DNA from: a virus
Direction: 5' to 3' (one strand)
DNA: 64,000 bases
IMG/VR virus record: IMGVR_UViG_3300027973_000044
Span: 1 to 64,000 of that record
Shown here: positions 1 to 64,000 of the stretch, piece by piece
Numbering within the stretch: the stretch's first letter is position 1
Layout of the letters: every line of letters starts with the position of its first letter
Notes under the pieces: model-generated
Told to the model about the DNA's origin: nothing
The model's input: only the letters and a program-made list of their open reading frames with translations
Database searches by the model: none
Made by a program: the position numbers and the translations under genes

Positions 1-241
1 CTATCTGTCTGGTCTTGACAAGTATAGCGGTCTACTAGAAATGGCTGTTAATCACGGTTTGATCATTCAAACTGGCGCAACATATACTAAGCCAGATGGC
101 ACGAAGCTCGGATATGCAAAGAACTTCACCAAAGATAAGAAGTTCTATGAAGATCTGATCCCACTTCTAGATAAAAAGCTTGAGGCTGCTTACAAATACG
201 GCAATACAACCGGTGAGGCGCCTAATGCTAAAGACGAATAA
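1..241 (+). CDS. uvsX: UvsX-like RecA recombinase, C-terminal end (partial)
   Basis: The reading frame is open from base 2 to the stop at 239-241, so only the last 79 residues are present. UvsX is the phage RecA-family strand-exchange ATPase used in recombination-dependent replication. The segment DKYSGLLEMAVNHGLI followed by a short hydrophobic and basic stretch matches the C-terminal part of RecA/UvsX proteins, where a 'GLLD.A...G.I' motif follows the ATPase core. The Walker motifs lie outside the window, so the call rests on this C-terminal pattern and on the T4-like replication genes nearby. The end overlaps the next gene by 17 bp. The ATG at 41 is internal, not the start. Confidence 0.7.
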   Translation, partial: YLSGLDKYSGLLEMAVNHGLIIQTGATYTKPDGTKLGYAKNFTKDKKFYEDLIPLLDKKLEAAYKYGNTTGEAPNAKDE

Positions 242-737
242 TCTTAAGATCGGGTTTAATTGCAGCTCTTTTGACTTGTTACACGCTGGGCATGTAACAA
301 TGCTGAAGATGGAGAAACAGTTATGCGATTATCTCGTGGCTGCTCTCCAGGTTGACCCCACAATTGACAGACCGGGTATAAAGAATAAACCAATTCAAAG
401 TGCTTATGAGCGGTATATACAGCTTCAAGCCTGCAAATATGTGGATGAGATTCTAGTTTATGAAACAGAATTTGATTTGCTTCAGCTTATCAAAACGCAG
501 ACCATACATATTCGATTCTTGAGTGAAGAGTATAAAGATAGAGACTTTACTGGTAAGCAGTATTGCTTGGATAACGGTATTGAAATACACTATCATAAGC
601 GGCAGCATGTATATTCTTCAAGCGAGCTTCGAAGCCGCACTGCTAAATTTGAAAATTTGAAGGATAGTAGTAGCAATATTGTAGTACCCCCTCAATACTC
701 CCCGGAGCTTACAGAGATTTCACATGAGCCGAAATAA
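225..737 (+). CDS. Cytidylyltransferase-like nucleotidyltransferase (HxGH family)
   Basis: A 170-residue protein with the Rossmann-type nucleotidyltransferase signature: KIGFNCSSFDLLHAGH near the N-terminus (HAGH, residues 20-23) and YSSSELRSR near residue 135, equivalent to the ISSTxIR motif. The family (glycerol-3-phosphate cytidylyltransferase TagD, RfaE2) transfers CMP or AMP from the NTP to a phosphorylated alcohol or sugar. I chose ATG 225 because it places the first beta-strand directly after the start; a longer reading from 180 would run inside uvsX. It overlaps uvsX by 17 bp and queC by 14 bp, so the three are probably co-translated. The true substrate cannot be read from the sequence. 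Other sugar genes in the window (8841, 58786, 59391) make a nucleotide-sugar or nucleotide-alcohol role plausible. Confidence 0.75.
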   Translation: MLKTNNLKIGFNCSSFDLLHAGHVTMLKMEKQLCDYLVAALQVDPTIDRPGIKNKPIQSAYERYIQLQACKYVDEILVYETEFDLLQLIKTQTIHIRFLSEEYKDRDFTGKQYCLDNGIEIHYHKRQHVYSSSELRSRTAKFENLKDSSSNIVVPPQYSPELTEISHEPK

Positions 738-1470
738 GATTGTAGTACCTGTGTCAGGCGGAATGGATAGCGTGGTCCTTCTGCATAAGGCTATTGAGAA
801 GGTTGGGGTTGAAAATGTATTTTGCTTGACATTTAATTACCAGCAAAGACATAATCGAGAATTAGGTTGTGCATTAGATCAAATTCGAGAGGTAGGCTGT
901 CAGGGGCGCTCGCGAACAGTTGATGTTAGTTTCATTAGAGACCTAGCACCCACGAGTAGCTTAACCAATGACAATATTGATACCCCGGATATTCGTGAAA
1001 TTGCTGGTGAAGCTCAACCGAAATCTTATGTACCAAATAGAAACATGATGTTTTTGAGTATTGCTGCTTCTTATGCTGAAGCTGTTGGTGCAGTGACAGT
1101 ATATCATGGTGCAACGAAGGTAGATAGTCTTGCGGGCTATTGGGATGCAAGTCCAGAATTTTTACCAGCAATTAATGCAATTCTTTCTTTGAATCGCGAG
1201 ACACGTATTACTATTGAAGCACCGTTAATTGGGATGGATAAGGCAGATATTATTAAGGAGGGTGTGAGGTTGAAAGTTAAATTCAGCAAGACCTATACAT
1301 GCTACTCTGGGGAAGAACTTTGTGATTCTAATTCCCCAAGCAGTGCGCTAAGGATCAAGGGGTTTGCCAATGCTGGTTATATTGACCCGCTTCCATATAA
1401 ACAAGATTTATCACACATTTGGAAGAAATATAACTGTAGAAAAATAGAATACGACACTTATAATACATAA
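724..1470 (+). CDS. queC: QueC-like 7-cyano-7-deazaguanine synthase
   Basis: A 248-residue PP-loop ATPase. The ATP-binding motif SGGMDS is at residues 11-16, and VPNRNMMFLSIAASYAE (about 103-119) is the typical QueC core. QueC converts 7-carboxy-7-deazaguanine to preQ0 with ATP and ammonia; in phages preQ0 feeds 7-deazaguanine modification of DNA. Two features are atypical. The C-terminal zinc site of QueC normally has four Cys; here Cys193 and Cys200 remain, while the positions of the other two are Asn/Ser (CDSNSPSSALR). The usual GYPDCRPEF stretch reads GYWDASPEF. The gene abuts, in the same frame, a class II glutamine amidotransferase, recalling the Gat-QueC fusions of Crenarchaeota and some phages. 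No folE, queD, queE or dpdA homologue is visible in the window. Confidence 0.85.
   Translation: MSRNKIVVPVSGGMDSVVLLHKAIEKVGVENVFCLTFNYQQRHNRELGCALDQIREVGCQGRSRTVDVSFIRDLAPTSSLTNDNIDTPDIREIAGEAQPKSYVPNRNMMFLSIAASYAEAVGAVTVYHGATKVDSLAGYWDASPEFLPAINAILSLNRETRITIEAPLIGMDKADIIKEGVRLKVKFSKTYTCYSGEELCDSNSPSSALRIKGFANAGYIDPLPYKQDLSHIWKKYNCRKIEYDTYNT
1459..1464 (+). promoter_or_regulatory. Possible -10 box for a leaderless amidotransferase mRNA
   Basis: TATAAT lies inside the end of queC, exactly 6 nt before the ATG at 1471. No good -35 hexamer is visible at the usual distance. The spacing equals that of the better-supported promoters at 7395, 10236 and 28982. No Shine-Dalgarno sequence precedes the ATG. 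Confidence 0.35.
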
Positions 1471-2145
1471 ATGTGCGGTATATTTGGTGCCACAGAACGA
1501 GAACGGTTCCTTACGCTTTACAATTTAAATCGTGAGAGAGGAACATTTGCCACCACACTCTGTTTTGTCACACAAAAAGGAGACATGATCGTTCACCGGT
1601 GGAGTGGACCAGTAGATGCAAAGACTGTTGATAAAAAGTTTGATGAAGAAGGGGAGAAGGTCTTATTTTATGTAGGTCATACGCAAGCGCCTACGTCTGC
1701 AAAGAGAAAGTATTCAAAAGACACATCACACCCCTTCACTTCTGGTAATTTTACTGTAGCACATAATGGTGTGTTAACAAATTTTACAGATCTTATATCA
1801 AATTATAAACCGACGTGGAGCAACCCTGTAGATTCGAGCATCATCCCATACATGTTTGCACTGCATGAAGAAGAGCGCAATACAGAGAATAATATTGCTG
1901 CAATTACAACATCTTTAGGTCAACTTGAAGGTACTTTTGGATTATGGATTTACGATTCAAATCGAAGAACAATGTTTTTAGCGAGATGTGGCAGCACACT
2001 CTTTGCCAATGTCTTAACAAATGAATTTAGTAGTATAAAATTTAAGAATAGTGAACCGCTTGAAGAGGGTCATCTCTACCAGTTAACACCTGAAGGTGTA
2101 ACTTCAGTAGCGTTGTTTGACTTTAATAGTCCTTTTTTTACGTAA
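1471..2145 (+). CDS. Class II glutamine amidotransferase (Gat partner of QueC)
   Basis: A 224-residue Ntn-type glutaminase domain starting MCGIFG, so Met removal exposes the catalytic Cys2. Other class II motifs are GHTQAPT (69-75), HP (87-88), AHNGVLTN (97-104) and a DSS at 121-123. The domain releases ammonia from glutamine for a partner enzyme. Its ATG follows the queC stop with no gap and in the same frame, and no synthetase domain is attached, so QueC is the obvious ammonia acceptor. In Crenarchaeota and some phages Gat is fused N-terminal to QueC and is linked to making 7-amidino-7-deazaguanine (archaeosine base); here the order is reversed and the proteins are separate. The Arg that normally binds glutamine in GHxR is Gln72 here. 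Activity is inferred. Confidence 0.8.
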   Translation: MCGIFGATERERFLTLYNLNRERGTFATTLCFVTQKGDMIVHRWSGPVDAKTVDKKFDEEGEKVLFYVGHTQAPTSAKRKYSKDTSHPFTSGNFTVAHNGVLTNFTDLISNYKPTWSNPVDSSIIPYMFALHEEERNTENNIAAITTSLGQLEGTFGLWIYDSNRRTMFLARCGSTLFANVLTNEFSSIKFKNSEPLEEGHLYQLTPEGVTSVALFDFNSPFFT

Positions 2146-3084
2146 TTAGACCGAGCTAAACTTATCGAAATCATCAAACCCGCTAGCACGGTTCCATGTG
2201 CCAAGATCTCTCAGAATATCTACCGGGGTTTGGTCCTCGCCACCATCAACAGTAGGTATTTCACCTGTTCCTTCACCTTCCTTGCTAGCAGCGGCATCCG
2301 ATTTAACAAAAGCGTTTTTAAATTTTAAACTGTCAACAAGGTCACCCACAAACTCTTTATCGCTAGCTTTTTGTGCATCATAAGCTTGCATTATGGCATC
2401 TCTTACTGCAGACACAAACTCTGGTGAAGAGTATAGATCTTTGCCTGCTATAACACTGATTTCATCAGGCATCTCTGCATAAACTTTTTGAAATTCGGGA
2501 ATAAATTTAGCAGCACCTCTCACGTAAGTATCTTCTGTTGAAGCAGCTGCAGGAGCGGCAGGTGCATCAGCTGTCTTCACAGCTTGTTTGACCTTAATAA
2601 CACTCTTCACAGGTGCAACAACACCTTTGCCACCCACTGCATAATCTCTATAAAACCCACCAAGATTGGCGATCACACGGGCTGTATAGCCTTTGAGTGC
2701 ATCACTGCTGGGAACCTTTAATTCAGGGTTACGAATCTTCAAATCATTCAGGGCCAATTTAACTGCATCTTTGATTTGCTGTCTGAATTGGTCTTCATTT
2801 GTTGAAGGGTTGACATAACCAACCTCTTTGCCGTTAATCACGGCCTGTTTCTGCTTGAAAAGCCGCGGAAAAATTGCCGCCGTCAACATATCTGCAGCTT
2901 CCTCTTTTGAAATGTTGAGACTATCCGCAATAGCACCAATCAAATAACCACCCCCGGGTGCTGTACCTATTTTCTTCCTAATTTCAGGCTCACCGCCACC
3001 TGCCCAATCTGTGCCAATATCGAGTTCATTGATAAGAATATTTTGCTTGTAAGCTTCAAAGATTAGTTTAGAGTCATTATTCAT
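2146..3084 (-). CDS. Probable internal head protein, unknown function
   Basis: A 312-residue protein that I do not recognise. The N-terminus (MNNDSKLIFEAYKQNIL) is short and amphipathic and contains IFEA, which fits the [LI]-x-E|[AGS] cleavage consensus of the T4 prohead protease gp21, as in T4 capsid-targeting sequences. The middle has a low-complexity Ala/Pro stretch and the C-terminus is acidic. The gene stands alone on the minus strand among + strand genes and has its own late box (3096-3103), so it is a late gene. It meets the amidotransferase gene tail to tail with no gap. Internal head protein is an inference from the N-terminus and the late promoter; another virion role is possible. 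Confidence 0.5.
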   Translation of the reverse strand: MNNDSKLIFEAYKQNILINELDIGTDWAGGGEPEIRKKIGTAPGGGYLIGAIADSLNISKEEAADMLTAAIFPRLFKQKQAVINGKEVGYVNPSTNEDQFRQQIKDAVKLALNDLKIRNPELKVPSSDALKGYTARVIANLGGFYRDYAVGGKGVVAPVKSVIKVKQAVKTADAPAAPAAASTEDTYVRGAAKFIPEFQKVYAEMPDEISVIAGKDLYSSPEFVSAVRDAIMQAYDAQKASDKEFVGDLVDSLKFKNAFVKSDAAASKEGEGTGEIPTVDGGEDQTPVDILRDLGTWNRASGFDDFDKFSSV

Positions 3085-3090
3085 AGATAC

Positions 3091-3118
3091 TTGATTATTT
3101 ATATGTTTCTAGTATAAT
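3091..3118 (+). promoter_or_regulatory. Sigma70-type promoter for the 3128 operon
   Basis: TTGATT (3091-3096), 16-bp spacer, TATAAT (3113-3118); the ATG at 3128 is 9 nt after the -10 box, giving a leader of only about 3 nt. The opposite-strand late box 3096-3103 lies within this promoter. Confidence 0.6.
3096..3103 (-). promoter_or_regulatory. T4-type late promoter box
   Basis: Exact TATAAATA on the minus strand, ending 11 nt before the ATG of the gene at 3084. It overlaps the early-type promoter on the + strand. Confidence 0.65.
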
Positions 3119-3127
3119 TTTAATGGT

Positions 3128-3778
3128 ATGATTGCTATATACTCCCTAAGTCCATTGAAATCTCGCTGTCTTCTAGAAGAAACTCTGCCACTCTCAGACG
3201 ATGTGGTGCTCAATGTAAAATACAATAATACTACCGTTGGCCTTTGTGAATATTATAATTCTATTATTGAAAATGAAGAGAATGACAAGTATGATGCGGT
3301 AATTTGCTGTCACCATGATATATCTCTGCGATATGCAAATTTCCAAACAGGGGTCACAGATGCTCTCAAGCTTTACGATGTTGTTGGAGTTGCTGGTGGC
3401 AGAGCTCCAAAAGTAATAGAAAAGAATTTATGGCATTGGATGACACCCAGAGAAGAATATCGCGGAATTGCTGCGCATGGTGATTCTATTCATAATATGT
3501 TTGTGACAAACTTTGGTGCAACACCAAGCCGGGTAACTGTACTTGACGGTGTGTTCCTGGCATTTAATACTAAAAAAATTCGTAGAACTAAAGCACGTTT
3601 TGATGAGAAATTTATGTGGCATCATTATGATATAGATTTTAGCTTGACTTGTAACGCAAATAAGCTTAAATTAGGTGTGTGGCCTATTCTAATCTATCAT
3701 CAAAGCCCGGGGCTTCGAGATATGAATAACGAGCACTGGAACAAGAGTAACGAGTATTTTAGGAATAAATGGAGCTGA
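3128..3778 (+). CDS. Glycosyltransferase family 2-like protein
   Basis: A 216-residue protein resembling single-domain GT-A enzymes of the StrF-like/GT2 group. An early acidic motif CHHDISL (about 61-67) is a likely nucleotide-sugar/metal site. VLDGVFLAFNTK and FDEKFMWHHYDIDFSL follow, the latter matching the usual 'FDE.F..y.EDvDl' acceptor-side motif, and a HQS near the end fits the family. Predicted to transfer a sugar to an unknown acceptor (DNA base, cell-envelope glycan or protein). It heads an operon with the gp41 helicase gene, overlapping it by 10 bp. A sugar enzyme co-transcribed with the replicative helicase could hint at DNA glycosylation, but that is speculation. Confidence 0.65.
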   Translation: MIAIYSLSPLKSRCLLEETLPLSDDVVLNVKYNNTTVGLCEYYNSIIENEENDKYDAVICCHHDISLRYANFQTGVTDALKLYDVVGVAGGRAPKVIEKNLWHWMTPREEYRGIAAHGDSIHNMFVTNFGATPSRVTVLDGVFLAFNTKKIRRTKARFDEKFMWHHYDIDFSLTCNANKLKLGVWPILIYHQSPGLRDMNNEHWNKSNEYFRNKWS

Positions 3779-5106
3779 ACGAAAAGAAAGTTTTAGATTT
3801 AGATTTCTATGAAACGGTTATTGCTTATAACTGTTTGCTGGACTCTACGTACCTATCTTCCATTGTAGATTACCTGGATGTACGGTTTTTTAAAAATCGA
3901 GATATTAAAAGTATTGTATCGATTATCATTAAATTTTTTAAAGAACGCGGCACAGTGCCAACACAAACTGAAATCAAAGCCTATCTTGTTTCAGATGATC
4001 TCAAAGAGAGTTTCAAGCGAATGGTCGGGCTGTTTATTGATATTGATAAAAAATTTGATAAGACAGAATTAACTGACAATACAGAGCTTTTCTTGAAAGA
4101 GAAAGCTGTCTATCATGCTTTGCTGGATGCTGCAGAAAAACTGGATTCCAAGCAACTCAATACAGCTGAATTGTTAACAAGAATTGAGAAAGCTGTTGGT
4201 GTTAATCTTTCGCAAAACATGGGCATAGAACTTTTTAGCGAGATTGATGATTTTATCAAAGATTTGCATAGTGAAGAGCCACATATTAAAACGGGGTGGA
4301 AATGGCTTGATAATAAACTGGGTGGTGGGTTTCTTGAAAACGGAAGATCGCTGTATGTCTTTGCCGGTGAAACGAATGTTGGAAAGAGTATCTTTCTCGG
4401 TAATATCGCCACCAATATAGCTCTCTGTGGAAAAACAGTGCTTCTAATCTCTCTTGAGATGAGTGAAATGATGTATGCGCGAAGACTTTCCTCCTCAATA
4501 ACAAGCATACCGCTGAGCCATCTTAAGGCAGAATCTGATAACCTCCGTCAACTGATTACACAGATAGCTCAAGGCAAAAAATCTAAAATTATTATTAAAG
4601 AGTTCCCACCATCAACACTCACACCGCATCAGCTCAAGAGTTATGTAAAAAAACTTATTCAAAGAGGCATCAAGCCAGATGCTATAGTTTTAGATTATTT
4701 GAACCTACTGCATAGCCCATTAGGTAATAACAGTTATGAGCGTGTATTGTATGCAGCACAACAGACTCGTGCTCTAAGCTACGAATTAAACTGTCCAATT
4801 ATTTCTGCCACTCAGTTGAACAGATCTGGATATAATGTTGATAATCCTGGTCTTGAGACAATTTCTGAGAGTATTGGTTTGGCTACAACATCAGATGCAA
4901 TTGTATCTATTTGGCAGAAAGATGAAGATAAGGAACTTGGCATTATTAACATAGGCATGTCAAAGAACCGCTTTGGTCCAAACTTCGGAAGCATAGCACT
5001 CAAGATTGACTACAACACTCTGCAAATTACAGAAGATGATACGATCAATGAGAGCGAAGAGGCACGTGAGTTCTCCAAAACATTAACCACTTTGAGTGAG
5101 ACATAA
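3769..5106 (+). CDS. gp41: Replicative DNA helicase, DnaB/gp41 family
   Basis: A 445-residue hexameric 5'-3' helicase (T4 gp41 has 475). The N-terminal helical domain is followed by the RecA-like motor with Walker A GETNVGKS (200-207), SLEMSE, Walker B AIVLDYLNLL and ATQLNRSG, all typical of DnaB C-terminal domains. It unwinds the fork and binds the gp61 primase, encoded at 10270. The ATG at 3769 lies inside the preceding glycosyltransferase gene, and the AGGA at 3761-3764 could serve as ribosome-binding site. All catalytic motifs appear intact. Confidence 0.93.
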   Translation: MELNEKKVLDLDFYETVIAYNCLLDSTYLSSIVDYLDVRFFKNRDIKSIVSIIIKFFKERGTVPTQTEIKAYLVSDDLKESFKRMVGLFIDIDKKFDKTELTDNTELFLKEKAVYHALLDAAEKLDSKQLNTAELLTRIEKAVGVNLSQNMGIELFSEIDDFIKDLHSEEPHIKTGWKWLDNKLGGGFLENGRSLYVFAGETNVGKSIFLGNIATNIALCGKTVLLISLEMSEMMYARRLSSSITSIPLSHLKAESDNLRQLITQIAQGKKSKIIIKEFPPSTLTPHQLKSYVKKLIQRGIKPDAIVLDYLNLLHSPLGNNSYERVLYAAQQTRALSYELNCPIISATQLNRSGYNVDNPGLETISESIGLATTSDAIVSIWQKDEDKELGIINIGMSKNRFGPNFGSIALKIDYNTLQITEDDTINESEEAREFSKTLTTLSET

Positions 5107-5156
5107 AGTCACAATAGGCGGGATTTTGCATGTTAATGTGATAAATCCATTACGAT

Positions 5157-5423
5157 ATGAATTTCAACAACATACACCGCGAAGAAACAGATCACTTGTT
5201 TAGATCTTTTTGCAGCTTTGTGTGTATATCCTTCAATAAAAAATACAATCTTGCCAATATTCTATTGCTATATCTGCAAAACAAAAATATTAAGAACTTA
5301 TTCAAAGCAATATTAGATATTGAAAGTGATGTTCTAGCAGTTAAAATATTCTTAGAGTTTGACCCCTCGCTATGCAAAAGCAAATACATCATGAAGTACC
5401 TGAACAGTCACAGATCTAGATGA
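5157..5423 (+). CDS. Small unknown protein upstream of the gp59-like gene
   Basis: An 88-residue, Asn/Lys/Phe-rich helical protein of unknown function. Its stop overlaps the next start (ATGA), so it is translationally coupled to the gp59-like gene, and gp32 follows. In T4 the order is 33-59-32, so it occupies the place of the late-transcription co-activator gp33, but I see no gp33 sequence similarity. The upstream 50 bp contain TTGCAT and an AT-rich stretch, without a clear -10 box. Confidence 0.55.
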   Translation: MNFNNIHREETDHLFRSFCSFVCISFNKKYNLANILLLYLQNKNIKNLFKAILDIESDVLAVKIFLEFDPSLCKSKYIMKYLNSHRSR

Positions 5424-6064
5424 TTTCGGAAAAAATAATCTACAATACATTCTTAAGAATTTCTCGCACCCAGAGTGGGCTTCCGTTTAGGTTGAGAAAA
5501 CAGTGGCATGGCTTTGAAGAGACCCCTTACTATCCACAAGTTATAAGATTAAAAAACTTTTTCACCCGAAATAGGAGTGTTGATATTATGGAGTTTTTCA
5601 ATGCACCATATACTGTCTATCCAGGTGAGAGTGGATTTGATCTTACTTTTTATTCATCACCAAAAGCAATCAAAGTATACACAATAGCTCAAAAGAAAAA
5701 ATTATTGCTACCACCAGACGATACTTACCATCTGAACAATATTGCAAAAGGACTGAAATATATTCAGAGATTCTGCTCAGATAAAGGCACAGCTGTCACT
5801 GACTATATTAATCATAAGGAAGGCATTCAAAGCAGTTATATTGTCCATCTCAAGGAACGAAAGATCAGCATCTACAATCTATTTGCTTTTGGTGATTTCG
5901 AGCGAAACTTCAGCCAGCATGACCCAGATCTATTAAGATTTACATTAGGAGATATCTACGATAATATAGCAGTGTTCAGAACTAAATTCTTGACTAGTAA
6001 GTCGGCAAAACTGCTGGCCAAGCAAGGGCTAGAAAAAATTAAAAATAATAACAAAACTAGTTGA
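5420..6064 (+). CDS. Putative gp59-like helicase loader
   Basis: A 214-residue basic protein directly upstream of gp32. T4 gp59, which loads gp41 onto gp32-covered DNA, has 217 residues and sits in the same place. The C-terminal half shows the pattern SSYIVHLKERKISIYNL followed by a D-F and a D-rich loop, similar to SSYI..L....IS in T4 gp59. The N-terminal half (RISRTQSGLPFRLRKQWHGF) is basic and may bind DNA. Similarity is weak, so the call relies on position and length. A profile search against the gp59 family would decide. Confidence 0.5.
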   Translation: MISEKIIYNTFLRISRTQSGLPFRLRKQWHGFEETPYYPQVIRLKNFFTRNRSVDIMEFFNAPYTVYPGESGFDLTFYSSPKAIKVYTIAQKKKLLLPPDDTYHLNNIAKGLKYIQRFCSDKGTAVTDYINHKEGIQSSYIVHLKERKISIYNLFAFGDFERNFSQHDPDLLRFTLGDIYDNIAVFRTKFLTSKSAKLLAKQGLEKIKNNNKTS

Positions 6065-6091
6065 TTATCTCTAAAAAGCCATTAGTATTAA
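6061..6091 (+). promoter_or_regulatory. Possible sigma70-type promoter for gp32
   Basis: TTGATT (6061-6066) and TAGTAT (6083-6088) or TATTAA (6086-6091); the ATG at 6097 falls at about +1. The -10 match is moderate. The start lacks a Shine-Dalgarno sequence. Confidence 0.4.
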
Positions 6092-6096
6092 TTAAT

Positions 6097-6957
6097 ATGA
6101 GTACAATTACCAAATCGATGTTCGAGAGTATTAAAACAGCTCTCGTTAAAAATAATCCGCAACAATCTCGCAATAAGGATATTCTGAAGTGCGAAGTGGG
6201 GAATACTTACACTGTTCGTCTTATTCCCAATACTGCTAATCCTGAGAAAACTTTCTTCCATTACTATACGTTTGGATGGACTAGTTTTTGCACAGGTCAA
6301 TATGTAGGCGCTGTGAGCCCGTCCAGCTTTGGTGGTCGTGATCCAATTGCTGAGTACCGCTATAAAATTCTTAAGACTGGCACAGAAGATGAGAAGCAAA
6401 AGGCTCGTGCTATTCTTCGCTCTGAGAAATGGCTTGTTAACGCCTATGTTATCAACGATCCTGTTACACCTGAGAATAACGGTAAAACCATGATTGTCCG
6501 GTATGGCAAACAGCTTCATAAGATTATCATGGATGCTATTGAAGGTGAAGGTGCTGAAGACTTTGGTCTCAAGATCTTTGATCTCTCTGAAAAAGGATGC
6601 AATCTCAAGATCAAGGTTGAGCAGCAAGGTGATTACCCAACCTACGTGAGTAGCAAGTTCACCATGCCCAAGGCAATCGAAGGATTGGATAAATCCAAAG
6701 TGGATGATCTCTACAAGAGTATCATTGATCTTGAGGCTGTATTACCTGCAAGAAGCTACGATGAATTGAATAATATGCTTGCCGAACATTACTTCTGTTC
6801 TGCAGAGGCTACAGCAGAAGCAAAGCCAGCTGCAAAAACTACAGCTGCGGCCAAGCCTAAGCAGGATGCACCTACTTCAGGAAAGAACGCTGAGGATTTG
6901 CTTGAAGATGATACTGTGAAGCAGCTTCTCGCAGGTCTGGACGGACCTAGTAGCTAA
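6097..6957 (+). CDS. gp32: Single-stranded DNA-binding protein gp32
   Basis: A 286-residue gp32-type SSB (T4: 301). The N-terminal basic segment (MSTITKSMFESIKTALVKNN) corresponds to the cooperative-binding domain. An OB-fold core follows with SPSSFGGRDPIAEYR, the counterpart of the T4 'SPQ.fG..DPI.e' stretch. After an Ala/Lys-rich linker comes an acidic tail (NAEDLLEDDTVKQLLAGLDG), which in T4 recruits replication partners. The His/Cys zinc site of T4 gp32 is not conserved: the region has only one Cys (FCTG). I chose ATG 6097 over the TTG at 6061 because the latter lies in the promoter and gives an unlikely N-terminus. Confidence 0.85.
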   Translation: MSTITKSMFESIKTALVKNNPQQSRNKDILKCEVGNTYTVRLIPNTANPEKTFFHYYTFGWTSFCTGQYVGAVSPSSFGGRDPIAEYRYKILKTGTEDEKQKARAILRSEKWLVNAYVINDPVTPENNGKTMIVRYGKQLHKIIMDAIEGEGAEDFGLKIFDLSEKGCNLKIKVEQQGDYPTYVSSKFTMPKAIEGLDKSKVDDLYKSIIDLEAVLPARSYDELNNMLAEHYFCSAEATAEAKPAAKTTAAAKPKQDAPTSGKNAEDLLEDDTVKQLLAGLDGPSS

Positions 6958-7394
6958 TGGACGGCTTGGTAGATCTTTCACCTGACGATCCAAGAGCAAA
7001 AGAAGCTCTGATCGGTTTGATTGGCTCGACCTTTGCACAATTAAAGGAAATTGATAGCAATGTTGTTGGTGGTTCGAACAATATCAGAGCTTTAAAAACT
7101 GATGTTAAAGGCATGATTGAAAGCGTGGTGCGTCGGCCGCAACAACAACCTGCACCGATGCCTAACGTCCCGGCGGTGCAACTCACACCCACATATGTGT
7201 CTCCTGCCCCTACACATACCGTGGTTGCAGCAGGCATTAATGTACCTGTTCAATCAGCGCCACCGGTATCACAGGAAGATCCAAATCAACTTGTGTTTGA
7301 TTTTAGTAAAAAAATTACACCAGATACAGTTAATGATAAGTTGGATAGAATTATATCCAAGCTAGATAGAGTGATAGAACTGTTTAAGAATTAA
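6957..7394 (+). CDS. Unknown protein coupled to gp32
   Basis: A 145-residue protein of unknown function. Its ATG shares a base with the gp32 stop codon (TAATG), so it is translationally coupled. It has three parts: an N-terminal helical region (about 1-55), a Pro/Gln/Val-rich linker (about 58-105), and a C-terminal helix with a heptad-like pattern (ending NDKLDRIISKLDRVIELFKN) that could form a coiled coil. Position suggests a replication or recombination accessory role, but nothing in the sequence proves it. Confidence 0.6.
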   Translation: MDGLVDLSPDDPRAKEALIGLIGSTFAQLKEIDSNVVGGSNNIRALKTDVKGMIESVVRRPQQQPAPMPNVPAVQLTPTYVSPAPTHTVVAAGINVPVQSAPPVSQEDPNQLVFDFSKKITPDTVNDKLDRIISKLDRVIELFKN

Positions 7395-7422
7395 TTGCAT
7401 TCTATTGCCTTCTTACTATAAT
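7395..7422 (+). promoter_or_regulatory. Sigma70-type promoter for the clamp gene
   Basis: TTGCAT (7395-7400), 16-bp spacer, perfect TATAAT (7417-7422), then exactly 6 nt to the GTG at 7429. This predicts a leaderless clamp mRNA. Confidence 0.65.
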
Positions 7423-7428
7423 AAGACT

Positions 7429-8157
7429 GTGAATGTTTTTATACCAGATAAAAAATTATTTATAAATAGCTTTTTATCACCTATCAGCAAGATCAATGAT
7501 AGCTGCGTAATTCATGTAAAAGATGTGGGGTTACAGTGTACTGTCTGTACAGCAGACTCCTCAGTCATACTTCATACGCATTATAAATTGCCACTCGACG
7601 TTGAAGAGCCCCTGTGTTTAAATATTGCTGATATTAAGAAAGTTGCTAAAGCTTTTGAATGTGTGAGCACTGATACTTTTACCTTTGCAATTGACCGTAA
7701 TAATATTAGCTACAGCGGGCCAGAGATTAAGTTTAAATACCATCTTTTAGAGAATGGAATTATTACGCAACCGAAAATTAATATTGATAAAATCGATAAT
7801 CTAGATTTTCCAATTAACTTCACTGTTCCATATAAAACTGTAATTGAGCTTCTCCGCGGTAGCACTTTCACAACTGAAAGTAATAAAGTTTATCTACATT
7901 CAAAGGACGGTAAAATTTACGGAGATTTAACTGACCGTGCAAGGCATAATGTTGACAGCATGTCAATTCCTCTGTGTGAATATGCGGGCCCAGAGCTACA
8001 AGATATTTGCTTGAACTTCGAATTGATCAGAATAATTAGTAGTGTGAGGGTGAAGCAGTTAGAATGTAAGATTAATCCAAAACTTGGAGTAATTCTATTC
8101 CAGGTTAATGATAATATTATAAAAACACGCTACATAGCCTCCTCTTTAATCAAATGA
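7429..8157 (+). CDS. gp45: Sliding clamp, gp45-like
   Basis: A 242-residue protein with the repeated beta-alpha pattern of PCNA-type clamps (T4 gp45: 228). Recognisable parts are a first-domain strand VIHVKDVGLQCTVCTADSSV, a central linker, KVYLHSKDGKIYGDLTD in the second domain, and a last strand with NDNIIKTRYIASSLIK. The clamp tethers the polymerase and, in T4, also activates late transcription from TATAAATA promoters. I prefer GTG 7429 to the TTG at 7405 because a perfect -10 box ends 6 nt before it and the TTG would lie upstream of the transcription start. The gene overlaps the next by ATGA. The clamp loader gp44 is encoded at 29461. Confidence 0.72.
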   Translation: MNVFIPDKKLFINSFLSPISKINDSCVIHVKDVGLQCTVCTADSSVILHTHYKLPLDVEEPLCLNIADIKKVAKAFECVSTDTFTFAIDRNNISYSGPEIKFKYHLLENGIITQPKINIDKIDNLDFPINFTVPYKTVIELLRGSTFTTESNKVYLHSKDGKIYGDLTDRARHNVDSMSIPLCEYAGPELQDICLNFELIRIISSVRVKQLECKINPKLGVILFQVNDNIIKTRYIASSLIK

Positions 8158-8525
8158 ACACACCTAAAAATAAAATAAAAACTCCAGGATATTTCATGAA
8201 ACGTCTACGCGATAACGGCTTCATTGTGTTGAAGGTGTTTAACGCGTACAGTACACATGATCCTCGTAGATGGACTGTGCTTGTTGATCCAGGCGGCTCA
8301 TCAGTCTTCATCACATGCTTTACAAATAAAGACTTTATGAATGATGTCATGTTTGAACTAAATGATGGTGGTCTTCTATTCAATAAAAACTATAGTATTA
8401 AAACGGATAGTATTGAGGTTATTATCAAGTATCTTTTGGAACGCGGCGTAAACAATGATCCAAGAAAAAGCCCGTTCTATGCAGAGAGACCTAAATATAA
8501 TCGTGAAGAACCCCAAAAAATCTAA
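8154..8525 (+). CDS. Unknown 123-residue protein after the clamp gene
   Basis: Start and clamp stop overlap (ATGA), indicating translational coupling. The protein is basic (MNTPKNKIKTPGYFMKRLRD) with mixed alpha/beta character and a basic, Arg-rich C-terminus. Length and position recall T4 regA (122 residues, in the 45-44-62-regA cluster), but I see no RegA sequence match. Function unknown. Confidence 0.6.
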   Translation: MNTPKNKIKTPGYFMKRLRDNGFIVLKVFNAYSTHDPRRWTVLVDPGGSSVFITCFTNKDFMNDVMFELNDGGLLFNKNYSIKTDSIEVIIKYLLERGVNNDPRKSPFYAERPKYNREEPQKI

Positions 8526-8535
8526 AGGTGATAAC

Positions 8536-8844
8536 ATGGATAATAGCAAAGCTCAGCACACACATAAACAAGACAAGAAGCAAGTCGAAGAGCTTATCAG
8601 ATCGGCAATGCAAGATTTTCTAGTTAGAAAATCTGGTTTAAATCTCGAAAAAACAAAAAATCTACAAAATCTTGTGTCTCTGATCTCTGAATACCTGAGT
8701 GCGTTTATTATTATTGGTTATGATGTTTCCGGTGAATCGGTAAACTTAGTACATGCTACAAACCAGATGGACGCTGATGCGCTTTCTGCAGCTATAAACA
8801 AGTTTCTCATTCATTCCACAAGCAATACACCTGAGGGTAAATGA
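8536..8844 (+). CDS. Unknown 102-residue protein
   Basis: ATG 8536 is preceded by a good Shine-Dalgarno sequence, AAAGGTGAT (8524-8532), which decides the start over the longer frame from 8455. The N-terminus is polar and helical (KQDKKQVEELIRSAMQDFL) and the C-terminal half is a compact alpha/beta segment. It overlaps the next gene by ATGA. No family recognised. This is a clear case of an operon-internal gene using Shine-Dalgarno initiation. Confidence 0.65.
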   Translation: MDNSKAQHTHKQDKKQVEELIRSAMQDFLVRKSGLNLEKTKNLQNLVSLISEYLSAFIIIGYDVSGESVNLVHATNQMDADALSAAINKFLIHSTSNTPEGK

Positions 8845-9707
8845 ATACAGTCTTATTGCTTGGCAAAGGATATATCGGGAACGGGTTAGAGCAGTATTTA
8901 AATTCAAAAAAAATTGCCGTTGAATCGCTTTCAAGATCGACGCTTGATTATACTGATCCAATCACGCTACAAAAATTTCTAGAAGAGCGTAGAGGTAAGT
9001 ACGAAATTGTTATAAATTGTGCTGGGTTTACAGGTGCACCTAACGTTGATGGTTGTGAGCTCAAGAAACAAGACTGCTGGTTTTGGAATGTAATTGTCCC
9101 ACGCAATGTGGTATTATCAGCAAATATGTTTGAACTGCCAGTATTACAGATTAATAGTGGTTGCATCTACACGGGGTATGAGAAAGAGTTTACTGAAGAA
9201 GACGAGCCAAATTTTGGATTGTTTAGCAACGAAAGTAGCTTTTATAGCAAATGTAAACATGCATGTGAAACAATTTTTCAAAATTGTTATGCATATAGTC
9301 TTCGTATAAGAATGCCGTTTGATAGTACCCCGCACAGAAAAAACTACCTGAACAAAATCTTTGCTTATAACAATCTTATTAGCGAACAAAACAGCTTAAC
9401 AAGTGTTGAGGATATGTATGAATTTATTATGAAATTTCTCTTCCTTAGAAAAGGCATTCACCCGGGGCCAATCAACGTAGTTAATACAGGGTCAATCAAT
9501 GCAAAGGAGATTGTCGAGATGATGCGTAAGCAAGGAATTAATAATCCTAATTGGAATTTTATTGACACAACAAATCTGAAGACGCAGGCTCGCAGGAGTA
9601 ATTGTGTTCTTAGTACAGATAAGATTAGGGCATACAACTTACAATTGCCATCGGTACATGAATCCCTTGAAAGAGATATATCGAAGCTTGCTACTTACCT
9701 TCAATAA
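8841..9707 (+). CDS. NAD(P)-dependent sugar epimerase/reductase, RmlD-like
   Basis: A 288-residue extended short-chain dehydrogenase. The nucleotide-binding motif GKGYIG is at residues 8-13, INCAGFTG follows the fourth strand, the Ser of SGCIYTG (106-112) and the YSKCK motif (Tyr135, Lys139) form the catalytic set. The closest pattern is dTDP-4-dehydrorhamnose reductase or NAD-dependent epimerase. It acts on a nucleotide sugar; the exact substrate is unknown. A GAGG just before ATG 8841 is a likely ribosome-binding site. With the glycosyltransferases and the cytidylyltransferase it suggests a phage-encoded sugar modification route. Confidence 0.8.
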   Translation: MNTVLLLGKGYIGNGLEQYLNSKKIAVESLSRSTLDYTDPITLQKFLEERRGKYEIVINCAGFTGAPNVDGCELKKQDCWFWNVIVPRNVVLSANMFELPVLQINSGCIYTGYEKEFTEEDEPNFGLFSNESSFYSKCKHACETIFQNCYAYSLRIRMPFDSTPHRKNYLNKIFAYNNLISEQNSLTSVEDMYEFIMKFLFLRKGIHPGPINVVNTGSINAKEIVEMMRKQGINNPNWNFIDTTNLKTQARRSNCVLSTDKIRAYNLQLPSVHESLERDISKLATYLQ

Positions 9708-10014
9708 GCTGTCAAAGCCTGTTGAATGCGGCGTGTATGCCGTAGAACATGGTGACTTTGTTGGCGAATTCTTTGTTTATATCAGAACGCAACCCAACGA
9801 CAGTTATGATTTTTTGAGTTTACCAAAAATGCTCTCCAGAAATGTACCGGCAGAGTCCTTTACTGCAGGAATAAAAAATAAGATCATATGTTTTGTCGAA
9901 AAGCTGCCGAGACCGATACACCAGCTCTGCGTTAAACAGTTTGATAATAAAGTGCCTAGAACACCTTTAACAGTGCATAGCTTAAAGAAGAACCACATTA
10001 AACAAAATTATTGA
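9658..10014 (+). CDS. Unknown 118-residue protein
   Basis: Unrecognised basic protein. I use ATG 9658, which overlaps the epimerase gene by 50 bp; a start at a later TTG inside the overlap is also possible, and there is no clear ribosome-binding site. The central part (VECGVYAVEHGDFVGEFFVYI) looks like beta strands, and the C-terminus is rich in Lys and His. It is the last gene of the clamp operon before the late promoter at 10034. Confidence 0.5.
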   Translation: MNPLKEIYRSLLLTFNKLSKPVECGVYAVEHGDFVGEFFVYIRTQPNDSYDFLSLPKMLSRNVPAESFTAGIKNKIICFVEKLPRPIHQLCVKQFDNKVPRTPLTVHSLKKNHIKQNY

Positions 10015-10033
10015 TTGAATTATCTAGATTTGA

Positions 10034-10041
10034 TATAAATA
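10034..10041 (+). promoter_or_regulatory. T4-type late promoter box
   Basis: Exact TATAAATA, 6 nt before the ATG at 10048. Confidence 0.7.
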
Positions 10042-10047
10042 ACATAT

Positions 10048-10239
10048 ATGGAATTTGTAAGACCAGTTCAGATTACTAGCCCAATAAGTGGACAACCTGT
10101 GCAACCTAAAATTGTAGAGCGTATTTACCAAGGAAAAATATATAAAGAATGTCACTGGATTGACCCGGCTAGCGGAACCTTCATCCGCAAAGGACTTGTT
10201 AGTGTTGAAGATGTTGGCACATCTGAAAAAAAAGATTGA
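10048..10239 (+). CDS. Small late protein, 63 residues
   Basis: A small protein with Pro-rich strands (VRPVQITSPISGQPVQP) and a predicted beta character (KIVERIYQGKIYKECHWIDP). The exact late box 6 nt upstream of the ATG supports a real, late-expressed, leaderless gene. Function unknown. It lies between early-type genes and is immediately followed by the promoter of the primase gene, so it is probably a monocistronic late unit. Confidence 0.6.
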   Translation: MEFVRPVQITSPISGQPVQPKIVERIYQGKIYKECHWIDPASGTFIRKGLVSVEDVGTSEKKD

Positions 10240-10263
10240 TTAGCCCGTATATTCCTGTATTAT
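10236..10263 (+). promoter_or_regulatory. Sigma70-type promoter for primase
   Basis: TTGATT (10236-10241), 16-bp spacer, TATTAT (10258-10263), then 6 nt to the GTG at 10270. It overlaps the stop of the preceding small gene and predicts a leaderless mRNA. Confidence 0.65.
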
Positions 10264-10269
10264 AAGTAA

Positions 10270-11295
10270 GTGCTGCTATCAGAAGACTATATTGTATCGA
10301 AGTTCTATCAATACGCAGGTTACCCCAAGTATAATAGACTCTCCAAAGCATATAATGGGTGCTGTCCAACATGTAGAGAAGGATCTTCATGGGGTAAGAA
10401 GAGAAGACTATATTTTGTTACACGAAAGAATTTAATTTTCTGTCATAACTGCGGCATAAGCATGCGACCTGCAAAATGGATTCAAAAAGTATCTAATCTA
10501 ACTTACCCGGAGATCTTAAAAGAGAATAGCGAGTTTCAACCTGAAATATTAAATGTTGTGCAGGTATCTCTTCCTGAAAAGCCTGTGGTTGTGGAGAGCT
10601 TACCAACAGATTCTATAAACCTATTTGATAAGGCTCAGACAGATTATTATAAAGATAATATTCATATAAAAGCGGCACTTGAGTTAATTAAGAAACGTAG
10701 ACTAGACACTGCAGTTAACCATCCCAAAACTCTCTGGATGAGCCTGTCAGACCCAGTTCATAAAAATAGACTAGTAATTCCTTTCTATGACGATTCTGAT
10801 AAAATTATACATTATCAATCTCGCACTGTGCTTGAATCTAAGTATAAAAAACTTCCAAAATATCTATCAAAACAAAATAGTGAAAAGGGCTTGTTTGGTG
10901 TCAATCAAGTGGATGCTTCAGCAAAATATTTATTTGCAACAGAAGGGCCAATTGATGCGTTTTTTCTCAAGAATGGTGTTGCAGTAGCTGGTATCACAGA
11001 AGGCCGTGGTGCACTCCTAACAGATAAGCAGCGCGAACAATTGAAAGCATTTCCGTTGCATGAAGTAATCTGGGTACTGGACAATCAATGGATTGATCGA
11101 GCCAGTAAAAATAAAACTAATATTCTAGCCAAACAAGGTTATAAAGTTTTTATATGGCCGGAGAAATTAAAAGGGTTTAAAGATTTGAATGAGGTGTGCA
11201 TTGCACATAAACTAGACGCAATATCAGATAAGTTTATTCTTAAGAATGTATACTCTGACGTAAAAGCGCGATTACTATTATCTCAAATTTCTTAG
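10270..11295 (+). CDS. gp61: DNA primase, gp61 type
   Basis: A 341-residue DnaG-like primase (T4 gp61: 342). The N-terminal zinc ribbon has Cys32/Cys35 (CPTC) and Cys58/Cys61 (CHNC). The TOPRIM centre begins at FATEGPIDAFFLKNGVAVAG with the catalytic Glu and is followed by a later acidic stretch (WVLDNQWIDR). It makes RNA primers at the fork with gp41. Start is GTG, set by the promoter ending 6 nt upstream and by the family's expected N-terminus. Its 3' end overlaps the convergent minus-strand gene by 4 bp. Confidence 0.88.
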   Translation: MLLSEDYIVSKFYQYAGYPKYNRLSKAYNGCCPTCREGSSWGKKRRLYFVTRKNLIFCHNCGISMRPAKWIQKVSNLTYPEILKENSEFQPEILNVVQVSLPEKPVVVESLPTDSINLFDKAQTDYYKDNIHIKAALELIKKRRLDTAVNHPKTLWMSLSDPVHKNRLVIPFYDDSDKIIHYQSRTVLESKYKKLPKYLSKQNSEKGLFGVNQVDASAKYLFATEGPIDAFFLKNGVAVAGITEGRGALLTDKQREQLKAFPLHEVIWVLDNQWIDRASKNKTNILAKQGYKVFIWPEKLKGFKDLNEVCIAHKLDAISDKFILKNVYSDVKARLLLSQIS

Positions 11296-11708
11296 GCTTC
11301 GTCGCCAGAAATTAGATAACCTTTGAGCGATTCGTTTAGTGAGCTGAGCTCCATTGCAACACGAGCAAGTCTCTTCTTTTCACTATTAGAGATTTTTTCA
11401 AACAAGGTATTGCAGCTGCTAGCAGCCAATTGCGATTGAATGCTGTTACCATCAACACCGTTGATAAAATTAATAAATCTGCCAATCTCTTCAATCCATG
11501 TTGCAAGAGTTTTCTTTTGAGCTGCATTGTGTGCACCAATGGCTTGGTCAACTTGTTGTGGCACTTCTGTGTCTAGAGCTGCAGGATCTGTACCTTTATC
11601 GAGTTGTGCTGCCATGGCCTGTGCATCTGTTGGCTGTGCTTCTGCGGCGGGTGCTTGTGGTTCATCAGCCTCTAAAATGTGTAAAAACCGTTTCTCGAAT
11701 AGACTCAT
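11292..11708 (-). CDS. Probable internal head protein with capsid-targeting-like N-terminus
   Basis: A 138-residue protein. MSLFEKRFLHILEADEPQAP starts with an amphipathic helix and carries ILEA, a good gp21 protease site ([LI]-x-E|A). A low-complexity Ala/Gln/Pro linker and a helical C-terminal domain follow. The combination resembles T4 internal proteins, which are targeted to the prohead and processed. It is a lone minus-strand gene with its own exact late box at 11721-11728, ending tail to tail with primase. The function inside the head is unknown; assignment is by N-terminal pattern and promoter class. Confidence 0.5.
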   Translation of the reverse strand: MSLFEKRFLHILEADEPQAPAAEAQPTDAQAMAAQLDKGTDPAALDTEVPQQVDQAIGAHNAAQKKTLATWIEEIGRFINFINGVDGNSIQSQLAASSCNTLFEKISNSEKKRLARVAMELSSLNESLKGYLISGDEA

Positions 11709-11720
11709 ATGGATATTTAT

Positions 11721-11728
11721 TATTTATA
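11721..11728 (-). promoter_or_regulatory. T4-type late promoter box
   Basis: Exact TATAAATA on the minus strand, ending 12 nt before the ATG at 11708. Confidence 0.6.
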
Positions 11729-11761
11729 TGTTTATTTTACCTATTCCCATTAAATATATAT

Positions 11762-12136
11762 GTGAAGAAAAAGTATAGTGTGCTTAACGAAGACTCAAAA
11801 ATGCTTTATAATAAATGGGTTAGAGGTATAGCCACACGTGAGCTTCAGCCGGAAGTTATAACAGTTGACGATATTGTAAATCGTTTCAGAAATAACAACT
11901 CACAAGCCAGTCCCATTTACCCTTACCCCCTGGATAAAATGATGGATTTTATAGGTGACATATTCGTTAAATGTGCAGATCTTCGCAGAACACTTGCCAT
12001 GAGCGTTAGCAACCCCCTCATAAAAGACAAGGCCGACAAGATACAAGCTGTCAGAAAATTGAACGACAAGATACAGAAGATGCAGGAGCAGCTGTTCTCT
12101 TGTACTGAAGAGTTAAACAAAATAGTTGAAAAATAA
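11762..12136 (+). CDS. Unknown small helical protein
   Basis: I take GTG 11762 as start (124 residues, MKKKYSVLNEDSKMLYNKWV), because further upstream the frame runs antisense through the 11292 gene. An AT-rich stretch (11750-11760) just before the GTG could be a -10 region. The C-terminal 45 residues (DKIQAVRKLNDKIQKMQEQL) form a likely coiled coil. The size and helical make-up fit a recombination mediator such as UvsY, but the sequence does not match well enough to say so. Confidence 0.5.
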   Translation: MKKKYSVLNEDSKMLYNKWVRGIATRELQPEVITVDDIVNRFRNNNSQASPIYPYPLDKMMDFIGDIFVKCADLRRTLAMSVSNPLIKDKADKIQAVRKLNDKIQKMQEQLFSCTEELNKIVEK

Positions 12137-12154
12137 CGTATTGTAGTTTAATAT
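12126..12154 (+). promoter_or_regulatory. Possible sigma70-type promoter
   Basis: TTGAAA (12126-12131), 17-bp spacer, TAATAT (12149-12154), 5 nt before the ATG at 12160. Confidence 0.4.
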
Positions 12155-12159
12155 TATAC

Positions 12160-12576
12160 ATGTTTAAAAGACTAGCGCAGAGCCTGTCAATTACTTTTGC
12201 TGTCAGCACGGTATTTGCTTGGCCGTTTGTGTACCTGGGTGTAAGCTTCATAAGTGGGTTTGCCTTTTTTACAATTCTACAGTTTGTTGGTTTTTATTTT
12301 TATAGTGAGCATGTGAAACGCAGAGTGATGATTGAAGAGCAAAAGATAATTGCCATGCGAGAAGCAGAATTAAGTAAGCAAGGAGCAGAAGTAGTCTGCC
12401 CATGTGACCGCAATGTAAGGGCGTTCGTACCCATTCTACTCAATGGCAGAAACGAGTACACATGCCCTGGCTGCAGCAAAGAAATTAATGTTGCCGTAAA
12501 CTTGAAAACGGCATTAATTACAACCCCCATTCTCGAAGATACCGACACAGTGATAAAGAATAACTTATTACAATAA
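12160..12576 (+). CDS. Membrane protein with a C-terminal zinc ribbon
   Basis: A 138-residue protein. Residues about 10-48 are hydrophobic (AVSTVFAWPFVYLGVSFISG and FAFFTILQFVGFYFY), long enough for two closely spaced membrane spans. A charged helical stretch follows, then a zinc-ribbon-like pair: CPC at 80-82 and CPGC at 102-105. The ribbon would face the cytoplasm if the short N-terminus is cytoplasmic. No known family. It starts an early-type operon with 12578. A host-membrane or host-takeover role is conceivable but unproven. Confidence 0.6.
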   Translation: MFKRLAQSLSITFAVSTVFAWPFVYLGVSFISGFAFFTILQFVGFYFYSEHVKRRVMIEEQKIIAMREAELSKQGAEVVCPCDRNVRAFVPILLNGRNEYTCPGCSKEINVAVNLKTALITTPILEDTDTVIKNNLLQ

Positions 12577-12577
12577 T

Positions 12578-12976
12578 ATGGAAGTTGAAATCATAACAGT
12601 ACCAGCAAGCCAGATTATGCCAGTATCTGGCTATGTTGCGCCACCTTCATATGCACGAGTAAAAGAAGAAGTGGAAGCTTTCTTCTTCTCCAAAGGTGCT
12701 CTAGCATATAAAATATACAAAAACGCTTACACAAGCTCTCTAGCAGATTCTGCTTCACCTGATGCATTTGTTGATGACTTTTTTACAGCTTTGGAGAATT
12801 CCATTAGACAACAGGTAAAAGAGAAGAATAATAGTGCCGAGCAATCCATTGTAATTAAAGAAGCTTTTAATATGCTGAGGAGTACTTTTGCGCTTCTACA
12901 CAATGCAGGCGTGCATTTCGACCCGCTGACCTTTTACGGCACACTTGTCGCCTTTGTTCTCAGTAAATTCAAATAA
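12578..12976 (+). CDS. Unknown 132-residue helical protein
   Basis: Starts 1 nt after the preceding stop, so it belongs to the same transcript. The N-terminal 25 residues are Pro/Val-rich, and the remainder is predicted helical (YARVKEEVEAFFFSKGALAY, and later FNMLRSTFALLHNAGV). No motif recognised. The spacing leaves little room for a ribosome-binding site, so translation is probably coupled. Confidence 0.55.
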   Translation: MEVEIITVPASQIMPVSGYVAPPSYARVKEEVEAFFFSKGALAYKIYKNAYTSSLADSASPDAFVDDFFTALENSIRQQVKEKNNSAEQSIVIKEAFNMLRSTFALLHNAGVHFDPLTFYGTLVAFVLSKFK

Positions 12977-12981
12977 ACTAG

Positions 12982-13010
12982 TTGCACAGTTTAAGAAAAG
13001 CTAATATATT
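12982..13010 (+). promoter_or_regulatory. Sigma70-type promoter for the 13017 gene
   Basis: TTGCAC (12982-12987), 17-bp spacer, TATATT (13005-13010), 6 nt to the ATG at 13017. Predicts a leaderless mRNA. Confidence 0.6.
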
Positions 13011-13016
13011 AGCTGT

Positions 13017-13385
13017 ATGACAAATAAAGAAACTGTAACGATTCAAACCAAGAACGGGGATGTGAACATGAAGCGGATGGAATATGCAAGATGGCTCTGT
13101 TTACTGGAGGCCCTAGATTTAGTCAATAGAAAAGCACAAGAGCTAAGAGCTGATTTAAATTCTGACGATTTTTGGGTTAAACCATTATCTTTTCAGAAGT
13201 ATATTGATCAGAGACTTGAAACCATGGTTATTGATATTGACCGGGAAGAGTTCAATATGAGCATTGGTGCTTCAATTCAAGCCAATAAAGATCTGTTTAA
13301 GAAGCCAGAGGAAGTTGAAGAAGTAGAGGAAGAAGAGGACATTGAGGTAGGATCAGAAGCTTGGGAGCCGCTAACTCCCAATTAA
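13017..13385 (+). CDS. Unknown acidic-tailed small protein
   Basis: A 122-residue protein of unknown function with a helical core (YARWLCLLEALDLVNRKAQE) and a very acidic C-terminal tail (PEEVEEVEEEEDIEVG). Acidic tails often serve as DNA mimics or protein-docking regions, as in gp32, but no role can be assigned. A well-formed promoter lies at 12982. The stop overlaps the convergent gp14 gene by 4 bp. Confidence 0.55.
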   Translation: MTNKETVTIQTKNGDVNMKRMEYARWLCLLEALDLVNRKAQELRADLNSDDFWVKPLSFQKYIDQRLETMVIDIDREEFNMSIGASIQANKDLFKKPEEVEEVEEEEDIEVGSEAWEPLTPN

Positions 13386-14134
13386 TAGTAACCACCGTAA
13401 ATTTCTGTATTATTAATTGACATATCAAATACAGTGTTGACGCTTGCAGTATCTGCACTGCCCGGGTAGCTACTGGGACGTAAGCCAAAGGTTGTGTCGC
13501 TACTAATGGAACTTGTGATGGTACCATAGCGAACATCATCATGCACCTGAGCACTACCGCGTTCCGGTGTGATGTTGGGTTCAAATGAATAATCAAAGCG
13601 CTTAGCTTTCAATAACCAGACATAATGACCCATCAAGGGGTTAATTTCTGAGTTTTCTTGATCCAGGCGTTCTGTTATTTCGTAAAGCTTACCATTTCTT
13701 TCCCCAGGTCTGTCGCTGCCGTATTCAGTTAACTGGAACACGTCACCAGATTTGGGTTCATCTTCGGGTGGAAATACTGCATAGAAAGAACTGATATGCA
13801 TGTAAGCTGTACACTGCTCATCACTCATGTATCCAAATTTGCTCAAGATTAAAGCATTTTCAGATAGCTTTATAGCCATTATCACAGGGCGTGGGTTTTG
13901 AAATCTGGCTGTTGGTTGTTCGCCGTAAATGTTGTCTGCACAGAGTGTGCTGGTAGTGTTTTGATAGTACATGGCTTTTTGACCATACATATCAATCTGT
14001 TCTCTCCAGTAATTGCTAAAGAGATTTCTTTCACATTCATTATTCTCCTTATCAGTAAAACGCAACGTACTTGTGGTGTACTGCAGAGGGTATTTTCTGA
14101 TACAATTAGAGCCTGTATACTTGTCTACGCTCAT
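13382..14134 (-). CDS. gp14: Neck protein, gp14-like
   Basis: A 250-residue protein (T4 gp14: 256). The order of features matches the gp14 family: an N-terminal region with YWREQIDMYGQKAMYYQNT, a short IYGE after it, then LSKFGYMSDEQ, a strand ending in PPEDEPKSGDVFQLTEYG, KLYEITE, and a Tyr/Trp-rich strand GHYVWLLKAKRFDYSFE. In T4, gp13 and gp14 form the neck that closes the filled head and accepts the tail. It is the second gene of a minus-strand late unit; its start overlaps the stop of the 14532 gene by ATGA. Confidence 0.65.
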   Translation of the reverse strand: MSVDKYTGSNCIRKYPLQYTTSTLRFTDKENNECERNLFSNYWREQIDMYGQKAMYYQNTTSTLCADNIYGEQPTARFQNPRPVIMAIKLSENALILSKFGYMSDEQCTAYMHISSFYAVFPPEDEPKSGDVFQLTEYGSDRPGERNGKLYEITERLDQENSEINPLMGHYVWLLKAKRFDYSFEPNITPERGSAQVHDDVRYGTITSSISSDTTFGLRPSSYPGSADTASVNTVFDMSINNTEIYGGYY

Positions 14135-14532
14135 TTTAGTAAAACATATCCGTTAAGAGTGGGATCAAACTTCAATAAAATGCCAGTGTTGCCTAATTTT
14201 TTTGGTTCTTTGGCATTTAACCTGCTTATGCTGAACTGTTTGCAGAGCTTCTGCACTTCATCCTGGCTCAATGCTTTGCGGCCATTTGTTGAAGATTTTA
14301 AGGCATCAAACGATTGAATAGCTTTGGGATCTGGACGATGCATATCAGGTACTGTTTGTGCGTACTTTCTAAATCCCGGATCTTTGATAATCTTTCTATG
14401 TCTCTCTGTAGGTTTAAGGAAATTGGGACCAATATTAGTTGATAATGTACCAGAGTTCCATGTGGTAAATTCAACCATAGACTCAAGCTCTTCATTTAAC
14501 ACCCTATTAAAGATAGTGGAGAAGATATTCAC
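14131..14532 (-). CDS. Unknown late protein with capsid-targeting-like N-terminus
   Basis: A 133-residue basic protein starting at GTG. The exact late box TATAAATA ends 5 nt before the GTG, which decides the start. The N-terminus MNIFSTIFNRVLNEELESMV is an amphipathic helix with LNEE, a weaker variant of the gp21 cleavage site. The rest is rich in Lys, Pro and Asn with no known motif. It is co-transcribed with gp14, so it belongs to virion assembly. Confidence 0.5.
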   Translation of the reverse strand: MNIFSTIFNRVLNEELESMVEFTTWNSGTLSTNIGPNFLKPTERHRKIIKDPGFRKYAQTVPDMHRPDPKAIQSFDALKSSTNGRKALSQDEVQKLCKQFSISRLNAKEPKKLGNTGILLKFDPTLNGYVLLK

Positions 14533-14537
14533 AGTAT

Positions 14538-14545
14538 TATTTATA
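14538..14545 (-). promoter_or_regulatory. T4-type late promoter box
   Basis: Exact TATAAATA on the minus strand, 5 nt before the GTG at 14532. It touches the U-tract of the upstream terminator at 14545-14574. Confidence 0.7.
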
Positions 14546-14574
14546 AAAAAAAAGCCGTCATTAAGACGGCTTTT
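14545..14574 (-). terminator. Rho-independent terminator of the 15543 unit
   Basis: Perfect 10-bp stem: 14550-14559 pairs with 14565-14574 (GCCGTC/GACGGC core plus four A-T pairs), loop of 5 nt. On the minus strand it is followed directly by a T-run. It ends transcription of the gene at 14599-15543 just before the next late promoter. Confidence 0.8.
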
Positions 14575-14598
14575 AAAAATTGATTTTTTTAAATTAGC

Positions 14599-15177
14599 TT
14601 ATTGAAAGAAGCTTTGGTCGCCTTTTCCGCCACCCTTAATGACACCGCTAACAACGTTAGCTTTGCCTTTAACAGGTGTTGGTGCACCACCTTTGACACC
14701 AGAACCAACTAGTGCGTGGCCTTTGTCACCATCATTGCCAACTTTATCTGTAACCTTGCCGTCGCCACCTTTACCGTGACCAGCTTTTGTTACTGTGGAG
14801 TGAACCTTGTTATTCTTGCTTGTTAAGGCTTGGCCTTTGCTGTCTGGGAGCTCTTCAATTGCTGTGGCTTCACCAGCAACTTCGGCAACTTCAGCATTTT
14901 GAATTTCATCTTCTTCACCAGCATCTCCGCCGAGATCTTCACCGCCAAGATCCTCTTCACCCTTGTCTTCGACTTCAGCGCCGAGAACATTCATGAGCAT
15001 GTCATGTAGCTTTTGTGCGACATCACGAGGAAGGGTCAGAGTTACCTCATCACCACCTTCCACTTTATCGCCGGCTACATCACCAGCTTCACCTTCGGGA
15101 CCAGCTTGGATGCCAAGATCCAAGGCGTCGTCCTTCATTACATCTTCGTATAGTTTATCAAAAATTGATTTGCTCAT
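14599..15177 (-). CDS. Nested in-frame late gene (C-terminal 192 residues of the 15543 gene)
   Basis: ATG 15177 is in frame with the long gene. An exact TATAAATA (15183-15190, minus strand) ends 5 nt before it, the same spacing as true late promoters here. The product would start MSKSIFDKLYEDVM, which resembles the amphipathic, cleavage-site-containing N-termini of other minus-strand late proteins (LYED compared with LYES at 30985 and ILEA at 11708). This suggests either a separate short protein or a fusion of two once-separate genes that kept the internal promoter. Evidence is positional; transcript-end mapping would decide. Confidence 0.5.
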   Translation of the reverse strand: MSKSIFDKLYEDVMKDDALDLGIQAGPEGEAGDVAGDKVEGGDEVTLTLPRDVAQKLHDMLMNVLGAEVEDKGEEDLGGEDLGGDAGEEDEIQNAEVAEVAGEATAIEELPDSKGQALTSKNNKVHSTVTKAGHGKGGDGKVTDKVGNDGDKGHALVGSGVKGGAPTPVKGKANVVSGVIKGGGKGDQSFFQ

Positions 15178-15543
15178 ACCATTATTTATATCCTCTGCTT
15201 CTGTTTTTTCAAGGGCTGAAGAAAATTTTTGTGGTGTATAATGATTGTCTTCCTTGGCTTTTTTAGGATCAATAGCATTCTTGTTGAACCCACTAGCAGC
15301 TGCGGGGCCAGAATCCTTATGAACAAAAGCTTTTGCATCAGATCCCTTGGCTGTAATCTTCTTTACATCAATTTTCTTGTCTTTTGCCTCAGGGAAGAAT
15401 GGTAGCTTTGCGCCAGCCTTTTCTTCAACAACATCTGTGGGTTTCTCTGCAGTAACTTCTGTAGCTTTTGCCTTTTCATTGGCTGCTTGCTTCATGGAAG
15501 CGTAAACTGCACCTATATCTTTGATACTATTAACTCTTGTCAT
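14599..15543 (-). CDS. Head/core-associated late protein, long form
   Basis: A 314-residue, low-complexity, charged protein. Residues 1-122 are Lys/Ala/Glu-rich and probably disordered. From residue 123 (MSKSIFDKLYEDVMKDD) the sequence looks like a fresh N-terminus, followed by VTLTLPRDVAQKLHDML, an acidic Glu/Asp/Gly stretch and a Gly/Lys-rich C-terminus. An exact late box lies 7 nt before ATG 15543, and a second one lies inside the gene before the ATG of residue 123 (see the nested entry). It is terminated by a strong hairpin. Location upstream of and divergent from the terminase fits a head-assembly role; the exact function is unknown. Confidence 0.6.
   Translation of the reverse strand: MTRVNSIKDIGAVYASMKQAANEKAKATEVTAEKPTDVVEEKAGAKLPFFPEAKDKKIDVKKITAKGSDAKAFVHKDSGPAAASGFNKNAIDPKKAKEDNHYTPQKFSSALEKTEAEDINNGMSKSIFDKLYEDVMKDDALDLGIQAGPEGEAGDVAGDKVEGGDEVTLTLPRDVAQKLHDMLMNVLGAEVEDKGEEDLGGEDLGGDAGEEDEIQNAEVAEVAGEATAIEELPDSKGQALTSKNNKVHSTVTKAGHGKGGDGKVTDKVGNDGDKGHALVGSGVKGGAPTPVKGKANVVSGVIKGGGKGDQSFFQ
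15183..15190 (-). promoter_or_regulatory. Internal T4-type late promoter box
   Basis: Exact TATAAATA inside the 15543 gene, 5 nt before the in-frame ATG at 15177. Confidence 0.5.
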
Positions 15544-15550
15544 ATATATG

Positions 15551-15558
15551 TATTTATA
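15551..15558 (-). promoter_or_regulatory. T4-type late promoter box
   Basis: Exact TATAAATA on the minus strand, 7 nt before ATG 15543. It forms a divergent pair with the terminase box at 15565. Confidence 0.7.
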
Positions 15559-15564
15559 CTAATT

Positions 15565-15572
15565 GATAAATA
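15565..15572 (+). promoter_or_regulatory. Late promoter box (variant) for terminase
   Basis: GATAAATA, one base from the consensus, 5 nt before the ATG at 15578. Confidence 0.55.
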
Positions 15573-15577
15573 AAAAT

Positions 15578-17284
15578 ATGGCAGACAAGGAAAAATATTA
15601 TCTCGGCAATGAGAGACTGCCCACTCTGGATACCAAGTTTGAGTATACACCAGAGATGATCAGCGAGATAAAGAAATGTAAGAAAAATCTTCTACATTTT
15701 GCAGAAAACTACTTCTTTATCATTAACTTAGATAGGGGAAAAGAGAAGATCAAGCTGTACTCATGTCAAAAACGTGTTCTGAGAAATCTTCGCGACAATC
15801 GATTTATCATATTGTTGTCCAGTCGTCAGAGTGGAAAAACGACACAAATGACAATATATTGTTTGTGGAACGCATGCTTCAATGAAGACCAGCGCATATT
15901 GATTGTGGCAAACAAAGAGCAGACTGCAAAAAATATTTTTAAGAGGGTCAGATTGGCTTATGAAATGTTGCCGAACTTCTTGAAACCTGGTGTGGTGGAG
16001 TATGGGCAGACAAGCATGACACTGACAAATGGGAGTAGCATTGGAATTAGTACAACCAGCAGTGATGCAGGCAGAGGTGATAGTTGCAACTGTCTTGTGT
16101 TGGATGAGTTGGCCTTTATTGATACACACATTGTGGAGAAGTTTTGGGAATCTGTTTATCCTATCATTAGTAGTTCCAAGAAAAGTAAAATTTTTATTGC
16201 AAGCACACCCAACGGTACAGATAATTTGTTTTATCGTCTCTACAAAGGCGCAGAAGAGGGAGACAATAATTGGAAAGCAGAACGAATTGATTGGTGGGAA
16301 ATTCCTGGTCGTGATGAAAAATGGAAAAATGACACAATTAAGACTCTAGGCAGCACGGAAACTTTTGCTCAAGAATTTGGTAATGAATTTTTACATGGTG
16401 GGGAAAGCTCGATCAACGAGTCACTTTACAATACTGCGCTGCGTGACTGTAGAGAACCAGAATTTGTTTTTGATAATGGAAAATATCTGGTGTGGGAAGA
16501 GCCAAAAGAAAATAGATTGTATGCTGCAGGGGTGGACATTAGTGAAGGTGTAAATGAAGCTGCAAGTGTGGTTCAGATTTTAGATATTACCGATCTAACC
16601 AATATTGAACAAGTTGCTGTGTATCACACTCGTGACACAGCTCCATTTGCATTTACTACAAAACTTCTGGAGATTTTGAATCAATGGGGAAGACCGCCAG
16701 TGTGTATCGAGCGAAACAGCTGTGGTGCACAAGTTGTGGAGCAATTGAAATTTACACATGGTTACGAAAATATTGTTTCTTGGGGAGCTAAAGCTGGGGA
16801 TAAAACAGAATTTAAGCGCATTGGCATTTTATCACATACAAACACCAAATATAGAGGCATCACCAATATGCGTTACTGGATCAATGAACTCAAAGTATTT
16901 AAATTTCGTGATATCAACACACTCAAGGAATTCAAAAGTTTCATTCGATATCCAAACAATACATGGGGGGCCCGGCCAGGGAGTGATAGTTGGGATGACC
17001 GCGTCATGTCTTTGGTGTGGGCATTAATTATCCTTGAAAATGAAATCTGTAGCAGATATTATGATGTTATAAAATTGGATGATTGTGATCGACCTCAAGT
17101 GATTAAACCTCTCGATTATGGTATTCGCGGTGTGGTGAGTCCCTTTAGTGTATATTCAAACGAAAAAAATACTGGCATGGAGACTGTGCTCCCTACATTA
17201 TTTGACGGAGAAACTGCAGAAGATGAAATTGAGACTTTGAAGGAGCAGGGCTGGAAGATGCCTGAAGATCCTTTCACAAGATAA
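15578..17284 (+). CDS. gp17: Terminase large subunit, gp17-like
   Basis: A 568-residue packaging motor. The ATPase domain has Walker A SRQSGKTT (82-89) and Walker B CLVLDELAF, followed by the coupling motif ASTPNG. The RNase H-like nuclease domain starts at about residue 310 with GVDISEG and has a late Asp cluster (SDSWDDRVMSL). It translocates DNA into the prohead and cuts the concatemer. I chose ATG 15578 over the in-frame TTG at 15563 because the latter overlaps the late box. Tail tube-like and sheath genes follow, each with its own late box. Confidence 0.92.
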   Translation: MADKEKYYLGNERLPTLDTKFEYTPEMISEIKKCKKNLLHFAENYFFIINLDRGKEKIKLYSCQKRVLRNLRDNRFIILLSSRQSGKTTQMTIYCLWNACFNEDQRILIVANKEQTAKNIFKRVRLAYEMLPNFLKPGVVEYGQTSMTLTNGSSIGISTTSSDAGRGDSCNCLVLDELAFIDTHIVEKFWESVYPIISSSKKSKIFIASTPNGTDNLFYRLYKGAEEGDNNWKAERIDWWEIPGRDEKWKNDTIKTLGSTETFAQEFGNEFLHGGESSINESLYNTALRDCREPEFVFDNGKYLVWEEPKENRLYAAGVDISEGVNEAASVVQILDITDLTNIEQVAVYHTRDTAPFAFTTKLLEILNQWGRPPVCIERNSCGAQVVEQLKFTHGYENIVSWGAKAGDKTEFKRIGILSHTNTKYRGITNMRYWINELKVFKFRDINTLKEFKSFIRYPNNTWGARPGSDSWDDRVMSLVWALIILENEICSRYYDVIKLDDCDRPQVIKPLDYGIRGVVSPFSVYSNEKNTGMETVLPTLFDGETAEDEIETLKEQGWKMPEDPFTR

Positions 17285-17287
17285 ATA
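17280..17287 (+). promoter_or_regulatory. Late promoter box (variant)
   Basis: GATAAATA overlapping the terminase stop, 4 nt before the ATG at 17292. Confidence 0.5.
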
Positions 17288-17291
17288 ACAT

Positions 17292-17879
17292 ATGGCAACC
17301 CCGGTAAACCAAACACCAGTTTTTCAGAGTCCCCTCAACAAGCAGAGGCGGGATAAATTTATATGTGTCTTAACAATACCCAATGTATTGAGAGATGATG
17401 TACGAGCCATAACGAGAAGAAATTCTTCAATTAATTTTGATGCACTACAATTCAGTATATTTGGGGCTGTTGCGCCACCTGTTGAAATACCCCCTGTACA
17501 GATACCATTTTCTGGTCAAACACTCAAGGTCACCTCATACAATAGACCTTCTTTTCCAAGTCTCAAGATAGATTTTACTGTAGACAATCAATTCAACAAT
17601 TATTGGGTCATATACAAATGGCTTGAAGTGTTCAATAATCCCACAATAGGGGTGTTTAGCCCCACTGATCCTGTTGCAGATTCTAGAGCAAATGAATACA
17701 TGACAAATATTACCATATTTGGTTTAGATGAATACAATGAAAAGACAATACAGTTTGACTATATTCGGGCATTTCCAACCACACTTGAAGGTATAAATTA
17801 TAGTGATCGAGATAGTGGCGAGATGGAGTGTAGCTTTCAATTTGCATATCATCAGCTAAAAGTGACACTATTATCATAA
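17292..17879 (+). CDS. Tail tube-like protein (gp19-family paralogue)
   Basis: A 195-residue protein. RDKFICVLTIPNVLRDD, then a beta-rich core with VEIPPVQIPFSGQ and YNRPSFPSLKIDFTVDNQ, resembles the gp19 tube fold found in tube, baseplate-tube and tail-terminator subunits. A second gp19-type gene lies after the sheath (20412), which is the better candidate for the main tube. This copy may be a tube-initiator, tail-end or specialised tube protein. A late box lies directly upstream. Fold assignment is moderate; the specific role is open. Confidence 0.6.
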   Translation: MATPVNQTPVFQSPLNKQRRDKFICVLTIPNVLRDDVRAITRRNSSINFDALQFSIFGAVAPPVEIPPVQIPFSGQTLKVTSYNRPSFPSLKIDFTVDNQFNNYWVIYKWLEVFNNPTIGVFSPTDPVADSRANEYMTNITIFGLDEYNEKTIQFDYIRAFPTTLEGINYSDRDSGEMECSFQFAYHQLKVTLLS

Positions 17880-17914
17880 AAATTATTTTTTTAGTAAAAG
17901 TTAGGTACGACAGA

Positions 17915-17922
17915 TATAAATA
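17915..17922 (+). promoter_or_regulatory. T4-type late promoter box for the sheath unit
   Basis: Exact TATAAATA, 8 nt before the ATG of the 11-codon leader ORF at 17931. Confidence 0.7.
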
Positions 17923-17930
17923 TAAACGAT

Positions 17931-17966
17931 ATGAGTCAAATTTTCCCTGTTGGAGGTACTAGATAA
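17931..17966 (+). CDS. Leader peptide upstream of the tail sheath gene
   Basis: ATG ... TAA encodes MSQIFPVGGTR. The ATG sits 8 nt after an exact late box, so it would be the first codon of the transcript. The last third of the ORF contains GGAGG (17952-17956), the Shine-Dalgarno sequence for the sheath ATG at 17968, 1 nt after the leader stop. Ribosomes entering on the leaderless start would end next to the sheath start, a typical coupling layout. The peptide itself may be only a device for loading ribosomes. Confidence 0.5.
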   Translation: MSQIFPVGGTR

Positions 17967-17967
17967 A

Positions 17968-20385
17968 ATGGCCAGAACTATTCAAAGTCCAGGAGTTGAG
18001 ATTAGAGAAGTCGATCTTACACTGCGACCAGTTGTCAATCAGGGTACTAGTATTTTCATCACTGGGTTTTCCAATCAAGGACCAGTTGACGAAGTTTTAG
18101 AGCCAACAAGCATTAGCGATTTTGAGCAAATATACGGTCTGCCCACCAATGCTGCAGAGCGTTATTTTTATTATACAGTCAAAGCAGCGCTGCAAGCTCC
18201 AATTCAATTGAAACTAACCAGATTGCCTTATGGTGAAGCAAAAGGTGAAGGATTTGAAGCCTGGAGATATAGTGCACTGGCTTATCCTGTTATTGGTCTC
18301 ACTACAAACACAACAGCATTAACATCGAACTACAGCTACTCATTATCTGCTGCCAGTACATATATTCTTGGCAACCCAACACATTTGGAGTTAGATCTCG
18401 ATCAATACCAAGAACTGTTAAACAACAACATCGATTGGTCCAACAACCCATCACTCACAGGTGGCGCTGCTGGTACGAAGTTTAGTTATGATACACTAGG
18501 TCAAGCCGGTTTGGTCATCCTGAATCGTGCACAAACAACTGTCAACAATCGTTTTGAAGGCTATTATGTTGGCTTAACTGACAACAATAACAATAATCCT
18601 GCAACACCTTTTGATGGCATCCTTGGTGTTAATGCCATTGGCAACAGTTCTACTGCTATTAATAGCTACATTGAAGTGCCAACAACTCGCTTGAACTTCA
18701 CATTGAGCGCTACAAAGTTTGGTGATGGGTCAAGTGTCAGTGAGGTGATGGAGAATATTACCAATTATGATCTTGGTAATGCTACATTCTCTGATACACT
18801 CACTCTGGGTATTTTCAAACTACGTCAAAGCGTATTTTCACCAGATGTTATTTCATTGGATTACGTTCTTTCTGAGCGCCATGTGGGTTCGTTAGATTAT
18901 CACAGACAGATTGCCACGGAGACTGGTGGACCTGCAGTCAGCTTCTACCTAGGCACAAATGCTGCTGTATCGCCCAATATCCGTATCCTAGGCAATCCAT
19001 ACGTCACAAACCGTTATCTTGATACATGGTTAGGCAATGATGGCTTACCTGCAAAGAAGGTGAGAATGGCTTCCAACAGTCTTGCTCAACCATTCAGGAC
19101 ACAGGGTTACGTGGACAATCATACCTCTTATGTGACTCGTGTAGGTGCAGCTTCTGGTATGGTAGGGCAAGCAGTTGCTAGACTCGGTACTACAAGCACT
19201 CTTACCCCACTTGGTATCTATACTGATACAATTGTTACAAACAAGAATATCGGCAACTTACCTTCAAAATTAGAGCGTGCATTTGAACTTGTTGAAAACC
19301 CTGATCTATATCCAATTAATCTTGCTCTCGAAGCCGGTTTAGGATCAATCTATGTTGGTGTAACAGAAGAAGCAAACAGAACTGGTACACCTCTATCCGC
19401 TTGTGGTCCTTACATTGATACAACACCGATTAATACATTGAGCGGCTTCTTCACTACAAATAATGAACTGCTCGACAATGATGGATTGCGCATTCGTGCC
19501 AATTACAACGCTGTTGCTAGCATATTTGTCAATCAAGCTCAAAACCAACGCAAAGACTTCATGGTAATTCTTGATGCGTTGAGACACATCTTTGTGCAAG
19601 GTGACAATAACAAAGTCATTACGTCAAAGAAATTGTGGAGTCCCAACGCTGGTGTTGATCCAAATCCTTTTGCACCTGGTTATGTTAATACAAACTTTAG
19701 CCAACACATCTACTGGCCCTTGAGACATCAATACAGCTTATTGAATACCAGCTACGCTTGTACATATGCTACAGTTGCTCAAGTGTTAGATACAGTGAGC
19801 AATCGCCAAGTCTGGGTACCATTCTCTGGATTTGCAGCAGCTGCCATGGGTAATACTGATGCTAACTTCCAGCCTTGGTTTGCACCAGCTGGATTTACAA
19901 GGGGCACTCTGGTTGGTGTGAATGACGTTGGCATCTATCCTAAGATGAAGCAACGTGATCAGCTCTATAAGATCGGGTTGAATCCAGTTCCATTCTTCCC
20001 TGTTGAAGGTTTTGTAATCTTTGGACAAAAGACACTACTAAAGAAACCAAGCGCATTCGATCGTATTAATGTACGCAGATTGTTCTTGAATCTTGAAGTA
20101 GCAACTCGCGATACTGTTAAGTTCTTTATATTTGAACCTAACACATTGTTCACCAGAACGCAAGTTGTAAATGTCTTGACACCTATCTTTGAGAACGCAA
20201 AGAATACTGAAGGGGTTTATGATTACCTCATCATTTGTGATGAGCGCAACAATACACCTGAAGTGATCGATAATAATGAAATGAAGGTAGATATCTATCT
20301 CAAGCCTGTACGTGCTGCAGAGTTTATCTTGGTAAGCTTCTATGCAACTCGCACAAGTCAAAACTTCCAGGAGTTAGTCTCATAA
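17968..20385 (+). CDS. gp18: Tail sheath protein, gp18-like
   Basis: An 805-residue contractile sheath subunit (T4 gp18: 659). The N-terminus IQSPGVEIREVDLTLRP and the C-terminal region with FDRINVRRLFLNLEVA, FIFEPNT and a final SFYATRTSQNF are characteristic of phage sheath proteins; the C-terminal arm takes part in the intersubunit mesh. The extra length lies in the variable central domains, which face outward. Start ATG 17968 has GGAGG 11 nt upstream; the in-frame TTG at 17950 lies inside the leader ORF and is unlikely. The tube gene follows. Confidence 0.92.
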   Translation: MARTIQSPGVEIREVDLTLRPVVNQGTSIFITGFSNQGPVDEVLEPTSISDFEQIYGLPTNAAERYFYYTVKAALQAPIQLKLTRLPYGEAKGEGFEAWRYSALAYPVIGLTTNTTALTSNYSYSLSAASTYILGNPTHLELDLDQYQELLNNNIDWSNNPSLTGGAAGTKFSYDTLGQAGLVILNRAQTTVNNRFEGYYVGLTDNNNNNPATPFDGILGVNAIGNSSTAINSYIEVPTTRLNFTLSATKFGDGSSVSEVMENITNYDLGNATFSDTLTLGIFKLRQSVFSPDVISLDYVLSERHVGSLDYHRQIATETGGPAVSFYLGTNAAVSPNIRILGNPYVTNRYLDTWLGNDGLPAKKVRMASNSLAQPFRTQGYVDNHTSYVTRVGAASGMVGQAVARLGTTSTLTPLGIYTDTIVTNKNIGNLPSKLERAFELVENPDLYPINLALEAGLGSIYVGVTEEANRTGTPLSACGPYIDTTPINTLSGFFTTNNELLDNDGLRIRANYNAVASIFVNQAQNQRKDFMVILDALRHIFVQGDNNKVITSKKLWSPNAGVDPNPFAPGYVNTNFSQHIYWPLRHQYSLLNTSYACTYATVAQVLDTVSNRQVWVPFSGFAAAAMGNTDANFQPWFAPAGFTRGTLVGVNDVGIYPKMKQRDQLYKIGLNPVPFFPVEGFVIFGQKTLLKKPSAFDRINVRRLFLNLEVATRDTVKFFIFEPNTLFTRTQVVNVLTPIFENAKNTEGVYDYLIICDERNNTPEVIDNNEMKVDIYLKPVRAAEFILVSFYATRTSQNFQELVS

Positions 20386-20396
20386 TTAAACCGGAG

Positions 20397-20404
20397 AATA
20401 AATA
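20397..20404 (+). promoter_or_regulatory. Late promoter box (variant)
   Basis: AATAAATA, 7 nt before the ATG at 20412. Confidence 0.45.
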
Positions 20405-20411
20405 ATACATC

Positions 20412-20966
20412 ATGGCTGACGTAAAACAATTAATTTCCGACTTTTATAGAGTAGCTTCCGCGAGAGACTTTCAACGCGATTTTCAATTTCGTGTTCTGAG
20501 CATCACACCCGCAGGCACAACTGTAACATTTGATGAGAATGATCTTGTATATGCAAAAGCAGCAACATTACCTGCTCGTGCCATCAACAATGTTCAAGCC
20601 CGTTACATGGGATTGAATTTCAATCTACCTGGCACAGTCAATTATCCAAACAGTGAAAATTACACATTAACATTCTACAACGATTCTAAGAATAATCTTA
20701 GACAAAAGTTTGAAGATTGGACACGCGATACATTTAATGATGCCAATAGTACTGGTAATTATTTTACACCAACACAAGCTAGCACCATTGATTTGGTTCA
20801 GCTCGACACACAAATGAACAGAGTTGCTCAATATCAACTTGTGGGTGTCAGTATTCGTAATGTTGGTGCAATTGAGTATCCAATCAGTGAAGGCACTGGA
20901 ACAATTATCAGCTTCCCTGTTGGTTTGGCTTATCACTATTTCACACGCAAAGAAGTCAACGATTAA
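20412..20966 (+). CDS. gp19: Tail tube protein, gp19-like
   Basis: A 184-residue protein (T4 gp19: 163). The pattern ASARDFQRDFQFRVLSI, AKAATLPARAINNVQARYMG, TLTFYNDSKNNLRQKFEDW and a C-terminal IRNVGAIEYP with a final beta strand closely follows T4 gp19 (ND...RQKF.DW; .NVG.). It forms the inner tube pushed through the envelope on sheath contraction. It lies directly after the sheath, as in T4. Confidence 0.9.
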   Translation: MADVKQLISDFYRVASARDFQRDFQFRVLSITPAGTTVTFDENDLVYAKAATLPARAINNVQARYMGLNFNLPGTVNYPNSENYTLTFYNDSKNNLRQKFEDWTRDTFNDANSTGNYFTPTQASTIDLVQLDTQMNRVAQYQLVGVSIRNVGAIEYPISEGTGTIISFPVGLAYHYFTRKEVND

Positions 20967-20989
20967 GATAATCGATTCTCCTAACCAGC

Positions 20990-20997
20990 CATAAATA
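20990..20997 (+). promoter_or_regulatory. Late promoter box (variant)
   Basis: CATAAATA, 6 nt before the ATG at 21004. Confidence 0.5.
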
Positions 20998-21003
20998 TAT
21001 CAA

Positions 21004-21957
21004 ATGGCCGGTCTCAATAATCCAATTACTAATGCCTTTCAAGGGCTTACCGATAATGTTATAGGCATTGGCAGAGGTACAAATCCCCTCAGTCAACCGC
21101 AGATAACTAATTTACTTGGATTTAATATACCTGGTGTACCGCTGATCAGTACACGTGATTACTTCTTACTTCAACTTCAAAGCTGGCTGACATCAATACC
21201 ATTGCAAACACAATGGATTGCCATAGTCGATAGCTTTCCCTATGCCTTGAGAAGTGATATTATTCAAGGGCTCGAAAGAACAGATGGTGGCAAGAAAGGT
21301 TTTGATATTGACCAAGCTAAAACATTACTAACGAGTTATCCTTTTCAAAAAGTCATTGGATGTGTATTTGCACAAGGTGCTCAAATCCCCGGTGAAACTT
21401 ATGATACTGCTGATGTGCCAATTGATAATAATAGGGGGTTTGTGCCAGGTATAGTTTCAGGAAATCGCCGCGGATATGCACAAGTACCATTGCAATTGAG
21501 TTTTCTTGAAACCAACACAAGCATTGTTGATTTCGTTTTCCGCCCATGGGTAATGCTGGCCAGCCATTATGGGTTGGTCGCCCGGCCTGGCGATCTTCCT
21601 GGTAGTAAAGATTATTTCAATGTAAAAAGTAACATAACTTTATTGTGTTACACACGTAGCTATCAAAATATAAGTCAGATACCGCGCAAAGTTTTTACCT
21701 TTTATAATGTTACACCCACTCTTATTAACAATATTAATCTTGACTATCAGGATGAACCCACACAGGCAACAGCATATTCTGTCAACTTTACATACACCAA
21801 TTATACCATTCAAAATAGCATGTATTTCCCGTTAGCAGATATCATACAAACAGTTGGCAACGTGACCAATGGCAAATACACACCTGTGGTATCACCATTG
21901 CAGACAACAAACGCTACAAATAGCAATCCACCTCCCAATGTGGCTGGTTTCTTTTAA
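21004..21957 (+). CDS. Putative baseplate tube initiator (gp54-like)
   Basis: A 317-residue protein, close to T4 gp54 (320), which caps the baseplate and seeds the tail tube. The C-terminal half is beta-rich, ending in a pattern QATAYSVNFTYTNYTI, compatible with the gp19-like fold of gp48/gp54. It is followed by a hub-assembly-like protein, a linker protein and a gp48-like cap, the neighbourhood expected for gp54. Direct sequence similarity is faint, so the name is provisional. Confidence 0.5.
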   Translation: MAGLNNPITNAFQGLTDNVIGIGRGTNPLSQPQITNLLGFNIPGVPLISTRDYFLLQLQSWLTSIPLQTQWIAIVDSFPYALRSDIIQGLERTDGGKKGFDIDQAKTLLTSYPFQKVIGCVFAQGAQIPGETYDTADVPIDNNRGFVPGIVSGNRRGYAQVPLQLSFLETNTSIVDFVFRPWVMLASHYGLVARPGDLPGSKDYFNVKSNITLLCYTRSYQNISQIPRKVFTFYNVTPTLINNINLDYQDEPTQATAYSVNFTYTNYTIQNSMYFPLADIIQTVGNVTNGKYTPVVSPLQTTNATNSNPPPNVAGFF

Positions 21958-21977
21958 TTTTTTTTCTAAATTATTAC

Positions 21978-22811
21978 ATGGATTTTTATCTCAATTGTTG
22001 GGTTCCAACGCTCAGTGGATATGCACGAATTTCTGAATTAAAAAATTCACAATTACAAGTATTGTCAAAGTATATTCTTAATGAAGATCATGCAGGCACA
22101 AGCGATTGTTTTGATTTGATATTACAAGACAACTTACAGGACAAAGATGTAATTAAAAATCTTACTAGGTTTGATAAATGGTTTATATTTTGTTTTTTAA
22201 GAGCTACAAATATTTCTCCTGTTGTTTACATTCAATCCGCAACCAAGGACGGGGCACCGTGCAACATTGAATTGCAATTGTTTGATTTGCTTACAAAGCT
22301 TTCTGAGGCTACTCTCTCCTATAGGTCTATTGTGACGATTGAAGATCTAGATTTTAATATCCAAGCATCAAAAAATCTTTTCTCTGGAAATACACTTGCA
22401 GATTCAATTGAATCCATACATGTAAAAGATACAAACACAGTGATTAATGATAAGACTTCATTGCTGCAAGTGGTGAGTGACAACCATGGTATTGCAATTT
22501 TAATTAAAGACCATCTGGCAAAACTGGATCAACAGTCCAATTTTAAGTTAATAGAAAATAGAAACAAGGATATAACCATCAAAGATATACCTGTGAGGCT
22601 ATACGATAATACATTGTTTCTCTTTCTTAGATCAATTTATCTCCCGTTTTGCAGAGGGGTATACGTGAAGCAGTACGATTTAATGAAAAAGTTAAATATT
22701 GATTTTAAGAGCATAAAAGATCTTACTCCTCTAGAAGGAGAAATACTTCTCAATCTTCATAACGAAGCAGAAGCTGACAAGAAATCCAAAAGAAATACAG
22801 ATCGGCATTAA
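21978..22811 (+). CDS. Putative baseplate hub assembly protein (gp26/gp51-like)
   Basis: A 277-residue, mostly helical protein with FYLNCWVPTLSGYARISELK at the N-terminus, followed by a helical region resembling the T4 baseplate-assembly family (gp26 and relatives) that acts during hub building. FDKWFIFCFLRATNISP fits the conserved middle of that family. The C-terminus is basic and polar (ADKKSKRNTDRH). The call rests on weak family resemblance and on location between tube and hub genes. The intergenic stretch before it (21958-21977) is only a T-rich tract. Confidence 0.45.
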   Translation: MDFYLNCWVPTLSGYARISELKNSQLQVLSKYILNEDHAGTSDCFDLILQDNLQDKDVIKNLTRFDKWFIFCFLRATNISPVVYIQSATKDGAPCNIELQLFDLLTKLSEATLSYRSIVTIEDLDFNIQASKNLFSGNTLADSIESIHVKDTNTVINDKTSLLQVVSDNHGIAILIKDHLAKLDQQSNFKLIENRNKDITIKDIPVRLYDNTLFLFLRSIYLPFCRGVYVKQYDLMKKLNIDFKSIKDLTPLEGEILLNLHNEAEADKKSKRNTDRH

Positions 22812-22822
22812 TAGAATTACTG

Positions 22823-22830
22823 TATAAATA
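22823..22830 (+). promoter_or_regulatory. T4-type late promoter box
   Basis: Exact TATAAATA, 6 nt before the ATG at 22837. Confidence 0.7.
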
Positions 22831-22836
22831 TAGTAT

Positions 22837-24237
22837 ATGGCTGATGTACAGTTAGACAATAAAGGCGATATTACTCTTTTAAGTATTACTGACAAAATTA
22901 AGAAGGCAGATCAGACTGCCAGAGAAATGTACACCAGGTTGGATAGGTTCATGGAGGCTTCAGCTAGAAAAGAAAAAAACGCTAAAGACGAAGCTAGTTT
23001 GGCCAAATCAAAAGAATCTAAGGATAATGAACAAACTCAGAAAGAACCTGTAGCAAAGCAAGAAATTGCTGAAACTGCTAAGAGCACGGATACTGATGAA
23101 TTGATGAATAGTGTCATGGGTGAGGTTTCTGACCAACTAAGCAAAGCCAATTTACAAGCAGATACACTGGAGCTGCAAGAAGATTTAAACACAAAAACTA
23201 TTTTAAATGCTGTCAGTGAGCAAAACAAACAAACACCACCTCCAGTAGTACCGACTGAAGTCAAGACCTCTGAGCCTACCAAACCACAACAGCCTGCAGA
23301 TCAGAAAGAATCATTCAAAGCTAGTCCTGTTGAGCCTATCAAGATCGAGGTGACAGCGGAACCAAAGCAACCCACAGAACCAGATCAAACAGAGCCACTC
23401 AAGGCTACAGAACCTGTAGAAATGTTGACAACCACTGCACCAGTAGCAAGCAAAACATTTGAAGAGGCAAAATTAGATATGCCTGTGGTTTCACAAACAC
23501 CGGTGATGGAGGTTTCTCCTGCACAGGAACTGCCTGTTGCTGCAACATCACCTGCACCTGAATTGCAAGAAAATACCAAAACCTTGAAACCAGAGATTGC
23601 AAAAACAGAACTCCCCACAGTAATAGAAAAGCCATTAGAGGTTGAAACATCCAAAGAACCTGTTGTAGCTGTTACTGAAGCAGTCAATTCACCAGAACCT
23701 GCATTGCCTGATGTATTTGAAGCACCACAAGTACTCAAAATGCCACCCACATCCAATAACATAGAAGATTTTCTCAATACACCTCAGGATGTAATACCTG
23801 AAATAAGCATGCCTGAGACAGCAGAGACACCAGTCGAGCCGTTTGTTGCAAGTAGAGAATCTACATCTACACAAGAATTTCCAAACATAGTAGCTTCTAC
23901 ACAGGCAACAGAGCGAGAAGCTTCCTTAAATTTAACTGATGAGAGTTTGGTGACGATTGGAAAAAGTCTTGATAATATGTCACAGCAAATGAAGCAAAAT
24001 CAAGAAAAAATTGCTACTTCGCTGAGCAATCTCAACAGTACTGCGGTAGAAATTTTAAAATTACTACCCACGCTACAGCAACGTAGCAGTGACCAACCAA
24101 TGAGAGGTGCCTCTAATAGTCGAGTAAACACCATTGATTCAAGTAATATGATAGGAAATTTTCGTGATTCTCTTAACCTAACAACAAAGGGATACAACAG
24201 GAATACTGTGTTCCCTGGAAATAATAGTATCACATGA
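22837..24237 (+). CDS. Disordered Pro/Glu/Thr-rich tail protein
   Basis: A 466-residue protein. Residues about 1-60 are helical and charged. About 60-350 is a long low-complexity stretch rich in Pro, Glu, Thr and Lys with loosely repeated PVEP/TEP/AETP units. The last 100 residues hold a coiled-coil-like helix (SLDNMSQQMKQNQEKIATSL). It lies between the hub-assembly gene and the gp48-like cap, where T4 encodes the tape measure gp29, but it is shorter and of different composition. It could be a spacer, a flexible tether or an unusual tape measure. The end overlaps the next gene by ATGA. No enzymatic motif. Confidence 0.6.
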   Translation: MADVQLDNKGDITLLSITDKIKKADQTAREMYTRLDRFMEASARKEKNAKDEASLAKSKESKDNEQTQKEPVAKQEIAETAKSTDTDELMNSVMGEVSDQLSKANLQADTLELQEDLNTKTILNAVSEQNKQTPPPVVPTEVKTSEPTKPQQPADQKESFKASPVEPIKIEVTAEPKQPTEPDQTEPLKATEPVEMLTTTAPVASKTFEEAKLDMPVVSQTPVMEVSPAQELPVAATSPAPELQENTKTLKPEIAKTELPTVIEKPLEVETSKEPVVAVTEAVNSPEPALPDVFEAPQVLKMPPTSNNIEDFLNTPQDVIPEISMPETAETPVEPFVASRESTSTQEFPNIVASTQATEREASLNLTDESLVTIGKSLDNMSQQMKQNQEKIATSLSNLNSTAVEILKLLPTLQQRSSDQPMRGASNSRVNTIDSSNMIGNFRDSLNLTTKGYNRNTVFPGNNSIT

Positions 24238-25685
24238 GTCTGTATGCATTTACAAATTTTGAACAACCGTTTCCGCGGTTGCAAGGTGCACCCAGACTAG
24301 TACCCGCCGGTGCTGTTGGCGGATCAGGATCCAACTTTCTTAGTCAAGATAGTCCAGGCTATAGTTTGATTGATGTTATTAACGACTTTCAATGGACAAC
24401 TTCTCCCAAATCTGGCAGACAGGAAGTACCAGCTTTGTTCTTGAAAGAGAAAAGATTAAAGACAAACGCCATGATGGCTCAAGTTGCTTATTATGGTCTT
24501 GCCTTGGGCAATGTTATTGCTGGTTCAATCGCTGGGTTTAATAATTTACCAGCCAATCTGCAGCCCTTGATAACGGGGGCCGTTGGTGGCTTGGTTGGAA
24601 ATAAATTTGGGCAAATATTTCAAGGCGGTGCCACAGGGCTTGGGTCCTTTTTATCTGGCTTGGCCGGGAGCAGACCAGAGCTAGCTGCCGCTTTCAATGT
24701 ATTTGGTGGTGCCACTGGTACCATTGGGAGAACTGGTGCAATTGCTGCAGGTACTGCGATTGGTTACGGTGTTGATAGTAGTCTGCCTTCAGCAGGCTTG
24801 AATGCACTATATCAGGCTATACCACAATTAAACAAATATATTCCACAGAGATTTAATATTGACAGCCTGGGAAGTGATATTCTTGGTCCATATGAAGGTC
24901 TTTATATAACAGAAGATACCAAATTTCTTTATAGTTTTCCTTACTTTAGTGATGAGCAGAACTCAATATCAAATTCTTTTGGAGAGTCGGATGGGGTTTT
25001 TACGGGCATCGATCCTTTGAATATAAATGCTCTTGCTCAAAGTATGAGGGGAGCAGCAGGCTATATATCAGGCATATCCAACTTCGATGCTCCAGGAATT
25101 TATATAGAAAAGCCAAAGTTCTTTAACTTCAAAGAAGAAGGAGAACGTATTAGATTTAGATTCCCATTAATCAATACAGGTTGGTCCACATTTGAAGATG
25201 TCTCTAGGCATTGGCAGCTTCTTTATTTGCTTGCATATCAGAATCGCCCCAACAGAAGAAGTCGCGATCTAATTGACCCTGCAGTAATATATGAAGTAAC
25301 TATTCCTGGTGTTCGCTTCTATCCCTTCTGTTATATTAGCGATATGAGTATAAATTTTGTTGGAGCAAGACGTAGAATGAATATTACAGCACCTGTTGGC
25401 GGCGGGTCATCAACAGTTAATACTATTGTGCCTGATGCATATTTGATAGATATTACTTTGACAACACTTGTATCGGAAACTCAAAACTTCTTATATTCCA
25501 TGCTACAGGACAGGCAGAATATTGTAACGGTCACAGATAATAATCCTGCACTAGATATCTTACAGCGAGAAATGAAAAGATCATACAATCAAGTTAACCT
25601 CACAAGTCAAACGACAACTGATCCATCGGGGGCACAAGCATTTGGTCGTGCTGCTAGTGATATAGCCACGAGGTTGGGATTATAA
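24234..25685 (+). CDS. Baseplate tube cap, gp48-like
   Basis: A 483-residue protein (T4 gp48: 364). The N-terminal half contains a long Gly/Ala-rich hydrophobic region (about 80-190), odd for a baseplate protein and perhaps membrane-active or chaperone-bound. The C-terminal half (ERIRFRFPLINTG, VTIPGVRFYPFCYISDMSI, VPDAYLIDITLTTLVSE) is like the T4 gp48/gp54 tube-cap domain, where 'P.A..i.iTL..L' is a recurring motif. It would connect the hub to the tail tube. The N-terminal extension is atypical. Confidence 0.55.
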   Translation: MSLYAFTNFEQPFPRLQGAPRLVPAGAVGGSGSNFLSQDSPGYSLIDVINDFQWTTSPKSGRQEVPALFLKEKRLKTNAMMAQVAYYGLALGNVIAGSIAGFNNLPANLQPLITGAVGGLVGNKFGQIFQGGATGLGSFLSGLAGSRPELAAAFNVFGGATGTIGRTGAIAAGTAIGYGVDSSLPSAGLNALYQAIPQLNKYIPQRFNIDSLGSDILGPYEGLYITEDTKFLYSFPYFSDEQNSISNSFGESDGVFTGIDPLNINALAQSMRGAAGYISGISNFDAPGIYIEKPKFFNFKEEGERIRFRFPLINTGWSTFEDVSRHWQLLYLLAYQNRPNRRSRDLIDPAVIYEVTIPGVRFYPFCYISDMSINFVGARRRMNITAPVGGGSSTVNTIVPDAYLIDITLTTLVSETQNFLYSMLQDRQNIVTVTDNNPALDILQREMKRSYNQVNLTSQTTTDPSGAQAFGRAASDIATRLGL

Positions 25686-25686
25686 T

Positions 25687-26079
25687 ATGATTGGTTTAAG
25701 TGCACTTGGATCGTTTAGACGAGACCTTAGAGTTCTTGGAGAAAACCCTGAAGTTAGCTATGAAAATATCTTCAGAATGTATAGTACTGAAAATACAGAT
25801 CAAGGAAATTTTCTATACTATAATTTACTCAATAGCGTGTATCTTCCTGATACATTGAGTCCAACAACATACTATACAATAACTCTCAATCGTCGATTGC
25901 CCTGGACAGCCATAAGCTACAATGAATATAGAACCATTGAGCTGTGGTGGTTGATAGCTTTGACTAATAAAGTGTTTAACCCTGTTCTGTATCCAGCGCC
26001 CGGTACAAAGCTTAATATAATTAAGCCCGAGCTAGTAAAAACAGTAATCAATGATATTACTACACAACTTAAGGGGTAG
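25687..26079 (+). CDS. gp53: Baseplate wedge protein, gp53-like
   Basis: A 130-residue protein. RLPWTAISYNEYRTIELWWLIALTNKVFNPV is the hallmark of the gp53 baseplate-wedge family ('W..iay..Yg...lWWvIal.N.i.nP'), followed by a P-x-G-T-x-L turn (APGTKLNIIKP). In T4, gp53 joins wedges to the hub. It starts 1 nt after the previous stop and ends 2 nt before the hub gene, in a tight operon. Confidence 0.75.
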   Translation: MIGLSALGSFRRDLRVLGENPEVSYENIFRMYSTENTDQGNFLYYNLLNSVYLPDTLSPTTYYTITLNRRLPWTAISYNEYRTIELWWLIALTNKVFNPVLYPAPGTKLNIIKPELVKTVINDITTQLKG

Positions 26080-26081
26080 TC

Positions 26082-27659
26082 ATGAGTAATGCGGTAATCG
26101 ATAATTTATCTTTTGAAACAGGGTCAGAGCAGGTATACATTGGTGATACATACTATACATTTAACATGCAGCTAGTCAATAGTGATGGCAATAATGTTGG
26201 AATCAAATTTGGTAGTATTGTAGATTTTGGTATAACTGATAGTATTACTAATTTTTTTGCAGAAGGTTATCTTATATTTCGAAATGATCTGGATGCTCTA
26301 GAGAGTGTTCAGAGCGTCTCGACTGATGTTCGTGGAATGCCAGAAAATGCTTTTTCTCCATATGTTTTTCGTGGTGATGGTAGAGATTTGTTGGTGGTTA
26401 ATATAAAACCAGCTATATCTGTGGATGACGGTGACCCTGTCAATACTATGGGTCAAAATACAAACAATAATTTTGCATTGAATTATATTTTCTCTATACA
26501 CAACACTGAGGATATTATTTCTGAAAATAAAGATATGAAGCTCAAAAAGCTATACATACACGAGCAAAGTTTTCAAGTTTTAAATGAAAAAAATGCTTAT
26601 TTTACAACAGGCAAGGTAAGAAGTGGTGGCAATTCTCCTGTAGGCACAAGTAATGGTGAAAGAAGTGTTGAAACAGGTGAAGCAATACGCACTTTACTAT
26701 CTGAGGTACTTTCTAGAGACACAGATACGCAGCAAACTTTTGCAGCTGACTGGGATGTGGGTAGTAGCAAGATCTTCTATAGTAGCCCTGCAAACAACAA
26801 AGCAATCGATGATCTCTATTACCTATTAGATTATCATGTGAGTAGTAAAGAAAACGACTACTCTCCAGCTTTATTAAGAAAAGAAAAAAATAACACATGG
26901 TATTTGATACCCTTGACCAAGCTCTTTAAGACCGCTTACTATAAAGGCAATGAAAGCATGGGAAATCTAGGTGGAAGCAATCTTACAGAAAATTTTATAA
27001 TTGCAAAGCCTAATAGTGGTGATAGTCCACCGCTCACTGGTCCTGAAAGAAATCCCCAAGCTTCTCTATTTGCTAATAATTTTCCTGATTATTCCTATGC
27101 AGAGAATTTTGAAAATGCAGGCATGATGTCTGATGCTAGCACCTTCGGAGTAACAACTCACATGGTTCACAATTATGATCCCAGTACCAAGACTTTTTCT
27201 ATAGATATAACGGATAATAATATTAATGATTCTATGAAGCTATACAAAAGAAATTTTGTTCAAACACAAAAAGGGATTGCTGGAAACTCTCCAGGTCAAA
27301 ATTTTCCTCTGAATCAAATAAAATCTCAAAATAAAAATATTAATCATGTGTTTAATCCTAATCCTGATCAAAATATTAGATTAAATTCTGGACGAAACAA
27401 GATACTACTCAACACAGTTTTTAATAATAACACAATAGCATTTAGAACCAGAGGTAATACTGTGAGACAACCTGGTAAGTTTATTACTCTTGAGCGGAAA
27501 GATTTTGCAAATAACTCTACGTATGATAATAAAATATACGGCACGTATCTTGTAGTTAGGGTTGATCATGTGTTTAAGAATGATCAATATTATAACTATA
27601 TGGTGTGTACGAAGAGCTATTCTGCCGAACCCACAAGCAGCTCTAGCGACGTGATATGA
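26082..27659 (+). CDS. Baseplate hub protein, gp27/gpD-like
   Basis: A 525-residue protein. IVDFGITDSITNFFAEGYLIF near the start and IYGTYLVVRVDHVFKNDQYYNY near the end match the barrel domains of gp27/gpD-type hub proteins ('G.Y.V..VeH.f....Y...'). The hub trimer adapts the six-fold baseplate to the three-fold spike. It is longer than T4 gp27 (391), with a central insert of about 100 residues rich in Asn and Ser. A gp5-type lysozyme spike is not seen nearby. The next gene overlaps by ATGA. Confidence 0.65.
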   Translation: MSNAVIDNLSFETGSEQVYIGDTYYTFNMQLVNSDGNNVGIKFGSIVDFGITDSITNFFAEGYLIFRNDLDALESVQSVSTDVRGMPENAFSPYVFRGDGRDLLVVNIKPAISVDDGDPVNTMGQNTNNNFALNYIFSIHNTEDIISENKDMKLKKLYIHEQSFQVLNEKNAYFTTGKVRSGGNSPVGTSNGERSVETGEAIRTLLSEVLSRDTDTQQTFAADWDVGSSKIFYSSPANNKAIDDLYYLLDYHVSSKENDYSPALLRKEKNNTWYLIPLTKLFKTAYYKGNESMGNLGGSNLTENFIIAKPNSGDSPPLTGPERNPQASLFANNFPDYSYAENFENAGMMSDASTFGVTTHMVHNYDPSTKTFSIDITDNNINDSMKLYKRNFVQTQKGIAGNSPGQNFPLNQIKSQNKNINHVFNPNPDQNIRLNSGRNKILLNTVFNNNTIAFRTRGNTVRQPGKFITLERKDFANNSTYDNKIYGTYLVVRVDHVFKNDQYYNYMVCTKSYSAEPTSSSSDVI

Positions 27660-28504
27660 ACAACAAGACAACCACAGACCCACAACTCACACAAATTAAT
27701 CTTTTTTATAAGAAAGATTTCTATCAAAAAGCTTCTAATTTTTTAAGTACCATACAGGATTACTCATCAGAACTAGAAACAGCTATTAATTTCAACAAGT
27801 CAAAAGTACAGAACGATCCAATCACAGCACAAGCGGATTTCTTTGCAAATCTGGATAATCAAATGAAGAGCATGCAGCCACAGTTTGCTAGCTACTGGAT
27901 TAATGCCTTTAATACAAGCTTAGATCAAGTCAGAAACGAGGTACGTACGAAAATTGGTGACGGAACTTTCTTTAAGCCGTTTAGTGATAGCATTGGAAGT
28001 ATTGCACGTGCAGAAAATTATTTTGATGATTCCACGCAATTGATTAGCGATATTCAGGGAAGTCAAATGATGACGCCATTGCGATATGGCTCTTCTTTGA
28101 CGAACAAAATACACCCTGCAACCCTTTTGTTACACGGAGAAATGAGTAAAAAGACTAATTTAGTTTTCAGAAAAAATCTTCAAAATATTCAATCCAAGGT
28201 ATCGTCGAGCACAAAAGCCCATGGCGATAACCTTGTTCCAGATACTGAACATTTCAAGAGAATGCAAGGAATCGTGAGTACATTGAACCAGAAAATTCAA
28301 AGTGAATATAAGGAACTCTACAGTGTAATAGATTTTTATTGTAAATATAATCCACGTGCTGCAACAAACAACTTACAATATGTACCGAATTATAATATTA
28401 CAGTAAGTGTTGAGGGTAACCCAATTAATCAAGATATTCTCTTTAATCAATTGCAAGACATCCAGAGTACACTTACGACGAAGAAAGTGTTGGGTGTAGG
28501 GTAA
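27656..28504 (+). CDS. Unknown baseplate-associated protein
   Basis: A 282-residue helical protein (for example FYQKASNFLSTIQDYSSELE and FKRMQGIVSTLNQKIQSEYK) coupled to the hub gene by an ATGA overlap. No family recognised. Its operon position next to gp53 and the hub makes it a baseplate or spike-associated protein. The 3' end overlaps the convergent minus-strand gene by 32 bp. Confidence 0.6.
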   Translation: MNNKTTTDPQLTQINLFYKKDFYQKASNFLSTIQDYSSELETAINFNKSKVQNDPITAQADFFANLDNQMKSMQPQFASYWINAFNTSLDQVRNEVRTKIGDGTFFKPFSDSIGSIARAENYFDDSTQLISDIQGSQMMTPLRYGSSLTNKIHPATLLLHGEMSKKTNLVFRKNLQNIQSKVSSSTKAHGDNLVPDTEHFKRMQGIVSTLNQKIQSEYKELYSVIDFYCKYNPRAATNNLQYVPNYNITVSVEGNPINQDILFNQLQDIQSTLTTKKVLGVG

Positions 28505-28967
28505 CCGTCACTGCTTCGGCCTCAGCTTCAATTACCTTAGCATCTTCTAATATCTTTTTGAACACTTCATCCCTGGTTAAGAGCAATTTCTCATCTTTCT
28601 TGCTATCTTCTTTGAGCATTTTACGCGATTCAATATCCATCACTTTTAAATCCTTGGCACTATCCCGCTTCATTTGTGTTATGTGAATATCTTTGATTAT
28701 GGATAGAGCGCTAGAAACAGCCTTAAGCGCTTCCGATAGAGCTTCAACTTCTCGGCTCTCAGGATTACTCATGACGTATTCTTTCACACCTTCAACAATA
28801 TCTAACCCCTGTGTAACAAGTTTACCCGTACTGTTGAGTACGAAGTTTTCAAGATTTTCTCTTGGCAGATTGAAATCTGCCTTTTCAGCGACTTCTTTGC
28901 TTGTATTAGAACTTATCTTAAGTTGTTCAATCAGATCGTTTACGCTAAATTCTTTGTCATCAGCCAT
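28473..28967 (-). CDS. Putative terminase small subunit, gp16-like
   Basis: A 164-residue helical protein, the same length as T4 gp16. The central stretch PESREVEALSEALKAVSSAL followed by SIIKDIH parallels '[29 protein letters not shown]' in gp16, the helix that oligomerises. LPRENLENFVLNSTGKL precedes it. The small subunit recognises phage DNA and stimulates the gp17 ATPase. ATG 28967 is chosen because the late box ends 4 nt before it; the longer frame from 28991 would run through the promoter. It is separated from gp17 by 11 kb and encoded on the other strand, which is unusual. Confidence 0.55.
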   Translation of the reverse strand: MADDKEFSVNDLIEQLKISSNTSKEVAEKADFNLPRENLENFVLNSTGKLVTQGLDIVEGVKEYVMSNPESREVEALSEALKAVSSALSIIKDIHITQMKRDSAKDLKVMDIESRKMLKEDSKKDEKLLLTRDEVFKKILEDAKVIEAEAEAVTVTLHPTLSSS

Positions 28968-28971
28968 ACTA

Positions 28972-28979
28972 TATTTATC
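28972..28979 (-). promoter_or_regulatory. Late promoter box (variant)
   Basis: GATAAATA on the minus strand, 4 nt before ATG 28967, back to back with the early-type promoter of dut. Confidence 0.55.
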
Positions 28980-28981
28980 AC

Positions 28982-29009
28982 TTGAAATCAAAGTACCATA
29001 AGATATAAT
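28982..29009 (+). promoter_or_regulatory. Sigma70-type promoter for dut
   Basis: TTGAAA (28982-28987), 16-bp spacer, TATAAT (29004-29009), 6 nt to ATG 29016. Predicts a leaderless mRNA. Confidence 0.65.
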
Positions 29010-29015
29010 CTTATT

Positions 29016-29459
29016 ATGAGCTTACCTAACTACGTACCTTCAATAAGATTTGAGAAATTTCACCCAGATGCACAGCTACCCAAAAAGAACTTTGACACAG
29101 ATTCAGGTTGGGATTTATTTGCTGTAGAGAGCATATCGATTCCACCTAGGAGCAGATTGGTCGTCCCAGCGGGCTTGAAGCTTGCTTACCTGGAGCCAGG
29201 ATACTGGTTGAGTGTTGAATCTAGATCAGGATTAAGCTTCAAGAGCGGGGTGCTTGCCCACCCAGGTGTTATCGATCAAAATTATCGAGGAGATTTAGGT
29301 GTATTGCTCTATAATCATAATGAACAGCCCTATCAAGTTAATAAGGGAGATAGAATTGCACAATTAGTTGTACACTATAATATTCACATGCAGGTTGATT
29401 GGGGCACGGTGCAAGCAACGGATCGTGGAGCGAGTGGGTTTGGCAGTAGCGGTAAATAA
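29016..29459 (+). CDS. dut: dUTPase
   Basis: A 147-residue trimeric dUTP pyrophosphatase with all five motifs: DSGWDL (I), SRSGL (II), GVIDQNYRGD with the catalytic Asp (III), KGDRIAQLV (IV) and RGASGFGSSG (V). It removes dUTP and supplies dUMP for thymidylate synthesis. It is the first gene of a leaderless operon with the clamp loader gp44, whose ATG follows one base after the dut stop. Confidence 0.95.
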   Translation: MSLPNYVPSIRFEKFHPDAQLPKKNFDTDSGWDLFAVESISIPPRSRLVVPAGLKLAYLEPGYWLSVESRSGLSFKSGVLAHPGVIDQNYRGDLGVLLYNHNEQPYQVNKGDRIAQLVVHYNIHMQVDWGTVQATDRGASGFGSSGK

Positions 29460-29460
29460 G

Positions 29461-30393
29461 ATGGACGTAGACAAGATCTGGACAGAGAAATACCGGCCAC
29501 AAACCCTGGATGATATTGTACTCTCAGGTGGGACCAGAGAAATACTTGAATCATTTGTAAAGAATGATGAGATCCCTAATTTATTATTCTGTGGACATGC
29601 AGGTATAGGTAAAACGACCACTTCCAAGGTACTGATCAATTTACTGGACGCAGAAAATATATATCAGAATTGTTCTGAAGTAGGTATTGATGCAGTCCGA
29701 AATGATATTACTGGATTCAGCAGAACAAAGAGTTTCAATGGAAAGAAGAAGATTGTTTTGTTAGATGAGGTTGATGGAATGGCATCGATAGATGCTCAGA
29801 GATCTCTTAGAAACGTTCTGGAAGAATATGCAGGTCATTGTAGGTTTATTTTAACCTGCAATTATAAACACCGTGTTATTGTACCTCTGCAAAGCAGATG
29901 CCAGTCGATTGATTTAGATCCCAAGATTGCTGATGTTGTTAAGAGGTGTTATAATATATTAAAAATCGAGAAAATTAATATTGAAGAAGAGAATAAGACC
30001 AAATTAATCAATTTAATTAGAAAATATTTTCCTGATATACGCAAGTGTATTAATGAAATGCAGAAGTTTAGCTCAACAGGGTCTTTGTTGATTCCAGATT
30101 TAAATATTCAAGATCAATTCTCCGAAAAGATCATTCAACTCGTTTTAACCAAGAAAGTATTGCAAGCTCGCAAATTTATCATCGAGAATGAAACTTCGTT
30201 TAATGGTGATTACCCTGTGCTCATGAAGTTTGTCTTTGATAATATTTGCAATGGCAATTACGCATTAACAGAAAATCAGAAAAGACTCTGGCTTGTTACT
30301 ATTGGTGAATACATGTATAGATCTGCTCTTGTTTTGGATCAAGAGATTAATTTTTATTGCTTACTATTAGCGTTGTCTGAGATTAGCGCTTAG
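29461..30393 (+). CDS. gp44: Clamp loader ATPase, gp44-like
   Basis: A 310-residue AAA+ protein (T4 gp44: 319). It starts with WTEKYRPQTLDDIV, then Walker A GHAGIGKTT (45-53), Walker B DEVD (102-105), sensor 1 LTCNYKHRVI and the SRC motif (145-147) with the trans-acting Arg. It opens and loads the gp45 clamp (7429). ATG 29461 follows the dut stop; an in-frame upstream start at 29368 would lie inside dut. The partner subunit gp62 is not recognisable in the window. Its 3' end overlaps the convergent gene by 11 bp. Confidence 0.93.
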   Translation: MDVDKIWTEKYRPQTLDDIVLSGGTREILESFVKNDEIPNLLFCGHAGIGKTTTSKVLINLLDAENIYQNCSEVGIDAVRNDITGFSRTKSFNGKKKIVLLDEVDGMASIDAQRSLRNVLEEYAGHCRFILTCNYKHRVIVPLQSRCQSIDLDPKIADVVKRCYNILKIEKINIEEENKTKLINLIRKYFPDIRKCINEMQKFSSTGSLLIPDLNIQDQFSEKIIQLVLTKKVLQARKFIIENETSFNGDYPVLMKFVFDNICNGNYALTENQKRLWLVTIGEYMYRSALVLDQEINFYCLLLALSEISA

Positions 30394-30985
30394 GTAGATA
30401 ACGGGCTGTGCCCTTGGAAACGGCAGGATCCTTGACACCTTCTGCAGGAGAGCTAGGAATCTTAACATTTACATTATTAAGCTTGCGATCACCCTCAGAG
30501 TCCTTCTTATCACCCAGATCGCTTGTGCCTGTCTGTCGGTGCGGGGAAGTCATAATCTCGTCTTCATCCTTAATATCCACAGGCTTTGGTTCAATGTTTA
30601 TGTCACCTTTTCTTTTTAAACTATCTGGTACTGGGGCAAGATTTGGATAGGTATCAATATATGTCAAGAGATGTGCAGGTATTGTTAAAAATTCCTTATA
30701 TATGCCTGGTGCAATCTCTAGAGTAACGTCAACCAAGAAAGATTCAGCTTCGTTCTGCACGTCACCTGAATGAATAGTGGGGCGAACAGCTTTGATAGCA
30801 CTTACACGCATGTTTAAACCGCTATCATTAAAATATTTGGCTCTTTCAACGTAGTTTTGACCTTGTTTACTGAAGAATTCGTCTTTAAATGCACCCTCGA
30901 TAAACTTAACAAGATCCCCTGTTAGAAAGCCACCACGTGTAAACCGTTGAATAGAGGACTCATATAATTTGACGAACTTGTTCAT
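30383..30985 (-). CDS. Unknown late protein with capsid-targeting-like N-terminus
   Basis: A 200-residue protein starting MNKFVKLYESSIQRFTRGGF. LYES fits the gp21 cleavage consensus, and the N-terminus resembles those of the genes at 2146, 11292 and 14599. A folded middle (about 50-115, with FLVDVTLEIAPGIYKEFLTI) is followed by a charged, Pro-rich, probably disordered tail. It is a lone minus-strand gene with an exact late box 6 nt upstream. Virion protein inferred; function unknown. Confidence 0.5.
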   Translation of the reverse strand: MNKFVKLYESSIQRFTRGGFLTGDLVKFIEGAFKDEFFSKQGQNYVERAKYFNDSGLNMRVSAIKAVRPTIHSGDVQNEAESFLVDVTLEIAPGIYKEFLTIPAHLLTYIDTYPNLAPVPDSLKRKGDINIEPKPVDIKDEDEIMTSPHRQTGTSDLGDKKDSEGDRKLNNVNVKIPSSPAEGVKDPAVSKGTARYLPKR

Positions 30986-30991
30986 ATTACA

Positions 30992-30999
30992 TATTTATA
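30992..30999 (-). promoter_or_regulatory. T4-type late promoter box
   Basis: Exact TATAAATA on the minus strand, 6 nt before ATG 30985. Confidence 0.7.
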
Positions 31000-31032
31000 G
31001 TTTCATAACCACTTTTAGAACAAATATCCATG

Positions 31033-31040
31033 TATAAATA
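31033..31040 (+). promoter_or_regulatory. T4-type late promoter box for the gp25 operon
   Basis: Exact TATAAATA, 5 nt before ATG 31046. Confidence 0.7.
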
Positions 31041-31045
31041 ATTTT

Positions 31046-31513
31046 ATGGCAGCGATCGTTGTTAATGCTTTTAGCTTACCTGTTTCAGGGGCAATATATA
31101 CGGATCTACTTTTGGATCTAAAGCTTAATTACACTCAAAACAAGCAACTAGGGAAAAGACGCGAGATCAAGGATTTACAGCGATCTGAGGATATTGGGGC
31201 TATTCAAAATAGCTTGTTCAATCTTTTTACAACTATGCCAGGTCAGAAAATACTTAACCCTATTTTTGGGTTGAACCTTGCACAATATCTATTTGTTCCG
31301 ATATCTGTGACTCAAGCTAGAATCATTGGTGAATCGATTTTTACAGGTATTAAGAAATTTGAACCTCGAGTACTTTTACGAAATATAAACGTTGAAACTG
31401 ATTATGATAATAATCAATATAATATCTTCATGATAATTGATGTTCCTACGTTAAATATCCAAGGAGTAGGACTAAAAGGAGTATTAAACGATTCAGGATA
31501 TTATTTTAATTAA
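31046..31513 (+). CDS. gp25: Baseplate wedge protein, gp25-like
   Basis: A 155-residue protein of the gp25 family (T4: 132), found in all contractile baseplates and linking sheath to wedge. The signature EDIGAIQNSLFNLFTTMPGQ followed by LNPIFGLNLAQYLF is clear ('d...i..sl.nLf.T.pGer...P.fG..l...lf'). It heads the operon gp25 - gp6 - large baseplate proteins. Confidence 0.88.
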   Translation: MAAIVVNAFSLPVSGAIYTDLLLDLKLNYTQNKQLGKRREIKDLQRSEDIGAIQNSLFNLFTTMPGQKILNPIFGLNLAQYLFVPISVTQARIIGESIFTGIKKFEPRVLLRNINVETDYDNNQYNIFMIIDVPTLNIQGVGLKGVLNDSGYYFN

Positions 31514-31515
31514 TT

Positions 31516-33390
31516 ATGAGCGACATCACATCAAACCCATTTAATTTGCCTTTTAACGCCTATGCTGCGTTTGATGCAACAAATTTAAAAACACTCATGA
31601 TACAGCGCCTCAATGAGGGCAATGTATTTACAGATCAAATTTATGAGGGTAGTAATTTTAATAGCTTACTCGACGTGATTGCGTATAGCTATAATGTTCT
31701 ACTTTTTTATCTCAACAAGACAGCGAGTGAGAGTATGTTTAGTCAAGCTCAGCTGTACGAGAACATGAACCGTATTGTTAAAGCACTTAATTATAATCCA
31801 ATTGGATTTCAATCGAGTGTAGTTGCCTTTGAGGCTACAGCACCAACAACTCTTCCTGCAGGGGTATATACAATTCCAAGATATTCTTATTTCACTGTGA
31901 ACGGTATACCATATTCTTTTGTACAGGATGCAACGTTCATTAAAACAACAGACGCAAGAGAAGTACTTACTCAATTCAATAACTCGACTCTGTTATATCA
32001 AGGAATTTTTATACCATACCCTCTGTATGTTGCTAATGGCTCACCGTTTGAGGAATTTTCACTAGCAGCAGTTTCTGAGCAAGGTTCAAATGAATTGATA
32101 GATCATACAAATATCTATGTGTATGTAACGAACGATGCAGGTCAATATGAACAATGGAATAGAGTTAATAGTCTATATCTAGAAGATCCAAATAGTAAGA
32201 GTTTTGAATGCAGGTTCAATGAAAACCAGAGATACACTATTAAGTTTGGAAATAATGTTAATGGCAAGCAGTTGAAACCAACTAGTGTTGTGTCTATTTT
32301 TTATCTCAAGAGCGATGGAACAGCGGGAGAAATTGGCCCTAATGTTCTTGACAATAATAAGTTATTCTTGTTTAACGAGCCACAATTCAACACAATTTTT
32401 AATGACATTAAGTCAAATCTAACTTATGTAAATGCAGATCAAGCTGCAAATCTAACCTTCATAAATCCTGCAGCAAGTACAGCATTTACAAATGTAGAAG
32501 ATGCATTAAGCATCAGAAGTAATGCTGCTAACACATTCAAAACGCAGTACAGACTCATTACCACGAGTGACTTCGAAACTTTTATTAAAAATAATTTCAG
32601 CAATGTACTCAACGATGTTAAGGTAGTGAACAACTGGGAATATCTAGCTGAACACGTTAGATACCTTTACAATATTGGGCTTGAAGTACCTAATAACGAT
32701 AGCCGGGTATTATTTAACCAAGTGACATTTGCTGATAGTTGTGACTTCAACAACATATATGTTTACGCTGTGCCAAAATTACAAAATAGTAATATGAATA
32801 GTACTAAATTAAGAAATAATTTTCTTGGAACAGGGTTAAAGGATAAGATCATTAATGAACTACTGGACGTAAAGATGACTACTTCGGAAATTGTTATTAT
32901 GGATCCAGTGTATGTTGCAGTTGGTCTGGGTGTTGCTAGCAATGAAGAAATAAGCAACGACCTTCTGACATCAGATATTATTTCTGAAACCAAGCTAGTT
33001 ATTGGAAGGTCTCCCAACAGTCGCTATTCTGAAAACGAGGTGAAAAACCAAGCGGTCAATATTCTCAAGGATTACTTTAGTGTGGAAAATGCTAAGCTTG
33101 GACAATTCATTAATCTTGATTTTCTTACAACTAAGATCTTCAACATCCCAGGGGTCACTTCTGTGAGCTGTACCCGGTCAGTGAATGGGCAACAAATTAC
33201 AAGGAGTGGTCTCAGTTTATTAGTTTTTAACCCCGTCTATAGTGAGCCTGGAGAGGATATAAATGTAATCAATCAGAGTATTACCTTACCATATTTTAAG
33301 ATTCCCTATATCTACAATCCGGATGCTATCTTTGGCAATATCGAAATAGTTACACCTGATTCGCAGGAAGCTAGCTTACGGGAGTACTAA
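31516..33390 (+). CDS. gp6: Baseplate wedge protein, gp6-like
   Basis: A 624-residue protein (T4 gp6: 660). ITSNPFNLPFNAYAAFDATN and FNSLLDVIAYSYNVLLFYLN are typical of the N-terminal helical region of gp6/gpJ-type wedge proteins, and YRLITTSDFETFIKNNF with WEYLAEHVRY fits the central baseplate_J region. It forms the inner wedge ring, starting 2 nt after gp25. Confidence 0.85.
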   Translation: MSDITSNPFNLPFNAYAAFDATNLKTLMIQRLNEGNVFTDQIYEGSNFNSLLDVIAYSYNVLLFYLNKTASESMFSQAQLYENMNRIVKALNYNPIGFQSSVVAFEATAPTTLPAGVYTIPRYSYFTVNGIPYSFVQDATFIKTTDAREVLTQFNNSTLLYQGIFIPYPLYVANGSPFEEFSLAAVSEQGSNELIDHTNIYVYVTNDAGQYEQWNRVNSLYLEDPNSKSFECRFNENQRYTIKFGNNVNGKQLKPTSVVSIFYLKSDGTAGEIGPNVLDNNKLFLFNEPQFNTIFNDIKSNLTYVNADQAANLTFINPAASTAFTNVEDALSIRSNAANTFKTQYRLITTSDFETFIKNNFSNVLNDVKVVNNWEYLAEHVRYLYNIGLEVPNNDSRVLFNQVTFADSCDFNNIYVYAVPKLQNSNMNSTKLRNNFLGTGLKDKIINELLDVKMTTSEIVIMDPVYVAVGLGVASNEEISNDLLTSDIISETKLVIGRSPNSRYSENEVKNQAVNILKDYFSVENAKLGQFINLDFLTTKIFNIPGVTSVSCTRSVNGQQITRSGLSLLVFNPVYSEPGEDINVINQSITLPYFKIPYIYNPDAIFGNIEIVTPDSQEASLREY

Positions 33391-33393
33391 TCT

Positions 33394-36300
33394 ATGCCGA
33401 CGTTAACGGCAGTACAGATTAAAGTCACTGTATTTGATGTGGCTGATGCTGCACCTACATATACGAGTTATACGCTTGAAAATACACCTTTTCTTATCAC
33501 GCCAAATTGGATAGATAGTATAGAGCAACTAAACTATAGTCAGTATGAGATAATATGGGATCTGGGTGATGGTACTTATATTACTGGAGCAAGTGCCAGA
33601 CATACATACAAATACCCGGGTATCTATAATGTAACAGCAACGTTTTTTGATAGTCAGGGTGAAGCTTATACACTAGCGGCTCCGGCGAGCTTAACAGCTT
33701 TCAATGCAGTACCCGATACAATTGTCTTTAGTAACCTTTTACCTACAGAAAATGATGGTATATATTTGTTACCAGCGGGAAAAAGAAGTAAATCTCTTGA
33801 AGTATTTCGTTTTAATAGTTGGCAGAATGATCAATTTTTAGCAGAAGATAATTACACTATTAATTTTTACGCATCTGGTAGTAATAGTAGCTTTTTATCA
33901 GTATCATCCTACTACACAGACAAATACGCACATCTTAGAACATATTTTGGCTTTGTTGAAGCTACTGTCAATGCTGATGGAATCATTGATACAAAATTAG
34001 TTGACTCCACATCGACTTCTTCGGTCAGTGTCTACGCAGTTCCAACAAAGCGTCCATTTTCATGGGATATCGATCTTTCTTTCTATAGCATGCCTGTCGA
34101 TGGTTCAGCTTTCGCTGGTACTTCCGGGTCCACGCTTGACGGTCATATTGTTAGTTATGTTGACCAAACACCTAGCGATTCTTCTAGAAATGATTTAATT
34201 TTCTTATTTGCTCAACCAAGAACTACCAGATTTTATGATTATGGAAATATCAATAATAACTACTATCCAAGTATAAATTTTCCTACCTATGGCTACATTA
34301 ACGTGCCCTGGAAGGTGCAGTTTCTAAAATCTGTCTTTAACCCTGCAGCAAGCGTTGCTATTACCAGCAACGGAATTACAGCTGAAGGTGTGCAAGACAC
34401 AGTCGGTCCACTCACAGGTGAATATTTGCACTCTTTTAACATTTACCCAACCAAATGGACAGATACAGATATTGCATTTTGTTGCACATTCAAGGATAGT
34501 GAGAATTATACAACAAAATGTTATCCACCAATAACCGGTTTTAGGTTTGATGGGCAAGATCCAACACAAGTTAATACGATTAGTATTGGACTATACAAAT
34601 ATGTGCCGCTCGACCCGTTGAATTTTACTAACACTTCTCCAACCAGTACAATTCAAGTAACCGGGGCAACATTTACCCGTAATCCATCACCGCCTTTCTT
34701 TGAAAAGAGTGGTAGTTATTTTTGTGGTTTGTTAAACTGCAGCGAAGAAGCTCGTACTGCAGTTATTAGTGCAGCTGTTCTAATTCAGGACAGTCCACCT
34801 CTCAATTTGGGCATCACATATGGCTTTGCAGCTCAACCTGGCAGAGGTGATTTTAAAAGATTCAGAAAACGAGCTATCTTTAGTAACTGTGATGTTGAAG
34901 CACTATCATTTGATATTGTGGGTGAATCAACAACATATTCGGATGATCAAACTTCGAATGTAGGCATATCGTATGCCCCTTTGGAGGATTATAATGTTGG
35001 TCAAAATAGAGTCTATATAACAGATTCTGACAATGATAAGATTTTTGTCTACACGGTTTCAGGTGCTCCTGTTGCAACAATTGATCTTGCTGCCGCGGCA
35101 ACATATCGCGGTGTCGATGTTGCACCAGATTTAGCTAGCTACAAAGGCAGTCTGGATAGCGCTAGCCCTTCGAATGTCACCATTGATAGCACCGGAAACG
35201 CTTGGATAAGTCTTTATGATGCCATCTCTGCAATAAAGCTAGATGCCAGTACATTGAATGTTGTGGCACATGCAGAGCCAAATTTACAGAATATTGCATA
35301 TACAGACTACAGACTTTATGTCACACTCAAGAATCAATTGAGCGGATTTGTTGGTGAAAACTCTCTTCTGCCTACATGTGTTGATGCAGGTGTTGATGAC
35401 ACTGTATTTGTGGGGTACAGTCATCCAGTGAGCGGCTTTATCTTTAAATACTCTTCCACAGGGGAGTATCTGAGTGCAGTGCCACTAAGCCCACTTTACT
35501 CTGTGCAAGAAATTATAGTTGACAGAGAGAACAACATATGGGCTGCAGTTAAGAATCTACAATCAAATCGAAGTGCGAATCCATTTCAAAATACTGATTT
35601 AATATATAAATGGGATAGCAATTTTAATCTGCAACCTAACTTCCCAATAAGCTCGCTCGCTAATATTGGAAATATAACTATTGATTTGAACCAAAATCTT
35701 TGGGTGAACAATGGAGTATCAAAAGTCACAAAGATATCTCCAGCAGGGCAGCTAGCCGATATTATTATTGGTAGTCAAGTCAATAGTGCTAGGTATTATC
35801 AGCCCATAGGCGGCATTGCCTGTGACAATGAAGGCTTTCTCTGGGTTCTACACAATTATAATGCACAAATATATTTCTATCCTATTACGGATCTACAACA
35901 ACTTCCGCTTTCGGCCATTTATAGCGGCGTGTTACCTGATACACAGTACACAGTGGCCGATGGTTCACGAGCCTTTTACAGTGTGTTTGGCGACTGGACT
36001 GGCATAAGATGGATTAACAAATACGTTAGTCCTATTAATCCGTTTCCAAGAATTATCCGGGGAAGTAGTAACCTTTTCGATATTCTCAAGAGATCTCCAA
36101 TCGTTAATAAAATTAATGAGAATTTCGATCAAGCAGCAGCTTACAAGAGTTACATATTGCAAGAATCTCTATTTGATAGGACTAAATTGCTAGATGATTT
36201 CCTGGGTCAAATAGTTGGCAATGTTGATAGCCCACCGGAAACTCTTGGTAAAGAAATTTATGAGAAAATAGCTAATTTTGTTGGCAATATATCTGATCCC

Positions 36301-36918
36301 GATACATGTAATATTTCCGCACTCAAAAGTTTATTTGAGCAGTATGGTCTAAATTTTTATGACTTTTGTTCGCAATATCCTTCAGAGCTAACCCGTGCTA
36401 TGGATATCTTGAGTATTAATCAACGAAAACTGTTTGGTAGTCCAAATACATTCAGTGCAAATTTCGGGATAAGTGCTTATGATTATGGTGCTGGAAAAAA
36501 TTTAGGCGAGCAAATTGATATTTTAACTGGAACATTTAATGTGGGTACCCCAATTGTAATATATGAAAAATTTAGCGGAATATACAAAAAAGTTTATAAC
36601 ACTGTTGTACCTGTAACAAATGGTCTATCTGCAGTCATTGGCCAGGAGTACCCGCTGAGTGGTGTCAATTACAATTGGGGCTGGGGATTGGTCACTGGTA
36701 ACAATGCACAGTCAGGAATCGATATTGCACCATACTATAATTTTTATAAATACAAGGCATATATGCCTTTAGAAATGGTTGACGGGGTTATTGATTTCAA
36801 AAATAATCTCACCACAGTAACACCAGCTCAGAGTAGTTATGAAAATTGGACTCAGTATGGTGGCACAATGGAGGCCATACTCTCTCGAGCGCTATACAAT
36901 GGATTGGAGATGTTGTGA
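33394..36918 (+). CDS. Large baseplate protein with PKD domain and beta-propeller (gp7 position)
   Basis: A 1174-residue protein next to gp6, where T4 encodes gp7 (1032). Near residues 45-90 is a PKD domain (WDLGDGTYITG ... HTYKYPGIYNVTATF). From about 530 to 840 there are NHL/Vgb-like propeller repeats: VYITDSDNDKIFVY, VTIDSTGNAWISL, IIVDRENNIWAAV, ITIDLNQNLWVNN, IACDNEGFLWVLH. The last 300 residues are helical and resemble a baseplate anchor (NLFDILKRSPIVNKINENFD). The likely role is a wedge or fibre-attachment protein with surface-exposed binding domains. Stop and next start overlap (GTGA). Confidence 0.6.
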   Translation: MPTLTAVQIKVTVFDVADAAPTYTSYTLENTPFLITPNWIDSIEQLNYSQYEIIWDLGDGTYITGASARHTYKYPGIYNVTATFFDSQGEAYTLAAPASLTAFNAVPDTIVFSNLLPTENDGIYLLPAGKRSKSLEVFRFNSWQNDQFLAEDNYTINFYASGSNSSFLSVSSYYTDKYAHLRTYFGFVEATVNADGIIDTKLVDSTSTSSVSVYAVPTKRPFSWDIDLSFYSMPVDGSAFAGTSGSTLDGHIVSYVDQTPSDSSRNDLIFLFAQPRTTRFYDYGNINNNYYPSINFPTYGYINVPWKVQFLKSVFNPAASVAITSNGITAEGVQDTVGPLTGEYLHSFNIYPTKWTDTDIAFCCTFKDSENYTTKCYPPITGFRFDGQDPTQVNTISIGLYKYVPLDPLNFTNTSPTSTIQVTGATFTRNPSPPFFEKSGSYFCGLLNCSEEARTAVISAAVLIQDSPPLNLGITYGFAAQPGRGDFKRFRKRAIFSNCDVEALSFDIVGESTTYSDDQTSNVGISYAPLEDYNVGQNRVYITDSDNDKIFVYTVSGAPVATIDLAAAATYRGVDVAPDLASYKGSLDSASPSNVTIDSTGNAWISLYDAISAIKLDASTLNVVAHAEPNLQNIAYTDYRLYVTLKNQLSGFVGENSLLPTCVDAGVDDTVFVGYSHPVSGFIFKYSSTGEYLSAVPLSPLYSVQEIIVDRENNIWAAVKNLQSNRSANPFQNTDLIYKWDSNFNLQPNFPISSLANIGNITIDLNQNLWVNNGVSKVTKISPAGQLADIIIGSQVNSARYYQPIGGIACDNEGFLWVLHNYNAQIYFYPITDLQQLPLSAIYSGVLPDTQYTVADGSRAFYSVFGDWTGIRWINKYVSPINPFPRIIRGSSNLFDILKRSPIVNKINENFDQAAAYKSYILQESLFDRTKLLDDFLGQIVGNVDSPPETLGKEIYEKIANFVGNISDPDTCNISALKSLFEQYGLNFYDFCSQYPSELTRAMDILSINQRKLFGSPNTFSANFGISAYDYGAGKNLGEQIDILTGTFNVGTPIVIYEKFSGIYKKVYNTVVPVTNGLSAVIGQEYPLSGVNYNWGWGLVTGNNAQSGIDIAPYYNFYKYKAYMPLEMVDGVIDFKNNLTTVTPAQSSYENWTQYGGTMEAILSRALYNGLEML

Positions 36919-39900
36919 GTAATCTATATACATTTCAAAATAGTATTATTGAAGGGTCCTTAACACCACTAGATACCTACGCACCAGTTAGCTTTCTAAC
37001 TTGGTTTAATCAGAAAAATTACACAACAGTAGATCTAGATGCACTGTTTCTTCAGTATAAGCAGTATATTATTGAATGGGGCAGAACAAAAAAAGTAAAT
37101 GCAGCTAAAGTAAACGAAACAATCAGAGACTCTTATATTCAGGTATTGCGGGAGCTAATAATTGATTATAGTACTGAAGAAGAGAAACGCTTCATTACAA
37201 ATGCTGATCTTTCAGATCCCAGTGATCTTGATATCGTATTGCCTTTTTTTATTAACAAGATTAAGCAGGTTTGCTTGTATTACGCCAATACAAGAGAAAA
37301 TCTTAAAACAGCTCAAATACAACATAATCTTCGTGGCAGTAATTACGGCATAGAGAACCTTGTCAAGCAGTTAATTTTTGATGCTGCACAGACAAATCAA
37401 GTTTTGTTTGCACAGACCACTTGCAATTTTCCTCCCATTTCAGCTATTGCAAGACAACTTAGCATTTATATTGAAGAATTATATGATCTCAAATCGGATT
37501 ACTATAATCAAGGAACTCCTTCACCCACCAAGAGTACTGATATCGTCAATCTTGCCACACCAAATAAAGCATATGAGAGGTTGTATATTGATTTTAAGCA
37601 AGCAATTATAGATGCAATACGACAGTATCCATTTTATATCACATCTCTTGGGATTAATAATTTTACTGTTAACCCTTATCTCTCTGGTACTGAGTTAAAC
37701 TATTTAAAAAATCGTGACTTCATAACCTATCTAAGCGGTGGTACTGAAGATCTTAAATTAAATTTATATAAGCGGCTTGCTCCAAAATATCTTGGCAACG
37801 ATTTCTATTACCTTAGCACTGGTAGCACGCGCACTGATTTTGTTTCTGGTCTTCTGTTTTCTATAAAACCATTGACTGGTGCACCTACCTTGAATCTTTT
37901 AAACAGACAGACACCATCGGTTGCATCAGTACCAAGCCTTGAAAATCTTTACACAGAATATGAAATAGGAAGATTTTTCCTACCACAGCATCAAGGATTA
38001 TTAATACATAATACTCCGCAGAAAAAATATGCCATCGACGTTGCCCAGCTTCAATCTAATACTGTGTATGCTTTTCCAGATCCTGATATTGTTGGTAACA
38101 CCTCATACAACAACACTCAAGATAATTTTCTTGCCCCTATAGCATACACGGTGGATGTTTCATGGAACAAAAGATCCAGAAGCAATCAATTTGCGTTTGG
38201 TGATGTGCTGTCAACAAGCTACAATCAATTGTATTACGGTTATGAAAGCCGGGAGCAGGATTTGCAGCTGGATGTTTCAGGTCTCTCGCGAACATATGAT
38301 AATGTGCAGTTTTGGGAAGGCGCTCGTCAAGAACAATGGGCCAATCCTGACATATGGCCAGGTCTTAGCAGACAAGAAGCACTACCTTTAGCAGATCGTC
38401 AAGCAGCTTTATTGGTTAACGACTATACCCCCGTATACTGGGGAAGCGATATCTATAATAACGAGTACGGTCTCTTAAAAAAAGTAAGTGCACTCAAGGC
38501 TGCTTCTGCTACAACAGATAGTAACGGCATAATGCCTAATAGAAATACTACACTCGCTACTGGTGATGCTGTCACAGATCAATCCATTGCAGCAAAGAAA
38601 GTCTTGATACCGGGCAAACTTTACTTTAGAAATAGTATTACAAATACTGTATCACCGGCTAGTGCGGCCCTTAGCGCTGTGTTCTTCAAGTACCCTGCTG
38701 TCGTTAAACAGGAAATTAATGAAAGCTTGTATTATTTCAACATGTATTATGATACTTTTGTATTGGAAACCAAGAATTATGTTGTTGTTGATACTATCAT
38801 TTTTGACTATGATACACAACAAATTACTATTAATAGCAACCCTGGAACTTTCTTTGAAAAATCGCTACTTAATCCTAAGCTAGAGAAATTTGCTGGAGAA
38901 TGGTATTCTGAGTACGATAAGAGCTTGTATCTGTGTTTTCTCACTCTTGGCAATAGGTTATCAAGTTCAAATTACAAGCTACTTTATCCAAAAATATATA
39001 GAACACCGCTTACTAATATAAAACTATCTGTTGTGTATCCTGATCCAAGAAATGATATAACTGATATGTATTCTATCAGTGCAGGCTTTATAGAACCTCC
39101 ACAAATAGATTTATACGAAATTGATGGTGTGTCTTTCAGCCGTCTTGAGAAGAACAATCTATTTAATTTAACATATCTAGCTAAAAACACTAATAGTATG
39201 CCGTTTTTTGTTAACGAGCAAATTCAAAAAAATGATCCATACTATTCCTCGTATGAGCCAGAAATATTTAAACCATTTTATTTCATTTACGATAACAACT
39301 ATTCAAATCCCACGCTACCGTTCATGGTTAAGTATAATGCATCTTCAACAGGTACAATGGGTGCACATTTACCTGGAGAAAAGATTCTCGATGTTGGTCA
39401 AGAGAATATCTACAATACAACCTATCTCTATTGTGATGGTGTCAAACCTCTTCAAATCAATAACATTGGAAGATATATTATTCAATTTGATTGGGAGTCA
39501 TATAGTGAGACATCTATCTTCTTGGGTTGCAATTATTATAAAGTACGCAACATTGGTAATGATTTAATTTGGAATGCCGATACTAATGATGCACAATTAC
39601 TTGATACATATAACATTGATTATTTTGGCTCATACAGAGAAGAAATTCGGTCCACAACACAAATATTCAGCACATTTGCTTTTGGAACATCTGGACTAGA
39701 TACCACGCTATATGTTAATTCAGGCTATTTAACAGCGCCATTCTTGTCAGGTCAAAGAACATTTACCATGGATTTAAAATGGTCTCCAAGTCTAACCGCA
39801 GCACATACACCTGATTCATATATAGCTCGAGGTCTTCCCTGGGAACCGCGGGTAATACCGCCCTTCTCTAAGTTAGCACTAGAATTCTCTTTATTATCTG

Positions 39901-41699
39901 GGGAAACTGTTTACTTTGTAGATAGCTTCACGAACGATACAACTGCAACAGTAACTTTGTGTTCTCCTGTGGGTCGAGATTACCCTGCAGGTCAAACAGT
40001 TTATTTTTACAACTGGCTAGAGCGAATTGAAAATATTAATTATCAAATTCTTATTGGTACACTTTCTGCTATGGTCAAAAGACCAGTGTATCCAGATCCA
40101 AGTGTTCTTGAGATTAATCTAACAACAAGTATACCTGGGTTTACCGGGTTAATATGTGATGCACCTGAGTCAATCTACAGACCAGTGATCATAACAAAGG
40201 CAGGAACCGGAAATGGTATAGTTTTCTCTGATCCATTCTGTGTGAATTGTGGTGATCTATGCACAGAGAGCTTTGGGTACGGTACAACTTTAACTCTTAT
40301 CGCTAGCGCAGATTACTTTAGCGCATTCAATAGATGGGAAGGGGGTACTTGCAATATGCTCAACACAGATTGCATCTTCACTGTAACAACTGCAGAAAGT
40401 ATTACAGCTTATTTTGACGCTTTACCGTTTTATTTTGTAACTGTAACGACCCCAGCAGGTAGAGTGATCTCTCAAGATTTAAAATTTATTATTGATGGCC
40501 CTGGTTCAGTAACTAATCCATATCTCGTTGGGTCTGTACTCACACTTTCAGCCTTGAAACCTGTTTCTGGTTGGGCCATGTTTGGATATGAGGGGGCAAG
40601 TACTTGTGTTGATCAGACAGAGTTTTGTAGCTTCTCTATAAACTCTGATGTCAATATTGATGTGCTGTACATACGCTATTATGAATACCAAGTAGCCGTA
40701 ACAACAGTCCCGGTAAATTCCGCATACGGCTATCTAGGCGATATTAGTGTCACAACTAATTATCCATGGTTTTATTACATTTGTTCAAGCAGTTGTACAT
40801 ATACATTTACCGGTACAAACACACTGGAGTGGGGCAATCAAATCATCACTCTCAGCGGCATGCCTAGACCTGGTTATAAATTAAAATATTGGCGCGGAGC
40901 ACCTTGTGGAGAAACAGAATTTTATACTAGCACATATGTTGATCTGCCAACAAATCTTGTTAACGCGGGTGATCAATGTATTTTTGAAGCTACAGAAAAT
41001 AGAAGCATTACAGGGGTCTTTGATATTGGGTACTATAGTCTTAACATTACTATTTCAGGCTTTGGAATTGGTAGAGTCTTCACAAGCGACGAAGGCATAA
41101 ATTATTTGAATGAAGACGGTAGCTTTACTAAATCATATGCCGTCTTGAGCGGCACAACATTTACATTATATGCAAGTGCGTTCGCTGGGAGCAGTATGTT
41201 GGGTCTATCAAGCAGGTACTGTTCTCCTGTATTCGGTGTATCCACATGCAACATCACAATGGATAGGGATGTGGATGTTATTGTTGAAATGTTTGCAAGC
41301 AACTTCTATACTTTGACTATGAATCTATGCACATGCGGCGTAAGTGTTACTTCGTTCCCAACAAGCCTTGGTGGTTCGTTGAGCTGTCCTTCCATATGCA
41401 CAGCCACTTACCCAGCTGGTAGAATAGTAAACCTGGATCAATTTAATGAAACAGAATCGTGTAATATACGTGCATTTACGGGTGACGGTGTGTACTATCA
41501 ATATACGCCTGGGGTTGGCGTCACTATTGCTGGAGCAGGTGCAACATTTAACAGTGGTGATGTGTTTGGATTAATTGATAGCACAGTGATCTTGAGCCCT
41601 GAAGGCGCACCATATACAACAGGTGCCGGTATTATAATAACACCGGATGCCTTTGTCTCCATGACAGAAAATAGGAGTGTAACCGCGGTACTGGTTTAA
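36915..41699 (+). CDS. Giant baseplate/adhesin protein with Cys-rich bacterial-type repeats
   Basis: A 1594-residue protein. The GTG at 36915 overlaps the preceding stop and gives MSNLYTFQNS; the longer frame from 36846 would overlap the upstream gene. The first 1100 residues look structural (helical N-terminus, then beta-rich). From about 1110 on there are five to six tandem modules of the InlB-B/Listeria-type 'divergent repeat' kind: a Gly/Tyr/Thr strand, then W-x-G or Y-x-G, then paired Cys (WEGGTCNMLNTDCIF, WRGAPCGETE) and an ending ITAYFD, ITGVFD or VTAVLV. The repeated Cys pairs suggest disulfides or metal binding. Probably a host-binding arm of the baseplate. Confidence 0.6.
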   Translation: MSNLYTFQNSIIEGSLTPLDTYAPVSFLTWFNQKNYTTVDLDALFLQYKQYIIEWGRTKKVNAAKVNETIRDSYIQVLRELIIDYSTEEEKRFITNADLSDPSDLDIVLPFFINKIKQVCLYYANTRENLKTAQIQHNLRGSNYGIENLVKQLIFDAAQTNQVLFAQTTCNFPPISAIARQLSIYIEELYDLKSDYYNQGTPSPTKSTDIVNLATPNKAYERLYIDFKQAIIDAIRQYPFYITSLGINNFTVNPYLSGTELNYLKNRDFITYLSGGTEDLKLNLYKRLAPKYLGNDFYYLSTGSTRTDFVSGLLFSIKPLTGAPTLNLLNRQTPSVASVPSLENLYTEYEIGRFFLPQHQGLLIHNTPQKKYAIDVAQLQSNTVYAFPDPDIVGNTSYNNTQDNFLAPIAYTVDVSWNKRSRSNQFAFGDVLSTSYNQLYYGYESREQDLQLDVSGLSRTYDNVQFWEGARQEQWANPDIWPGLSRQEALPLADRQAALLVNDYTPVYWGSDIYNNEYGLLKKVSALKAASATTDSNGIMPNRNTTLATGDAVTDQSIAAKKVLIPGKLYFRNSITNTVSPASAALSAVFFKYPAVVKQEINESLYYFNMYYDTFVLETKNYVVVDTIIFDYDTQQITINSNPGTFFEKSLLNPKLEKFAGEWYSEYDKSLYLCFLTLGNRLSSSNYKLLYPKIYRTPLTNIKLSVVYPDPRNDITDMYSISAGFIEPPQIDLYEIDGVSFSRLEKNNLFNLTYLAKNTNSMPFFVNEQIQKNDPYYSSYEPEIFKPFYFIYDNNYSNPTLPFMVKYNASSTGTMGAHLPGEKILDVGQENIYNTTYLYCDGVKPLQINNIGRYIIQFDWESYSETSIFLGCNYYKVRNIGNDLIWNADTNDAQLLDTYNIDYFGSYREEIRSTTQIFSTFAFGTSGLDTTLYVNSGYLTAPFLSGQRTFTMDLKWSPSLTAAHTPDSYIARGLPWEPRVIPPFSKLALEFSLLSGETVYFVDSFTNDTTATVTLCSPVGRDYPAGQTVYFYNWLERIENINYQILIGTLSAMVKRPVYPDPSVLEINLTTSIPGFTGLICDAPESIYRPVIITKAGTGNGIVFSDPFCVNCGDLCTESFGYGTTLTLIASADYFSAFNRWEGGTCNMLNTDCIFTVTTAESITAYFDALPFYFVTVTTPAGRVISQDLKFIIDGPGSVTNPYLVGSVLTLSALKPVSGWAMFGYEGASTCVDQTEFCSFSINSDVNIDVLYIRYYEYQVAVTTVPVNSAYGYLGDISVTTNYPWFYYICSSSCTYTFTGTNTLEWGNQIITLSGMPRPGYKLKYWRGAPCGETEFYTSTYVDLPTNLVNAGDQCIFEATENRSITGVFDIGYYSLNITISGFGIGRVFTSDEGINYLNEDGSFTKSYAVLSGTTFTLYASAFAGSSMLGLSSRYCSPVFGVSTCNITMDRDVDVIVEMFASNFYTLTMNLCTCGVSVTSFPTSLGGSLSCPSICTATYPAGRIVNLDQFNETESCNIRAFTGDGVYYQYTPGVGVTIAGAGATFNSGDVFGLIDSTVILSPEGAPYTTGAGIIITPDAFVSMTENRSVTAVLV

Positions 41700-41702
41700 A
41701 TA
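41695..41702 (+). promoter_or_regulatory. Possible late promoter box
   Basis: TTTAAATA overlapping the preceding stop, 7 nt before ATG 41710. One mismatch to the consensus. Confidence 0.35.
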
Positions 41703-41709
41703 ATTACAG

Positions 41710-43659
41710 ATGAACCAACCTTTTGACGATAAAAATATTGCGATCTGGAACGACCAGCCATTAGATCTTTGGAGTGATATTGTTGTTAGTTTTGACTATT
41801 CTCGATACGCACTCAACTTCACACCAACAGGTGGTTTTGCTGTAGTTTTTTTTGATAGTATCGTTAATAGTCCGCGCAGAGGGGGACGGGATTATAGCTT
41901 AGGTTACATATCCAATGATACTCGTGATTACTGCTTGCAAGATGGTTACACCGGCTTGGGTGCAGCATTTGTAGGTGTGGGGTTTGATCCATATGGTTAT
42001 TTTGCACTTAATACATATGCACCAGGCATACCTCTTTCTGCGTTTACAGAATCACCTTCGATCATGGTTCGCAGTGGAGCATCAGAACAATATACCCTCT
42101 TGAGCAGATTAACGCTAACAAATTTTCTTTCTACAATGCCAGCTGTATCAGGTTTTACTATAGATCAAAATGTATCAGCTTCAAGCATGGCTGAATATAG
42201 ATCTGTTCGTGTTATTTTGAGCAAAGCAGGCACAGAGCTAAAGGTTCAAATTAAGCAGAGCTCAACTGATGATGAGTATGCAACAGTAATGATTCAATCG
42301 CTACCTAAAAAACGAAGAACAGCATTAAAGGTTGCACTCACCAATACAACACAAGAGGGATTGACACAATTTAAAATAAGAAACTTTAATGTGGCTGGTT
42401 ATCCAGGGTTTCCTGGTACTCAGAGAATTGCCGGTTGTGAGCAGCGCATCACACAAAATGAACCTGGCAATACAGGGAGTGTTTTATGTGTTGGTAGTGA
42501 ATACATATCCAATGTATTACCCGGGAGAGTTGTTACATATGCAACAGACACAACTCAATTTACCTTGAGAAATAACTTGTATTACGGTACAGGTATAACG
42601 TTGTTTGGTCAAGATGCAGATACAATTATTGGCAAATATAACGGTTCATCCACAGTTGCTGTGTTTGACTACCTTGGTGAAAAAATATTTCGTACTGCAA
42701 GTATTGTGACACCAGATAATGCAGAAGCCACAGCTGCAGATATTGATGGTGATACTCTGGCCATCTGCACAGGTACTCTCTCCGGTAGTGTTTACATTTA
42801 CACGTACAATAGAGATATAACCAACCCTTCAACGTTAGGAACGTGGCAACTATATCAAACAATAACATCAACTCAAGTCTCGAGTGGTGCAGGCATGGGT
42901 AATTTTGCTCAGGTTTATGGCGATAACATGCTTATTAGTAATAGTAATGAGACTGTGCATGCGTTTAGAAAAAATATCAATCAAAGATGGGACTTTATTC
43001 AAACAATTGTATCTCCCATAACAAGTGTGACGAATTTTGGAGCCACAGTAGCTGTAGACATTGATGATATGATTATTGGTGCACCTGTTTCACAGAAATT
43101 TCAATATCCTGAACCAGCACAAGGTGAAGCATATCACTATGTATTTGATGGTGCTCTCAATCGATGGAGACTAGCAATGGCAATTGGTAGTTTTTATAAT
43201 TTAAATACACCCAACGGTAATTTTGGCAATTCTGTGGCTCTGCAAAATAATTACGCCCTCATTGGCTGCCCAGGTGAAGAATACAGATACACACCTGAAT
43301 CTGCACCAATTGTTAATGTCGGGAGGGTTTATGTATTTCAAAAAACTACTGGCGGGGTTTTCTCACAGGCTACTGTGATAGCACCAGCGTCTGGTACTAT
43401 TGAACCGTACATGAATTTTGGTAATAAAGTGGGCCTATTCAACAATATTGCCGCAATATTATCACCATTTACTCTAGCATATGCAAAGTCATATATTTCG
43501 ATATATAATTTGGATTGCTCTTTCCCACTACCACCAGAAAATATTCCAATACCTGCGTGTGCTCTTCAGCTTATAGATTATAGCGGCTTTGTTCTTGATA
43601 CTATCTCCAACACATATATGTTATCTTATACATGTCAACTAGTAGGACCATTGCCATGA
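41710..43659 (+). CDS. Fibre protein with lectin-like domain and FG-GAP propeller
   Basis: A 649-residue protein. The first 240 residues resemble a concanavalin/L-type-lectin jelly roll (WSDIVVSFDYSRYALNF ... GGFAVVFFD ... VRVILSKAGTELKVQIKQ). The second half has FG-GAP repeats of integrin-like propellers: FGATVAVDIDDMIIGAP, FGNSVALQNNYALIGCPGE and GRVYVFQKTTGG. Both modules are typical of carbohydrate or protein adhesion, so this is a candidate receptor-binding protein. Stop and next start overlap (ATGA). Confidence 0.65.
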   Translation: MNQPFDDKNIAIWNDQPLDLWSDIVVSFDYSRYALNFTPTGGFAVVFFDSIVNSPRRGGRDYSLGYISNDTRDYCLQDGYTGLGAAFVGVGFDPYGYFALNTYAPGIPLSAFTESPSIMVRSGASEQYTLLSRLTLTNFLSTMPAVSGFTIDQNVSASSMAEYRSVRVILSKAGTELKVQIKQSSTDDEYATVMIQSLPKKRRTALKVALTNTTQEGLTQFKIRNFNVAGYPGFPGTQRIAGCEQRITQNEPGNTGSVLCVGSEYISNVLPGRVVTYATDTTQFTLRNNLYYGTGITLFGQDADTIIGKYNGSSTVAVFDYLGEKIFRTASIVTPDNAEATAADIDGDTLAICTGTLSGSVYIYTYNRDITNPSTLGTWQLYQTITSTQVSSGAGMGNFAQVYGDNMLISNSNETVHAFRKNINQRWDFIQTIVSPITSVTNFGATVAVDIDDMIIGAPVSQKFQYPEPAQGEAYHYVFDGALNRWRLAMAIGSFYNLNTPNGNFGNSVALQNNYALIGCPGEEYRYTPESAPIVNVGRVYVFQKTTGGVFSQATVIAPASGTIEPYMNFGNKVGLFNNIAAILSPFTLAYAKSYISIYNLDCSFPLPPENIPIPACALQLIDYSGFVLDTISNTYMLSYTCQLVGPLP

Positions 43660-44612
43660 ATACAAGTCAATTTCTAATTCCATCTAATACTGCAGAATTA
43701 TCGACATACGATTTCTGCTCGTGGCTGGATCACCACATCTTCAAAGACACAAGCCTGAGCCCAACAGGTTATGATTTTCTGTACCCATTAACAGCATATG
43801 GTGGACCGTTGAGTGCAAATACACCCATTGTATATAGTGCATCTGCTGTTGGAGGTCCTCTGTATGAAATCTGTTATCAAGATTTTTGTTACAAGCAAAC
43901 AATTCTTAATGCTTTTGAGATCTACTGTGTAACCACAGTGAACTTCATTTTATCTGCCTTGGATGAATCTGTGGCTAATATTATGAAGATTGTGTACGAC
44001 TTTAACGATGGAAGCGAGGTCATATACAATGACTACAAGTTCACAAACAATCCTCCAGTGTCACCTAAAGACATAGTTGTGTCACATGTATATTACCCTC
44101 AAAACAAAACATTAACCACATACAATCCATCTATTAGTGTAGTGTTTAGTGATTGCTGTGTTAATACATATACAGCAACAATTTGCTCTTACCGTTGTGG
44201 TATTCTAGATATATACGAAGACACTTTTCTTTTGGATGCTGCACAGTCAAAAGATTCGTTTAATATTATATTGACCCTGGAGGATCAGGATCGTCGACAA
44301 ATATTTGGTAATTTACTTGACCTAAATGAACCATTACCATTTTTATCTGCTCTGCCTGGTGAGGTGCAGCCTGTGCCTCAAGTTGAAGCTTCAACGGTAG
44401 TTAGATCAAACACGGCACGTCGTCTGCGTCGTAATCCTATTGCTGCGTCTGTCTCACAATATGATTATATTGAAGGAGCAGGCATTGACTTAATACCGGA
44501 TGCGGCAACTCTCGATACACTTGAGCCTCTTCAAACATCAAACCTCTCTATACAATTGAGCGGTACCGGTGCCCCGTACGCTGGCGGTACCGGAATAACT
44601 ATAAGTGCTTAA
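43656..44612 (+). CDS. Tail protein with a degenerate PKD-like module
   Basis: A 318-residue protein starting at the ATGA overlap (MNTSQFLIPSNTAELS). KIVYDFNDGSEVIYNDYKF followed by IVVSHVYY is a PKD-like strand pair. Several Cys occur in CYQDFCYKQ, DCCVN and CSYRCG. The C-terminus ends in GTGAPYAGGTGITISA, a Gly-rich motif that recurs near the end of the 36915 protein (GAPYTTGAGIIITPDA), suggesting a shared attachment or folding element. Function otherwise unknown. Confidence 0.5.
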   Translation: MNTSQFLIPSNTAELSTYDFCSWLDHHIFKDTSLSPTGYDFLYPLTAYGGPLSANTPIVYSASAVGGPLYEICYQDFCYKQTILNAFEIYCVTTVNFILSALDESVANIMKIVYDFNDGSEVIYNDYKFTNNPPVSPKDIVVSHVYYPQNKTLTTYNPSISVVFSDCCVNTYTATICSYRCGILDIYEDTFLLDAAQSKDSFNIILTLEDQDRRQIFGNLLDLNEPLPFLSALPGEVQPVPQVEASTVVRSNTARRLRRNPIAASVSQYDYIEGAGIDLIPDAATLDTLEPLQTSNLSIQLSGTGAPYAGGTGITISA

Positions 44613-44615
44613 ATA
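44608..44615 (+). promoter_or_regulatory. Possible late promoter box
   Basis: CTTAAATA overlapping the preceding stop, 4 nt before ATG 44620. Confidence 0.35.
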
Positions 44616-44619
44616 ATAT

Positions 44620-47600
44620 ATGTTCACCAGCTATATAACATCTAAGAATTATATAGGGCTAAGTGCCTCATATGCTTACGATAACCAATTAAATTTTCTT
44701 AATAAGAATATTGCCATTGATGGTGCACTAACCACCAGCTTTTCACCAGCTTTTTCAGGTACTAATGATTTTATCAAGAGTAACTACAGCTTGTTGCATG
44801 TGACTAAGCCCATAAGCTTGGTTGAGATTACTGATTTTAATAGACCATTTCAAGCCAGTAAAAATTATTTTTGTAACATTTTCAATCAAGTCAGCGGCAC
44901 AGAAGTCTACTTAACTTTTACTAATGCTCTGGATGAACAGCTTCTCTTCACAGTAAATTATGATCAAACTATTAACAGTCTAATATCTGGTTTAAATGAT
45001 TTCTACTATTTTAACTTTGATTTCACCAAGCCTCAGATCTGCACCATATCTCATCTGTATAACAACAATGAATACTTTCTTACATTCAACCCTGCAACAT
45101 TAAATCTAAATTTCGTCATTCTTTCAGCATTTACACCACTCACAGTATATAACAAAGATTTCTTCTATACGTTTAATAAAGAAGATTTAACACTTTCTCT
45201 ACAGGCAAGAATCGGTGGTCAAGCTTACCAGGTAGTTCGTGATAATGCAACCAAGCGTTTGGCACTTAGCAGTACTGATGAAATTAGCTTCACAGATACA
45301 CGAGCCATATTTTATTTAACTGCTTTCTTTGACCCCAATCTTCCAGAAGTTACTATTGATTGGGGAAGTTATCTGCGCTCCTTCAATCAAAATAATATTA
45401 CCATTGATAATACTAAGAGCGTATTTGATGTTAAGACAAATTTCTTAATATATGGGCAGTACTTTAATCTTGAGAGAAGTGGACTCATTACAAATCTACT
45501 ACCACTCAAGACGCAACTCAATACACAAAATCAGCAAGGCAGAGGCAATGTTTTTCTAAATGAAGAGCCTGTAAACTATAGAAATTATGTTTCTATTTTC
45601 GGTGGTCCCCGACAAGAGAAAGGATACGAAAAATTACACCTGCAGTATGAGTCATACTCTACCCCTTTTACTTTTAATCAAGGCAAAACGACCTGGTTTC
45701 ATATGCCTCAAAATATGTATCCTTATAGTCGTCTCAATATTAAAGATACAAAATTAATTGAGGCTGGCGCCATTGGTGGTGATCATCCATTGAGAAGTGA
45801 TAAGGTTTTCAAGAAAATAGCTAATTATAAAAATACCAGCAATCAAGGTGATAGCAGCGGAGAGCTCACCGGTCAATGGCTATGCAGTTGGCTGTCAGCA
45901 GCCCCTGACATATCTGTACGACCAGTTTGGGTTGACCGGTATTATAATCCAAAACTCAACACACCATTTGAAGCGCTCAGCGCATCCCCGGGCAGTGTAA
46001 CATATATACCTTCATTTGATTGTTATGATCTTAGCGTTGGTATCACAGACGTTCCATCCAGCCTAACGTTTGAGCCAGGTGTGTGGTATGCGTATTCTCA
46101 TATTGGAAAATCAGATGCTGAACAAAATATCAAAGCGTTGACTATAAATCAGCAGCAAAAAAATCTTTCTTTTTATGAAAGGGTTAACGGTAGAATGCTT
46201 GATCCGTATCTTGATGAAGATAATACTGATACATATATTTTTGACGGTACCTCTTATGGTTTGATTGACGCTCGGTTTCTTCAATTCCCGCTAAATAATT
46301 TCACCATTAGTTTCTGGGCAAGTCGAGAGGATTGGACTGTACCCACAGGATATCAGCTTGGTGGTAACTTTACCGATTACGGGTTGGGAATATATAACTA
46401 TGAATTAGTTACCCCTTTGCTCTTTTACCCCTATCAAGGCAATATACTTGCATACAATCAAAATCTTGAGTTGGTTGATTATTATGAGGCACCTTTCAAT
46501 CGAGGAGAACGAATTGAGTTTTTCTCAAGAAGAGACCCTCTGAACTCTTTCCATATATTCACAGACGACCAGACAATAGCCGAACTCAATTTACAAGAAA
46601 CTATTATTGACGGGGTCACAGGATTGATCACCAGGCCCATCAAAGATGTGACAAACGATGCAACAAATAGCTATTTGTTGCTCGACAATAATACATTGAG
46701 TGGTATCAATCTGGTTTCAAATCTTGCGTTCCCAGTTGTAGCTGACTACAATGTGTCAACAAGAGGAGTTTATCAAACGATACGAAAAACAAACAATAAT
46801 AAGATTGTACGTGTGGATGGTGTACAGACTATAGTTCGTGGGAATAGTATATATTTCTTGAGTGGCGGTGAAATAAAAGTTTGGGGAACTGAAAGTAATA
46901 CCATAAGCTCATACATAGCTGGTCCAGTTGAACGCTTCAATATTGACAAGTACAATAATACCTGGACATCAAGCGCAAACAGGATTAACGTATATGGAAA
47001 GTTTACTGCCCCTCTTAATACATTTACTCTGACTGCAGATTCATCACTCTCTCAATCCAGTCTAACTGCTCTTAATATTACATTTATTGAGAATTTTAAT
47101 AACGGCACGCTACAGTCGAGTGTAGTAATTGCTGCAAGTGGGTCTCGAGCAAACAAGCTTGTATTGACTAAATTAAATTACGACGGAGAGATACAGAAGC
47201 AGGTTTTAATTAATGCGGATCTATCTCTCAGCTTAAATATTGATCCATCCAATCATAATTACAATTATAGCAATGTTTATGATACTGTTAGTGGCAACAA
47301 CAACTATACTTTCAAAATAAGATTATACAATCAATTTAATACTGAAGATATAGAAATTCCAAGGGCAACAGTATATGCCGACGATTTGAATCCAGGTTAT
47401 CATCATTTCTCAATTGCTGTTAATACAGTTAAGGGATACACCAAGCTATATCTTGATGGTGAACTATATGAGACAATTAATTTTACACCAAGCAAATATT
47501 CATTTACACCTCTGGTTGTGGATGACATTGTTGTTGGCGCATGTCCGTTTTATAATGGATCGCTATTTGATACTTTCCTGAGTAACAATAACCCCAAGGG

Positions 47601-47988
47601 TTCATACTTTGCAAAGGACATTCAATTGCAAAATCTGTATATTCATAATACAGAGTTAAATTATTTTGATATTAATATGCTCTACAAGGAAAAAAATGTA
47701 CCGCAGGATCTTGTATGGGATGTACCATCAGGTAGACGCAATTACATGGAAACAGTTTCCAGATACTTTACCCAACAAGTGCCTGGTGCCAAGAGTACAC
47801 TTTTCAATGTTTATATAAATGATAGTATTCTCAATCAAGAATGCAGAGATTACTTGCAAACTGCAATTACAAAGAAAATAAAAGACATTGTACCGGGTTA
47901 TAGCAAATTAAACAAGCTGCAGTGGGTTACAAACTTGCCTGCGCAGAGTGCAGAGTATTTTCAGCCATATTTCCCAGGCAACCCCTAA
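44620..47988 (+). CDS. Large tail protein with LamG-type lectin domain
   Basis: A 1122-residue, mostly beta protein. In the middle (about 545-570) FPLNNFTISFWASRE starts a concanavalin-like domain, interrupted by propeller-like repeats (about 615-830), and the fold resumes with YHHFSIAVNTVKGYTKLYLDG, the classic LamG closing motif (H.a.t.....k.YvDG). The C-terminus (PSGRRNYMETVSRYFTQQVP) is helical. Likely an adhesin or fibre-shaft protein. The insertion of a propeller into a lectin domain mirrors the RCC1 insertion in the 50421 gene. Confidence 0.55.
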   Translation: MFTSYITSKNYIGLSASYAYDNQLNFLNKNIAIDGALTTSFSPAFSGTNDFIKSNYSLLHVTKPISLVEITDFNRPFQASKNYFCNIFNQVSGTEVYLTFTNALDEQLLFTVNYDQTINSLISGLNDFYYFNFDFTKPQICTISHLYNNNEYFLTFNPATLNLNFVILSAFTPLTVYNKDFFYTFNKEDLTLSLQARIGGQAYQVVRDNATKRLALSSTDEISFTDTRAIFYLTAFFDPNLPEVTIDWGSYLRSFNQNNITIDNTKSVFDVKTNFLIYGQYFNLERSGLITNLLPLKTQLNTQNQQGRGNVFLNEEPVNYRNYVSIFGGPRQEKGYEKLHLQYESYSTPFTFNQGKTTWFHMPQNMYPYSRLNIKDTKLIEAGAIGGDHPLRSDKVFKKIANYKNTSNQGDSSGELTGQWLCSWLSAAPDISVRPVWVDRYYNPKLNTPFEALSASPGSVTYIPSFDCYDLSVGITDVPSSLTFEPGVWYAYSHIGKSDAEQNIKALTINQQQKNLSFYERVNGRMLDPYLDEDNTDTYIFDGTSYGLIDARFLQFPLNNFTISFWASREDWTVPTGYQLGGNFTDYGLGIYNYELVTPLLFYPYQGNILAYNQNLELVDYYEAPFNRGERIEFFSRRDPLNSFHIFTDDQTIAELNLQETIIDGVTGLITRPIKDVTNDATNSYLLLDNNTLSGINLVSNLAFPVVADYNVSTRGVYQTIRKTNNNKIVRVDGVQTIVRGNSIYFLSGGEIKVWGTESNTISSYIAGPVERFNIDKYNNTWTSSANRINVYGKFTAPLNTFTLTADSSLSQSSLTALNITFIENFNNGTLQSSVVIAASGSRANKLVLTKLNYDGEIQKQVLINADLSLSLNIDPSNHNYNYSNVYDTVSGNNNYTFKIRLYNQFNTEDIEIPRATVYADDLNPGYHHFSIAVNTVKGYTKLYLDGELYETINFTPSKYSFTPLVVDDIVVGACPFYNGSLFDTFLSNNNPKGSYFAKDIQLQNLYIHNTELNYFDINMLYKEKNVPQDLVWDVPSGRRNYMETVSRYFTQQVPGAKSTLFNVYINDSILNQECRDYLQTAITKKIKDIVPGYSKLNKLQWVTNLPAQSAEYFQPYFPGNP

Positions 47989-48007
47989 CTAATGCAGGAC
48001 TCACACC

Positions 48008-49636
48008 ATGAATGCCATAGATACAGAATTTCAAAAAATAGATCTAAATTATGATCGCACAGTAACAGATGTGTTTCAACTGCCATATAGCTTGGATACT
48101 ATATTATTACAACCAAACGAATTGGCTGTTTCACAATCCTTCAATCTCAAAATACAGAAACTGTATGATAATTTTTTATATCTGTATGGTTTGTGCAATG
48201 TGGCTGATTTTAAGATTCCACGCAGATATGAGGGTTGGGTTGGTTATACCAACCTCGAAAAACAAATTCTTTATCTGTACGACGATAGTACAACGAACGC
48301 TGTTGCAGTCTTATCCTCAGTTCTTTTTGCAAGCAACCAAGCCTTAGCCTTCTATAGCACAGATAGTCGATATGAGCAGAATTTAATATTTACAAATGGT
48401 CAGTTTATCTCTCTCAATGGAATCAATCAGCGTGATGGTGACTATAGTCCTGTAAACCTAATACAACAAAGCAGTGTTGATCCACTCTCCGGTTCAATTA
48501 ATTTTTTCAATATAACAGGCATAGCACAATACAAAGCAGAGCAGCTCTTCATAAGTGATGCAACTTATAATAATCTTTATTCTTATAATCTTGGTGGCGC
48601 TGTGAGTGATGATAATATAAGAAATAGACAACTGTTTCAATTGAATGTTGTTGGTGGCCGGGGCACTTCTCAAGATAGAATTAAGTTTAACAACATTGGA
48701 AAAATTGCTGTTGCTGGTGATGTGGTGATAGTTGAAGACAAGGGTAACAAGACATTCAAAGTGTACGATAGAAATCTTAACTGGCTCAATTCAACCATAA
48801 CACCAACGCTGTTCAATGCAATTTCAACCATCAATGCCATGGTGTATAGTGAGAAAGATAACAGACTGTACATTGCAAGCAACACTGCATTATTTTTACT
48901 CGATATATCCACAGATTATAATCTCACGTCTGCAAAGAGTTACGATTTTAGCAGCATACTAACTGGCAATGAATACTTTGTGGATATTAAATTTGCAAAT
49001 TATGATAAAGATGTTTTCTATCTACTATCAACTAGAAATTTATATAAGAAATGGATAACCAAGCCTGAGAAAAATATTGGCATGTTGAAGAATAGCGTCT
49101 TCAATGATGACAATTTCAGATGGATAACAACATCACCTGGTGTGTCAGGGGACGATGTCTTGATATATGCTGTTTCGCAAGACTTGACCAGAAGCTACAT
49201 TGCAGTGTATCGAGACAATTTGAGTCTTACAACGCTCTTTAAAACAGATAATCCTCTCATAGTGTACTCCAAGCAAGATGTTCTAATAGACCCAGAGGAG
49301 TACAATTGTTCATGGGTATACAACAAGAGCATCAAGAAGATGCTCTACAACATGAGCTTGCTTGTGAATAATATTGGATATCGTTTCTTTACAGATGAAG
49401 ATAACACCGGTACGCCAGTGTTCTTATATCGTGGTTACAATAATTTCTTTAGATATAATGCACCTCTGGATACAAACAAACATTCCAATGTGTTTATTAA
49501 TGAAAACTTTCAAGCTGAAACAGTAAACAGGTGCTTCAAACAAATATATGATTATCAACAATTGGTGCTTCAAACTATCATAACCAATGACTCTGTCGTG
49601 ACAGATTTAACCCCATATAGCATCAGTAATGTCTGA
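48008..49636 (+). CDS. Unknown tail protein, propeller-like
   Basis: A 542-residue protein in the fibre operon. Repeated strand patterns such as KIAVAGDVVIVEDKGNKTFK, AMVYSEKDNRLYIASNTALF and YAVSQDLTRSYIAVY suggest a beta-propeller. The N-terminus (FQKIDLNYDRTVTDVFQLPY) and the C-terminal helical region resemble attachment segments. No family could be named. Confidence 0.5.
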   Translation: MNAIDTEFQKIDLNYDRTVTDVFQLPYSLDTILLQPNELAVSQSFNLKIQKLYDNFLYLYGLCNVADFKIPRRYEGWVGYTNLEKQILYLYDDSTTNAVAVLSSVLFASNQALAFYSTDSRYEQNLIFTNGQFISLNGINQRDGDYSPVNLIQQSSVDPLSGSINFFNITGIAQYKAEQLFISDATYNNLYSYNLGGAVSDDNIRNRQLFQLNVVGGRGTSQDRIKFNNIGKIAVAGDVVIVEDKGNKTFKVYDRNLNWLNSTITPTLFNAISTINAMVYSEKDNRLYIASNTALFLLDISTDYNLTSAKSYDFSSILTGNEYFVDIKFANYDKDVFYLLSTRNLYKKWITKPEKNIGMLKNSVFNDDNFRWITTSPGVSGDDVLIYAVSQDLTRSYIAVYRDNLSLTTLFKTDNPLIVYSKQDVLIDPEEYNCSWVYNKSIKKMLYNMSLLVNNIGYRFFTDEDNTGTPVFLYRGYNNFFRYNAPLDTNKHSNVFINENFQAETVNRCFKQIYDYQQLVLQTIITNDSVVTDLTPYSISNV

Positions 49637-49668
49637 CCATATGAATAACTATTATATAGAGACATAAT

Positions 49669-50424
49669 ATGGCTGGAACATACACATTTCATAGCAAATT
49701 GCACAGGGCAAGCCACCATACAATCTCTGGTACTACTCTACCAGATGCAGGGTTGGATCCTATTGCATCTCAAACACAACCATTTATTGGCGTATTCTTC
49801 AATACCATTCCAGATTCATTGGGATTCTTGACCATCGACACCAACAGCTATCAATGGTGGACAGCATATGCATCTGTGAGTACTTTGTCAGGTATCTGGG
49901 CACCTTCTCTGTCACTTTATAACACTGTTAATACATTGTCTACCAATTGGAATTTAGGTTATGTGGGTTATTCCAACTACTCACAAATCAGTAGTTTGTA
50001 CGTTTCAGTGTACACCACAGTGAGCACATTCAGTGCTGATTGGAATGCACCGTTCATAATGTTTACCAATCTAGCGCAAGAGTATACTGCAGCCAAGACA
50101 TTCTCTGGAACAGATCTCAGGATTAACAGTGGCACAAACACAGTAATTTGGGATGTGTCTTCCAATCAAGTGACCTTCATTACACTTTCCAGCAACTTAA
50201 ACTTTGCAAATCCTCTCAATCATAAAAAAGGTGGCAACTATACATTGAATGTAATTCAAAGCGGTGCAGGGGGGTATGATATCAGATTTAGCACTGCATA
50301 CAGATTTAACGATACAATTGCATTGTCTGGTGTAATTAGTACACTGTCTGGCAGCCGTACAATAATTAATTTTATGTCAGACGGAACACTACTGTACGGG
50401 GATAGGGTAGTGTTCCGCGGATGA
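49669..50424 (+). CDS. Short tail fibre protein, paralogue of the RCC1 fibre
   Basis: A 251-residue protein. The N-terminal FHSKLHRASHHTISGTTLPD segment is nearly repeated in the next gene (FHNKFHQANHHTIATPGLPD), as are the NTLSTNWNLGY repeats and the C-terminal KKGGNYTLNVIQSGAGGYDI module ending SDGTLLYG. The repeated ST..T.NTLSTNW units could form a fibre shaft. Stop and next start overlap (ATGA). No exact late box is seen upstream. Probably a fibre that shares its attachment site with the larger paralogue. Confidence 0.6.
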   Translation: MAGTYTFHSKLHRASHHTISGTTLPDAGLDPIASQTQPFIGVFFNTIPDSLGFLTIDTNSYQWWTAYASVSTLSGIWAPSLSLYNTVNTLSTNWNLGYVGYSNYSQISSLYVSVYTTVSTFSADWNAPFIMFTNLAQEYTAAKTFSGTDLRINSGTNTVIWDVSSNQVTFITLSSNLNFANPLNHKKGGNYTLNVIQSGAGGYDIRFSTAYRFNDTIALSGVISTLSGSRTIINFMSDGTLLYGDRVVFRG

Positions 50425-52550
50425 GCAATTTTCTTTTTCATAACAAGTTTCACCAGGCAAACCATCATACCATTGCCACTCCTGGTCTTCCAGATAGTGC
50501 AACAGATCCCATTGCATCTCAGTCTGAACCATTTCAAGGAATATTCTACAATTACTTAAATGCTCTTGTGAATCTTTCTGCAATTGATGTTTCATATCTG
50601 GAAACATTCTTAACAGATTCTATCACCACATTTGATGGATTATCAGTCAACACAATTCAGAGCATATATGCTGCAATCACAGCTAATGTATTTACAAACA
50701 GTCAGCAGTGGTTTGAGATGTACACTAATATCAATGCATTGAGTACCATATATGGTCTGTATCCAACTGTTTCAACCACTGTGAACACATACAGTGGCAA
50801 CTGGAACTTGGGTTATGATTTTTATAGCAGTCTCAATGCATTGAGCGCAAATTATTTCTCCACATACACCATGGTTAACACTTATAGCGCCAATTGGCCG
50901 TTCATCGATACAACTCTGAGACTTAATTTGATGCAACAGAATACGCGTTCCAAGAATTTCAGCGGCGTTAATATTACCAGCATAAGTGTTAATACTGCTG
51001 GTGTTTCGGCATATTGGAATTTGAGTGCAGCACAGTGTGCATTTTTCAGGCTCACAGGTACTACAGTATTTAAGAATATAGTTAATTCCAATAACAAGAA
51101 AAAAGGTGGTGAGTATACCCTTGTGCTGCAGCAAGACGGGTTTGGAAGCAGAAGTGTTACATTTGAAAGTGATTATGTATTTCCAACTGTGTATTTGGGC
51201 ACAGTGTCTGCAGCCTCACTATATGGCACAGGGTACAACACTTCTGGTCAACTGGGCTTAGGAAATACTAGCAATAGAAATGTATTTACTGCATTAACTG
51301 GCAATTGGTCACAGGTGATTTGTAGTACTGCTCATACCATGGCTCAGAGTGCCGGTACCACCAATTGGTTTGGTACAGGGTATAATGGCTTTGGACAATT
51401 AGGCTTGAATGATAATAGCAACAGAAATGTATTTACTGCATTAACAGGCAATTGGTCACAGATGGTGTGTGGTGGTGCTTATACCATGGCTCAGAGTGCC
51501 GGTACCACCAATTGGTTTGGTGCGGGTTTTAATTTTAACGGTGCATTGGGCCTTGGGGATAATAGCGATAGAAATGCACTCACACCGCTCACAGGCAATT
51601 GGTCACAGATGGTGTGTGGTGGTGCTCATACCATGGCTCAGAGCGCTGGCACCACCAAATGGTTTGGCACAGGTAGTAATAGCCAAGGTCAATTGGGACT
51701 AGGCGATGATGGCGCTGGTACCAATAGAAATGTATTCACACCACTCACAGGCAATTGGTCACAGATGATATGTGGCAGGGCACACACCATGGCATTGTCT
51801 GCTGGTACCACCAAATGGTTTGGCACAGGTGCAAATGGTTACGGTCAACTGGGTCTAGATGATACTATCATCAGAAATGTATTTACTGCATTAACTGGCA
51901 ATTGGTCGCAGATGGTTTGTGGTGCAGAGCATACTATGGCGCTAAGTGCTAATAACAAGTGGTTCAGTACTGGTAGGAATGTTGAAGGTCAACTAGGTCT
52001 AAATGATAATAGCGATAGAAATGTATTTACTGCATTAACTGGCGATTGGTCGCAGATGGTGTGTGGTTATTCTCATACCATGACCCAGAGTGCAGGTACT
52101 ATCAAATGGTTTGGCACAGGACAAAATTTTTATGGTGAATTGGGTCTTAGTGACAATAGCAATAGAGATGTATTTACAATATTAACTGGTGATTGGTTAC
52201 AAATGGCAAGCTCTTGTAATTGTATTCATACTATGGCTTTTGATCTGACTACTACAGACTCATACAGGACCAATGTTGTTGCTCCAACTGCTCTGAGTGT
52301 GACTGTGATTCGCTTCACATGTGATGGGAGCAAGTTGTATGGCAAGCCAACACCTTATTATTATGAGAGAGACACAATTTGGACGTATTTTGCAGGCCCT
52401 GGTGATCTTCACACCCCCAGCCCGGCTGAATTCTATATCAATGATTACTTCATACCCATCAATGGACTCACAGTCGCAGGTGTGGTGGTCCCAGCACAAG
52501 GGTATTCTGATGGTGGTGGCATAACTGTAGTAGAGGGGCTTCCATCCTAA
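50421..52550 (+). CDS. Tail fibre protein with a seven-bladed RCC1-like propeller
   Basis: A 709-residue protein. The N-terminal attachment region (to about 90) and the beta module up to residue 265 match the smaller paralogue at 49669. Then seven tandem repeats of 48-52 residues follow (WFGTG.N..GQLGL.....RNVFTALTGNWSQM.C...HTMA.SAGT), the exact RCC1/BLIP-II pattern and the right number for a closed propeller. After the repeats the paralogue's final strand resumes (TVIRFTCDGSKLYG) and a unique C-terminal domain ends GYSDGGGITVVEGLPS. The propeller is therefore inserted in a surface loop and is a strong candidate receptor-binding head. Confidence 0.75.
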   Translation: MSNFLFHNKFHQANHHTIATPGLPDSATDPIASQSEPFQGIFYNYLNALVNLSAIDVSYLETFLTDSITTFDGLSVNTIQSIYAAITANVFTNSQQWFEMYTNINALSTIYGLYPTVSTTVNTYSGNWNLGYDFYSSLNALSANYFSTYTMVNTYSANWPFIDTTLRLNLMQQNTRSKNFSGVNITSISVNTAGVSAYWNLSAAQCAFFRLTGTTVFKNIVNSNNKKKGGEYTLVLQQDGFGSRSVTFESDYVFPTVYLGTVSAASLYGTGYNTSGQLGLGNTSNRNVFTALTGNWSQVICSTAHTMAQSAGTTNWFGTGYNGFGQLGLNDNSNRNVFTALTGNWSQMVCGGAYTMAQSAGTTNWFGAGFNFNGALGLGDNSDRNALTPLTGNWSQMVCGGAHTMAQSAGTTKWFGTGSNSQGQLGLGDDGAGTNRNVFTPLTGNWSQMICGRAHTMALSAGTTKWFGTGANGYGQLGLDDTIIRNVFTALTGNWSQMVCGAEHTMALSANNKWFSTGRNVEGQLGLNDNSDRNVFTALTGDWSQMVCGYSHTMTQSAGTIKWFGTGQNFYGELGLSDNSNRDVFTILTGDWLQMASSCNCIHTMAFDLTTTDSYRTNVVAPTALSVTVIRFTCDGSKLYGKPTPYYYERDTIWTYFAGPGDLHTPSPAEFYINDYFIPINGLTVAGVVVPAQGYSDGGGITVVEGLPS
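51219..52250 (+). repeat. Seven tandem RCC1-type coding repeats
   Basis: Units of about 145-156 bp with strong DNA-level similarity (for example recurring AGAAATGTATTTACTGCATT and GGCAATTGGTCACAG). Repeat 4 carries a 3-residue insertion (DDGAGTNRN) and repeat 7 is the most diverged. High nucleotide identity between units suggests recent duplication or recombination. Confidence 0.85.
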
Positions 52551-52553
52551 ATA
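52546..52553 (+). promoter_or_regulatory. Possible late promoter box
   Basis: CCTAAATA overlapping the preceding stop, 7 nt before ATG 52561. Two mismatches to the consensus. Confidence 0.3.
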
Positions 52554-52560
52554 ATAACAT

Positions 52561-53550
52561 ATGATGTCATGCAGCAATGTGGAACCAGTGAGTGCTTTTT
52601 ATAGCACCAATCTTCAATCCAAGATTGAAAGTTACGACAGATTGGGTGCACGCATTTGTCGTGCTCTTGGTGCACCATTGATCAACATTGAAATTCATGC
52701 AGATCAATTGAATGAGTTTATTAGCATTGCTTGTGAAATGTACACAAAGTTTGCAGGATACACACAAGAGTATCTGGTGTTTGATAGCAAGCTGTACGAC
52801 CCAGGTGCAGGCTTGCGACTGGATGTTCTTTTCAGTCTAACAAAAGATTTTAATTTTAGAGCCAGGTTTGAGAATGTTTCCAATGATATCAGAGCACTAT
52901 ACAACGTTGGAAGAATGGTCATTGGTGATCCAAAAAACCCATACTTGTATCAAGTGTTTGATCAAAACAAACCCAGAGAATTGGAATTGCTGAACAGCTA
53001 CGATTATTTGATTGATAGTTACCGCAAGGTAACAGATGTGTTGGATTTTGAAGAAGGAAGTTCAGATGGCATTAACACCCTGTTCACAATTGAACAATCT
53101 TTGGCGCAACAAACCTACTTCAGCTACTCTCTAGGCAATTATGGGTTTGATTTGATCAGTTGGTACACATTGAAAAATTGGCTTGATACCCGTGAAAAGG
53201 TTTTAGCATTGCGTCGTGATGTGCGCTTTGATCCACGCACACAATACATGCAAATGTTCCCTGAACCCCGCAACACACATTTCTATGGCATTGTGACTTG
53301 CTATGTGGAAAGACCTTTAACAGACATTATCAAAGAGCAGTGGGTGTATCAATATGCACTTGCATTGACTAAAATAGCCATTGGCACAGTGCGTGGCAAA
53401 TATCAAGGCACACAATTGTTTGGTGGTGGCATTATTAATGCTGCAATTCTGGAAGATGGTAAAACAGAAAGAACAGAATTGGAGAGAAAATTATACGAAA
53501 GTGCACCAGGATTCGGGGATGCAGCACCCCCAGAATTCTTTGTAGGTTAA
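52561..53550 (+). CDS. gp13: Neck protein, gp13-like
   Basis: A 329-residue protein (T4 gp13: 309). The C-terminal third shows the recognisable pattern WVYQYALALTKIAIGTVRGK followed by LFGGGIINAAILEDGK, an acidic helix and a terminal PPEFFVG, as in T4-like neck proteins ('W...Y..AL.k...G..r.Ky.g....gg.i.n'). It acts with gp14 (13382) to close the head. A second ATG lies at 52564; either start is possible. Confidence 0.65.
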   Translation: MMSCSNVEPVSAFYSTNLQSKIESYDRLGARICRALGAPLINIEIHADQLNEFISIACEMYTKFAGYTQEYLVFDSKLYDPGAGLRLDVLFSLTKDFNFRARFENVSNDIRALYNVGRMVIGDPKNPYLYQVFDQNKPRELELLNSYDYLIDSYRKVTDVLDFEEGSSDGINTLFTIEQSLAQQTYFSYSLGNYGFDLISWYTLKNWLDTREKVLALRRDVRFDPRTQYMQMFPEPRNTHFYGIVTCYVERPLTDIIKEQWVYQYALALTKIAIGTVRGKYQGTQLFGGGIINAAILEDGKTERTELERKLYESAPGFGDAAPPEFFVG

Positions 53551-53551
53551 C

Positions 53552-54007
53552 TTGAAACTCACAGTCAAAAATACCAAGTATGTGCAAGGCATTTTCAAGC
53601 CCACACACATGGAGAAATACAAAGGCCATGATTTGCCCAGATATCTGAGCAGTTGGGAATTGAAATTGTTTCGCTGGTGTGATATGAATCCCAATGTGTT
53701 GGAATGGGGCAGTGAATCCATTGTTATTCCATATGAAAGTCCTATTGATAGAAAAGTGCACAGATACATTGTGGATGCAGTGGTGAAACTCAAGACTGCC
53801 ACCGGCATAAAGAAGTATCTCATAGAGGTAAAGCCCTACAAACAGACCATAAAACCAGAGCAAACCCCTGGCAAACACAAGAAGACGTTGCTTTATGAGC
53901 AATTGACCTATATACAGAATCAGGCGAAATGGGAAGCGGCTAAATTCTATGCAAAGAAATATGGCTTCGAATTCACCATTTTAACTGAAAAGGAACTCAG
54001 GAAATAA
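53552..54007 (+). CDS. gp4: Head completion nuclease-like protein, gp4 type
   Basis: A 151-residue protein (T4 gp4: 150). SSWELKLFRWCDMNPNVLEWGSE, then IPYESPIDRKVHRYIVDAVVK and YLIEVKPYKQT form the TnsA/PD-(D/E)xK-like core (catalytic Glu, Asp and E-x-K) known from T4-type head completion proteins. It may trim DNA ends at the head entrance. The start is TTG 53552, directly after the preceding stop; the later ATG 53609 would remove the conserved N-terminal strand. Confidence 0.7.
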   Translation: MKLTVKNTKYVQGIFKPTHMEKYKGHDLPRYLSSWELKLFRWCDMNPNVLEWGSESIVIPYESPIDRKVHRYIVDAVVKLKTATGIKKYLIEVKPYKQTIKPEQTPGKHKKTLLYEQLTYIQNQAKWEAAKFYAKKYGFEFTILTEKELRK

Positions 54008-54018
54008 GTGAAATCTGA

Positions 54019-54026
54019 TATAAATA
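54019..54026 (+). promoter_or_regulatory. T4-type late promoter box for gp21
   Basis: Exact TATAAATA, 5 nt before ATG 54032. Rules out the upstream GTG at 54008 as start. Confidence 0.7.
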
Positions 54027-54031
54027 ATAAT

Positions 54032-54706
54032 ATGGCCTTACGCTTATTAGTTGAGACACCAGCACCTGAAGACCAATACGAATACGTGGTCGAAGAAAAA
54101 AGTGGCAATCAACCCAGCACCATGTACATCAAGGGACCATACATGCAGTGTGAAGAGGTTAACAAGAACAAGAGAGTTTATGATTCCGGTGAAATGGACA
54201 AAGAAGTTAACCGTTACATCAATGAAATGGTGAGAACAAACCGTTCCATGGGCGAATTGAACCATCCCACGCAGGCTGAAGTTAACCTGGAGCGTGCCTG
54301 TCATTTGGTAACTGAACTCAACCGCAGTGGCAATGTTTATTATGGCAAATCCAAAGTGCTCACCACACCCATGGGACAGATTGTTAGAAGCTTGATCAAT
54401 GATGGTGTGCGTGTAGGCATGAGTTCTCGTGCCCTGGGAAAACTGGAAGAGTGTGGCAATGGTGTGAACCGCGTCAAGGACTTTCGTTTGGTTGCAGTGG
54501 ATTGTGTTGCTGATCCAAGTTTTCCCAAAGCTTTCGTCAATGGCATTCTTGAATCCAAGCAATTTGTAGTAACCCAAGATGGTCACTACGAAGAATATTA
54601 TGATTCATTTTCCGACAGACTTCGCAACCTGCCTCGCAGAGATGTTGAAGGTTATCTCAAAGAACAAATTCTGGAGTTCTTTGGCAAGATCAGCAAAGTG
54701 CTCTAA
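54032..54706 (+). CDS. gp21: Prohead protease, gp21-like
   Basis: A 224-residue herpes-protease-fold serine protease (T4 gp21: 212). The catalytic His is His78 in GELNHP and the nucleophile lies in GMSSRALG (Ser131 or Ser132). It degrades the core and trims gp23 and internal proteins at [LI]-x-E sites; candidate sites are visible in several late proteins of this window. The first residues MALRLLVETPAPEDQYEYVV fit family N-termini. The stop overlaps the next start (TAATG). Confidence 0.88.
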   Translation: MALRLLVETPAPEDQYEYVVEEKSGNQPSTMYIKGPYMQCEEVNKNKRVYDSGEMDKEVNRYINEMVRTNRSMGELNHPTQAEVNLERACHLVTELNRSGNVYYGKSKVLTTPMGQIVRSLINDGVRVGMSSRALGKLEECGNGVNRVKDFRLVAVDCVADPSFPKAFVNGILESKQFVVTQDGHYEEYYDSFSDRLRNLPRRDVEGYLKEQILEFFGKISKVL

Positions 54707-55080
54707 TGAATATCTCCCAGCCATTCACACCTGCTGTTATTTCGGTTGGTTCAACCCAACAAAAGCCTGAATTGGCTGCCCAACTGGCCATGAAGTCACA
54801 GAAGAAGATGAAACCTGCCATGGTTGTTGCGAAAGATGAAGAATGCTATGAAGATGAAACAGGTTATGTCAACATGTGCAAAAAATGTCGTAAAGATTCA
54901 CAGAATTTCGTAGGCGCGCACTATAAATATAACAGTATGCAAGAGAGAGTTAATATTGTCAACTTTTTAAAGTTTTTGAACGAGAAAAATTATGCTGAGG
55001 CGCATAAATATTTAAAGAAAGTTATGGAAATGAAATTAGCTAAGCGCATTGCACTAAATAAAAATGTGAGGTTATTTTAA
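54706..55080 (+). CDS. Prohead-core-region protein, long form
   Basis: A 124-residue protein between gp21 and gp22, where T4-like phages encode small core proteins (gp67, gp68). Residues 1-77 have Cys48, Cys58 and Cys61 (CYEDETGYVNMCKKC). Residues 78-124 look like a separate small core protein and have their own internal late box (see the nested entry). The start overlaps the gp21 stop, so it is coupled. The arrangement could be a fusion of two small genes. Confidence 0.55.
   Translation: MNISQPFTPAVISVGSTQQKPELAAQLAMKSQKKMKPAMVVAKDEECYEDETGYVNMCKKCRKDSQNFVGAHYKYNSMQERVNIVNFLKFLNEKNYAEAHKYLKKVMEMKLAKRIALNKNVRLF
54922..54929 (+). promoter_or_regulatory. Internal T4-type late promoter box
   Basis: Exact TATAAATA inside the 54706 gene, 7 nt before the in-frame ATG at 54937. 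Confidence 0.55.
54937..55080 (+). CDS. Nested 47-residue prohead core protein (gp67-like)
   Basis: In-frame ATG 54937 with an exact late box 7 nt upstream. The product, with FLKFLNEKNYAEAHKYLKKV and KLAKRIALNKNVRLF, resembles the first half of T4 gp67 (I.aiksnD...A.k.f.eam..r.i..i...k) and small core proteins of related phages, which begin at the equivalent position. So a separate short protein is likely, made in addition to or instead of the 124-residue form. It lacks the acidic tail of T4 gp67. Confidence 0.55.
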   Translation: MQERVNIVNFLKFLNEKNYAEAHKYLKKVMEMKLAKRIALNKNVRLF

Positions 55081-55083
55081 TTT

Positions 55084-55953
55084 ATGACAAAAGACATCAA
55101 AACTATTCTAAAAGAAGCAACACAAGATCTTCTCTCTGAGGAAGTTCTTAAGGAAATCGAAGCAGCATTTAATTCTGCTATTTCTGAAAAAGTGCAACTT
55201 CACGTTACAAAAGCTCTTACCGAACAAGATGAAGATTACAGCAGCAAGCTAGAGCATCTTCTGGAAACCATCGATGCAGATCATACATCCAAGCTCGAAA
55301 AAGTTGTTGAAGCCATTGATGCTAACCACACAGAGAAATTAAAAGCTCTTGTGGAGAAGTATAGCAACGCTCTCAGCAAAGAAGCCAAAGCTTTCAAAGA
55401 CAGCACCATTGACAATATTAGCACATACCTTGAAGCGTATATCGACGAGACATTGCCTGCTAATGAAATTAAGGATGCTGTTAAGAATCGCAGAGCCTTG
55501 GAGGTTCTCGATCAACTAAGATCCATTTTGGGCGTTGATGCCGCCCTGGCGAAAGAAAGTGTTCGCGAAGCCATCGTAGATGGAAAGCGTCAATTACAAG
55601 AAGCTTCTGAGAAGCTTGAAGCCGCTAACAAAGAGTTAGCTCAGGTTAAGGCACAACTCGCCACGCGTAATGCGGAACTTACACTCGAAAAGAAGACTGT
55701 AGGTTTATCCGCTCGCAAGAAAGAGTATGTGAACAAGGTGATGAAGACCAAGAGTAGCGAATTCATTACTGAGAACATTGATTATGCCTTGAGCTTATTC
55801 GATAAGACAGAAAAAGAGCGGCTTCAAAATATTAAAGAGGAAGCGGTGCAAGATGCAGCTGCAACACAAGTGGATCGTCCAGTAATGGAAGAGACAGAAG
55901 TTGTTGCTGAATCAGTCACCAACCCTTACCTCAAAGAACTTTCTAAGTACTAA
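55084..55953 (+). CDS. gp22: Prohead scaffold protein, gp22-like
   Basis: A 289-residue, highly helical, charged protein (T4 gp22: 269) directly before the major capsid gene. Two near-repeats (LLETIDADHTSKLEKVVEAI and DANHTEKLKALVEKY) and a long coiled coil (LQEASEKLEAANKELAQVKA) are typical of the scaffold core. It ends NPYLKELSKY. A GAGG lies 14 bp upstream of the ATG (55067-55070). It is removed by gp21 during maturation. Confidence 0.85.
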   Translation: MTKDIKTILKEATQDLLSEEVLKEIEAAFNSAISEKVQLHVTKALTEQDEDYSSKLEHLLETIDADHTSKLEKVVEAIDANHTEKLKALVEKYSNALSKEAKAFKDSTIDNISTYLEAYIDETLPANEIKDAVKNRRALEVLDQLRSILGVDAALAKESVREAIVDGKRQLQEASEKLEAANKELAQVKAQLATRNAELTLEKKTVGLSARKKEYVNKVMKTKSSEFITENIDYALSLFDKTEKERLQNIKEEAVQDAAATQVDRPVMEETEVVAESVTNPYLKELSKY

Positions 55954-55961
55954 TTAGTACT
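55946..55961. repeat. Perfect 16-bp palindrome at the gp22 stop
   Basis: AGTACTAATTAGTACT spans the gp22 stop codon. It could be a binding site for a dimeric protein or a weak RNA hairpin. Confidence 0.7.
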
Positions 55962-55977
55962 AGTAAAGAAGTTAAAG

Positions 55978-56037
55978 AGGCGCAAGCCTGATTTATATTG
56001 TAGATTTTATATATTCTACAGGTCGAAAATAAAGGAG
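55978..56037 (+). promoter_or_regulatory. Structured leader and Shine-Dalgarno of the capsid gene
   Basis: Contains a small hairpin AGGC-GCAA-GCCT (55978-55989, GNRA loop), a TGTAGA/TCTACA inverted repeat with 10-nt loop (55999-56020) and a strong ribosome-binding site AAAGGAG (56031-56037), 11 nt before ATG 56049. No late box is seen close to the start, unlike the other late transcription units. Confidence 0.55.
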
Positions 56038-56048
56038 AACTAATAATT

Positions 56049-57527
56049 ATGAAATCAATCAGACCTACACAGTCTTACATTGATGAGTCTCGCGCACAAG
56101 CGTTGCTCGAAAAGTGGAAACCAGTTTTGGATTACACTTCGGCCAACGTTAAAGCCATCGAAGATGATCATACTCGTTTGAACACAGCCATGCTCTTGGA
56201 AAACCAAGAAGCTTGGTGCGTCAATGAGGCTAATCAATCGGGTGGTGGTGCCGCTGGCACAGGTTCTGTCTTCGGCTCCAACGCCACAGGTAACTACGGG
56301 AACCAAATTCCCAATAGCTCACCTCAAGGTGATTGGTATGCTCAAGGCGATGCTCGTTTGCCTAAGATTCTCATTCCAATGATTCGTAGAACGTTCCCCG
56401 AGTTAATCACCAATGAAATTGTAGGCGTACAGCCCATGGGTGGACCAGTTGGTCTAGCCTTTGCTTTACGTTACAAGTATTCTCCATATCAGCTTGGCAA
56501 CGATGGCATCGATGGTTCCGGCACAAATGCTGGCAATCTTCTTGCCAATCCCCAACAAGCATCGCTTAACAAGGAGCTTGGTTACCAATACCTCGACACC
56601 CGCTACACTGGTACATCCAGCACCACCCTAACCGGTGGCGCACCTGGGACAGACGCCGCAAGCCTCTTCCCTTGGATCAACCAAGATAACGGTGTGGCTC
56701 AACTTCTCAGCCAGTTCGAATTGACGGGCAAAATCCCTCAGATCGAAGTCAGCTTTGAAAAGACAGCCGTCGAAGCCGGTACCCGCAGACTCGCTGCTCG
56801 CTGGTCGGTAGAACTCGAACAGGATCTTAAGAACATGAACGGTATTGATATCGATACTGAGCTCACCAACGCTATGTCGTATGAGCTACAGGCCGAAATC
56901 GACCGTGAAATGATCGCTCGCATGATCCAAGTCTCACTCAACGCTGGTGCTGGCACAGGATACTCCGTATGGAGCCCTGCTTCCGCAGACGGCCGTTGGT
57001 TGGTAGAGCGCAATCGCGATTTCTATCAGAGACTCATCATCGAGGCTAACAGAATTGCTGTTCGCAATCGTCGTGGTGCTGCCAACTTTATTGTTGCCAC
57101 ACCTCGCGTTTGCGCGATCCTCGAGATGCTTCCTGAGTTTCAATGGGTGCCAGTCCAAGGCAATGTCAACACTCAACCTGTTGGCGTAGCTAAGGTTGGT
57201 AACCTTGGTGGCAGATTCAACGTTTACCGTGATACACGTACAGAGGCCCAATATGAGGGTGGCTTACGTTCCGGTTACCGCGTTGAGTACGCTCTACTCG
57301 GATACAAAGGTCCGGAGTTTTATGACACTGGTATCATCTATTGCCCTTACATCCCTGTAATGGTACAGAGAACCATTGGTCCTAATGACTTCTCGCCACG
57401 CGTTGGCTTGCTAACTCGTTATGGCGTTGTTGACAATATCTTCGGTGCTAATCTATATTATCACACGATTCTATTGTCCGGACTTGGTCAAGCGTTCACA
57501 CCTGCAAGTGCTTCAGTTTATTTCTAA
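56049..57527 (+). CDS. gp23: Major capsid protein, gp23-like
   Basis: A 492-residue HK97-fold capsid protein (T4 gp23: 521). KWKPVL near residues 22-27, LLENQEAW (49-56), RTFPELITNEIVGVQPM and GRFNVYRDTRTE are conserved gp23 segments. A probable gp21 cleavage site is VNE|A after Glu60, matching LTE|A after Glu65 in T4. It is the best-translated gene by sequence: strong Shine-Dalgarno, structured leader, and a strong terminator 50 bp downstream. Codon choice is more GC-rich than in neighbours, as expected for a highly expressed gene. Confidence 0.95.
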   Translation: MKSIRPTQSYIDESRAQALLEKWKPVLDYTSANVKAIEDDHTRLNTAMLLENQEAWCVNEANQSGGGAAGTGSVFGSNATGNYGNQIPNSSPQGDWYAQGDARLPKILIPMIRRTFPELITNEIVGVQPMGGPVGLAFALRYKYSPYQLGNDGIDGSGTNAGNLLANPQQASLNKELGYQYLDTRYTGTSSTTLTGGAPGTDAASLFPWINQDNGVAQLLSQFELTGKIPQIEVSFEKTAVEAGTRRLAARWSVELEQDLKNMNGIDIDTELTNAMSYELQAEIDREMIARMIQVSLNAGAGTGYSVWSPASADGRWLVERNRDFYQRLIIEANRIAVRNRRGAANFIVATPRVCAILEMLPEFQWVPVQGNVNTQPVGVAKVGNLGGRFNVYRDTRTEAQYEGGLRSGYRVEYALLGYKGPEFYDTGIIYCPYIPVMVQRTIGPNDFSPRVGLLTRYGVVDNIFGANLYYHTILLSGLGQAFTPASASVYF

Positions 57528-57576
57528 AGCATTTGTTGGCAGCGAATAAGAAAAAATTCCCGGTACGTCCCGGTTT

Positions 57577-57606
57577 AAAAAGAGGCCTTTCGGGGCCTCT
57601 TTTTTT
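57577..57606 (+). terminator. Rho-independent terminator after gp23
   Basis: Stem AGAGGCC (57581-57587) / GGCCTCT (57594-57600), loop of 6 nt, extended by an A-tract before and a T-run after (57601-57606). It closes the head operon. Confidence 0.9.
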
Positions 57607-57626
57607 GTATTAAGCCAGTCAAAATA

Positions 57627-57634
57627 TATAAATA
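57627..57634 (+). promoter_or_regulatory. T4-type late promoter box
   Basis: Exact TATAAATA, 6 nt before ATG 57641. Confidence 0.7.
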
Positions 57635-57640
57635 ATACAT

Positions 57641-58726
57641 ATGGCCATTATACCGGTATCCGCTTTGAAGGATGCATTTGCAGATGGAGACACACCTGAC
57701 TCAAATGATTTTATCAATTTAATTGACACCACATGTGCTCTGCCTTCTGCAACCAACAGTAACATTGGATCCACTTACACAACAAACTTGACTCTCGTGC
57801 AAGGCATGACCGGGATCCCTGTGGTAATAAACGGTAGCACCTACTATCTTCCTGTGTTCACCACTTATGTGGCTCCAGATCAAGCAGCTTATACAGCCAC
57901 TGTGAGGCAGACCTATTCAAATGCAGTCTTGGCAGAAACTGTGGGTGCAAGATGTGCCACATTCATACAGAGCGTTTGCGGATATGCGCCAGGTGATGTT
58001 GTCACAGCAGCCTGCATATGTTCAGATGATAAAAATGCTCCCATCTTCCCCAACAATACATTTGGTCAATACCCCACATCATTGCAACAATTTTCTGGAC
58101 CATTTTTTGCTGGTGGCATTGGTGGTTATCCCTTCCCAGGCATTGTGGGTCTGTTTGCATGGATGAGCCATGTGACCACACCAGGTGCATTGTTTATCTA
58201 TGTGCATCCCCACATTGGCATTACTCAGAGTGGACAAGTGGGATTCATGAAGCGCAGAGGGCAGCAGGGCAATCTGTCTCAAACTTGTGGTGCAGTTAAT
58301 GCAGCACAAGCCAGAATTGTTGGTACACTTAGTGCGACTCCTCCAACTTTTCCAAGTGCAGAATTCACCATCAATGATTTCCAACAATTCACCTTGGTGA
58401 ATGCACTGTATTCTAACCGAACCACCCGCAATGCATTGACAGCAGCTGCTCCGTTGCAGGGTGGCACATATGGCCAGAGAATGAAGATAGCCACTGATGC
58501 CATTCTGGTTGCAGCATTGAGTGCAGTGGAAACAATTTTACCCATATCTTATGGTGCTTTCTTTCAAGGTGAAAACACAGTGGATGTGTTTGTGCATGCA
58601 GGCACATTCATCAATGTGGACGATGGGTACAGTGCTTACATAGACACCATTGCATTCAAGAAATACAATCCAGTCACACAGACATTCACCACCCTCACCA
58701 GCGCTTTCACAGCAGCTTTTGCCTAG
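57641..58726 (+). CDS. LCIB-type beta-carbonic anhydrase-like protein
   Basis: A 361-residue protein that fits the LCIB family (limiting-CO2-inducible protein B/C), a group of beta-carbonic anhydrases known from algae and bacteria. In order: ICSDDKN (Cys127, Asp129), then GGIGGYPFPGIVGLFAWMSH, then IYVHPHIGITQSGQVG (His191) and, after a basic stretch, SQTCGA (Cys216). The family motifs are C-x-D-[DE], G..G.P..G..G..A..SHV, PHI.I...G..G...R.G and CGA; zinc is held by Cys-His-Cys. An Arg expected after the CxD motif is not obvious (CSDDKNAP), so activity is uncertain. It is a late, leaderless, single-gene unit after the capsid gene. It would interconvert CO2 and bicarbonate, or serve as a virion protein with this fold. 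Confidence 0.65.
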   Translation: MAIIPVSALKDAFADGDTPDSNDFINLIDTTCALPSATNSNIGSTYTTNLTLVQGMTGIPVVINGSTYYLPVFTTYVAPDQAAYTATVRQTYSNAVLAETVGARCATFIQSVCGYAPGDVVTAACICSDDKNAPIFPNNTFGQYPTSLQQFSGPFFAGGIGGYPFPGIVGLFAWMSHVTTPGALFIYVHPHIGITQSGQVGFMKRRGQQGNLSQTCGAVNAAQARIVGTLSATPPTFPSAEFTINDFQQFTLVNALYSNRTTRNALTAAAPLQGGTYGQRMKIATDAILVAALSAVETILPISYGAFFQGENTVDVFVHAGTFINVDDGYSAYIDTIAFKKYNPVTQTFTTLTSAFTAAFA

Positions 58727-58785
58727 TCCGCATAATCTAGATCCCCAGCAGTAGCAGATTGTATGTATTGAGCTAAATTATTGTA

Positions 58786-59394
58786 TTGAAATTTAAAGAT
58801 ATATTTGTATTTGAAAAGCGGTTGGCAGAGTTCGCCGGTGCACCATTTGCTGTTTCCACATGTTGTTGTACACATGCACTAGAACTATGCTTCCGTATTC
58901 TAAAACCCAATTATGTAGAGTTTTCATGTCATACCTACATGGGAATCATCATGATGCTCAAAAATTTACATGTTCCCTTTCGAATGATTAACGATCAATG
59001 GCAGGGTGAATATAATTTTCGCAATAGCCCCATATGGGACTGTGCCAGGAAGTTTGTACCTAACATGTATGTGTCAGGATCTTACAAATGCGTTAGTTTT
59101 GGTGAAAACAAACCTCTTGATCTTGGCCGTGGGGGTGCAATTCTCCTGGATAATGAACAACACTACAAGCTTCTAACCATGTTAAAATTTGATGGCAAAG
59201 ATGTACAATATGAGCCATGGATAGATCAACAATATTTTGATGTGGGGTATCACTACAAGATGAATAACCGCGAATGCATTGTTGGTTTAGACAAACTTAA
59301 TGAATTCATAACCAAAGGTGACTTCTCTTATTCCCATACACCATATAGAGACTGTCGCAGAATGATAGTCAAAGGCATGCCACTGTTTACATGA
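58786..59394 (+). CDS. Short DegT/DnrJ/EryC1-like aminotransferase
   Basis: A 202-residue protein against about 370 for the family. FEKRLAEFAGAPFAVSTCCC matches the N-terminal 'fE..fA.y.G..~av.~~sgT', WDCARKF (84-90) matches the PLP-binding Asp motif, and SFGENKPLDLGRGGAIL has Lys109 in the place of the Schiff-base Lys. The C-terminal small domain is reduced to about 60 residues. Known enzymes make amino sugars from keto nucleotide sugars. The start is TTG 58786, the only reasonable codon before the family's first helix. It overlaps the next gene by ATGA. It may be a minimal active enzyme or a degraded one. Confidence 0.65.
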   Translation: MKFKDIFVFEKRLAEFAGAPFAVSTCCCTHALELCFRILKPNYVEFSCHTYMGIIMMLKNLHVPFRMINDQWQGEYNFRNSPIWDCARKFVPNMYVSGSYKCVSFGENKPLDLGRGGAILLDNEQHYKLLTMLKFDGKDVQYEPWIDQQYFDVGYHYKMNNRECIVGLDKLNEFITKGDFSYSHTPYRDCRRMIVKGMPLFT

Positions 59395-60260
59395 AGATAG
59401 ATTACGTATTTTCGTTTGCTAATCATTTTTATAAAGAGCTCTACAAGCAGCATTTTGATTGCGCTCTTATTAATCCGCGCAATGTTCATGAGCTACAGTC
59501 TGTGGATACAGCAAAGAATATTATATTTTTATTTGGAGACCCATACACTCTCAACTATATCAATAGGAGCAATCTTTCTGGCAAGAATATAATGTTTTTA
59601 AGACGGCATGAGTTCTATGAAAATAATTTTGCATTGCTTCAAAAAAACCGTGTTAAGATTCAGCATTTTTTTACTTTAAATTCTTTCTTTCAAAACAAAT
59701 TAAGAGACTCATACGGTATTGAGTCCACCATAGAGAAAAATTATCTGGATGAACAGCTATGGACATACAAAGGAAGAGGCCATGGCAAAGAGATTGCTTG
59801 GGTGGGTGAATTTCAGCAACGCAAATCACCAGATTATTTGAGTGAATTATTGTCTTGTTTGCCGGATTATAACATCCATTGTGCCATTTCACCAGGTCCC
59901 TCGAAACAACTGTATGTAGATTTTCTACAAAACCATAATCATAGCAATTTATTCCTGCATGATGATATTAATACTCAAGAGAAAATGAACAAATGGTTGG
60001 ATGATAAAAACTATTTGGTAACCACATCCATATCAGAGGGCTTGCCTAATAATGTCCTGGAGGCTCTGGCCAAAGGTATTAAGCCCGTAGTAAGAGATTA
60101 CCCTGGCAATATATTTCATAAATTTGCATATGAAAATATTTCTCAATTGAAATTGCACTTATCCGGTGAATACAATTCACTAGAATATCGGCACATGATT
60201 GAAGAGCATTATGGATTAAAGCATTTTCTAGACTTTAGAGACAAGGTTATTGAGCTCTAA
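59391..60260 (+). CDS. Glycosyltransferase (GT-B, GT4-like)
   Basis: A 289-residue protein. The C-terminal half has the GT4 pattern: IAWVGEFQQRKSPDYLSELL (start of the nucleotide-sugar domain), NYLVTTSISEGLPNNVLEAL with the E-x7-E motif, and GIKPVVRDYPG. The N-terminal acceptor domain is short and diverged. It is coupled to the aminotransferase, so both may build or attach one unusual amino sugar. Its 3' end overlaps the convergent radical SAM gene by 14 bp. Confidence 0.7.
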   Translation: MKIDYVFSFANHFYKELYKQHFDCALINPRNVHELQSVDTAKNIIFLFGDPYTLNYINRSNLSGKNIMFLRRHEFYENNFALLQKNRVKIQHFFTLNSFFQNKLRDSYGIESTIEKNYLDEQLWTYKGRGHGKEIAWVGEFQQRKSPDYLSELLSCLPDYNIHCAISPGPSKQLYVDFLQNHNHSNLFLHDDINTQEKMNKWLDDKNYLVTTSISEGLPNNVLEALAKGIKPVVRDYPGNIFHKFAYENISQLKLHLSGEYNSLEYRHMIEEHYGLKHFLDFRDKVIEL

Positions 60261-61209
60261 CAAAGGACTTTTGTATCTTCATGTCAAAGAGGTGCGGGCA
60301 TGCAGTCTTGGGGCATACAATTGGTGAATCAAATAGTTTGATTCTTAGGTTTGGATTCTCTTGAAGATTGCCAAAATATCTCTGTCGGCAACAAGCGCCC
60401 CAGATGGAACCATCTTCTTTGATGTTAAGAGCATTTTTGCCTGCGTTACAGAAAATGCCTCTGAAGTTGTGAAAGTTATTTGCTAATATCTCCTGGCCGT
60501 CAAATGGGGTCTTTCTGCCATCAAAATATTCAACCTCTATTCTATCATTTTCAAAATTATATTTTCTATTGGATGGATTGTGCTTGATGAAATCTATTTG
60601 CTCTTGATTGTAAAGTGGAGTAAAGTGTCTTTTGTAATCATTAACATCAAGAACTCCTTTGTTATTGACAGTGATACCGTCTATTTTGAAGAACTCTTTT
60701 GATGCCTCTATTGCTACGTCCCAATGTTCAGGGTCCATCAACACATGCAATTCAATATGCTTTTTCTTTTTTAAAAATATTTCAAAGATGCTTTTGAAGT
60801 GATCTATGTTTGCATACCTTGGGTGAAAGCTTGGATACAGAATATCAATCAAATCTACAGCTTTAGACCAGAATTCTAAATTATTACCCAGATTTGTATT
60901 CATTGCCACCAGAAAGTTAATGGATCTCAGGTATGACATCACTTCTTCAACTCCTTTATAGAAACTGGGCTCACCTCCAGTGAGGGTTATCTTTCTTTGA
61001 GGCTTGGATTGTATGCAGGGGTTATCTTTATATAAGTTATCAAAGAAATTTATATATATTTCAGAAGAAATATGCGGAAACATACCTTTGTGAAGAACAG
61101 GGGGGCAGTAATTGCATCGTTGATTGCATAGATTATTAATTACAAAATTAATTGCAAAGATGTCATTGGTGATGCCTTTGATGATGGGTTGGTTAATATG
61201 GTTTTGCAT
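60247..61209 (-). CDS. Radical SAM protein with C-terminal Cys-rich (SPASM-like) domain, no. 1
   Basis: A 320-residue protein. The [4Fe-4S]-SAM motif is CNQRCNYC (Cys28, Cys32, Cys35), and TLTGGEPSF follows as the SAM amino-group motif. The C-terminal region has CNAGKNALNIKEDGSIWGAC and a second Cys, then CPKTACPH, typical of auxiliary-cluster (SPASM/twitch) domains. I prefer ATG 61209 to GTG 61215. It overlaps the upstream radical SAM gene by 17 bp and is co-transcribed with it. Substrate unknown; such enzymes modify peptides, sugars or proteins. Confidence 0.75.
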   Translation of the reverse strand: MQNHINQPIIKGITNDIFAINFVINNLCNQRCNYCPPVLHKGMFPHISSEIYINFFDNLYKDNPCIQSKPQRKITLTGGEPSFYKGVEEVMSYLRSINFLVAMNTNLGNNLEFWSKAVDLIDILYPSFHPRYANIDHFKSIFEIFLKKKKHIELHVLMDPEHWDVAIEASKEFFKIDGITVNNKGVLDVNDYKRHFTPLYNQEQIDFIKHNPSNRKYNFENDRIEVEYFDGRKTPFDGQEILANNFHNFRGIFCNAGKNALNIKEDGSIWGACCRQRYFGNLQENPNLRIKLFDSPIVCPKTACPHLFDMKIQKSFVRAQ

Positions 61210-61999
61210 GTTCACACTTCCAGCACAATGTATTGGATTTATTGTTACTCAATGAATTTACGATATGTTTATAAGTTTCAGAATTAACAACTTCTTCGTA
61301 GGAGCTTTCTATTAGATTGCCTATCTTATGCTCCAAACTCCAGTCCATGCAACAAAGATACACATCTCCATTTGGTAATAAAACGTGTTGTTTGATTTTG
61401 TTTGTAGAGCATCTTATGGCCATATTTGCGGTGTTATCTATTTTTTTAAAGCTATCAACATTACCAGCTCTACTATTCCATCTGAAGTAATCAGGGGTTA
61501 GAAAGGAGATTTTTGCTCGGGTTTTTACTAGTAAGGGTTGTATTGAAGGGTGTGGCTCTTTTCCAAAGAAAACTATTGCATCGCTATTCTCTAGGATTTG
61601 CAGACATTTTTCAACATTATGAATATAATTATCATCAATTACTAAGTTCATTGAATTATCATTAACCGGCAAATGCAAGATAATGTTATCATACTCTCGA
61701 TTCAGAATTGTATTAATATTATCCTGGGACGCTTTATAGAGGGTTGTAGATATTCTTGTGTAATGCCCTCTGCTTCTGCAGAGGGCCACCATCTTGAAAC
61801 AATCTTTATGAAAGAAAGGTTCAGAGAACCCTGTAAAATGTATTCTTGTAGAGATTGGCAGTTTGGTTAAAACGTGACTAAAATTTTCTAAAGATAGCTT
61901 CTTTATATGAGAATTGTATTTAAATAAAAAAGAATCTTGTGGGCAATAAGAGCATTTTATGCTGCACCCCGCTATAGTGGTTATCTCTAATGCATCCAT
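61193..61999 (-). CDS. Radical SAM protein with SPASM-like domain, no. 2
   Basis: A 268-residue protein. CSIKCSYC (Cys12, Cys16, Cys19), then HFTGFSEPF in place of the GGEP motif, and near the C-terminus VLLPNGDVYLCCMDWSLEHK with IGNL and a final CWKCEH, a SPASM-type pattern. ATG 61999 is used; the longer frame from 62038 runs into the divergent gene. Start codons of this and the divergent sulfotransferase are only 14 bp apart. Probably works together with no. 1. Confidence 0.75.
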   Translation of the reverse strand: MDALEITTIAGCSIKCSYCPQDSFLFKYNSHIKKLSLENFSHVLTKLPISTRIHFTGFSEPFFHKDCFKMVALCRSRGHYTRISTTLYKASQDNINTILNREYDNIILHLPVNDNSMNLVIDDNYIHNVEKCLQILENSDAIVFFGKEPHPSIQPLLVKTRAKISFLTPDYFRWNSRAGNVDSFKKIDNTANMAIRCSTNKIKQHVLLPNGDVYLCCMDWSLEHKIGNLIESSYEEVVNSETYKHIVNSLSNNKSNTLCWKCEHAKPY

Positions 62000-62013
62000 A
62001 TATAATATGATAT
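62000..62013. promoter_or_regulatory. Overlapping divergent promoter cores
   Basis: The 14 bp between two divergent ATGs contain TATAAT on + (62001-62006, 7 nt before ATG 62014) and, on minus, TATCAT (62012-62007), 7 nt before ATG 61999. Both mRNAs would be leaderless. The -35 matches are weak. Confidence 0.4.
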
Positions 62014-62709
62014 ATGCCCAATATTGTTTTACTAGCAATTAGTTACCGATCTGGTTCTAATTGTCTTAGATCAATATTGGACCAGAATAACGACATATCT
62101 GCTAAAGGTGAAATATTTAGGCCTTATTTTAAGTTGAACAATGTTAATCGTGACAGTCTTCTGGGTGAGATTGACACACGTCTGAATAGATTTAGACACA
62201 GGGAAGACAAAAATAAAGTTTTCTTATATACCAGTGTTGTTGATGAGATATTGAAGCTAGAAGAATATGACTTGATCCGCAGCATTTTACCTGACAAATC
62301 AATCTTTCTATATCGGGAAGATCTCTTGGAACAGTACTGTTCAGTCAAGGTGGGGAGTGTGACAGGTGTATACCAGGACACAGAGCAATCCAAACAAGAA
62401 AAACAAAAAATAAGAATAGAGTTTAATCTTAATGAATATTTGAATTTTGTTGCCAGAATGAATCGTCATAGAGACTTCTTTGTTGCCTTTTATAAGAAAT
62501 ATAAGATAAACTATATTACTGTAGAATACAAGAGCATATTGAAGCGAATAGAGGAAATATTTAAATTTTTAGGTTTAGACTATAAAGGCGAATTACCGAC
62601 TACTATTAAATCTGAAAGTCGATCATTGCACGAAATTATAATTAATTTTAAAGATGTTCCTACTAATATGAATCATAAGCTAGTAGTTGATGACATTATT
62701 CCTGCTTAA
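62014..62709 (+). CDS. Sulfotransferase family protein
   Basis: A 231-residue protein of the Stf0/LPS-sulfotransferase kind. YRSGSNCLRSIL (11-22) is the 5'-phosphosulfate loop for PAPS, and LYREDLLEQYCSVK (about 99-112, Arg101 and Ser110) is the 3'-phosphate motif. The C-terminal part (VEYKSILKRIEEIFKFLGLD) fits the family. It would transfer sulfate from PAPS to a hydroxyl of a glycan, lipid or protein. It sits between convergent and divergent radical SAM genes and shares the accessory island with a glycosyltransferase. The 3' end overlaps the next minus-strand gene by 30 bp. Confidence 0.72.
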   Translation: MPNIVLLAISYRSGSNCLRSILDQNNDISAKGEIFRPYFKLNNVNRDSLLGEIDTRLNRFRHREDKNKVFLYTSVVDEILKLEEYDLIRSILPDKSIFLYREDLLEQYCSVKVGSVTGVYQDTEQSKQEKQKIRIEFNLNEYLNFVARMNRHRDFFVAFYKKYKINYITVEYKSILKRIEEIFKFLGLDYKGELPTTIKSESRSLHEIIINFKDVPTNMNHKLVVDDIIPA

Positions 62710-63573
62710 TGTTCTTCTGTCAATGGGGCAAACCTTGCAGATATCGTTTTGCTTTCTGTTTGCTAGAATTTTAGCAAAAAAATCTTTTGATTTTTCTGAA
62801 TTGAATATCTCACTAATAGTTTGTTTGTTTGCGTTGCCTATTATTACTTGTCCTTGGTAATCATGGCAACATGGATTACATTCACCATTCCAATTTATAA
62901 CAAATGAACCAGAAAAAATTGAGCAACTATTGGGTATTTCTTCGGTAACTTTTTGTTGTGTTTGTTTATTAATTTGTTCTGTTTCAGTATATTCTGCCAT
63001 ATTAAAATTAGGCAGCTTGTAATATATGTTATCGTATAACCCTGAGAATTTATTTTTAATATTGATCAGATCTTGTGTATTGTAAGAAAATAAAACTGTT
63101 TGTATCTTTATTTTGGGTCGAGAAGGCATGTCACCATATTTGTCGAAATAGTATTTCATTCCTTCGTGTATCTTGTCTAGATCTACACCCTTTCTGTATG
63201 TTGCATTTAATTCTTTGGTTGACCCATCAATACTAACAACACACTCATTCAGCTTGCTCTTGGCTAGTAAGTCTATATCTTCTTGTTTGTAGAAGACTAA
63301 CCCGTTTGTGGATGTCCTGTGGTACACATTCTCTGGGATCATTTGATAGAGCTGGGACCACCTGGGGTGCAGAAAAGGCTCTCCATAATTGAAAGAGACT
63401 ATTTGCACCTTGTGATTCAATTCTCTTACCTCATTCATTATTTTTTGAAATAATTCATTGGAAATGAACCCTTTTTTTCTATCCAAAGAATCAGAGCCTG
63501 TAGGACATAGGGGGCATTTGGCATTACACGTGTTGGTAAGCTCTATCATTATGGAGCTAAGATGTCTATTCAT
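62680..63573 (-). CDS. Radical SAM protein with SPASM-like domain, no. 3
   Basis: A 297-residue protein. IELTNTCNAKCPLCPTG carries Cys16, Cys20 and Cys23; FNYGEPFLHP replaces GGEP; CSIFSGSFVINWNGECNPCC and later CKVCPIDRR give the auxiliary-cluster Cys. The overall layout is close to SPASM-type peptide- or glycan-modifying enzymes. ATG 63573 is preferred to TTG 63588. It overlaps the upstream gene by 8 bp, so both are co-translated. Confidence 0.75.
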   Translation of the reverse strand: MNRHLSSIMIELTNTCNAKCPLCPTGSDSLDRKKGFISNELFQKIMNEVRELNHKVQIVSFNYGEPFLHPRWSQLYQMIPENVYHRTSTNGLVFYKQEDIDLLAKSKLNECVVSIDGSTKELNATYRKGVDLDKIHEGMKYYFDKYGDMPSRPKIKIQTVLFSYNTQDLINIKNKFSGLYDNIYYKLPNFNMAEYTETEQINKQTQQKVTEEIPNSCSIFSGSFVINWNGECNPCCHDYQGQVIIGNANKQTISEIFNSEKSKDFFAKILANRKQNDICKVCPIDRRTLSRNNVINY

Positions 63574-64000
63574 ATACGGGATGAACAAATTTATGTTCTT
63601 TTAATTTTAGTTTTGCTTCTTTTTCATCTATAAATTCATCATAAAAATAACGAGCCCTTCCTTTCATATAAATTATAGAATAAAATTCAGCATGATCATA
63701 TAGCTCTATGTTGAGATCTTGGCAAGCTATGCCCATGAGCAATTCCGTTGACAGCATATATTCACCAGGTAGCCCTCTCGCTAGAAAACTGCTTATTCTA
63801 CTTGTTAGAAATTTATCGTCTTCAAAGTACTTTGCCGTTTTAAATGTCTGTATCACATTGGATCCAATTCCAAAGATTCCATTTTGTATGAATTTGGGTC
63901 GTATTAAATTTATGGGCACCTCACCATCGTAAATCCTTCTATCAAGAGTAGATTTGAATAGAGTTCCAAACACAGTATTCTTTAACTCATTATGTAGCTT
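63566..64000 (-). CDS. Unknown protein, C-terminal part (gene runs out of the window)
   Basis: The minus-strand frame is open to the window edge (from base 64000), giving at least 144 residues; a GTG at 63973 is probably internal. The sequence has a central LARGLPGEYMLSTELLMGIA and a charged C-terminus (DEKEAKLKLKEHKF). The motif recalls glycan-biosynthesis proteins of the WavE kind, but this is only a faint impression. It is translated just before radical SAM protein no. 3. Confidence 0.5.
   Translation of the reverse strand, partial: KLHNELKNTVFGTLFKSTLDRRIYDGEVPINLIRPKFIQNGIFGIGSNVIQTFKTAKYFEDDKFLTSRISSFLARGLPGEYMLSTELLMGIACQDLNIELYDHAEFYSIIYMKGRARYFYDEFIDEKEAKLKLKEHKFVHPVYE

Follow-up and report, generated by a model that had tools for sequence, protein, structure and literature searches.

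A glutamine-dependent synthesis of 7-cyano-7-deazaguanine (preQ0) is proposed for an uncultured T4-like phage, by which a stand-alone amidotransferase (Gat) and a QueC-family enzyme would together feed QueF and a transglycosylase, and preQ1 would take the place of guanine in phage DNA (probability roughly 0.6; Table 1). The DNA analyzed (hereafter the window; 64,000 nt) is the start of an 81,923-base viral record from IMG/VR (G000), which is incomplete at both ends, with its 5′ end inside uvsX. At its beginning, the window spans the region from uvsX to gene 41 in a T4-like phage genome. Judged from sequence, a widespread uncultured group of T4-like phages probably disguises its DNA guanines by a 7-deazaguanine pathway; to our knowledge, neither an isolate nor a host of this lineage has been described.

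In the proposed pathway, FolE, QueD, and QueE encoded by the phage would make 7-carboxy-7-deazaguanine, while Gat would split glutamine and pass the ammonia to QueC, which would convert 7-carboxy-7-deazaguanine to preQ0. Phage QueF would reduce preQ0, and the resulting preQ1 would be put in place of guanine in phage DNA by a TGT-fold transglycosylase; DNA modified in this way would probably be protected from host nucleases. We infer that Gat is the partner of QueC, that substrate is channelled between them, that the product is preQ1, and that the pathway acts on DNA and serves to protect it. A stand-alone amidotransferase linked to preQ0 synthesis would mean that, in some phages, QueC may not depend on free ammonia.

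Table 1. Features at the start of the window (uvsX to gene 41 interval).
Feature	Position	Strand	Basis or remark
UvsX (recombinase), C-terminal end	2..241	+	Matches complete 374-aa protein, G001 609-1733, E 1.6e-42
RfaE2-like nucleotidyltransferase	225..737	+	PF01467, phrog_7878
QueC-family enzyme, 248 aa	724..1470	+	PF06508 1.1e-50, phrog_1550 1.9e-53
TATAAT box	1459..1464	+	6 nt before Gat ATG
Gat, stand-alone class II (Ntn) glutamine amidotransferase, 224 aa	1471..2145	+	GATase_6 4.4e-7, GATase_7 1.6e-6
Convergent ORF between Gat and glycosyltransferase-like gene	2146..3084	-	No family match
GT-A-like glycosyltransferase	3128..3778	+	PDB 2nxv/2qgi matches 1e-5
T4 gp41/DnaB-like replicative helicase	3769..5106	+	phrog_19 2e-73; marks uvsX-41 interval

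The QueC-Gat gene pair

The stop codon of queC (TAA, 1468–1470) is followed directly by the Gat start codon (ATG, 1471), with a spacer of 0 and in a shared frame. The preliminary description had reported this zero-distance junction exactly, and its accounts of Gat as a stand-alone class II amidotransferase with Cys2 (N-terminus MCGIFG) and of two separate domains with QueC first also hold. Gat belongs to families PF13522/PF13537 and phrog_12378, the latter being the family of the KVP40 Gat. Upstream, the start of queC overlaps the nucleotidyltransferase gene by 14 bp; only some members of the clade have this RfaE2-like gene between uvsX and queC. UvsX is annotated as phrog_97 in the relative G002.

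Relatives of the window QueC were found at 80 viral loci in a scan of IMG/VR, 78 of which have sufficient sequence downstream. All 78 encode Gat downstream of QueC on the same strand, which argues that the adjacency is not due to chance. The two genes abut exactly (a gap of 0) in 30 close relatives and are no more than 60 nt apart in 57, and the distance increases in more distant groups, in which other genes separate them; the order in L056, L058, and L081 is QueC, glycosyltransferase, Gat. A Gat-QueC fusion was found at none of the 80 loci. The QueC-Gat distance correlation does not exceed those with the neighboring glycosyltransferase and DnaB, and therefore the distances carry no special signal of co-evolution.

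The split pair with QueC first is also encoded by Vibrio phages 1.081.O and 2.275.O, by Pseudomonas phage pf16, by KVP40 (KVP40.0124/0125, with a 1-nt overlap), and by nt-1 (VPFG_00172/00173). This order is already present in other phages and is not new, contrary to what had been proposed from the window. No description of the split pair was found in the literature searched; Hutinet et al. (2019; PMC6884629) discuss Gat-QueC fusions, and ArcS is assigned to nt-1 there. KVP40-type phages resemble the window in having split genes (from a 1-nt overlap to a few dozen nucleotides apart) and a Gat of phrog_12378 (checked for KVP40 and 2.275.O), and their pair is adjoined by FolE, DpdA2, and either QueF or ArcS. 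They differ from the window lineage in an intact QueC zinc motif and in using DpdA2 instead of a Campylobacter-type transglycosylase, and the KVP40 pair, unlike that of the window, lies outside the uvsX-41 interval.

The canonical QueC signature (PF06508 cluster 1) comprises SGGxDS, YxQxHxxE, VPxRN, YPDC, and the zinc motif C(x)8CxxCxxC (PMC13329287). The window QueC retains the first three (SGGMDS, YQQRHNRE, and VPNRN), whereas YPDC is replaced by YWDA, so that Tyr and Asp are kept and Cys is lost. The C(x)nCxxCxxC zinc motif is absent, with CYSGEELCDSNSPSSALR in its place; checked against C(x)8CxxCxxC, the window protein reads CYSGEELCDSNSPSS, which lacks the canonical pattern. The motif is missing from 42 of the 79 scorable QueC loci, these 42 being all of the wider clade of the window, and also from the isolates Iggy and immuto; the sister clade and the QueC of KVP40 retain CGxCxxC or a close form. 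A structural model of the window QueC (mean pLDDT 85.0) has QueC 3bl5 and 2pg3 as its best PDB matches. It resembles canonical QueC (E. coli; B. subtilis 3bl5) in fold, in SGGxDS, YxQxHxxE, and VPxRN, and in the Tyr of the CY motif, and it differs in lacking the zinc Cys residues, in having YWDA for YPDC, and in having a dedicated amidotransferase. Because the zinc Cys motif and the YPDC Cys are missing, preQ0 synthesis by this enzyme is not certain. If the zinc-less enzyme works, the zinc site would not be needed for the chemistry, a point relevant to the repurposing of the QueC family. In Vibrio phage GR7B (L135, 5974–7564), two queC genes lie side by side, the second with diverged substrate motifs.

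Gat retains the active-site residues Cys2 (MCGIF), His-Asn-Gly (HNG), and Asp (VDSS). The glutamine-binding Arg (Arg73 of GlmS) is replaced by Gln in most of the Gats, including those of the window (HTQAPTS), the window clade, and KVP40; Arg occupies this position in L053, L056, L068, and L080–L082.

Pathway genes and transglycosylase in longer relatives

No 7-deazaguanine genes other than those for QueC and Gat were found in G000 itself. Longer relatives encode FolE, QueD, and QueE (phrog_2076) approximately 18–25 kb upstream of QueC, and the absence of these three from G000 is expected because the record starts inside uvsX. In G001, QueF and a TGT-fold transglycosylase are encoded approximately 70 kb downstream (72.3–73.2 kb and 76.0–76.9 kb, respectively). 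By synteny, the end of G000 corresponds to ~69 kb in G001, a few kilobases before the expected QueF and transglycosylase; their absence is attributed to the record stopping short of these positions. The preliminary description had proposed a search for folE, queD, queE, and dpdA, and that search was negative in G000 but recovered FolE, QueD, QueE, and a TGT-fold transglycosylase in the longer relatives. With these genes and QueF in close relatives, the predicted 7-deazaguanine DNA-modification module, as originally suggested, is well supported. By extension from relatives with ~75% QueC identity, we infer that FolE, QueD, QueE, QueF, and the transglycosylase would also be encoded by the genome from which G000 derives.

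The transglycosylase was not matched in relatives by the PF01702, phrog_887, phrog_7068, and phrog_10773 models or by a DSG[AG] motif scan. The reading of "no DpdA" from these standard models was overturned by a mixed-profile comparison and structure prediction. A profile-profile comparison using a mixed DpdA1/DpdA2/TGT profile singled out one family at 77–84% (next best, 4.7%), with members in G002, G011, and Campylobacter phage WX1. A DpdA2-only profile did not detect this family, and a search of the sequences of solved structures with the transglycosylase profile returned no match. The protein has 268 aa and a TGT fold, and family members are 46–50% identical to the G002 protein. For the AlphaFold2 model of the latter (pLDDT 93.8), tRNA-guanine transglycosylases accounted for 50 of the 50 PDB matches listed, at a probability of 1.00. 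A 441-aa protein encoded beside FolE was also considered as a DpdA and rejected, as TGT features were not visible by eye and there was no family match.

TGT-fold proteins occur in 9 of the 34 records examined; carriers include G002, G011, G014, and G026–G028, together with G001 and G003, which are long relatives within the window's own clade. Four long records (111–193 kb) were found via the transglycosylase, and every one of them encodes QueC. A homolog from Flavobacterium phage immuto carries the annotation "DNA guanine transglycosylase"; identity to the transglycosylase of the window lineage is ~41% for immuto and ~46% for WX1. The QueC of immuto, like that of the window, has no zinc motif, whereas in WX1, unlike the window, Gat was not found in the stretches searched. 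In work by Cui and colleagues from 2023, Campylobacter phages reportedly use a subfamily named DpdA3, and we take the WX1/immuto-type transglycosylase to be of this type. For a large uncultured T4-like group that combines a Campylobacter-type transglycosylase with QueF, and of which we know no isolates, 7-deazaguanine-containing DNA is predicted.

Of 85 transglycosylase loci, 73 have QueF in the flanking sequence retrieved, and in the aligned members its NADPH-reductase motifs (ESKSxKLY, the catalytic Cys, and FHE) are intact. A search for ArcS in the relatives examined was negative.

In T4-like phages of Stenotrophomonas, Acidovorax, and Xanthomonas (L146, L147, and L148), FolE, DpdA2, and QueE are encoded before gene 41, in L146 and L147 after uvsX, and some of the three also encode QueC or QueD. 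This suggests that the region before gene 41 is a hotspot for 7-deazaguanine genes in T4-like phages.

The predicted base and alternative readings

Gat is most likely the ammonia source of QueC. It lies beside QueC in phages with QueF (KVP40, 1.081.O, 2.275.O, and pf16) as well as in nt-1, where ArcS is encoded and QueF is not annotated in the cluster; because the pairing with QueC persists alongside either QueF or ArcS, Gat is read as an ammonia supply for QueC. Because QueF of the lineage keeps its reductase motifs and Gat is paired with QueC whichever of QueF and ArcS is encoded, we predict preQ1, and not archaeosine, as the base. It is tentatively suggested, at a likelihood well short of even, that a zinc-free, Gat-dependent QueC acting with a Campylobacter-type transglycosylase and QueF would convert much or all of the virion guanine to preQ1 or a relative.

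The preliminary description had linked the pair to 7-amidino-7-deazaguanine, by analogy with Gat-QueC fusions. The split pair would then be an archaeosine synthase that places ammonia from Gat onto the preQ0 nitrile and yields DNA with 7-amidino-7-deazaguanine (dG+), as in phage 9g, whose Gat-QueC fusion together with DpdA gives dG+ in E. coli (PMC6884629). Phage 9g shares with the window the two domain types and 7-deazaguanine DNA modification; it differs in that its domains are fused with Gat first, its zinc motif is intact, and QueF is not annotated in its cluster, and the two Gat parts have weak sequence similarity only. The DNA of nt-1, a phage with the split pair, contains dPreQ0, dADG, and dG+ (PMC6884629), which is in line with the proposed pathway; the traces of dG+ would fit an archaeosine synthase but could come from ArcS. 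An archaeosine synthase is unlikely for the window lineage, because a QueF that keeps its reductase motifs is encoded near the transglycosylase, Gat occurs alongside either QueF or ArcS, and the zinc Cys residues kept in the QueC of 9g are lost from that of the window; the link to 7-amidino-7-deazaguanine is weakened accordingly. In nt-1 itself (L144, 6687–7295), Gat directly follows QueC and the phage DNA has been measured; the low dG+ content has been discussed via ArcS, and the nt-1 Gat is a candidate alternative.

It is doubtful that the zinc-less QueC halts at the amide and that ADG is the base inserted by the Campylobacter-type transglycosylase. The lineage transglycosylase is 46–50% identical to its relatives, among them that of Campylobacter phage WX1, and Campylobacter phages are described as highly dADG-modified in a report that is cited in PMC6884629. 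However, the QueC of WX1 retains the Cys motif, so that zinc loss does not track dADG, and halting at the amide would leave QueF of the lineage without its nitrile substrate.

There is very little likelihood that the genes raise host tRNA queuosine, unconnected with DNA, as has been proposed for DpdA-less phages with preQ0 genes (PMC6884629), given that the TGT-fold protein of the lineage is akin to a phage protein annotated as DNA guanine transglycosylase and that the genes lie among those for replication, between uvsX and gene 41. It is highly improbable that QueC and Gat form a repurposed sugar or protein amidotransferase acting with the nucleotidyltransferase and glycosyltransferase, or perform a Cap9/QatC-like protein deazaguanylation: the conserved glycosyltransferase neighbor, the RfaE2-like gene, the altered zinc site, and Cap9 as the fourth structural match of the QueC model would fit, but YxQxHxxE, VPxRN, and the Tyr and Asp of YPDC are retained, true QueC is the closest fold, the nucleotidyltransferase is restricted to part of the clade, and the genes neighboring the pair include no CD-NTase or QatA/B/D partners.

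Expression signals and other features of the record

A -10 box exactly 6 nt before the Gat ATG had been noted in the window; this TATAAT is kept at every one of the clade's 18 distinct QueC-Gat junctions, even though the Tyr-Asn codons of queC that it overlaps could vary. A genome-wide scan was made for TTGA-N17-20-TATAAT, with at most one mismatch in TATAAT and an end 3–9 nt before an ATG. In G002, the pattern precedes 24 of 203 genes (0.65 in shuffles), 19 of them at exactly 6 nt; the counts are 14 of 243 for G011 (0.25 in shuffles) and 3 of 69 for G000 (0.15 in shuffles), and it was found at no gene in the P-SSM7 and WX1 stretches examined. Shine-Dalgarno enrichment is small in G000 and G011. 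Such near-ATG sigma70-like promoters would give leaderless or nearly leaderless mRNAs in this lineage. Because its TATAAT matches the lineage-wide pattern, a separate, nearly leaderless Gat transcript is plausible; the Gat gene has no good -35 box. The glycosyltransferase gene (3128) is preceded by TTGATT..TATAAT..ATG.

The GT-A-like glycosyltransferase stays close to the pair in almost every relative, including those with a rearranged gene order, and 37 of 40 members match PF13712. The modified base could be an acceptor for this enzyme. Farther along the record, a ~17-kb stretch that is missing from G001 (window 58786–64000, continuing to ~76000 of the record) contains three genes of the radical SAM or SPASM type, glycosyltransferases of families 1 and 8, and two proteins of >1,200 aa, one of which has laminin-G-like domains.
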